A stretch of DNA of 26,296 bases from a virus, in the IMG/VR virus record IMGVR_UViG_3300049216_000644, positions 1 to 26,296 of that record. One strand, given 5' to 3'. The position numbers were made by a program, and so were the translations under genes. Position 1 is the first letter of the stretch, and the number at the start of each line of letters is the position of its first letter. Below the pieces are notes generated by a model, which saw only the letters and a program-made list of their open reading frames with translations, was not told the origin of the DNA and searched no databases. This document shows positions 1-26,296 of the stretch, piece by piece.

Positions 1-594
1 CTACTTCAGCCGGTTGTAGGGCTTGAAGGTCTGGATGATCTGCAGGACCTGCGGGCGCCGCTCCTTGGGAATGGCGCTGAAGGTATCGAGAATCTCGGGG
101 TCGTTTTCGTAGGGGTTGAGATCCAGCAATCGCCCGGGGGTGGTGTTCAGCGGCGGGGCCAGGGTGTCCAGCCATTTGCGCGACAGCTCCACGGCCCCGG
201 ATTCGAGATCCGTGATGGTCTGGGCGCTGGTCTTGGCCTTCTTGGCCAGTTCGCTGACGCTGAGGCCGCGATATTCGCGCCAAACCCGCAGGTTATTGGG
301 CGGCCCAACCTGTTCTTCCTCGTCACGCGGGGGCGTCAGCCAGGGCTCGCCCGTACCGTCGAGCAGCCATTCCCAGCGAACCTTGAACAGTTGGGCGAAC
401 TTCTTGGCGTATTTGTAGTCGAGGGTGATGAACTTGGCGGAGCCTGGCCCTCGCTCGTAGCACCGATAGGTGCCGTCCTTCATGCCCGCGGCCATGGCTG
501 CGGCGGTCGCGCTTTCGAACTGGCGCCGCCGGGCCCACTTGACCCGCTCCCAGAGTTCCAGATCGCGCCAGCTGTTGTCGGCCATGATCATCAC
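1..594 (-). CDS. Prophage repressor-like protein with two HTH domains
   Basis: This is a 197-residue DNA-binding protein, most likely the lysogeny repressor or an immunity regulator. Residues about 12-80 look like a degenerate XRE/cI-type fold ending in a WEWLLDGTGEP segment, which is typical of phage repressors. Residues about 100-160 form a second, clearer XRE HTH (LSVSELAKKAKTSAQTITDLE). No S24/LexA-type peptidase domain follows, so RecA-stimulated self-cleavage is not expected. The start is ambiguous. ATG codons lie at 594, 591 and 585 on the minus strand, and the AAAGGCGG ribosome site best fits the one at 585 (MADNSW). It is transcribed divergently from the GcrA-like gene across a region with repeated boxes, as expected for an autoregulated immunity switch. 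Repressor identity is inferred from fold and position. Confidence 0.75.
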   Translation of the reverse strand: MMIMADNSWRDLELWERVKWARRRQFESATAAAMAAGMKDGTYRCYERGPGSAKFITLDYKYAKKFAQLFKVRWEWLLDGTGEPWLTPPRDEEEQVGPPNNLRVWREYRGLSVSELAKKAKTSAQTITDLESGAVELSRKWLDTLAPPLNTTPGRLLDLNPYENDPEILDTFSAIPKERRPQVLQIIQTFKPYNRLK

Positions 595-617
595 CGCCTT
601 TCGAAATCCGGCGGCAA

Positions 618-640
618 GTTACCATTTATATCGTTACCAT
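618..640. promoter_or_regulatory. Candidate operator: GTTACCAT direct repeats
   Basis: The octamer GTTACCAT occurs at 618-625 and 633-640, with starts 15 bp apart. The core GTTAC recurs on the opposite strand at 677-681, overlapping the rightward -10 element. A TATAAA-like hexamer for the leftward repressor promoter lies between the two direct copies. This spacing and position suit binding sites for the repressor at 1-594, but no binding evidence exists. Confidence 0.4.
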
Positions 641-654
641 GTGTGCCGCGGGGC

Positions 655-683
655 TTGACCGCGTACCGTACCGTAAGTAACGT
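655..683 (+). promoter_or_regulatory. Rightward promoter, probably leaderless transcript
   Basis: TTGACC (655-660) and TAACGT (678-683) are 17 bp apart, a good sigma-70 arrangement. Transcription would start near 690, which is the ATG of the GcrA-like gene. No Shine-Dalgarno sequence precedes that ATG, so the message may be leaderless, which is common in Caulobacter. The -10 overlaps a GTAAC box that could be bound by the divergent repressor. Confidence 0.45.
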
Positions 684-689
684 TCCCGC

Positions 690-1211
690 ATGTCACGTTC
701 CATAGCCCCCACGCCTCTCGCTCCGACGGCGCCCTCGCCAGGCTGGACCCCCGACCGGGAGGCCATGGCCCGACGATTGTTCATCGACGAGGGGCTGAGC
801 GCGGCGCAGGTCGCCGAGGCGCTGGGCGGCGGGCTGAGCCGTGGGGCGGTGATCGGCAAGATGCGGCGCCTGGGGATTTGCAAGCAGGCGCTGGTCGGCG
901 CGGTGGTGCGGAAGGTCGAGGTGCGGACGCCGCGGCGGACCAGGCGCGCGCCGGCCGACGACTGGATGACCCGTCGTTCGCCGACCTGGCCGCCGCGCCC
1001 GCTGCCCCCGCTGCGCGAGGCGCCGGCGCACGGATCGCCGGCCATCCTGGCCTGCCTGGCCGCCGGCGCCTGCCATTGGCCGCTGGACGATCCGGGCGCG
1101 GGGCGGATGCACGCGACGCTGTTCTGCGCGGCGCCCGCCGGGGACGGAACCTATTGCCCGGCGCACGAGGCGCTGGCGCGGCGACCCGGGACCGGTCGCC
1201 CGCGGCCATGA
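690..1211 (+). CDS. GcrA-family cell-cycle regulator (phage-encoded)
   Basis: The 173-residue protein matches the GcrA layout at both ends. Residues about 19-62 carry the DNA-binding HTH (W-T-x-x-R, a SAAQVAEALGG helix, then SRGAVIGKMRRLG). The C-terminus has the CHWPLDDP, FC and YCPAH motifs, with Cys128, Cys146, Cys156 and His159. In Caulobacter GcrA the C-terminal part binds the housekeeping sigma factor and the N-terminal part reads GANTC sites methylated by CcrM. The linker here is proline-rich and unlike host GcrA. It is the first gene of the rightward operon, with no ribosome site and a probable leaderless start, and its stop overlaps the next start (ATGA). A role in tuning phage or host transcription to the cell cycle is inferred. 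GcrA homologues are known in alphaproteobacterial phages. Confidence 0.85.
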   Translation: MSRSIAPTPLAPTAPSPGWTPDREAMARRLFIDEGLSAAQVAEALGGGLSRGAVIGKMRRLGICKQALVGAVVRKVEVRTPRRTRRAPADDWMTRRSPTWPPRPLPPLREAPAHGSPAILACLAAGACHWPLDDPGAGRMHATLFCAAPAGDGTYCPAHEALARRPGTGRPRP

Positions 1212-1411
1212 GCCAGCCGGTGGAGGAACTGGCGAGCGAAGCCTTGGCGGCGGCGCTGGAACGGGCTGGGCATCGTCCGGCCGCGTGCGCGGCGCTGATG
1301 CGGCTGGCCGGCCAGGCGCTGGCGCGGCTGACCAGCCACGACGACGCCTGCCGCCTGCACGCCCAACTCGCCCGCCGGCACGCCGAGAAGTCCGCGCGCG
1401 GGCGGCCCTAG
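1208..1411 (+). CDS. Small protein coupled to the GcrA-like gene
   Basis: A 67-residue, Ala/Arg-rich, mostly helical protein beginning MSQPVEELASEALAAALERA. Its ATG overlaps the stop of the GcrA-like gene as ATGA, so it is probably translated by coupling. It carries two Cys and two or three His but no recognisable metal-site spacing, signal peptide or membrane segment. I do not recognise the family. Its position between two regulators suggests an accessory regulatory role, but this rests on location only. Real coding is supported by the overlap and the tight packing. Confidence 0.6.
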   Translation: MSQPVEELASEALAAALERAGHRPAACAALMRLAGQALARLTSHDDACRLHAQLARRHAEKSARGRP

Positions 1412-1442
1412 TTTCCGCGCCAGGTAAAGACAGGAGAGCCCC

Positions 1443-2231
1443 ATGAAGGAAACGTCCGCCCGCCGCCGCGCCCCGGCCGATCCGCGTCCGACGATGAATA
1501 CCGAGCTGACACGCGACGAGATGCGGCGTCTCGCGAAGGCCGAGCGCAAGCTGGCGGGCGCCGATCCGACCCTCGCCGCCAGCGGCCGGCGGGAGATCGC
1601 CGAACTGGAGCATCGGCGCCGCGAGCGCCTGCGAGACTCCGAACTGGCCGCGGGCCTGGCGGAAACGGCGGCCCTGGCGCGGGCGCGGGGGGAGGAGGTG
1701 CGGGCCGAGCGGGTGCGCATCGCCAGCCCGGCGGTGGACGACCAGGGCGCGCGCGTCGTGCGCCAGGGCGAGCCGGTCTGGCGCCAGGAGACGGTGTCGC
1801 GCGTGCGGATCTGCAGCCGGGGCGGACTGCAGCTGGCGTTCGAGCGCGGCGACCTGGACGGCGGACCGTACAAGGCCGAGCGGTTGCTGGAGGTGGGCCG
1901 GGCCTACCGCTGGGCGTTCGAGGCCAGCACCGGCCTGACCACGGCGACGCGCGACCTGGGCCAGGTGTCGGCCCGCGCGCCGTTACGCTCCAGCGCCGGG
2001 CCGCAGGATTCGGTGTTCGCCGCCGGGGAGGCGCTGCGGGTGTATCGGCTGGGCCTGGGCGAGCGGCGGCGGCGGATGCTGGACCAGGTGTGCGGGCTGG
2101 ACATGACCGTGCGGGCGGCGGCCCAGGCGATCAAGGCCGATCCCAGGACCGCGCGCCGGCTGCTGGTGGAGGCGCTGACCCAGGCGTCGGACAATCGCGC
2201 CGGCGGCGCGGCGGCCGGACAAGCCGCTTGA
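1443..2231 (+). CDS. DUF6456-like HTH protein, candidate late-gene regulator
   Basis: A 262-residue protein with a charged helical N-terminus (about 20-85), a beta-rich middle (about 90-135) and a C-terminal half (about 135-255). By eye the C-terminal half fits DUF6456: a Y-K-A-E-x-L-x-x-G-x-x-Y-R-x-x-F-E start, a long helix around RVYRLGLGERRRRMLDQVC, then an HTH-like segment (VRAAAQAIKADPRTARRLL). DUF6456-type proteins include regulators of GTA clusters, among them the Caulobacter GafZ antiterminator as I recall. ATG 1443 is preceded by AGGAG at 1431-1435. Its place directly before the terminase would also fit a small terminase subunit, since no other candidate is present. The regulator reading is preferred because of the DUF6456-like pattern. 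It ends inside the -35 of a possible downstream promoter. Confidence 0.55.
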   Translation: MKETSARRRAPADPRPTMNTELTRDEMRRLAKAERKLAGADPTLAASGRREIAELEHRRRERLRDSELAAGLAETAALARARGEEVRAERVRIASPAVDDQGARVVRQGEPVWRQETVSRVRICSRGGLQLAFERGDLDGGPYKAERLLEVGRAYRWAFEASTGLTTATRDLGQVSARAPLRSSAGPQDSVFAAGEALRVYRLGLGERRRRMLDQVCGLDMTVRAAAQAIKADPRTARRLLVEALTQASDNRAGGAAAGQAA

Positions 2232-2256
2232 CGAATCGCCACGTTTATGGTGTTAC
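2228..2256 (+). promoter_or_regulatory. Possible late promoter with a GANTC site
   Basis: TTGACG (2228-2233) matches the Caulobacter -35 consensus well and overlaps a GAATC sequence at 2233-2237, a CcrM-type GANTC methylation site. The -10 is weak: TGTTAC at 2251-2256, 17 bp downstream. The 140-bp gap before the terminase has no gene, so a promoter here is reasonable. GcrA acts at promoters containing methylated GANTC, and a GcrA-like gene lies 1 kb upstream. Confidence 0.3.
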
Positions 2257-2371
2257 TTTGGGTGTCGGCGGTGAAGCGGTCGGGGCGGGGCCCCGCCGAC
2301 CGGCCTGACGGAGCGGCCGAGCGTTGGACGCCGCGCGGTGAATTCCAGGACAAGCCAGCCGGAGTAACGCG

Positions 2372-3781
2372 TTGGGTAACGACGCCGGAGCGGACGATGC
2401 GCCGCCGCCGCCCTTGCCCCAGGCGGGCCCGCAACGGCTCTTCATCGACTCCAAGGCCGAGATCGCCATCTACGGCGGCGCGGCCGGCGGCGGGAAGACC
2501 TGGGCGCTGCTCCTGGAGGCGCTGCGGCATGTGGAGGTGGAGCGCTTCTCCGCCGCCGTCTTTCGCCGCACCACGGTGCAGGTGCGCAATCCCGGCGGGC
2601 TGTGGGACGAGAGCCTGAGGCTGTTTCCCAGCAAGGGCGGGGCGCCGTTCTCCGCCTCGCTGGAGTGGCGCTTCCCGAGCGGGGCGAAGATCAAGTTCGC
2701 CCATCTGGAGCACGAGAAGACGGTGCTCGACTGGCAGGGCGCGCAGCTGCCGCTGATCTGCTTCGACGAGCTGACGCATTTTTCCGCCGCCCAGTTCTGG
2801 AGCATGGTCGCGCGCAACCGCTCGCTGAGCGGGGTGAAGCCCTATATCCGCGCCACCTGCAACCCGGACGCCGGCAGCTGGGTGGCCGAGCTGATCGCCT
2901 GGTGGATCGATCCGGAAAGCGGCCTGCCGCTGCGCCGGCGGGCGGGTAAGCCGCGCTGGTTCGTGCGGGTGGGCGAGACCTTGGAGTGGGCCAGCAGCCG
3001 CGCCGCCCTGGTGCGTCGCCATCCGGGCATTCCGCCCAAGTCGCTGACCTTCATTCCAGCGCGGCTGGAGGACAACAAGGCGCTCATCGCCGCCGACCCC
3101 GGCTACCGGGCCAACCTGCTGGCCCTGCCCCGGGTGGAGCGCGAGCGGCTGCTGCACGGCAACTGGAAGATCCGCGCCTCGGCGGGCCTGCTGTTCAACC
3201 GCGCCTGGTGCCAGGTGGCGGACGCCGCGCCCGCCGGACTGGTGGTCAAGCGCGGCTGGGACCTGGCGGCGACGCCGAAAACCGAGAGCAACGACCCGGA
3301 CTGGACCTGCGCGGTGAAGATCGGCCGCGCCGCCGACGGACGGTTCTTCGTGCTGGACCACCGGCGCATCCGCGCCAGTCCGGCCGGGGTGCAGCGGTTC
3401 CTGACCAACACCGCGGCCGAGGACGGCCCGGCGGTGGAGATCGCCCTGCCGCAGGACCCCGGCCAGGCCGGCAAGTCGCAGGCCGCCGCCCTGGTGCGGG
3501 CGCTGGAAGGCTATGTGGTGCGCGCCTCGCCCGAGAGCGGGGACAAGGTGACGCGGTTCGGGCCGTTCTCGGCCCAGGCCGAGGCGGGGAACGTGTTCGT
3601 GCTGCGCGGGGCCTGGAACGAGACCTGGTTCTCCTCCCTGGAAGCCTTCCCCGACGCGCGCCACGACGACGAGGCCGACGCCACGGCCCGCGCTTTCGGC
3701 GCGTTTTTCACGGGCCTCGCGAGTGCGGGGTTTCTGGAGATGGCGCGGGAGGATTTGGCTCAAGTGTTGGGCGGCTTGTAG
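2372..3781 (+). CDS. terL: Terminase large subunit
   Basis: A 469-residue ATP-driven DNA-packaging motor and headful or site-specific nuclease that docks on the portal. The Walker A loop is GGAAGGGKT at residues 35-43 (Lys42). Walker B is LICFDE, with Asp132 and Glu133. The C-terminal RNase H-like nuclease carries an Asp at about 297 (RGWDLAATP) and an acidic cluster HDDEADA near 431-437. The start is TTG at 2372 with GGAG at 2361-2364; the sequence just after it is poor in conserved features, so a slightly different start is possible. It opens the morphogenesis cluster. Unusually, the portal gene does not follow directly but lies 2.3 kb downstream, beyond a cargo island. Length is normal for the family. 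Confidence 0.93.
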   Translation: MGNDAGADDAPPPPLPQAGPQRLFIDSKAEIAIYGGAAGGGKTWALLLEALRHVEVERFSAAVFRRTTVQVRNPGGLWDESLRLFPSKGGAPFSASLEWRFPSGAKIKFAHLEHEKTVLDWQGAQLPLICFDELTHFSAAQFWSMVARNRSLSGVKPYIRATCNPDAGSWVAELIAWWIDPESGLPLRRRAGKPRWFVRVGETLEWASSRAALVRRHPGIPPKSLTFIPARLEDNKALIAADPGYRANLLALPRVERERLLHGNWKIRASAGLLFNRAWCQVADAAPAGLVVKRGWDLAATPKTESNDPDWTCAVKIGRAADGRFFVLDHRRIRASPAGVQRFLTNTAAEDGPAVEIALPQDPGQAGKSQAAALVRALEGYVVRASPESGDKVTRFGPFSAQAEAGNVFVLRGAWNETWFSSLEAFPDARHDDEADATARAFGAFFTGLASAGFLEMAREDLAQVLGGL

Positions 3782-3834
3782 GTTATCCTTCATGCCCCAA
3801 GGGGTTTGGGTCGCCGACGCACCTGCCTTTCCCG

Positions 3835-3855
3835 CCCCTAGTCTTTTCTTAGGGG
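3835..3855 (+). terminator. Hairpin after the terminase gene
   Basis: CCCCTA (3835-3840) and TAGGGG (3850-3855) flank a 9-base T-rich loop. There is no U-tract on the 3' side, so it is a weak or non-canonical terminator. It sits 54 bp after the terminase stop, at the edge of the cargo island. Confidence 0.3.
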
Positions 3856-3884
3856 TGGTGGTGGTGGGGGAGGAGGTGGTGGTG
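3851..3884 (+). other. G-rich tract, quadruplex-prone
   Basis: Positions 3851-3884 are almost pure G and T with many GG and GGGG runs (AGGGGTGG, then TGGGGGAGGAGGTGG). Four or more guanine runs with short loops can fold as a two-tier G-quadruplex in the coding-strand RNA or DNA. It lies in the 180-bp gap between terminase and the membrane-protein gene. No gene is seen in this gap. Confidence 0.35.
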
Positions 3885-3961
3885 GACTCTTTTGGACGCG
3901 ACCGTGTTCATGGGAACGATCGGTTGGCGGCGGTGGCGGCGGCGAATACGGAGGATCACCC

Positions 3962-4498
3962 TTGGAACCAGCCATTGAGCCCTCCCCAAGAGACAAGGCA
4001 AAGCAAGCAGCCTACAGACTCACCGAGCCAGTATCGACCATGGTGGTGGAGCTTGCCCAAGAGAAGGTGCGGAGTCTACAACTCTCGGGGGCGGCTCTTG
4101 ACCAACGAGCGACCCAGGCCGCTGCCTTTCTCCTGGCCGCCGCCGCGCTCGCCGGATCGCTTCTCGCGGTCGAGACGGCCGGAAGCCAAACAAAGCTATT
4201 CGCCGCTATGTCATGCGCATTCTTCGTGATCGGGGCCGCATGCGCCTTTTCTGGCGTGCGGTCTGGCAAGCAGAATGTTCCAGGTATCGAAGCTTCCTGG
4301 TGGTGGGCGGCCACTAAATTGGAGAAATTCGAAATTGCGGACGCCAGAAGCTGGGCGGCTGGTTATTTTGAAGATGCTGTTGCATTCAACATCAAGGAAG
4401 ACAGAAACCGGTCCAAGGGACTGAACGCCAGTCTTTGGTTCGGATTGATCGGCGGTGGATTCGTCACTTTAGCTGCCTTCAGTCGACTTTGGAACTGA
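3962..4498 (+). CDS. Three-helix membrane protein, cargo gene, possible effector
   Basis: A 178-residue protein starting at TTG 3962, supported by GGAGG at 3950-3954 with 7-base spacing. It has a soluble N-terminal helix (about 10-45), then two close membrane helices (about 53-70 and 80-98), a soluble loop with a WWW patch (about 100-155) and a third membrane helix (about 156-173). The segment ALDQRATQAAAFLLAAAALAGSL resembles the first helix of SLATT/PycTM-type membrane effectors of nucleotide-signalling defence systems. The resemblance is only in pattern, and no cyclase or sensor gene is adjacent. Base composition is lower in GC than neighbouring phage genes. It could be a superinfection-exclusion or abortive-infection protein. 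The true family is unknown. Confidence 0.65.
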   Translation: MEPAIEPSPRDKAKQAAYRLTEPVSTMVVELAQEKVRSLQLSGAALDQRATQAAAFLLAAAALAGSLLAVETAGSQTKLFAAMSCAFFVIGAACAFSGVRSGKQNVPGIEASWWWAATKLEKFEIADARSWAAGYFEDAVAFNIKEDRNRSKGLNASLWFGLIGGGFVTLAAFSRLWN

Positions 4499-4585
4499 TG
4501 CAGCGCTCGCGGCTGTTCGACGCATAGCCATTTCATTGTTACGGGCCGCCGCCGGGAGTTGGCACCAGCCCTTCGCTTGTTGGCC

Positions 4586-4789
4586 TACGTTAACTCGGTT
4601 GAGGGCGTGTGGGCAGTCCTGTAGCGCCAAATCATCGGCATTCGCCACTGGGTCAGCCTCAAGCAACTTTCCCGCTATGTCGATGAGATGTCGTGGCGCT
4701 ACAATCGACGGGAAATGGCGAAGGCGAGCGCTCCAACGCCGTTATCGCGGGCACGGGGCCAGTTGACCTACAAGGCGCAGATTGCATGA
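4586..4789 (+). pseudogene. IS1595/ISXO2-type transposase C-terminal remnant
   Basis: Reading the frame from 4586 gives AYVNSVEGVWAVL, a TAG stop at 4622-4624, then RQIIGIRHWVSLKQLSRYVD and EMSWRYNRREMA. This is the end of the DDE domain of IS1595-family transposases (N-x-V-E-G, then H-x-V-S, then R-Y-x-x-E and R-Y-N-x-R). After about 4718 the family match (GERSNAVIAGTG) continues in a different frame, and the last part (GQLTYKAQIA, stop at 4787-4789) is back in the first frame. So at least one nonsense mutation and two compensating frameshifts are present. The 5' part of the gene is missing; 4499-4585 shows nothing recognisable. It cannot make an active enzyme. Confidence 0.75.
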
Positions 4790-4992
4790 CGGAGAAGCGC
4801 AAGAAGGAGCCGAAGGTCATGCCCTTCAAAGAGTCCTTGGCGCGGTTTATCCGCACCGATCCCAAGGAGCTTGCTGAAAAGATCGCCAAGGACGTGCTAG
4901 ACGGTCAGAAGCGCGTAGAGAAACGTATTAAGGAAACGCGCCAGGAGATCGAAGATGGCGCGCGCCCGCGAAAAGGCCGATTCCGTTTGTGA
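4786..4992 (+). CDS. Small charged protein, partner of the DUF6414-like gene
   Basis: A 68-residue Lys/Glu-rich protein from ATG 4786 (MTEKRKKEPKVMPFKESLAR). Its second half (about 25-60) is predicted helical and very charged (EKIAKDVLDGQKRVEKRIKE). The start overlaps the stop of the transposase remnant, so the ORF may have used or been fused to the IS end. A longer reading from 4693 would include translated transposase sequence and is unlikely. It overlaps the next gene by 38 bp, and that gene's AGGAG ribosome site lies inside it, indicating co-translation. Antitoxin-like size and charge are suggestive only. The family is not recognised. Confidence 0.55.
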   Translation: MTEKRKKEPKVMPFKESLARFIRTDPKELAEKIAKDVLDGQKRVEKRIKETRQEIEDGARPRKGRFRL

Positions 4993-5857
4993 CTTCCTGT
5001 ATGTCGATGCGCGGCGCATCGGGGTACTGATTTCTCAGCTAGACGGAGGGAACAACGGCGTTCTCACTGAGATGCTACGTCAGGCCGGAACCTCCTCTGA
5101 GGCAACCGGCGCTTTGAGCGTAGCGGTTGTCAAGGGCGACTATAAGGAAGGTGAAAATCTAACCCTTATTCGAAAATTCGACCCTCAATGGCTAGCGCCC
5201 CTTAGATTTCTTGATCTTGCGCAAGATTTGATCGAGAGAGATATCTCTAATGCTTCATTGGGACAGATAATAATTTGCCAGGGTAGCGTAGCTTTCCATG
5301 ACTACCGGCTGCTTCTCGAAGTATTGAAAGACAGGGCAATCCGAGGTAGAATCACTAATGACGCGAATACAGATTATATCCAGACCATAAACAATCTGGG
5401 CGTCACAACAGAAGAGTATAATAAAAAGAATGCTGCGGATAAGCAGAAATTGCGAAAGCAGGCCGCTGAGTTGATATGGGGCGTGGTCACCTCCCTGCCT
5501 CTACGTCCGCAGATGGTTTTAGAGGGCGAGCATGGTCGAATTTGGGGAGTGCTTCGCGAGGAGGGAATGATTATGTCGTACGACGAGCTTGCGATCACTC
5601 ATGGGCCCACAATTCCCGGCGAGTGGACTGTAGTTGGTTTACTCGACGCTCGGCGCGACCCGCCCCCGGAGGAGGCCCCGGCGGCCGTTCCTACTGCTGA
5701 GGAAGCGGTGCCGAATGCGCCGGCCATTACTAGCCCCGAAGGTCTGACCAGGGCCTCAGGCGGAGTGTCTGGAATGATTAGAAAGATCGTCGGGAGACCA
5801 GCAGACACGTACGCTGTGACGCCACTCATGATCTACCGAACCTTGCCGACCAAATAA
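4955..5857 (+). CDS. DUF6414-like protein, function unknown
   Basis: A 300-residue protein. Its start (DFLYVDARRIGVLISQLDGG, about residues 13-32) resembles the F-x-Y-L-D...S-Q-x-x-x-G opening of DUF6414 proteins. A mixed alpha/beta body follows to about residue 230, then a Pro/Ala/Glu-rich linker (about 228-262) and a short C-terminal segment ending in a TYAVTPLMIYRTLP strand. ATG 4955 has AGGAG at 4943-4947. No signal peptide or membrane helix is seen. Codon use is much more AT-rich than the structural genes, pointing to horizontal acquisition. It pairs with the overlapping small gene upstream. I know of no proven function for the family. A defence or lysogenic-conversion role is inferred from its cargo position. 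Confidence 0.6.
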   Translation: MARAREKADSVCDFLYVDARRIGVLISQLDGGNNGVLTEMLRQAGTSSEATGALSVAVVKGDYKEGENLTLIRKFDPQWLAPLRFLDLAQDLIERDISNASLGQIIICQGSVAFHDYRLLLEVLKDRAIRGRITNDANTDYIQTINNLGVTTEEYNKKNAADKQKLRKQAAELIWGVVTSLPLRPQMVLEGEHGRIWGVLREEGMIMSYDELAITHGPTIPGEWTVVGLLDARRDPPPEEAPAAVPTAEEAVPNAPAITSPEGLTRASGGVSGMIRKIVGRPADTYAVTPLMIYRTLPTK

Positions 5858-6064
5858 GGTCAGACTCGAATATAGGTCCCTCCAAAAGCAGTGGCCGACG
5901 AGAATCCTTTCTGTTGAAACTACCCAATCCTCGCTGCATGCTTGGGGTCCGGCGCTGGCGAGTGTTGCAGCCAAATTCGAAGCCGCCCTCATAGGCGCGC
6001 TCTGAAGCGTCGATCGGTGGCAGCAATAGCGGCACCTCCTAAAAACACCATCCAGGAGTGATCC
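5858..6064. other. Gene-free spacer before the portal gene
   Basis: I see no gene, tRNA or clear terminator in these 207 bases. Only the last part has an assigned role: AGGAG about 6 bases before the portal ATG. Composition changes from AT-richer to GC-rich across it, so it probably holds the right edge of the cargo island. Confidence 0.4.
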
Positions 6065-7378
6065 ATGCCCCCATCCGGCGGTTTCCGCACGTCCATGTCC
6101 TGGCAGGCGCAGTACGGTCCCCTGGGGCCGGCAGTGTCGGCGGCGACGTTTTCGCCTGGCCAGCCGCTGGCGCCGCCGCAGGCCGAGCCGGTGCGGGTGT
6201 GGGATTTCCCGGTGGGGGTCAACACCAGCATCACGCCCCGGGCCAGCGAGCCCTTCGGGTTCGGGCATCTGCGGGCCTTCGCCAATGTGGAGCTGGTGCG
6301 GCTGGCGATCGAGACGCGGAAGGACCAGTTGGAGGCGCTGAACTGGCGGTTCGCGCCGGTGGCGGGGGCCGCGAGCGGCGGTGCGACGGAGGCGGCCCTG
6401 GCCGGGCTGACGCGGTTCTGGCGCCGGCCGGATGGGGTGAATGCGTTCGCGACCTGGCTGCGCCTGGCGGTGGAGGACCTGCTGGCGATCGATGCGCCGG
6501 CGTTCGAGCTGCGGCGCGATCGGGCCGGGCGGCTGATCGGGCTGGATGTGGTGCCGGGCGATACGATCAAGGTGCTGGTGGACGAGACCGGCCGGGCGCC
6601 CCTGCCGCCGGAGCCGGCCTATCAGCAGATCATCAAGGGCCGGGTGTGGGCCGACCTCACCACCGACGACCTGCTCTATGCGCCGCGCAACCGGCGGCCG
6701 GGCCATGTGCTGGGCTTCTCGCCGGTGGAGCAGATCGTGGTGACGATCCAGACCCTGGTCAGCCGCCAGGCCGCCCAGCTGGCCTATTTCACCGAGGGCA
6801 ATGCGCCGGCGGGCCTGCTGAATGCGCCGGAAGGGTGGGGGCCCAGCCAGATCCGCGAGCTGCAGCTGTGGCTGAACGCCCAGCTGAGCGGCCAGCCCTC
6901 CGAGCGGGCGCGGCTGATCTGGACGCCGGCCGGCGCGCGCTACCAGGCGCTGAAGGACCCGCCGCTGAAGGACGACTTCGACGAGTGGCTGGCGCGGATC
7001 GTGGCCTTCGCCTTCTCGCTGCCGCCGACGCCGTTCGTGCGGCAGATGAACCGCGCCACCGCCGGCGAGGATCAGGATCGCAGCGTGGAGGAGGGCCTGG
7101 CGCCGCTGAAGCTGTGGGTGAAGCGGCTGATCGACGAGGTGAACGCCCGCGAGTTCGGCGTCACCGGCCTGGAATTCGCCTGGGAGGATGCGCCGCAGGT
7201 GGACGCGGTCCAGCAGTCCGAGATCGACGACCGGGGCCTGCGCAACGGCTCGGCCACCATCAACGAGGTGCGCGCGCGTCGCGGGCTCGGCCCCGTGCCG
7301 GGCGGCGAGACGGCGCGGATCTATGGCGCCGCCGCCGCGCCGCTCGCGTCCGCCGCAAATCCGCAACCTGGAGCCTGA
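6065..7378 (+). CDS. Phage portal protein
   Basis: A 437-residue portal subunit, which forms the dodecameric ring at the capsid vertex through which terminase pumps DNA. Recognisable segments are AIETRKDQLEALNWR (about 79-93), the SPVEQIVVTIQTLVSRQAAQ helix with the FTEGNAPAGLL loop (about 219-250), PTPFVRQMNRATAGEDQDRS (about 320-340), and a C-terminal NEVRARRGLGPVPGG motif, all typical of HK97/SPP1-like portals. The ATG is chosen because an AGGAG site lies 6 bases upstream. The next gene starts 5 bp after the stop. Size and order (portal, protease, capsid) are standard. Confidence 0.92.
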   Translation: MPPSGGFRTSMSWQAQYGPLGPAVSAATFSPGQPLAPPQAEPVRVWDFPVGVNTSITPRASEPFGFGHLRAFANVELVRLAIETRKDQLEALNWRFAPVAGAASGGATEAALAGLTRFWRRPDGVNAFATWLRLAVEDLLAIDAPAFELRRDRAGRLIGLDVVPGDTIKVLVDETGRAPLPPEPAYQQIIKGRVWADLTTDDLLYAPRNRRPGHVLGFSPVEQIVVTIQTLVSRQAAQLAYFTEGNAPAGLLNAPEGWGPSQIRELQLWLNAQLSGQPSERARLIWTPAGARYQALKDPPLKDDFDEWLARIVAFAFSLPPTPFVRQMNRATAGEDQDRSVEEGLAPLKLWVKRLIDEVNAREFGVTGLEFAWEDAPQVDAVQQSEIDDRGLRNGSATINEVRARRGLGPVPGGETARIYGAAAAPLASAANPQPGA

Positions 7379-7382
7379 CCGC

Positions 7383-8489
7383 GTGCGCCTCTACGGCGAA
7401 CTGACCAAGATCGAAGACCAGCCCGACGGCACGCTGAAGGTCTATGGCGTGGCCTCGAGCGGGACTCGCGACGAGGCCGGCGAGATCGTCCGGCCGGAGG
7501 CGATGAAGGCGGCCCTGCCGGACTATGCCCGCTATCCGGCGCTGCGCGAGATGCACCAGCCCTCGGCGGCCGGGCGCACCCTGGAGGCCGACGTGGACGC
7601 GGACGGGGCGACCCGGATCGTGGCGCACGTGGTCGATCCGGTGGCGGTGGCCAAGGTGAAGTCCAAGACCTATTCCGGCTTTTCCATCGGCGGCAAGGTG
7701 CTGGCGCGCGATCCGGCCGATCCGACGGTGATCACCAAGATCCGGCTCAGCGAGATCAGCCTGGTGGACCGGCCGGCCAATCCCGAAGCGGTGATCGATC
7801 TGTGGAAGGCTGATGTGGCGGAGGTTGCGGCCACGCCGGACAACGCGGCGGTGAAGGATCGCGCCGCGGCCATGGCCAGGGCCGCCGGGCGTCCCGGCGC
7901 CTGGAAGGACTATGTGGCCAAGGCTCGGGCCGCGCTGCTGGACGAGGCGGCGCCGGCCGAGGCCGATGGCTCGCAAGACGAAGCGGATGATACGGACGAC
8001 GAGGAATCCGGCGACGAACCCGATGACGCGCCGGACGCCGACGATCCTGACGACGCCGAGCCCGCGAACGACGATCTGGCGGGGCGGCTGGCCGCGCTGC
8101 TCGGCGTGGATCCGGCGACCTTGCAGGCGGCGCACGACGCCCTGACGGCGCTGGGCGCGGCCTGCGATCCGGCCAATTGCCCCGAGCTGGAGAAGGCGTT
8201 GTTCGACGACGACCTGGCCAAGGCCCTGCCGCGGCTGGAGGCGCTGGAACGTCGGCTGGAGACCCACTCGGCGATGATCGAGCGCCTGGCCGCCGCGCCC
8301 GCGCCGCCCAAGACCGCCGCCGGCGCCCACGCGCGCGCGATCGGCAAGGCGGAGGACGCCGACCCACCGACGGCCGCCGACCGGCTCAGCCCGGCCGAGG
8401 CGCAGCAGGCCTTCGCCGCCCTGACGCCGGACGAGCGGGCGCATCTGCTGATGAAGGCGGCGCTGCGGTCGCCCATCGCGGTGGGCTGA
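7383..8489 (+). CDS. Prohead protease (XkdF/HK97 type) with acidic and coiled C-terminus
   Basis: A 368-residue protein. The first 145 residues are the capsid maturation protease: His58 in LREMHQPS, and Ser98/Ser101 in YSGFSIGGKV, followed by ITKIRLSEISLVDRPANPEA, the hallmark of XkdF-like and U35 proteases. Residues about 194-230 are an almost pure Asp/Glu/Ala/Pro stretch. Beyond that is a helical tail with a coiled segment near ALPRLEALERRLETHSAMIE. No separate scaffold gene lies before the capsid gene, so this tail may act as the scaffold. GTG 7383 is chosen from GGAG at 7370-7373 and because it fits the 5-bp gap after portal; an upstream ATG in the same frame would overlap portal. Confidence 0.88.
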   Translation: MRLYGELTKIEDQPDGTLKVYGVASSGTRDEAGEIVRPEAMKAALPDYARYPALREMHQPSAAGRTLEADVDADGATRIVAHVVDPVAVAKVKSKTYSGFSIGGKVLARDPADPTVITKIRLSEISLVDRPANPEAVIDLWKADVAEVAATPDNAAVKDRAAAMARAAGRPGAWKDYVAKARAALLDEAAPAEADGSQDEADDTDDEESGDEPDDAPDADDPDDAEPANDDLAGRLAALLGVDPATLQAAHDALTALGAACDPANCPELEKALFDDDLAKALPRLEALERRLETHSAMIERLAAAPAPPKTAAGAHARAIGKAEDADPPTAADRLSPAEAQQAFAALTPDERAHLLMKAALRSPIAVG

Positions 8490-8511
8490 GCCGTCAGGTT
8501 TTTGGGGGGGC

Positions 8512-8633
8512 GAGAGCCCCCTCCACCGCTTCGCGGTCCCCCTCCCCCAAGGGGGGAGGAGAGCGAAAGGCACGGCGTCGAATCTCCTCCCCCACAGGGG
8601 GAGGGGGACCCCGCAGGGGTGGAGGGGGCTCTC
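8512..8633. repeat. 122-bp palindrome of two inverted GC-rich repeat units
   Basis: Arms 8512-8561 and 8584-8633 are inverted copies of a 50-bp unit, identical over GAGAGCCCCCTCCACC and GGTCCCCCTCCCCC and differing in two short loop regions. Each unit also folds on itself. Together they make a strong RNA hairpin between the protease and capsid genes. The unit resembles REP-type intergenic repeats of Caulobacterales genomes. It could protect capsid mRNA or partly terminate transcription. The 230-base gap holds no gene. Confidence 0.8.
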
Positions 8634-8719
8634 GCCGCCGCCGCCACCCATCCATTTTTCACCACCTCTCGCGGTCCACGCGGCCGCTTCGCCATGCCCC
8701 GACAGAAGGAGCATCCCCG

Positions 8720-10258
8720 ATGATTCACGCCCACTCGCCCGACGACCTCAAGAAGGACTTCGTCCAGGCCATGTCCCGCCCCAGCGAGGACATCGCCCGC
8801 ACCATTCTGGCCCAGGCCGGGGTCGATCCGGATCGGTTGGAGAAGTCCATCTCCACCGCCACCGGCCTCGTCGCCTACGACCTGCAGGCGCCGGCCAAGA
8901 ACCTCTATCCGACCTCCACGCCGCTCCGGAACCGGGTGCCGCGGGTGAGCGGTGCGGGCGGCACGGCGACCAACTGGCGCCAGGTGAGCTCGCTGATCGG
9001 TTCGGGCTACGACTCGATCGGCTGGGTGGCCGAGGGGCAGCGGGCCGGCCAGATGAGCTATTCCACCGCCAGCAAGTCGGCGTCGTACGTGACCCTCGGC
9101 GAGGAAGACTCGGTGACCTTCGAGGCGATCAACGCCGCGGTGGGCTTCGAGGACATCCAGGCCACCATGGCCATGCGCCTGCTGCAGAAGACCATGCTGA
9201 AGGAGGAAATGGCGATCCTGGCGGGCAACAACTCCTTGGCGCTCGGCACGCCGGCGACGCCGGCCCTGGCGGCGGCGGGCTCGGGGGCCACCCTGCCGTC
9301 GGCCACCTATTCGGTGATCGTGGTGGCGCTGACCCTGGAGGGCTATCGCAACTCGTCGCTCGCCGGTGGGGTGGCGACCTCCAAGACCGTCACCGGCGCG
9401 GACGGCAAGACCTTCACGGTCAACGGCGGCTCGTCGATGAAGTCGTCCAACGCCACCCAGGCGGTGACGCTGGGCCAGACCCTGTCGGCGACGGTGACGG
9501 CCCTGCAGGGCGCGGTGGGCTACGCCTGGTACGTGGGGACCGCCGGGTCGGAGACGCTGCAGGCGATCACCACGATCAATTCGGCCACGTTCGCCGCGCC
9601 GCTCGCCGGCGGTCAGCAGGCGGCCACCGCGATCACGGCGGACTCCTCGACCAATTCGCTCGGGTTCGACGGCCTGCTGACCACGGCGCTCAAGTCCGGC
9701 AGCAACGCCTATGTCAATGCGCTCGCCACCGGCACGGCGGGGGCGGGGACCACGCTGACCGCCTCGGGGCGCGGCTCGGTGAACGAGATCGACGCCATGC
9801 TGCAGGCGATGTGGGACAGCTATCAGGTCTCGCCGACGGTGCTGTTCGTCAACAGCCAGCAGCTGCGCAACATCACCGACAAGGTGCTGTCGTCGGGCTC
9901 GGGGCCGCTGCTGAGCTACCGTCAGGACCCCGATGGCGGCGGCTACCAGCTCGACGCGGGCGGGGCGATCTCGACCTATTACAATCCCTTCCTGCTGGAC
10001 GGCGGCCTGCGCATCCCGGTGAAGATCCACCCCTTCGTGCCACCCGGGACGATCATCGGCTGGGCGGAGAACCTGCCGGCGCAATACCAGTCCTCGGAGG
10101 TGCCCAACGTGGCCGAGGTGAAGTGCCGCCAGGACTACTACGCCATCGACTGGCCGCCGGTGACCCGCCAGCGGCAGAAGGGCGTCTATGTCGAGGAGGT
10201 GCTGGCGGTCTATGCGCCGTTCGCCATGGGCGTGATCACCAACATCGCAAAGGGGTGA
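8720..10258 (+). CDS. Major capsid protein, HK97 fold with inserted domain
   Basis: A 512-residue shell protein. The N-terminus (about 1-50) is helical. Segments at about 55-160 (TSTPLRNRVPRV, GYDSIGWVAEGQRAGQMSY, LGEEDSVTFEAINAAVGFEDI) and a C-terminal part with NEIDAMLQAMWDSYQVSPTV, YYNPF and WAENLPAQYQSSEVPNVAEV fit HK97-type capsid proteins of alphaproteobacterial siphophages. Residues about 190-305 are Thr/Ser/Gly-rich and strand-rich (SATYSVIVVALTLEGYRNSS, GAVGYAWYVGTAGSE) and look like an Ig or FN3-like insertion exposed on the shell. AAGGAG lies 8 bases before the ATG. The gene stands apart from its neighbours, with repeat elements in both flanking gaps. Confidence 0.88.
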   Translation: MIHAHSPDDLKKDFVQAMSRPSEDIARTILAQAGVDPDRLEKSISTATGLVAYDLQAPAKNLYPTSTPLRNRVPRVSGAGGTATNWRQVSSLIGSGYDSIGWVAEGQRAGQMSYSTASKSASYVTLGEEDSVTFEAINAAVGFEDIQATMAMRLLQKTMLKEEMAILAGNNSLALGTPATPALAAAGSGATLPSATYSVIVVALTLEGYRNSSLAGGVATSKTVTGADGKTFTVNGGSSMKSSNATQAVTLGQTLSATVTALQGAVGYAWYVGTAGSETLQAITTINSATFAAPLAGGQQAATAITADSSTNSLGFDGLLTTALKSGSNAYVNALATGTAGAGTTLTASGRGSVNEIDAMLQAMWDSYQVSPTVLFVNSQQLRNITDKVLSSGSGPLLSYRQDPDGGGYQLDAGGAISTYYNPFLLDGGLRIPVKIHPFVPPGTIIGWAENLPAQYQSSEVPNVAEVKCRQDYYAIDWPPVTRQRQKGVYVEEVLAVYAPFAMGVITNIAKG

Positions 10259-10310
10259 GGGCGGCGCCGTAGCGCCCCCTCCGACACTCGGCGCGATGCG
10301 CCGCGCGCCA

Positions 10311-10333
10311 CCTCCCCCGTTTCACGGGGGAGG
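10311..10333. repeat. Perfect hairpin upstream of the connector gene
   Basis: CCTCCCCCGT (10311-10320) and ACGGGGGAGG (10324-10333) form a 10-bp stem with a 3-base loop. A second GC-rich partial palindrome lies at about 10261-10305. This is a repeat-like spacer between capsid and connector. It has no U-tract, so attenuation rather than full termination is likely if it has any effect. Confidence 0.6.
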
Positions 10334-10355
10334 AGACTATCTGAAGGGACATACC

Positions 10356-10916
10356 ATGGCCGCCGGCGATCTGACCGACCTCGCCACCGTGAAATCGTGG
10401 CTGGGGATCAGCGGGACCGCGACCGACGATCTGATCGCCTCGCTGATCAGCGCCGTCTCGTCGTTCGTGGGGAACTATCTCGACCGGCAGGTGCTGTCGG
10501 CGGATTACGTCGAGACCTATCGCGGCAACGGCCGCTCGGCGATGCTGCTGCGGAACTTCCCGATCACCGCGGTGGCGAGCGTGGCCTTCGCCGGCCGGAC
10601 CATCACCGCCATGGCCGATCCGGTGGCGTTGAGCAGCGGCATTCTGTTCGACGACCGGAGTTTGAGACTGATCGGCGAGCGCTTCCCGCTCGGCCTGCCG
10701 GTGGTGGTGACCTACACCGCCGGCTACGTCTCGGCCCCGCCCGACCTCGCGCAGGCGGCCACGGAGCTGGCGGGCGAGGCGTTCCGGCGGCGCGACCGGA
10801 TCGGCCTGACGTCGAAGAGTCTCGGCGGCCAGGAGGTGGTGGCGTTCAGCCAGGCCGACATGAACGCCACGGTGAAGGCGCTGCTGGCGCCCTACCAGGT
10901 GCTGGCGCCGTTCTGA
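10356..10916 (+). CDS. Head-tail connector (gp6-like adaptor)
   Basis: A 186-residue protein of the phage gp6-like connector family, which forms the ring below the portal. It begins LTDLATVKSWLGISGTATDD and continues LIASLISAVSSFVGNYLDRQ, the characteristic helical start. A strand-rich middle (YVETYRGNGRSAMLLRNFPI, LPVVVTYTAGY) follows, then a helical tail (PDLAQAATELAGEAFRRRDR). ATG 10356 is chosen over an upstream in-frame ATG because GAAGGGA lies just before it and the upstream part is repeat sequence. Its stop overlaps the next start (TGATG). Confidence 0.85.
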   Translation: MAAGDLTDLATVKSWLGISGTATDDLIASLISAVSSFVGNYLDRQVLSADYVETYRGNGRSAMLLRNFPITAVASVAFAGRTITAMADPVALSSGILFDDRSLRLIGERFPLGLPVVVTYTAGYVSAPPDLAQAATELAGEAFRRRDRIGLTSKSLGGQEVVAFSQADMNATVKALLAPYQVLAPF

Positions 10917-11419
10917 TGCTGAGCGTCACGCTGCGGGGCGGCGAGGCGCTGGCGGCGCGGCTGGACGGCCTCCCAGGCGCCGTCCGCGCCGCCATCGCCG
11001 CCAAGTCCGCCGGCCTCGCCGACCAGTTGCTGGCTCTCGCGCGGCGGAAAGCCGGTGGGGAGGTGCTGCGGCCTCGCAGCGGGGCGCTGGCCGCCTCGAT
11101 CTGCCTTGGCGGGCCGGCCGTGGAGGGCGAGCGGGTGGTCACCCGCATCTACTCCGGCGGCGATCTCAAATATGCGGCGATCCAGGAGTACGGCGGCGCG
11201 ACCTCGCCGCACGACATCCTGCCGTCCAGGGCCAAGGCGCTGGCCTTCGTCGCCGGCGGCGGCGAGGTGTTCGCCACGATCGTGCATCATCCAGGTTCGC
11301 GCATTCCCGAGCGCTCCTACCTGCGCGCCTCGCTGGCGGAGATGGCCCAGGTCATCGACAGCCAGATCAAATCGGCGGTGCTGGACGCGGTCGCGCGACA
11401 GATGGGAGGCCGGGGATGA
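10916..11419 (+). CDS. HK97 gp10-like head-tail joining protein
   Basis: A 167-residue protein. The pattern of a helical start (GGEALAARLDGLPGAVRAAI), then RPRSGALAASI, a strand-rich centre with KYAAIQEYGGATSPHDILPS, and PGSRIPERSYLRASLAEM is typical of the HK97 gp10/phage virion morphogenesis family. These proteins act at the head-tail interface or tail completion. It starts inside the stop of the connector gene and its own stop overlaps the next ATG, so the three genes are translationally coupled. Function is assigned by pattern and gene order. Confidence 0.8.
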   Translation: MLSVTLRGGEALAARLDGLPGAVRAAIAAKSAGLADQLLALARRKAGGEVLRPRSGALAASICLGGPAVEGERVVTRIYSGGDLKYAAIQEYGGATSPHDILPSRAKALAFVAGGGEVFATIVHHPGSRIPERSYLRASLAEMAQVIDSQIKSAVLDAVARQMGGRG

Positions 11420-11853
11420 GCGCCGAGACCATCTATCAGGCCCTGTTCGACCTGGCCGCCGGCCTCACCTGGTCGCCGGGCGGCGCGCTCGCCTTCAGCG
11501 CCCGGCGGGTGAAGACCTTCGAGGACCTGCCCGCCCAGCCGGCGCTCTGCCAGGCCGAAACCGACGAGAGCGTGACCCAGGTGACCGGCCAGCCGGCGAT
11601 CACCACCTTGGGCGCGAGCTGGCTGATCTACCACCAGGCCGGCAAGGACGACGACGCGATCCCGGCCAGCACCACCAATGCGATCCTGGAGGCGGTGAAG
11701 GCCCTGTTCGTCGATCTTACCGATCCGGCCTGGGCGCAGACCCTCGGCGGCCTGGTCCACAAGTGCTGGATCGAGGGCCGCATCCAGAAGTTCCAGGGCG
11801 ACCTCGACGGCCAGACCCTGATCGTCGTCCCGATCAAGATCCTCGTTCCCTAG
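11416..11853 (+). CDS. Tail terminator-like protein
   Basis: A 145-residue protein beginning with a short helix (AETIYQALFDLAAGLTW). Strands (QPALCQAETDESVTQ), a helix around TTNAILEAVKALFVDL and a final strand IVVPIKIL follow. Size, fold pattern and position between the gp10-like gene and the tail tube gene match tail terminator/neck proteins that cap the tail tube and join it to the head. The ATG overlaps the upstream stop as ATGA. Sequence similarity to named families is weak by eye. Confidence 0.65.
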   Translation: MSAETIYQALFDLAAGLTWSPGGALAFSARRVKTFEDLPAQPALCQAETDESVTQVTGQPAITTLGASWLIYHQAGKDDDAIPASTTNAILEAVKALFVDLTDPAWAQTLGGLVHKCWIEGRIQKFQGDLDGQTLIVVPIKILVP

Positions 11854-11862
11854 GGAGGCCGC

Positions 11863-12048
11863 ATGGCTGACGAACCCTCCGAGGCCCCGGCCTCGGATCG
11901 CGCAATCGCGCCCGATCGCGCCGTCATTCTCGCGGCCATCATCCGCAACGGCCTTTCCAACGGCCCGATCGCCCAGTCGGCGGCGACCTGGGACCAGCTC
12001 AACAGCCGCCTCGGCGAGATCGTCGCCGCAATCTTGAAGGAGATCTGA
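11863..12048 (+). CDS. Small phage protein of unknown function
   Basis: A 61-residue protein (MADEPSEAPASDRAIAPDRA start) with an acidic, disordered N-terminus and a helical C-terminal half (AVILAAIIRNGLSNGPIAQS onward). GGGAGG at 11853-11858 sits just before the ATG. It lies between the tail terminator and tail tube genes with gaps under 10 bp, so it is clearly part of the operon. The family is not recognised. A small tail or neck accessory role is only a guess. Confidence 0.65.
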   Translation: MADEPSEAPASDRAIAPDRAVILAAIIRNGLSNGPIAQSAATWDQLNSRLGEIVAAILKEI

Positions 12049-12051
12049 GCC

Positions 12052-12804
12052 ATGGCTCAATCCGTCTTCGGCGTCGGCTTCCTGTTCGCCACGCCCCAGG
12101 GGAGCAATCCCACGCCCACGCGCTTCGGCCGGCTGCAGGACGTCAGCGTCGATTTCAGCTACGACCTGAAGCCGCTCTATGGCTCGAACCAGTTCGCCCT
12201 GGAGCAGGCCAGGGGCAAGGCCAAGATCGACCTGAGGGCCACGGTGGGCGTGGTCGATCCGGCCCTGTTCAACAACATCTATTTCGGCCTGAGCACCACC
12301 GCCGGCGAGACGCTGAACTCCATCGACGAGGCGGCGGCCATTCCCGGCACGCCCTATCAGGTGACGGTGGTGAACGGCGCCACCTTCTCGCAGGATCTCG
12401 GCGTCTATGACGTCACCGCCGGGCTCTGGAAGACCCGCGTGGCCTCGGCGCCCGCCGCGGGCCAGTACGCGGTCAACGTGGCGACCGGCCAGTACACCTT
12501 CGCCGCCGCCGACACCGCCCACGCGGTGCGGATCAGCTACACCTACGGCTCGAGCGGCACCGGGACCAAGCTGGCGTTCAGCAACCAGTTGATGGGCTCC
12601 GGCGTGGTGTTCTCGGTGCAGCTGGTGAACCGGTTCAAGGGCTCGGACGGGGTGGTGCGATCCTTGTTCCTCAACTTCCCGGCCGTGCAGGCGCCCAAGC
12701 TCAGCCTGCCGCTGAAGCTGGACGACTTCAGCCTGCCGCAGATCGACATGAGCGCCCAGGACGACGGTTCGGGCAATGTATTCAACTATTCGATGACGGG
12801 GTGA
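12052..12804 (+). CDS. Major tail tube protein
   Basis: A 250-residue strand-rich protein. The N-terminal part (about 1-85) and the C-terminal part (about 165-250, with SFLNFPAVQAPK-like strands and PLKLDDFSLPQIDMSAQDDG) make the tube core typical of siphovirus major tail proteins. Residues about 95-170 (GTPYQVTVVNGATFSQDLGV, AGQYAVNVATGQYTFAAADT) look like an added beta domain, of a kind found on many tail tubes. The gene lies 3 bp after the small gene and 3 bp before the chaperone gene. Position directly before the chaperone and tape measure is diagnostic. Confidence 0.85.
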   Translation: MAQSVFGVGFLFATPQGSNPTPTRFGRLQDVSVDFSYDLKPLYGSNQFALEQARGKAKIDLRATVGVVDPALFNNIYFGLSTTAGETLNSIDEAAAIPGTPYQVTVVNGATFSQDLGVYDVTAGLWKTRVASAPAAGQYAVNVATGQYTFAAADTAHAVRISYTYGSSGTGTKLAFSNQLMGSGVVFSVQLVNRFKGSDGVVRSLFLNFPAVQAPKLSLPLKLDDFSLPQIDMSAQDDGSGNVFNYSMTG

Positions 12805-12807
12805 GGC

Positions 12808-13176
12808 ATGGCGGCGGTCACCATCGGCGGGATGATCCATCAGGTCACCCTGCCCAATTTCAAGCGGCTGAAGGCGGCCTGGAGCTATATCGCCGCGGTG
12901 CAGGCCTCGGCCGATCCGATGGTCAGCGTCGAGGCGATCCTTGGCCTGATCACGGTGGGCTCCGACCGGCTGGTCACGCTGGGCGAGCTGGAGGAGGCGC
13001 TGACGCCGGCCGAGATGCCGGGCCTCAGGCCATTCATCAACGCGCTGATGGTGGAGATCGGCCTGGCCGCGGGGGAACCGGCGCCGTCGGAGGCGGCGGC
13101 GAGCCCTTCGACGGCGACTTCGACGACCTCATCTGCGCCATCCTCGCCGGCCTTGGCAGCGCCGACTGGGATCTAG
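12808..13176 (+). CDS. Tail assembly chaperone, short form (G-like)
   Basis: A 122-residue product. Residues 1-88 are a regular helical domain (LPNFKRLKAAWSYIAAVQAS, TLGELEEALTPAEMPGLRPF, NALMVEIGLAAGE) resembling tail assembly chaperones that coat the tape measure protein before tube polymerisation. The remaining 34 residues are low-complexity Ala/Ser/Thr/Pro, as expected when the frame is no longer selected. A GGGGGAA run at 13071-13077 marks the likely -1 frameshift that gives the long form. Gene position before the tape measure fits the G/GT arrangement of lambda. Confidence 0.75.
   Translation: MAAVTIGGMIHQVTLPNFKRLKAAWSYIAAVQASADPMVSVEAILGLITVGSDRLVTLGELEEALTPAEMPGLRPFINALMVEIGLAAGEPAPSEAAASPSTATSTTSSAPSSPALAAPTGI
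13071..13077 (+). promoter_or_regulatory. Candidate -1 ribosomal frameshift site
   Basis: GGGGGAA, read in the zero frame as GCG-GGG-GAA. A P-site tRNA on GGG can slip back one base with perfect re-pairing. The zero frame degrades to low complexity just after it, while the -1 frame continues into a well-formed protein domain up to 13415. The shifted product passes through a glycine-rich linker. Confidence 0.5.
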
Positions 13177-13415
13177 TCGAGCAGACCTGGAACCTGCGCC
13201 GCTACGGCGCGCTGCTGCGCCATTGGGGCCGGGAGGGGCCGCCGATCTACATCTCCGCGGCGGCGTATCTCGGATTGCGAAAGGGCAGGGCCTCGCCGGA
13301 GCTGCTCGACGGGCAGGATTTGGCGAACTTCCTGGCGGCCTTCCCGGGCGGGGAGGTCGTTCCCGCGCCTCGTGACGAGACCGCCGATCCATTCGCCCCG
13401 CCAAGGAGGACGTGA
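13075..13415 (+). CDS. Tail assembly chaperone, frameshift extension (T-like)
   Basis: This is the -1-frame continuation of the chaperone gene. After a Gly-rich link it reads EPFDGDFDDLICAILAGLGS, DWDLVEQTWNLRRYGALLRH and a domain ending in FLAAFPGGEVVPAPRDE, about 110 residues. This frame has no good independent start codon or ribosome site near 13075. Upstream of the shift, its reading is a GC-rich shadow of the chaperone. A fusion of about 202 residues is therefore the likely product. In lambda-type systems the T part recruits the tail tube subunit to the G-coated tape measure. Its stop overlaps the tape measure start (TGATG). Confidence 0.65.
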
Positions 13416-14719
13416 TGTCCGACACCGACCTCCAGATCACCTTCGGCGCGGACGCCAGCGGCGCGGTGCAGGGCGTCAATCAGGTCAAGTCGGCGCTGGG
13501 CGATTTCGCGCCGAAGATGGACGCCGTCGGCAAGTCGGTCGGCCAGCTCGGCGAGGGGCTGAAGAGCGGCTTTTCCGGGTTCGGCGCCTTGGCCGCCGGA
13601 TTGCGGGCGGCGGGAGAAGCCGGCGCCGACGGGTTCGCTGGTCTGGCGCAGGCGGGTGAAGGTGTGGCGGACGTGGCCCGCCTCATCACCGAAGCGGCGC
13701 TGGCGGCCGCCAGCGCGATCGCGGAATGGGCGGCGCAAACAGCTGGGCTCAGCGTGGCAAGCGCGGATGCGAAGAAAAGCGCGACGATCCTCGACCCTTC
13801 GGGGGGTCTGGCGGACAACGCCGGGGGCGGCCAGAAAGTCAGCGAGGACGACGACAAGGTCGCCGACGCCGCCGCCAAGACCCAGATGGCCCAGGTCGAG
13901 GCCGCCGAAGACGCCGACAAGCAGATCGTTGCCTCGCACCACAAGGCGATGGCTGAGACCGTGGCGGCGACCAACGACGCCTCCAGCCGGATCGAGTCCA
14001 GTTTCCGGTCGTGGATCGATCAGCTGGTCCCGTCCTTCAGCCGGGGCCTGATGCAGATGGCCGAGGGCACAAAGAGCTTCGCCGAGGTCATGCGGTCGAT
14101 GGGGCAGATCATCGTCAACGACCTGGTCAAGTTCGTCGACCAGATCGTCGAACGTTGGCTGATGGGCGAGGTGCAGAAGCTGACCGCCAGCAAGGCGGGC
14201 GCGGCGGCGACCGTGGCGGCGCAGCAGGCCGGGGCGGCGCAGAGCGTGCGGATCAACGCCGAGGCCAATCTGAAGCATATCGCCAGCGACGCGGCTGCCG
14301 CGGCCGGCGCGGCCTACAGGGCGATGGCCGGCATACCGCCCGCGCCGCTGTGGGGCGTCATCGCCGCCGGGACAGCCTATGCGGGGGTGATGGCGTTCGA
14401 GGGACTGGCCAGCGCCGCGCAGGGCTTCGATGTGCCGGTGGGAGTCAATCCGCTCACCCGCTTGCACGCGCAGGAGATGGTGCTGCCGGCGAGGCTGGCC
14501 AATCCCATGCGCGACATGCTGGCCAGCCGCGAACCCTGGGGCGGCGGCGGCGGCCATTCGTTCAGCTTCGGCGACACAGTGATCCAGGGCGGGCCGAACA
14601 TGGGGCGCGGAGAGCTGGAGCAGGTGCTCAGCCGGCATCGCGACGTGCTGATGGACCAGATCCACGGCGCGGTGCGGGGCGGCTGGACCTCCACCGCGGC
14701 CAGTCCGTTCCGCGGTTAG
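13415..14719 (+). CDS. Tail tape measure protein (short type)
   Basis: A 434-residue protein that sets tail length and is ejected with DNA. It begins DLQITFGADASGAVQGVNQV, a common tape-measure start, followed by Ala/Gly-rich helices. The C-terminal half contains a membrane-type or hydrophobic stretch (APLWGVIAAGTAYAGVMAFE, about 310-330) and the conserved ending with VPVGVNPLTRLHAQEMVLPA. By the usual rule of about 0.15 nm per residue the tail would be roughly 60-65 nm, shorter than lambda's. ATG 13415 is preferred to GTG 13412 because AAGGAGG at 13403-13409 is 5 bases away. The length is between GTA-type and typical siphophage tape measures. Confidence 0.85.
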   Translation: MSDTDLQITFGADASGAVQGVNQVKSALGDFAPKMDAVGKSVGQLGEGLKSGFSGFGALAAGLRAAGEAGADGFAGLAQAGEGVADVARLITEAALAAASAIAEWAAQTAGLSVASADAKKSATILDPSGGLADNAGGGQKVSEDDDKVADAAAKTQMAQVEAAEDADKQIVASHHKAMAETVAATNDASSRIESSFRSWIDQLVPSFSRGLMQMAEGTKSFAEVMRSMGQIIVNDLVKFVDQIVERWLMGEVQKLTASKAGAAATVAAQQAGAAQSVRINAEANLKHIASDAAAAAGAAYRAMAGIPPAPLWGVIAAGTAYAGVMAFEGLASAAQGFDVPVGVNPLTRLHAQEMVLPARLANPMRDMLASREPWGGGGGHSFSFGDTVIQGGPNMGRGELEQVLSRHRDVLMDQIHGAVRGGWTSTAASPFRG

Positions 14720-14824
14720 GGCGCCGGCGACGCCGGTGGGCCGGCGTTCTCGGCCAGCCAGCCGGGCACGCCCGCTCTTTGAAGCGCCATCCAGGCGCGC
14801 TTGCGAACTCCAGAGGGGCGAAGC

Positions 14825-15490
14825 GTGTCCATCACACCCTATGTTCCGCCTTCGTTTCTTTCCGCCCTGCCGAGCGGCATCTGGTCGGGGGTGCAAGGCC
14901 TGCCGGTGCTGCCGTTCCTGCCGGGCCAGGCGGTGTCGGTGAGCAAGGCGCCCAAATGGTCGACGGAGGTGATCCGCACGGCGTCGGGCCGGGAGCGACG
15001 GACGGCCTATTGGCCCTCACCGCTGTGGCAGTTCGAGCTGCAGTACGAGGTGGTGCGCCACCGGCCGAGCGCCGATGAGCTTGGGGTGCTGTGGGAGTTC
15101 TTCAACGCGATGGCCGGCCAGTTCGGGCCCTGGCTGTTCGTCGATCCGACAGACTGTCAGATCGCCTCGGCGAGCCCTTGGCAGTTCGCCACCGGCGATG
15201 GCGCCACCACCGCGTTCCAGCTCACCCGGCCGTTGGGCAGCTTCGTCGAGCCGGTCTACGGCGTCTATGCGCCGACCCTGCTCGACAACGGCGCGGCGGC
15301 GGGCGCGCACAGCTTCAGTTCCAACGGCGTCGTCACCTTCGCCTCGGCGCCGGCGATCGGCCATGCGCTCGCCTGGTACGGCTACTTCTACTTCGGCTGC
15401 CGCTTCACGCAGGACGACCTGACCTTCGCCCAGATCGTCAGCCAGCTGTGGAGCGGGAAGGCCCTGAAATTCACCTCGCTGCGGCCCTAA
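14825..15490 (+). CDS. DUF2460-like distal tail protein
   Basis: A 221-residue tail protein equivalent in position to GTA gp12 (distal tail, baseplate hub entry). The start region (SITPYVPPSFLSALPSGIWS) leads to a middle with WSTEVIRTASGRERRTAYWP, FELQYEVVRHRPSADELG and EFFNAMAGQFGPWLFVDPTD, the classic DUF2460 signature. A strand domain follows with ATTAFQLTRPLGSFVEPVYG and a C-terminal CRFTQDDLTFAQIVSQLWSG. GTG 14825 is chosen because an AGAGGGG site lies about 7 bases upstream; a TTG at 14801 is less likely. It is separated from the tape measure by about 105 bp without a gene. Confidence 0.88.
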   Translation: MSITPYVPPSFLSALPSGIWSGVQGLPVLPFLPGQAVSVSKAPKWSTEVIRTASGRERRTAYWPSPLWQFELQYEVVRHRPSADELGVLWEFFNAMAGQFGPWLFVDPTDCQIASASPWQFATGDGATTAFQLTRPLGSFVEPVYGVYAPTLLDNGAAAGAHSFSSNGVVTFASAPAIGHALAWYGYFYFGCRFTQDDLTFAQIVSQLWSGKALKFTSLRP

Positions 15491-15497
15491 AGGGGCC

Positions 15498-15583
15498 GTC
15501 ATCCCGGAAGCCGCGCAAGCGGCTGTCCGGGACCTCGCTGACGCCAAGTCCTGAACGAGATCCCGGCTCGAGGCCGGGATGAC
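15498..15583. repeat. Nested palindromic repeat (GTCATCCCGG type)
   Basis: GTCATCCCGG (15498-15507) pairs with CCGGGATGAC (15574-15583). Inside are two further hairpins: AGCCGC/GCGGCT at 15510-15525, and TCCCGGC/GCCGGGA at 15561-15579. This is a common alphaproteobacterial intergenic repeat. It fills the gap before the DUF2163 gene, and the G-run just after it is the only ribosome-site-like sequence for that gene. Confidence 0.75.
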
Positions 15584-15594
15584 GGGGGTTGTAG

Positions 15595-16485
15595 ATGAAG
15601 ACGCCGATCGACAACGGGACGCCCGGGGCGACCCTCGCGCTGCTGAACGGCGGCCAGGATTTCCAGATGGCCGACCTGTGGGCGATCACGCTCAATGGCG
15701 GGACGGTGATCCGCTGGCACGGCGCCGGGGTCAGCGCGCCGCTGAACTTCGCCGGCCACACCTATCTCGCGGGACCTGGGCTCGACCGGGGCAAGATCAG
15801 CACCAAGCTGGGGCTGGAGGTGGCCACCCTGGACGTGAAGGTCTCGGCCGGCGCCGGCGACCTGATCAACGGCGCGCCGCTGATCCCGTTCGCGCAGGGC
15901 CGCGGGTTCGACGGGGCGACGGTGGTGCTCTACCGCGCGTTCCTGCCGTCGTGGGCGCCGCCCTACGCCGTCACCGGGGCGGTGATCGCCTTCTCGGGAC
16001 GGGTGACGCAGCTGAAGAGCCTCGCCCGGTCCGGTTTCACCCTCACGGTTTCGGCCTGGACGGTGCTGCTCAACGTCAGCATGGGCCCGGACGTGTTCCA
16101 GGCCGGGTGCCTCAACACCCACTACGACGCCGACTGCGGCCTCTCGCCCACCAACGTCTCGGGGACCGTGACCAACACGTCGGCCCCGTCCACGGTGGGT
16201 TTCACCAGCAACCTCACCAATCCCGACCACTATTTCGACAAGGGCACGGTGACCTTCACCTCCGGGGCGAACGCGGGGATTTCGCGGGCGGTGCAGGGCT
16301 CGACCCACGCCAACGGCGCGTTCGGCTTCGCGTTCGGCTTCCCGGAGGCGCCGGCGGTGGGCGATGCGTTCAACGCGGTGCGCGGCTGCCTGCTGACCAT
16401 GGCCGACTGCACGGCGCAGGGGAATTTGATCCGCTTCCGCGGCCAGCCGTTCACGCCGCCGGCGATTTCGGGGGCGGGGGTATGA
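15595..16485 (+). CDS. DUF2163 tail protein (GTA gp13-like)
   Basis: A 296-residue baseplate hub protein. The N-terminal part includes MADLWAITLNGGTVIRWHGA and DRGKISTKLGLEVATLDVKV, and the middle includes LYRAFLPSWAPPYAVTGAVI with FSGRVTQLKSLARSGFTLTV, all typical of DUF2163. The C-terminus carries the Cys-rich BR0599-like end with VFQAGCLNTHYDADCG and CLLTMADCTAQGNLIRFRGQ. These Cys may bind an iron-sulphur cluster as in related tail hubs. The ATG lies just after a palindromic repeat, and the stop overlaps the next start (ATGA). Confidence 0.9.
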   Translation: MKTPIDNGTPGATLALLNGGQDFQMADLWAITLNGGTVIRWHGAGVSAPLNFAGHTYLAGPGLDRGKISTKLGLEVATLDVKVSAGAGDLINGAPLIPFAQGRGFDGATVVLYRAFLPSWAPPYAVTGAVIAFSGRVTQLKSLARSGFTLTVSAWTVLLNVSMGPDVFQAGCLNTHYDADCGLSPTNVSGTVTNTSAPSTVGFTSNLTNPDHYFDKGTVTFTSGANAGISRAVQGSTHANGAFGFAFGFPEAPAVGDAFNAVRGCLLTMADCTAQGNLIRFRGQPFTPPAISGAGV

Positions 16486-17087
16486 AGGCGTTTTCTGTCC
16501 ACGAACCTCACGAAAGACACGAACAAGAGGGTGCGGCGCCACGTCCCGGCGCGCAGCGCCCTTCAGATGTCGCGGCTTCGCCGCAAGAAGCTCCGGCCAG
16601 CACCGAACCCGTTCGCGAGGTTCGTGAGGTTCGTGGACCATCTTCCTTGGCGGAGGCGCAAGGCCGCGCCGCCGTGGTCGCCGAGGCGCGGACCTGGCTG
16701 CGGACGCCCTGGGCGCACCGGCAGAAGGTCAAGGGCGTCGGCGTGGACTGCGCCCAGTTCCCGCTGGCGGTCTACCAGGCGTGCGGCCTGGTGGAGGCGT
16801 TCGACACCGGCGACTATCCGCGCGACTGGCACATCCACCGCGACCAGGAGCGGTTCGCGCCGATCGTCGAGCGGTTCGCGCGGGAGATCACGCACGCCGA
16901 GGTGAAGCCGGGGGATCTGGTGCTGTGCAAGATCGGCCGGGTGTTCAGCCACGGGGTGATCGTGCTGGACTGGCCGCTGGGCGTCCATGCCGCCGTCAAC
17001 GAGCGGATGGTGACGCTGTGCGATCTGAGCCAGGATGTGGGCCTGATCGGCGGACCCAGACGCTATTTTACGCTGCGGAACTGGTGA
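16482..17087 (+). CDS. NlpC/P60 tail peptidase with repeat-encoded N-terminus
   Basis: A 201-residue cysteine peptidase that probably cuts peptidoglycan cross-links during DNA entry (GTA gp14 equivalent). The enzyme domain runs from about residue 56. Cys90 lies in KGVGVDCAQF, His157 in VFSHGVIV, and His169 in GVHAAVNE is the third polar residue. The first 55 residues are unusual. They are encoded by a palindromic element (16497-16638) and read VHEPHERHE at one arm and VREVREVRG at the other. ATG 16482 overlaps the upstream stop. If the extension is not translated, TTG 16647 or GTG 16674 could be the real start, but neither has a convincing ribosome site. Related proteins are about 150 residues. 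Confidence 0.85.
   Translation: MKAFSVHEPHERHEQEGAAPRPGAQRPSDVAASPQEAPASTEPVREVREVRGPSSLAEAQGRAAVVAEARTWLRTPWAHRQKVKGVGVDCAQFPLAVYQACGLVEAFDTGDYPRDWHIHRDQERFAPIVERFAREITHAEVKPGDLVLCKIGRVFSHGVIVLDWPLGVHAAVNERMVTLCDLSQDVGLIGGPRRYFTLRNW
16497..16638. repeat. Palindromic element inside the NlpC/P60 frame
   Basis: GTCCACGAACCTCACGAA (16497-16514) is perfectly inverted at 16621-16638 (18 of 18). Pairing continues imperfectly inward, and the core holds a GCGGCTTCGCCGC-type hairpin near 16571-16583. The reading frame stays open through all 142 bp. Confidence 0.85.
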
Positions 17088-17146
17088 GGGGGGCGAACGG
17101 CGCAAAAGCCTTGGCGCCGCCGTAAAGCCGTAGCGATGTTGCGGCC

Positions 17147-17281
17147 ATGCGTTTCAGGCCGATGCAGTTCTTGCGGTGCCTCCTGTCCGGACATCAGTTC
17201 CGCCGTTCGCGGCCGGGGTTCGTCCGGTGCAACAACTGTGGATTCCGTAAGCGGTACGCGCCGGGCGACCTTCAGGCCTGA
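17147..17281 (+). CDS. Possible 44-residue zinc-knuckle-like protein
   Basis: A small ORF in the 295-bp gap between the peptidase and the tail-tip gene: MRFRPMQFLRCLLSGHQF, then RSRPGFVRCNNCGFRKRYAP. The pattern C-x4-H followed by C-x2-C is a plausible small zinc site (Cys11, His16, Cys33, Cys36). It is very basic, which suits nucleic-acid binding. No clear ribosome site is visible, so expression is uncertain. The gene is embedded in the late operon in the same direction. The rest of this gap shows no feature. Confidence 0.4.
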   Translation: MRFRPMQFLRCLLSGHQFRRSRPGFVRCNNCGFRKRYAPGDLQA

Positions 17282-17382
17282 GCTAGCCGCCCCAAGCCCG
17301 CCCCACCACGCCATCGTCCCCCTCGCCGTTTCGGCGGCGAGGCGAGGGCCGCGGACGGCGCCCCAAACCCAGCGAGGTTCCC

Positions 17383-20300
17383 ATGGCCGGCAGGTCCGCC
17401 GCGGCGGTGATCACCCGCTATGCCGGGTTGCAGGTGCAGACCTCGGCGCTGGGCGTCAACATCCCGGTGGGGTGGGGCACGTTCCGCTGCAAGTGCAACC
17501 TGGTGGACTATCTCGACTTCAAGTCGGTGGCGCAGAAGGCGGCGGCGTCGGGGAAGGGCGGCTCGACCGTCACCGGCTATTCCTATTCGGCGAGCGTGAT
17601 CCTGGCGGTGTGCGAAGGGCCGATCGACGGGATCTCGATCATCTATGTGAACGGCAAGGTGCTGACCGACGGGACGACCACCGCCCTGACGCAGGCGGGC
17701 CTTTCCTTGAGCACCGGCGCCGTGGGCCAGTCGCCGTGGCCGTACCTCACCACCAACCACCCGGACCACGCGATCGGCTACTCGGGCCTCGCCATCTGCC
17801 ACGCCGCCAACTATCCGCTGGACAGCGGGGCGACGACGCCGAACCACAGTTTCGAGGTCCAGCGCCTGACCTCGTTCGGGGTGAGCGGGACCAAGGACGC
17901 CGACCCCTCGCGGGTGGTGGCGGATTTCTTCGGCAACGGCCGCTACGGCGTGCCGGGCTGGGCGGCGGGGTTGCTGGATACGGCCAGCCTGACCACGGCG
18001 GCGGGGTCCTACCAGGCCTATTGCCTGGCCGCCGGCCTGCTGGTCTCGCCGGTGATCGACCAGCAGACCAGCGCCAGCGCCTTCCTCACGGAACTCTTCA
18101 AGGCGACCAATTCCACCTGCGTCTGGTCCGAGGGGGTGCTGAAGTTCATCCCCTATGGCGACACGGCGCTGAGCGGGAACGGCAAGACCTACACGCCCAA
18201 CCTCACGCCGGTCTACGCCCTGGACGACGACGCCTTCGTCCCCGGCGAGGACGGCAAGGCGCCGGTGCAGGCCGACATCCAGGACCAGTCCGACGCCTGG
18301 AACGTGGTCCAGCTGGAGTATCTCGACCGGACCAACCAGTACAACATGGGCATCGCGCTGGCCTCCGACGCGGCGAACGTCGCCCAATACGGCATGCGGC
18401 GGAAGGACCCGGACACGGTCCACTGCATCTGCGATCCGGCGGTGGCGGCGATCTCGGCCCAGCTCTACCTGCAGCGCACGCTCTACGTCCGCGCCCAGTA
18501 CAGGTTCACCCTCGGCTGGATGTACGCCCTGCTGGAGCCCGGCGACATCGTCGAGATCACCGACGCGGGCCTGGGGCTCTCGGCCTATCCGGTGCGGATC
18601 ATCCAGATCGACGAGGACGAGAAGTACCGGCTCGCCGTCATCGCCGAGGATTTCCCGGTGGGGGTCTCGCACACCCCGCTCTATGCGATGCAGACCGGGC
18701 AGGGGACTCAGGCCAACCACGGCGTCGATCCGGGCGGGGTCGAGGCCAATCTGCTGCTGCGGAGCGCGGATTTCACCAGCACGGCCTGGACGGCGTTCGA
18801 TCTGGCGATCACCGCCGGGGCCGCGGCCAACCCGCTGACCGGCGCGGCCGACGCCCAGAAGCTGACGCCCACCACGGCGGGCGCCGTCCACGACGTGTCC
18901 CAGAGCCTCGCCGCCTTCAGCGGGGCCAACTACACCTTCCAGGTCTATCTGAAGGCGGCCGGATACGCGGGCGCGATCCTCACCCTGGACGACGCCGGCG
19001 GGGCCGATCAGGCCAGCGTCCAGGTCGATCTCTCCGCGGCGGCGATCACCGGCACGGGGACCGGCGGTTCGGGCCGGCTGGTCGATTGCGGGATCAGCAG
19101 CCTCGGCTCCGGCTGGTGTCTCGTGTGGCTGACCGCGCAGATCGCGGCCACGACGATCACGGCCCAGATCAACGTCGCCGACAACAGCGGCGCCGCCAGC
19201 TTCGCCGGCGACGGCGCCAGCGGCCTCTACGCCTTCGGAGCGCAGGTCTATCAGGGCCTCGCCGGCCGGCCCTATGCGTCCACCACCACGGCGGCCGCCG
19301 GGCCGCTGATCTTCAATCCGCCCAGCGTGATCACCCGAGGCGGCCTGGAGACCTGGGCCGCGGTGGCGGGCGGACCGGACTGGGCGGGCGCCTACGTCTG
19401 GGTGAGCCTGGACGGCGGCTCGACCTATGAACAGGTGACGGACGCGGGCGGCTACCTCGCCGCGGGGGCGGCCCGTTTCGGCGCCCTCACGGCGACCTTC
19501 GCCGTGGGGGCCGATCCGGACACCGCCAACACCTGCTCCGTCGATCTCGGCCCGTCGGGCGGCGAACTGACCGCCGCGGCCGACGCGGTGGCCGACGGCG
19601 CGGGCACGCTCTGCCTGGTGGACAACGAGCTGATCAGCTTCTCCGGTGCGACGCTGACCGCCGCGAACCGCTACGACCTGGCCGGCTATATCCGCCGGGG
19701 CGTCGAGGGGACGGCCATCGCCAGCCACAGCGCCGGCGCGCCCTTCGTGCGGCTGGACGGCGCGCCCATCGTGCTGCCCTGGCTGCCCAGTCAGGCGGGG
19801 CTGTCGGCTTTCGTGAAGTTTCAGAGCTTCAACGCCTGGGGCCATGCTCAGAGCCTCGCCGACTGCGTGGCCTATCCGATCACGCCCGCCACCAACCCGG
19901 CGGGAACGAGCCCCAACGGCAACACCGCCTACGGTGGCGAACTGGTGGCCACGGCCAACCAGACCTTCCTCGGCGGGACCGACCCAGCCATGCTCGGGTC
20001 GGTGCTGGACGGGGCCTTCTGGTTCGACAACGCCACGGGCGTCTTCTACCAGCGTCACGGCGGGGCTTGGATCGGCATCAACACACCGGCCGATGGCAGC
20101 ATTCTCTACGCCGGCGCGGCCTCGTCCTGGTCTTACAGCTTCCCGTCCACCGCGCTGCCCTACGCCACCATCTACCTCTGGGGCGGCGGCGGCGGCGGGC
20201 GGGGCGCGGTCTCGCCCCATGCCGGCGGCGGCGGGGGCTTCACCTCGATGCACAGCGCGGTGACGCCCGGCTCGACCACCTGGAGCGGGGCGTGCGGCGG

Positions 20301-20649
20301 CGGCGGCCTGGGCGGCTTCCACCCGCCCGACACCATCTTCAACGCCGGCGGCAACACCACCTGCACCCAGCTCAGCCTCACCGCCTATGGCGGGGCGGCG
20401 GCGGCGGCGGGCTCGGCCGGCAGCGGCGGCGGCTACAGCGGCGGGACCGGCGCCAACGGCTCGGCCGGCGACACGGCGGGCGCGGGCTACGGCGGCGCCT
20501 CGGCGGGAAGCGGCGGCGGCTACAGCGGCTCGTCTGCGTCCGCGCCGAACGGCCCCAGCCCCGGCCTCGGCGGCGGCGGCTGGGCCAGCACCACGTCCTA
20601 TTCCGACGGCGCGAACGGCCTGGTGGTCATCGTCGCCCACAGCAGCTGA
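17383..20649 (+). CDS. Tail tip/host-recognition protein with Gly-rich end
   Basis: A 1088-residue protein occupying the place of GTA gp15/lambda J. Residues about 1-170 include GVNIPVGWGTFRCKCNLVDY and SYSASVILAVCEGPIDGISI, typical of the tail-tip hub. About 225-430 resemble the Phage-tail_3 domain (YGMRRKDPDTVHCICDP, LYLQRTLYVRAQYRF, LEPGDIVEITDAGLG). About 462-625 look like a lectin/CBM-like beta domain (NLLLRSADFTSTAWTAFDLA through YAFGAQVYQGLA). The C-terminal 155 residues contain LWGGGGGG and many GGG runs, as in Gly-rich adhesin tips. It has no GTA-type TIM-barrel peptidase region visible by eye. ATG 17383 is preceded by an AGCGAGG sequence. Receptor binding is inferred. Confidence 0.85.
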   Translation: MAGRSAAAVITRYAGLQVQTSALGVNIPVGWGTFRCKCNLVDYLDFKSVAQKAAASGKGGSTVTGYSYSASVILAVCEGPIDGISIIYVNGKVLTDGTTTALTQAGLSLSTGAVGQSPWPYLTTNHPDHAIGYSGLAICHAANYPLDSGATTPNHSFEVQRLTSFGVSGTKDADPSRVVADFFGNGRYGVPGWAAGLLDTASLTTAAGSYQAYCLAAGLLVSPVIDQQTSASAFLTELFKATNSTCVWSEGVLKFIPYGDTALSGNGKTYTPNLTPVYALDDDAFVPGEDGKAPVQADIQDQSDAWNVVQLEYLDRTNQYNMGIALASDAANVAQYGMRRKDPDTVHCICDPAVAAISAQLYLQRTLYVRAQYRFTLGWMYALLEPGDIVEITDAGLGLSAYPVRIIQIDEDEKYRLAVIAEDFPVGVSHTPLYAMQTGQGTQANHGVDPGGVEANLLLRSADFTSTAWTAFDLAITAGAAANPLTGAADAQKLTPTTAGAVHDVSQSLAAFSGANYTFQVYLKAAGYAGAILTLDDAGGADQASVQVDLSAAAITGTGTGGSGRLVDCGISSLGSGWCLVWLTAQIAATTITAQINVADNSGAASFAGDGASGLYAFGAQVYQGLAGRPYASTTTAAAGPLIFNPPSVITRGGLETWAAVAGGPDWAGAYVWVSLDGGSTYEQVTDAGGYLAAGAARFGALTATFAVGADPDTANTCSVDLGPSGGELTAAADAVADGAGTLCLVDNELISFSGATLTAANRYDLAGYIRRGVEGTAIASHSAGAPFVRLDGAPIVLPWLPSQAGLSAFVKFQSFNAWGHAQSLADCVAYPITPATNPAGTSPNGNTAYGGELVATANQTFLGGTDPAMLGSVLDGAFWFDNATGVFYQRHGGAWIGINTPADGSILYAGAASSWSYSFPSTALPYATIYLWGGGGGGRGAVSPHAGGGGGFTSMHSAVTPGSTTWSGACGGGGLGGFHPPDTIFNAGGNTTCTQLSLTAYGGAAAAAGSAGSGGGYSGGTGANGSAGDTAGAGYGGASAGSGGGYSGSSASAPNGPSPGLGGGGWASTTSYSDGANGLVVIVAHSS

Positions 20650-20674
20650 CCTCACCAACCCATGGGAGTGACCG

Positions 20675-21052
20675 ATGAGACTTCGCAACCGCGGCGCCCG
20701 CGCGCTGCTGGCCGCGGCCGCCCTGTGCCTCGGCTGCGGCCGGGCGCCGGCCCAGACCCTGACTCCGCCGCCGCCGATCCCGGGGGCGGGCGGCTCGCTC
20801 GTGGCCCCGCCGGACCCGAACAACGGCGCCTTCTACGGCGAGACCGCCCTGACCCTGGACACGCCGGCGCCCTATCCCGGGCGCTCGCTGAAGGCGGTCT
20901 GCACCGTCGCCGGCGCCGTGGCCGTGACCTATTTCGACCGCTCCACGGGGACGTGGACCGCCGCCGTGGGAACCCAGACCTGGCCGATCGCCGTCACCGC
21001 CGTGAACAGCGCGGGGACAACGGCGAGCTGCACCTACACGAATCTGAAATGA
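20675..21052 (+). CDS. Small secreted protein of unknown function
   Basis: A 125-residue protein with a clear signal peptide: basic start (MRLRNRGAR), hydrophobic core (ALLAAAALCLG) and an APA-QT cleavage site near residue 27. The LGC segment is not a good lipobox, so a soluble exported protein is more likely. The mature part has a proline-rich lead (TPPPPIP) and a small beta domain with two Cys (VCTVAGAVAVTYFDR, TTASCTYTNL). GGGAG precedes the ATG, and the stop overlaps a possible start of the next gene. A Sec signal argues against a virion tail protein. The family is not recognised. Confidence 0.7.
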   Translation: MRLRNRGARALLAAAALCLGCGRAPAQTLTPPPPIPGAGGSLVAPPDPNNGAFYGETALTLDTPAPYPGRSLKAVCTVAGAVAVTYFDRSTGTWTAAVGTQTWPIAVTAVNSAGTTASCTYTNLK

Positions 21053-21060
21053 GGCCGTCG

Positions 21061-22314
21061 ATGCGCAAATTCCTGCTGGCGGTGTGGTCCGCCTGTCTAA
21101 TCGCGACTGGCGTCCCGCCGTCAGCACACGCGGTCCCGGCGGCTGTGAGTGCGTCGGTCACGCCAACGCTCCAGCAGGCCGGCGTCTACAATCTGTCGGT
21201 CGCTAATACCCACCACCTGCGCATCGCGGTGGACAACGTCCAGAACGGGCAGGCCGCGCCTGGCCCGGTCCTGATCATCAGCGACAGCACCGCTCGCGGC
21301 GGCGGCGCGACCAGCATCCTCAACACCTGGCCGTTCCGGCTGGCGGCGCAGCTCACCGCCAAGGGCATCCCCGCCAGCGCGTCCGGCGTGTTCGGCGCGG
21401 GCAACTACGCCAGCGTGGCGGCCTATGCCGCCTTCGACACGCAATTCAGCGCCGGGACGGGTTGGACGCTCGGCCAGAACACAGCGGGCGGCTCATATTT
21501 CAAGTGGCCTGGCAGCCTCGCCGACACCGCCTGGAGCCTGACGCCGAAGAACCCGGACGGAACGTCGCTGGCGTACAATCAATGCGACCTCTGGTACATC
21601 TCCAACACCACCACCCAGACGGTGACGCTGGACCGAAGTGGCACGGCGCCCACCTCGGGCGGCACGACGCTGAACACCGCCGCGCCGCTCGGCTTCCACA
21701 AGGCCACCTTCGGCTGGAGCACGACGGCCACCGGCACCTTCAATGTCACTCCGAACTCGTCGGGATCGGCGTCGCTTTTCATCGTTGGCGCTTATTGCCG
21801 GAACACCGCCAGCCCGACGCTGGAAATCATCAACATGGCGTGGGCCGGGTCCAACTCGACGGACTGGGTCAACACGGCGTATTCGCCCAACTACGATGTC
21901 CAGACCATCATCAAGTCCCTGTCGCCAGTGGTCGGCATCGTCGCCCACAGCGTGAACGACTGGAACCCCGGCACGACCGCTGGCGGTTCGACGGCTCCGA
22001 CCGCGCTCTCCGCCTATTCGTCGAACATTTCGACCCTGGTGGCCGACGTGCAGCTCACCGGCGACGCGATCCTGGGGGAAGGCCCGCAGAGCAACCCAGC
22101 CAACTACGCCTCGATCGCCAGCCAGCAGACCTACGGCGCAACGCTGCGGAGCCTCTCGTCGAGCCTGAACATCCCCTACGTCGATCCGCAGGTGACCTTC
22201 GGTAGCTTCGCTCAAGCCAGCGCCGACGGCCTGACCGCCGATGACCGCCATGAGAATAACGCCGGCGCCAGCCAGTTCGCACGCGCCTACGCGCTGATCT
22301 TCAATACCTTCTGA
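21061..22314 (+). CDS. Secreted SGNH/GDSL hydrolase, probable acetylesterase or transferase
   Basis: A 417-residue protein with signal peptide (MRKFLLAVWSACLIATGVPP, cleavage near AHA-VP). SGNH motifs are present: block I IISDSTARGG with nucleophile Ser76, block III HSVNDW with Asn299, and block V DDRH with Asp394 and His397. Block I has S-D-S-T instead of G-D-S. An inserted beta region lies at about 150-260. The family removes or transfers acetyl groups on polysaccharides. The start chosen is ATG 21061 (GAGG at 21052-21055); ATG 21049, overlapping the upstream stop, would add four residues. It sits next to an acyltransferase-3 gene, so the two may form one O-acetylation module. A tail-associated esterase is the alternative. 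Confidence 0.8.
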   Translation: MRKFLLAVWSACLIATGVPPSAHAVPAAVSASVTPTLQQAGVYNLSVANTHHLRIAVDNVQNGQAAPGPVLIISDSTARGGGATSILNTWPFRLAAQLTAKGIPASASGVFGAGNYASVAAYAAFDTQFSAGTGWTLGQNTAGGSYFKWPGSLADTAWSLTPKNPDGTSLAYNQCDLWYISNTTTQTVTLDRSGTAPTSGGTTLNTAAPLGFHKATFGWSTTATGTFNVTPNSSGSASLFIVGAYCRNTASPTLEIINMAWAGSNSTDWVNTAYSPNYDVQTIIKSLSPVVGIVAHSVNDWNPGTTAGGSTAPTALSAYSSNISTLVADVQLTGDAILGEGPQSNPANYASIASQQTYGATLRSLSSSLNIPYVDPQVTFGSFAQASADGLTADDRHENNAGASQFARAYALIFNTF

Positions 22315-22343
22315 AGACAAGTGCAATTGGCACCTGAGCGCAC

Positions 22344-22368
22344 CCCGGAATATGCAGCCATATTCGGG
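22344..22368 (+). terminator. Hairpin after the SGNH gene
   Basis: CCCGGAATATG and CATATTCGGG form a stem with one bulged G and a CAGC loop. A second hairpin, CTGCCC/GGGCAG, lies at 22422-22439. Neither has a U-tract. They occupy the 170-bp gap before the acyltransferase gene and could limit read-through. Confidence 0.3.
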
Positions 22369-22484
22369 TAGCTCCAGGCGCAGGCAGTATCACGCCCTGA
22401 CCGCTCGACACCAACTTAACACTGCCCTCCGGCGGGCAGGGCGGCTAAACGCGGCGCTTGAGCCTCAAATAAGGACTGTCCGCC

Positions 22485-23633
22485 GTGGATTTGCCCCGCC
22501 GGGAAAAATTGCATTATTTGGAGCTGGTTAGAGGTCTGAGCGCCCTTGCGGTCTGTGGCTTTCATGTTCGTCACTATATGTTCGGAGATTGGGCGGCCCA
22601 TCACGGTTCAAATATACTCTGGCGAGCATTTTTCCTGCTGACAAGTTTCGGCCATCAGGCCGTAATCGTCTTTTTCCTGTTGAGCGGGTTAGTGATCTAT
22701 AAATCGGTGAGCGACGAGCGTGCGTCAAGTTATGCTATTGATTGGGTGGCCTATGCCTGGAGGCGTTTTAGCCGCCTGTGGATCGTTCTAATTCCTGCAC
22801 TAATATTGACTGCCACATGGGACTTCATTGGTCACAACTGGTTCGATTCAGATTTTTATAGTGGATCAGTCGGTCCCATATCGGTAGCACCCTATTATAG
22901 GACTGAAATCGCAGGTTATTCTATTTTGGCTTTCCTCGGCAATATCCTCTTTCTGCAAACTATCATTGTGCCGACGTTCGGAACAAACGGGCCGCTTTGG
23001 AGCCTGGCGAACGAGGCGTTCTACTATGCCCTATTCCCATTCCTGACCCTGCTAGCCGGCGTCAGAAAAACGCGGACGCCAATCGTCGTCGCTTCCGTTG
23101 TGGTCGTTGTCGCCGCATTGGTAGTCTGCCCGCCGTCCATCAGCCTTTACGGGATCATCTGGCTGTTTGGCGCGCTCGCATTTCACCTCGGCCTCAGGGT
23201 GAGCTGGCACCCGGTTGTTCGGCGCGTTTTTCTCGGAGCAGCACTCGCGGTTTTCGCGATGACCCTGGTGGCGGAGAAGGTCGCGAACTTCGAGGGTGTG
23301 ACGGCAGATTTCATCCTTGGAGCGGCTTTCTTCCCCGTGCTCCTGCCGCTAGTCACGATGTACCCGAAATCGAACGTCCTGCTGGAACTGGGCGCGAAGC
23401 TCTCCAAATTCTCGTTCACGCTCTACGTCGTGCACCTGCCGTTCTTTGGTCTCTTATGGTCGGTCGCCCTGCGCGGCGCGCGCCTTCCGCTGAACCTATT
23501 CGGGATCACCGCCTACACAGTCGTCGTGGCTGTCGTGCTGGCTTACGCCTACGGCGTCTACCTCCTCTTTGAGAAGCATACCGGCGGGCTGCAGCGCCTT
23601 GTGATGAGGCGAATCTCAAAGCCCAAACTCTAA
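22485..23633 (+). CDS. Acyltransferase-3 family membrane O-acetyltransferase
   Basis: A 382-residue integral membrane protein with about ten hydrophobic helices. Family features are ELVRGLSALAVCGFHVRHYM (about 13-32, with the conserved His pair), HQAVIVFFLLSGLVIYKS (about 57-74), AWRRFSRLWIVLIPALIL (about 91-108), GPLWSLANEAFYYALFPF (about 169-186) and FSFTLYVVHLPFF near residue 310. AT3 proteins move acetyl groups across the membrane to O-antigen, capsule or peptidoglycan. It has no fused SGNH domain. GTG 22485 is supported by AAGGA at 22471-22475. The gene is visibly AT-richer than its neighbours, a sign of transfer. Surface O-acetylation and serotype conversion of the lysogen are the likely role. 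Confidence 0.88.
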   Translation: MDLPRREKLHYLELVRGLSALAVCGFHVRHYMFGDWAAHHGSNILWRAFFLLTSFGHQAVIVFFLLSGLVIYKSVSDERASSYAIDWVAYAWRRFSRLWIVLIPALILTATWDFIGHNWFDSDFYSGSVGPISVAPYYRTEIAGYSILAFLGNILFLQTIIVPTFGTNGPLWSLANEAFYYALFPFLTLLAGVRKTRTPIVVASVVVVVAALVVCPPSISLYGIIWLFGALAFHLGLRVSWHPVVRRVFLGAALAVFAMTLVAEKVANFEGVTADFILGAAFFPVLLPLVTMYPKSNVLLELGAKLSKFSFTLYVVHLPFFGLLWSVALRGARLPLNLFGITAYTVVVAVVLAYAYGVYLLFEKHTGGLQRLVMRRISKPKL

Positions 23634-23716
23634 CCGAACGGCCGCAAAAAATTGCCCAAAGCTGGGAGGCAAGCCGATCCAGTACCGGCCCTCCCTCAAA
23701 CGCCACGGAGACCGCC

Positions 23717-24055
23717 ATGCCCCCCAGATCCGCCCCGCGCGGGCCGCGCCCGAAGGGCGATGACGCCTGCGCTCGCGCCTTGTTGCGTATCGAGAAGCGC
23801 CTGGCCGAGATGAAGGGCGGGCACGATCTGTTGGCGCAGCGGATCGGCGAGCCCAGCGACGACGGGTTGGGCGGCACCGGCCTGGTGGGCGAGGTCGCGG
23901 CGTTGAAGAAGGAGGTCGGCGGCCTGCTCAGCCTCAAGAGCAAGGCCGTCGGCCTGCTGGCGGGCGTGGCGGCGGCGACGGTGATCTTGGCGCTGGGGCT
24001 GAAGGGCGCGGTGACCGCGGCGGTGGCCGGGGTCGGCGGGCTGTTCGGGGGGTAG
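23717..24055 (+). CDS. Coiled-coil protein with C-terminal membrane helix, holin-associated
   Basis: A 112-residue protein. A basic N-terminus (PPRSAPRGPRPKGDD) is followed by a helical/coiled region (about 18-72: ALLRIEKRLAEMK, LVGEVAALKKEVGGLLSLKS) and one hydrophobic segment (about 77-110: AVGLLAGVAAATVILALGLK). This topology resembles XhlA/DUF1515-type phage membrane proteins found beside endolysins. GGAG lies 6 bases before the ATG. It opens the lysis cassette. It may be a holin, an antiholin or a membrane anchor. The two-helix protein at 24793 is the stronger holin candidate. Confidence 0.65.
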   Translation: MPPRSAPRGPRPKGDDACARALLRIEKRLAEMKGGHDLLAQRIGEPSDDGLGGTGLVGEVAALKKEVGGLLSLKSKAVGLLAGVAAATVILALGLKGAVTAAVAGVGGLFGG

Positions 24056-24112
24056 GCGACGGCCGTCCGGAGGGGGCGCGACACCGCCGCCCCATCAAAC
24101 CTGTGAGGTCCG

Positions 24113-24562
24113 ATGACCACACCCGATCTCATCGCCGATCTGCGGCGCGATGAGGGATTGCGGCTGGCCGCCTATCCCGATCCGCTGACCGGCGCCGCGC
24201 CCTGGACCATCGGCTATGGCCACACCGGGGCGGAGGTGCGCGCCGGGCTGGCGTGGACCGAGGGCCAGGCCGAGGCGGCGCTGGCGGACGATGTGGCTGG
24301 GGTTCTGCGCGCGCTGGACCGGCGGCTGCCCTGGTGGCGGCGGCTGGACGATGCGCGGCAGGACGTGCTGGCGAACATGGCCTTCAACATGGGCGTCGCC
24401 GCCCTGGAGGGCTTCGCCCACACCCTGACCTTCATCCACAACGGCGACTGGGCGCGGGCGGCCGAGGCGATGCTGGACAGCGCCTGGGCGCGCCAGGTGG
24501 GCGCCCGCGCGCGCCGGCTGGCCGAGCAGATGCGCACGGGCGCGCGGCCTCCCTCCCCTTGA
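24113..24562 (+). CDS. Endolysin, T4-type lysozyme (GH24)
   Basis: A 149-residue muramidase that cleaves the glycan backbone of peptidoglycan. The catalytic triad is visible: Glu14 in RRDEGLRL, Asp23 in YPDPLTG, and Thr32 in WTIGYGHT. The helical second lobe contains DVLANMAFNMGVAALEGFAH. No signal or SAR segment is present, so a holin must release it. GAGG lies 5 bases before the ATG. The last residues (RPPSP) and the stop codon are encoded by a 67-bp repeat that begins at 24544, so the native C-terminus may have been replaced. Confidence 0.92.
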   Translation: MTTPDLIADLRRDEGLRLAAYPDPLTGAAPWTIGYGHTGAEVRAGLAWTEGQAEAALADDVAGVLRALDRRLPWWRRLDDARQDVLANMAFNMGVAALEGFAHTLTFIHNGDWARAAEAMLDSAWARQVGARARRLAEQMRTGARPPSP

Positions 24563-24677
24563 TGGGGAGGGATGTCGTCGCGAAGCGGCGACAGGGTGGG
24601 GAAGTCTGAGGCGGCCTCCCTCCCCTTGATGGGGAGGGATGTCGTCGCGAAGCGGCGACAGGGTAGGGAAGTCTGAG
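24544..24677. repeat. Two tandem 67-bp repeat copies
   Basis: Copies at 24544-24610 and 24611-24677 differ at one visible base (GGGTGGGG versus GGGTAGGG). Each has hairpins CCCTCCCC/GGGGAGGG and GTCG/CGAC around a CGCGAAGCG core. The first copy includes the endolysin stop codon. Confidence 0.85.
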
Positions 24678-24723
24678 GACACCCACCGCCTTCCCGAGAG
24701 CATCGTGGCTGTGTCGGACAGCC

Positions 24724-24775
24724 CCACCCTGTCGCTGCTCCGCAGCGACTGTCCCTCCCCATGAAGGGGAGGGAG
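24724..24775. repeat. Third, inverted copy of the 67-bp repeat
   Basis: The reverse complement of 24724-24775 reads like the repeat unit above (TCCCTCCCCTT, then GGGGAGGGA, then GCGACAGGGTGGGG), with changes in the loop. Together with the tandem pair it can fold into a large inverted structure between endolysin and holin. No gene lies in 24563-24792. Confidence 0.75.
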
Positions 24776-24792
24776 GACTCGGAGACATCCCG

Positions 24793-24951
24793 ATGAAGAT
24801 CGACAATTCCTGGCTGCAGGCCGGGGTGCTGGCGGTGATCGGCGCCGTGGCGTTGACGGCGGCGGCGGAAGCCAACTGGAGCGTGGTGGGCGTGGCCCTG
24901 GCCGGGCTGTTCGCCGCGCTGAACGTGCATCCCAAGCCGCCGGGCGCCTGA
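24793..24951 (+). CDS. Small two-helix holin
   Basis: A 52-residue protein: MKIDNSWLQAGVLAVIG, AVALTAAAEANWSVV, then GVALAGLFAALNVHPKP. Two hydrophobic helices (about 8-26 and 30-45) are joined by a short turn, with a short charged start and a Pro/Lys tail. Size, topology and position after the endolysin fit a class II-type holin, which permeabilises the inner membrane so the signal-less endolysin can act. GGAG at 24781-24784 lies 8 bases before the ATG. The upstream gap is filled by repeat copies. Function is inferred from topology and context. Confidence 0.7.
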   Translation: MKIDNSWLQAGVLAVIGAVALTAAAEANWSVVGVALAGLFAALNVHPKPPGA

Positions 24952-24967
24952 GCGGCCCGGGCGTTTT
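24938..24967 (+). terminator. Possible intrinsic terminator after the holin
   Basis: CGCCGGGC (24938-24945) pairs with GCCCGGGCG (24955-24963) with one bulged G, followed directly by TTTT (24964-24967). The stem includes the holin stop codon. The short U-tract makes it weak or partial, since the rest of the lysis cassette lies downstream. Confidence 0.35.
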
Positions 24968-25000
24968 CCCATCCATTTCAAACCGCTGAAGGAGACTTCC

Positions 25001-25432
25001 ATGTCCGCAGCCAATCCCTTCGCCGTGGTCGTCGCCGACGTCCAGGGCGCCATCGCCCGCATCCTCGCCGGGCTGAAATGGTTCGCCGCCGAGGCCGGCC
25101 AGGCCGTGGCCTGGGTGGACCGCGACATCCCCGGCGCCCAGCAGACCCTGGCCGAGCTGTTCCAGGCCGCCGACGCCGCCGCCGAGACCCTGGCCGGCCA
25201 CGCCGCCGACGGCCTGGGCGACCTGGTCTCGCAGGAGGTGGACGCCGCCGGCACGGCGATCCTCAACCTGATCTCCCGCTCGGGCCTGGACCTCACCGCG
25301 CGCGCCGCGCTGAGCGCCGCGGACGTCGCCACCGTGAGCGCCGCCCACAGCATCGCCCAGAGCGCGCTCAGCGTCGCCCTGGCGCGGGCGCTGGGGGCGG
25401 CGGCGAGCGTGAAGCCGGCCGCGGCGCCCTGA
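25001..25432 (+). CDS. Ala-rich helical protein of unknown function in lysis cassette
   Basis: A 143-residue protein composed mainly of amphipathic Ala-rich helices (VVVADVQGAIARILAGLKWF, AAETLAGHAADGLGDLVSQE, then DVATVSAAHSIAQSALSVAL). It has no signal peptide, membrane helix or catalytic motif. GAAGGAG precedes the ATG. Its stop overlaps the start of the spanin gene (TGATG), so the two are translationally coupled. I do not recognise the family. A lysis-timing or virion role cannot be told apart from sequence. Confidence 0.65.
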   Translation: MSAANPFAVVVADVQGAIARILAGLKWFAAEAGQAVAWVDRDIPGAQQTLAELFQAADAAAETLAGHAADGLGDLVSQEVDAAGTAILNLISRSGLDLTARAALSAADVATVSAAHSIAQSALSVALARALGAAASVKPAAAP

Positions 25433-26019
25433 TGATCGGCCTCGTCTTGCGCAACCTGGTCGCGGTGGCGGGCGCCCTGTGGCTGGGGATCGCCGGCGCG
25501 GCGGGCGCCCTGTGGTGGGACCGCCGGCCGCCGGCGACGCCGAGCTTCAGCCTGCCGGTGCTGGGCTTCCACCTGCGCTGGACCGCGCCGGACAGCCTCG
25601 CGGCCCAGCTTTCATCCCTGCGCCTGGCCGAAGCCGCCGCCGCGCGCCGGGCCCTGGCCGTGCAGGCCGAACAGGGCCGCATCGGCGCCCGGCTCGCCGC
25701 CATCGACGTGGTGGCGCGGGCGCGGATCCGGCAGCGCACCCAAACCCTGATCGAGGAGATTCCACATGTCGTCCCCCCCGCCGTCGATCGCGCTTTTCCT
25801 CTGTCTGTGGGGCTTGTGCGCCTGCACGACGCCGCCGCGCTCGGCCTTGACCTGTCCGCCGTTCCCGACCCCGCCGGCCGCCCTGATGACGCCGCCGCGT
25901 CCCTTGCGCCCGGCGATCTCGCGGCCGTCGTCGCCGACAACTACGGCGCCTGCCTGGCCGATCAGCGGCGGCTGAGCGACCTGCAGGACTGGGTGCGCGA
26001 GGTGGCGGCGGCGCGGTGA
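25432..26019 (+). CDS. Rz-like inner-membrane spanin
   Basis: A 195-residue protein with an N-terminal membrane anchor (about 1-28: VLRNLVAVAGALWLGIAGAA) and no cleavage site. A helical/coiled periplasmic region follows (about 55-105: AAQLSSLRLAEAAAARRALA, QGRIGARLAAIDVVARARIR). The segment TLIEEIPHVVPPAVDRAFPL, then VGLVRLHDAAALG, is seen in many Caulobacter-phage spanin-like proteins. It ends with DNYGACLADQRRLSDLQDWV. Rz-type spanins link inner and outer membranes and destroy the outer membrane at the end of lysis. The Rz1 partner is encoded inside this gene in another frame. Confidence 0.7.
   Translation: MIGLVLRNLVAVAGALWLGIAGAAGALWWDRRPPATPSFSLPVLGFHLRWTAPDSLAAQLSSLRLAEAAAARRALAVQAEQGRIGARLAAIDVVARARIRQRTQTLIEEIPHVVPPAVDRAFPLSVGLVRLHDAAALGLDLSAVPDPAGRPDDAAASLAPGDLAAVVADNYGACLADQRRLSDLQDWVREVAAAR
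25766..25975 (+). CDS. Embedded Rz1-like outer-membrane lipoprotein spanin
   Basis: A 69-residue ORF lying wholly within the Rz-like gene in a different frame. It starts MSSPPPSIALFLCLWGLCAC and carries a lipoprotein-type signal (L-C-A-C, with the last Cys, residue 20, as lipidation site). The mature part is short and very proline-rich (TTPPRSALTCPPFPTPPAAL), like lambda Rz1. GAGGAG at 25754-25759 lies 6 bases before the ATG, a strong ribosome site that the Rz-like frame does not need. A fully embedded Rz1 is a known lambda-type arrangement. Position -2 of the lipobox is Cys, which is unusual. Confidence 0.65.
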   Translation: MSSPPPSIALFLCLWGLCACTTPPRSALTCPPFPTPPAALMTPPRPLRPAISRPSSPTTTAPAWPISGG

Positions 26020-26026
26020 GTGAGCT

Positions 26027-26296
26027 TCATGACGCCGGCGGCGTCGCCGGGGCCGAGGAGGCCCCGGTGGCCGGCTGCGGCTTGTGATGGGCGCTCCAGG
26101 CGGCCTTGCACTGGTCGGAGACCTCGTCGGCGTGCTTCTTCATGCAGCCGATGATGCTGAAGCCGTGGCTGTCCGGACAGAACTTGATCATGTCGTCGTG
26201 ACAGGCCTGGCGGACGCCGCCGGGGTCGGCGAAGGCGGCGCCGGCGGCCAGCAGGGCGGCGGCGGCGACGAGCGAGCGGGCGAAGGTGTTGGTCAT
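26027..26296 (-). CDS. Cys-rich periplasmic protein, possibly host
   Basis: An 89-residue protein with a signal peptide (MTNTFARSLVAAAALLAAGA, cleavage near AFA-DP). The mature core VRQACHDDMIKFCPDSHGFS, then GCMKKHADEVSDQCKAAW, has four Cys in the pattern of the Cys-rich GLG1/FGFR-type repeat common in small alphaproteobacterial periplasmic proteins. It ends in an Ala/Pro/Ser tail. It converges on the spanin gene with only 7 bp between the stops. The ATG is at the very edge of the window, so its promoter is not visible. It could be the first host gene or a phage cargo gene. Confidence 0.75.
   Translation of the reverse strand: MTNTFARSLVAAAALLAAGAAFADPGGVRQACHDDMIKFCPDSHGFSIIGCMKKHADEVSDQCKAAWSAHHKPQPATGASSAPATPPAS

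Follow-up and report, generated by a model that had tools for sequence, protein, structure and literature searches.

A miniature palindromic element lies in frame at the start of a phage tail peptidase gene and has ends of the same kind as GxxExxY gene units

The window analysed here (26,296 bp, an IMG/VR virus record) contains a hub-type tail gene followed by the gene of an NlpC/P60-like tail peptidase, at whose 5' end a palindromic element is inserted. The features of the locus are as follows (positions are those of the window).

15595-16485, + strand: upstream tail gene, a Phage_phiJL001_Gp84_N / BR0599 hub-type protein (Pfam PF09931 and PF09356)
16482-16485, + strand: ATGA start/stop overlap that couples the hub gene and the peptidase gene (upstream stop TGA at 16483-16485)
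16485-16649, + strand: inserted palindromic element, 165 bp, 55 codons (2-56), in frame; ends accurate to within a few bases
16497-16514, + strand: left arm, exact over 18 bp, GTCCACGAACCTCACGAA, with an imperfect extension to 16524
16548-16560, + strand: short internal hairpin, GGCGCGCAGCGCC; the identical 13-mer lies inside the family copies L050 and L169
16572-16584, + strand: second internal hairpin sequence, GCGGCTTCGCCGC, which forms no separate helix in the minimum-energy fold
16621-16638, + strand: right arm, exact complement, TTCGTGAGGTTCGTGGAC, with an imperfect extension from 16611
16647-16649, + strand: TTG that could serve as an alternative start, on the right-hand boundary of the element; a second alternative, GTG, lies at 16674
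16650-17087, + strand: NlpC/P60-like tail peptidase domain (partial TIGR02219 match, PHROG tail family, alignment, and Foldseek)

The insert begins directly after the coupling ATGA, an overlap that is also found in the chromosomal orthologue L111, and the open reading frame (16482-17087, 201 aa) reads through the palindrome. Among viral contigs, the closest relatives of the window protein (L004 and L005) share 71% identity with it, align only from residue 58 onward, and have N-termini without the extension (MTSIEAQRAAVVAEAMTWL), as do three chromosomal orthologues (MSQVQRAAVVAEALSWL in L111, MSAAMREAVVAEAMSWL in L112, and MNTAARQAVVAEALSWL in L113). All five begin directly at the peptidase domain (MTSIEAQRAAVVAEA in two, MSQVQRAAVVAEA, MSAAMREAVVAEA, and MNTAARQAVVAEA in the others), and the window protein, aligned with them, reads M-[KAFSVHEPHERHEQ...VREVREVRGPSSL]-AEAQGRAAVVAEARTWL, so the window carries about 165 bp more (16485-16649). 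The preliminary description of this DNA had proposed that a palindrome was inserted in frame ahead of the catalytic domain and that alignment with homologues would reveal it; both the open frame and the absence of the extension from all five orthologues bear this out. The codon usage of the insert is foreign: GC3 is 0.52 across the extension, compared with 0.93 for the remainder of the gene and 0.95 for the gene upstream. No clear target duplication was found at the insert, for which the best empty sites are too diverged, and neither transposition nor excision was seen. The in-frame state alone is not evidence of selection, because a random insertion preserves the reading frame one time in three and the insert can be read without stops in two of its three forward frames.

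The palindrome had been described as an exact 18-bp inverted repeat bounding a 142-bp element of about 47 residues. The exact repeat was recovered at 16497-16514/16621-16638, and its arms are longer than expected by chance: when the window was simulated 60 times under a first-order Markov model, perfect inverted repeats within 200 bp reached at most 15 bp. Arm pairing extends to 28 nt at 86% (16497-16524/16611-16638). The figure of 142 bp stands for the arm-to-arm span; the outer AAGG...GTC / GAC...CTT ends are also part of the insert, which makes the foreign segment larger, about 165 bp or 55 codons. The palindrome region folds strongly as DNA (z = -4.27) and also as RNA, and an Rfam search of the window found no RNA families. 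A BLAST search of the element against plasmids returned chance-like partial matches only, and an 18-mer search of viral sequences gave two matches, both in phage genes and both due to chance.

Judged by its arms, the phage insert is a member of a dispersed family of miniature elements with (CACGAANNN)n arms: the inverted CACGAANNN-unit arms with about 80-120 bp between them that define the family are found in the window element. Among the viral contigs searched, 22 stretches carried the pattern of two inverted-order CACGAANNNCACGAA arms. The tighter pattern, with the CCT spacer of the window element, was found in three stretches of genome contigs, one in a Caulobacteraceae MAG and two in the Proteobacteria MAG SZAS-4. 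The general pattern was present in 23 of the 199 genomes surveyed from the bacterial family of G001 (Caulobacteraceae by MAG title), with at most 37 copies per genome, and a reversed control pattern gave no match in the same 199 genomes. The spacer letters (NNN) were characteristic of each genome. We then read 67 distinct chromosomal copies from this bacterial family in context, retrieved by a search that demanded the CACGAANNN arms and left the outer TTTrrC free; both sides had the outer end consensus TTTrrC|CACGAA, with TTTrrC present in most copies. Short, GC-rich internal hairpins, which the window element has as GGCGCGCAGCGCC and GCGGCTTCGCCGC, were enriched in the family: at least one internal stem of 5 or more was found in 49/67 copies, compared with 35% of shuffled cores. 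The outer ends in the window (left, TTTTCTGTC; right, GATGGTC) partially match the TTTrrC that precedes CACGAA in the family, this AT-rich outer end being weakly conserved in the phage copy. The interior of that copy matches no other copy closely, and the nearest ones align only loosely across the whole length.

Inspection by eye found no copy clearly inside a gene among the 67 chromosomal and 17 distinct viral copies, which makes the start-codon position of the phage copy an exception; open reading frames spanning the other copies, chromosomal and viral, were judged by eye to look non-coding or to start past the element. A comparison of flanks among loci found no empty chromosomal site, and all shared sites were occupied. 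Some copies lie at orthologous sites (flank identity 71-82%) with arms that are spelled differently yet still pair. As a side observation, at four sets of orthologous intergenic sites (L148/L164, L159/L163/L176, L144/L160, and L146/L155) the spacer letters have changed in both arms with pairing kept, a pattern that may reflect arms evolving in concert or with compensating changes.

Ends of the same kind bracket genes of the GxxExxY (PDDEXK_3) family (TIGR04256, PF13366). In the flanks of PF13366 genes (loci L061-L110 and L181-L207), a significant inverted repeat spanned the GxxExxY gene at 40/47 loci from the G001 family and 22/26 loci from a phylum-wide sample, compared with 0/30 control loci of NlpC type; significance was assessed by per-locus shuffles, a mismatched-pair null being inflated by loci with common ends. 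The ends of these units repeat at lag 9 (and also at lag 10 in the phylum sample), vary in sequence among units (CACGAA, CACGGA, CACAGA, CGCAGA, and others), and in some units (L062 and L086) contain a hairpin within each end. The nearest unit to the window element is L087, where ends nearly those of the window (GTCCACGAACCACACGAAAAGCACGAAC...TTCGTGGAC) frame a GxxExxY gene, named so by NCBIfam, whose reading frame encodes MVHEPHEKHERF; its protein reads VHEPHEKHE from the left end, and this start (MVHEPHEKHE) matches the phage peptide SVHEPHERHE. The phage element differs from such units in having no gene. At one orthologous intergenic site, a miniature copy in G133 (L166) corresponds to a GxxExxY unit in G085 (L086), with arms that differ. 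The element and PF13366 also co-occurred (19/23 versus 45/176 genomes; p = 1.6e-7, related genomes being counted as independent). A nuclease role of the GxxExxY protein is suggested by the Pfam family name PDDEXK_3. Separately, at what is apparently the same site in related genomes (L065, L066, and L067), the ends of the GxxExxY unit are spelled differently (CACGAAAAA versus CACGAACGG), so the ends appear to change with lineage.

Miniature inverted-repeat elements (MITEs) normally derive from insertion sequences that carry a transposase. The present family resembles them in being short, dispersed, bounded by terminal inverted repeats, and without a gene. Ends of its kind lie around GxxExxY genes, with L087 as the nearest case, and these units are putatively autonomous. 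The family differs in that its proposed partner belongs to PDDEXK_3, a putative mobiliser, and in that no clear target duplication was seen at the diverged empty sites. QMITE1 and QMITE2 of Coxiella are MITEs of this general kind, that is, short, non-autonomous and dispersed sequences with terminal inverted repeats, which occasionally form in-frame fusions at gene ends (PMC5896051).

Taken together, the insert is probably a MITE-like derivative of GxxExxY units that went into a host-associated phage with the frame kept. It would be a miniature, non-coding mobile palindrome composed of inverted ends of 9-bp CACGAANNN units and short internal hairpins, with no gene, and most likely an internally deleted relative of a GxxExxY unit that is mobilised in trans. 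Its derivation from such a unit is suggested because ends of the same kind bracket GxxExxY genes in related bacteria, and the MITE-like, trans-mobilised reading because its anatomy, ends only and no gene, is combined with that shared kind of ends; movement would thus be driven by GxxExxY proteins. The element may have entered the phage genome from a Caulobacterales-type host, probably while the phage was a prophage. By landing right after the coupled start codon, it would have kept both the upstream stop and the downstream frame, and read-through would be easy because the arms repeat every 9 bp and contain no stop codon. The outcome would be a disordered N-terminal tail of about 55 residues on an otherwise intact NlpC/P60 peptidase.

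The main challenge to GxxExxY-driven movement is that another transposase (RAYT/Y1 or an insertion sequence) moves the palindromes, with GxxExxY genes being passengers that live in or insert into the repeats. To our knowledge, transposition activity has never been demonstrated for a GxxExxY protein, which counts for this alternative, and element-rich genomes without PF13366 exist: in the 14 element-bearing genomes in which PF13366 genes were sought, matches were found in 11 and none in G141, G133, and G110, where the partner may have been lost, the assemblies may be incomplete, or another enzyme may act. A precedent is given by REPINs, paired inverted repeats that form hairpins, are mainly extragenic, and are thought to be moved in trans by a separate single-copy gene, the RAYT transposase being the candidate (PMC3116915). 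The present family is similar in its paired inverted hairpin repeats, mainly extragenic location, and candidate trans-acting gene, but its arms are 9-bp-periodic repeats, unlike the 16-bp REP units of REPINs, and a RAYT-type match is absent from 12 of the 14 element-bearing genomes. The Y1_Tnp family (PF01797) was thus found in 2/14 of these genomes, compared with 11/14 for PF13366, and the ends sit tightly around GxxExxY genes despite divergent end sequences. On balance, we regard movement by another transposase as unlikely, though a serious competitor. In the literature searched, which was covered partially, we found no description of an association between GxxExxY genes and repeats. We tentatively propose, as a generalization that could well prove wrong, that GxxExxY genes make up a widespread type of mobile unit, apparently not yet described, with 9-bp-periodic inverted ends, whose gene-less miniatures spread in bacteria and phages and can add translatable tails to proteins as the 9-bp period keeps the frame open. 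The wider interest is that the repeat ends tie dispersed bacterial palindromes to GxxExxY genes, a link that yields a testable hypothesis for both the mover of the repeats and the role of the nuclease-like protein.

Whether the tail is made depends on the start codon. The window protein resembles phage NlpC/P60 peptidases (TIGR02219) in its tail operon position, conserved Cys and His, and predicted fold, and differs in its 55-residue N-terminal extension and in a score under the cut-off (residues 65-151, 40.4 bits, below the curated 81.9 bits); PHROG 329, a tail family, was also matched, and no Pfam match was found for the peptidase at E 0.001. Cys90, His157, and His169 are invariant in the four aligned proteins. 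In an AlphaFold model built from an alignment of four sequences (mean pLDDT 59), residues 1-53 lack secondary structure and have pLDDT below 50, helix formation begins at residue 55, and the best Foldseek matches of the predicted fold are NlpC/P60 structures. The roughly 55 added residues, of which EQEGAAPRPGAQRPSDVAASPQEAPASTEPVR is an example peptide, are thus predicted to be disordered ahead of an intact NlpC/P60 fold, and the tail is expected to be tolerated because it is disordered and both the domain fold and the conserved residues are intact, in line with the earlier suggestion that the peptide could be tolerated ahead of the catalytic domain. An alternative accepts the insertion and starts the protein at TTG 16647 or GTG 16674, leaving the element as an untranslated 5' leader hairpin. 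A protein begun at the TTG, which lies on the right-hand boundary of the insert, would read MAEAQGRAAVVAEA, near the N-termini of the orthologues; the GC3 of the extension is unlike that of the surrounding coding sequence, and the element folds strongly. Against this, TTG is used more rarely as a start, the window retains the coupled ATGA seen in L111, and predicted Shine-Dalgarno pairing is -8.6 kcal/mol for ATG 16482 compared with -3.0 for TTG 16647 and -3.3 for GTG 16674. Translation from ATG 16482 is therefore the start that these features favour, and one past 16638 appears less likely because of its weaker pairing and the retained overlap; overall, we consider an untranslated leader rather improbable. 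The preliminary description had made its reading depend on a start upstream of 16638, and this holds in part: downstream starts are available, but Shine-Dalgarno pairing points to ATG 16482.

Rickettsia provides the best-documented cases of in-frame coding palindromes; here another repeat family arrives at that outcome in a structural gene of a phage, whose orthologues lack the insert. The Rickettsia palindromic elements (RPE; Ogata 2000) measure about 150 bp, enter protein genes in frame, and are apparently tolerated there (PMC10969869). The window element is alike in producing this outcome in one gene, but the kinship drawn in the preliminary description is not supported: the element belongs to a different, CACGAANNN-arm family that is essentially intergenic in the chromosomes examined, it lies here in a phage, and ends of its kind are shared with GxxExxY units. 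It was not classed as an RPE because the habit of frequent in-gene insertion genome-wide is missing (0/67 copies clearly intragenic, by inspection), so it is set apart by habit. A true Rickettsia-type family, with coding palindromes routinely in frame and encoding a conserved peptide, would account for the similar size, in-frame position, disordered peptide, and mostly stop-free frames of the arms; it is nevertheless very improbable given that intergenic habit, and no conserved element-encoded peptide was found. It is scarcely credible that the phage evolved the palindrome locally as a regulatory or terminator hairpin, with no insertion at all. That reading suits the strong DNA and RNA fold, but the five orthologues that lack the palindrome contradict it, and the foreign codon usage and the same-family members elsewhere count against it.

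The element is not the sole palindrome in the window, and three others differ from it in sequence. The first, at 8506-8639, is a different, GC-rich palindromic repeat with a 57-nt inverted repeat that is 88% complementary (GGGGGCGAGAGCCCCCTCCACCGC...). At 24543-24781, another repeat type combines nested inverted repeats with a 67-nt tandem duplication (24544-24610/24611-24677, 99% identical). The third, a palindrome at 15496-15585 (GTCATCCCGG...CCGGGATGAC), lies in the 15491-15594 gap that separates two tail genes.
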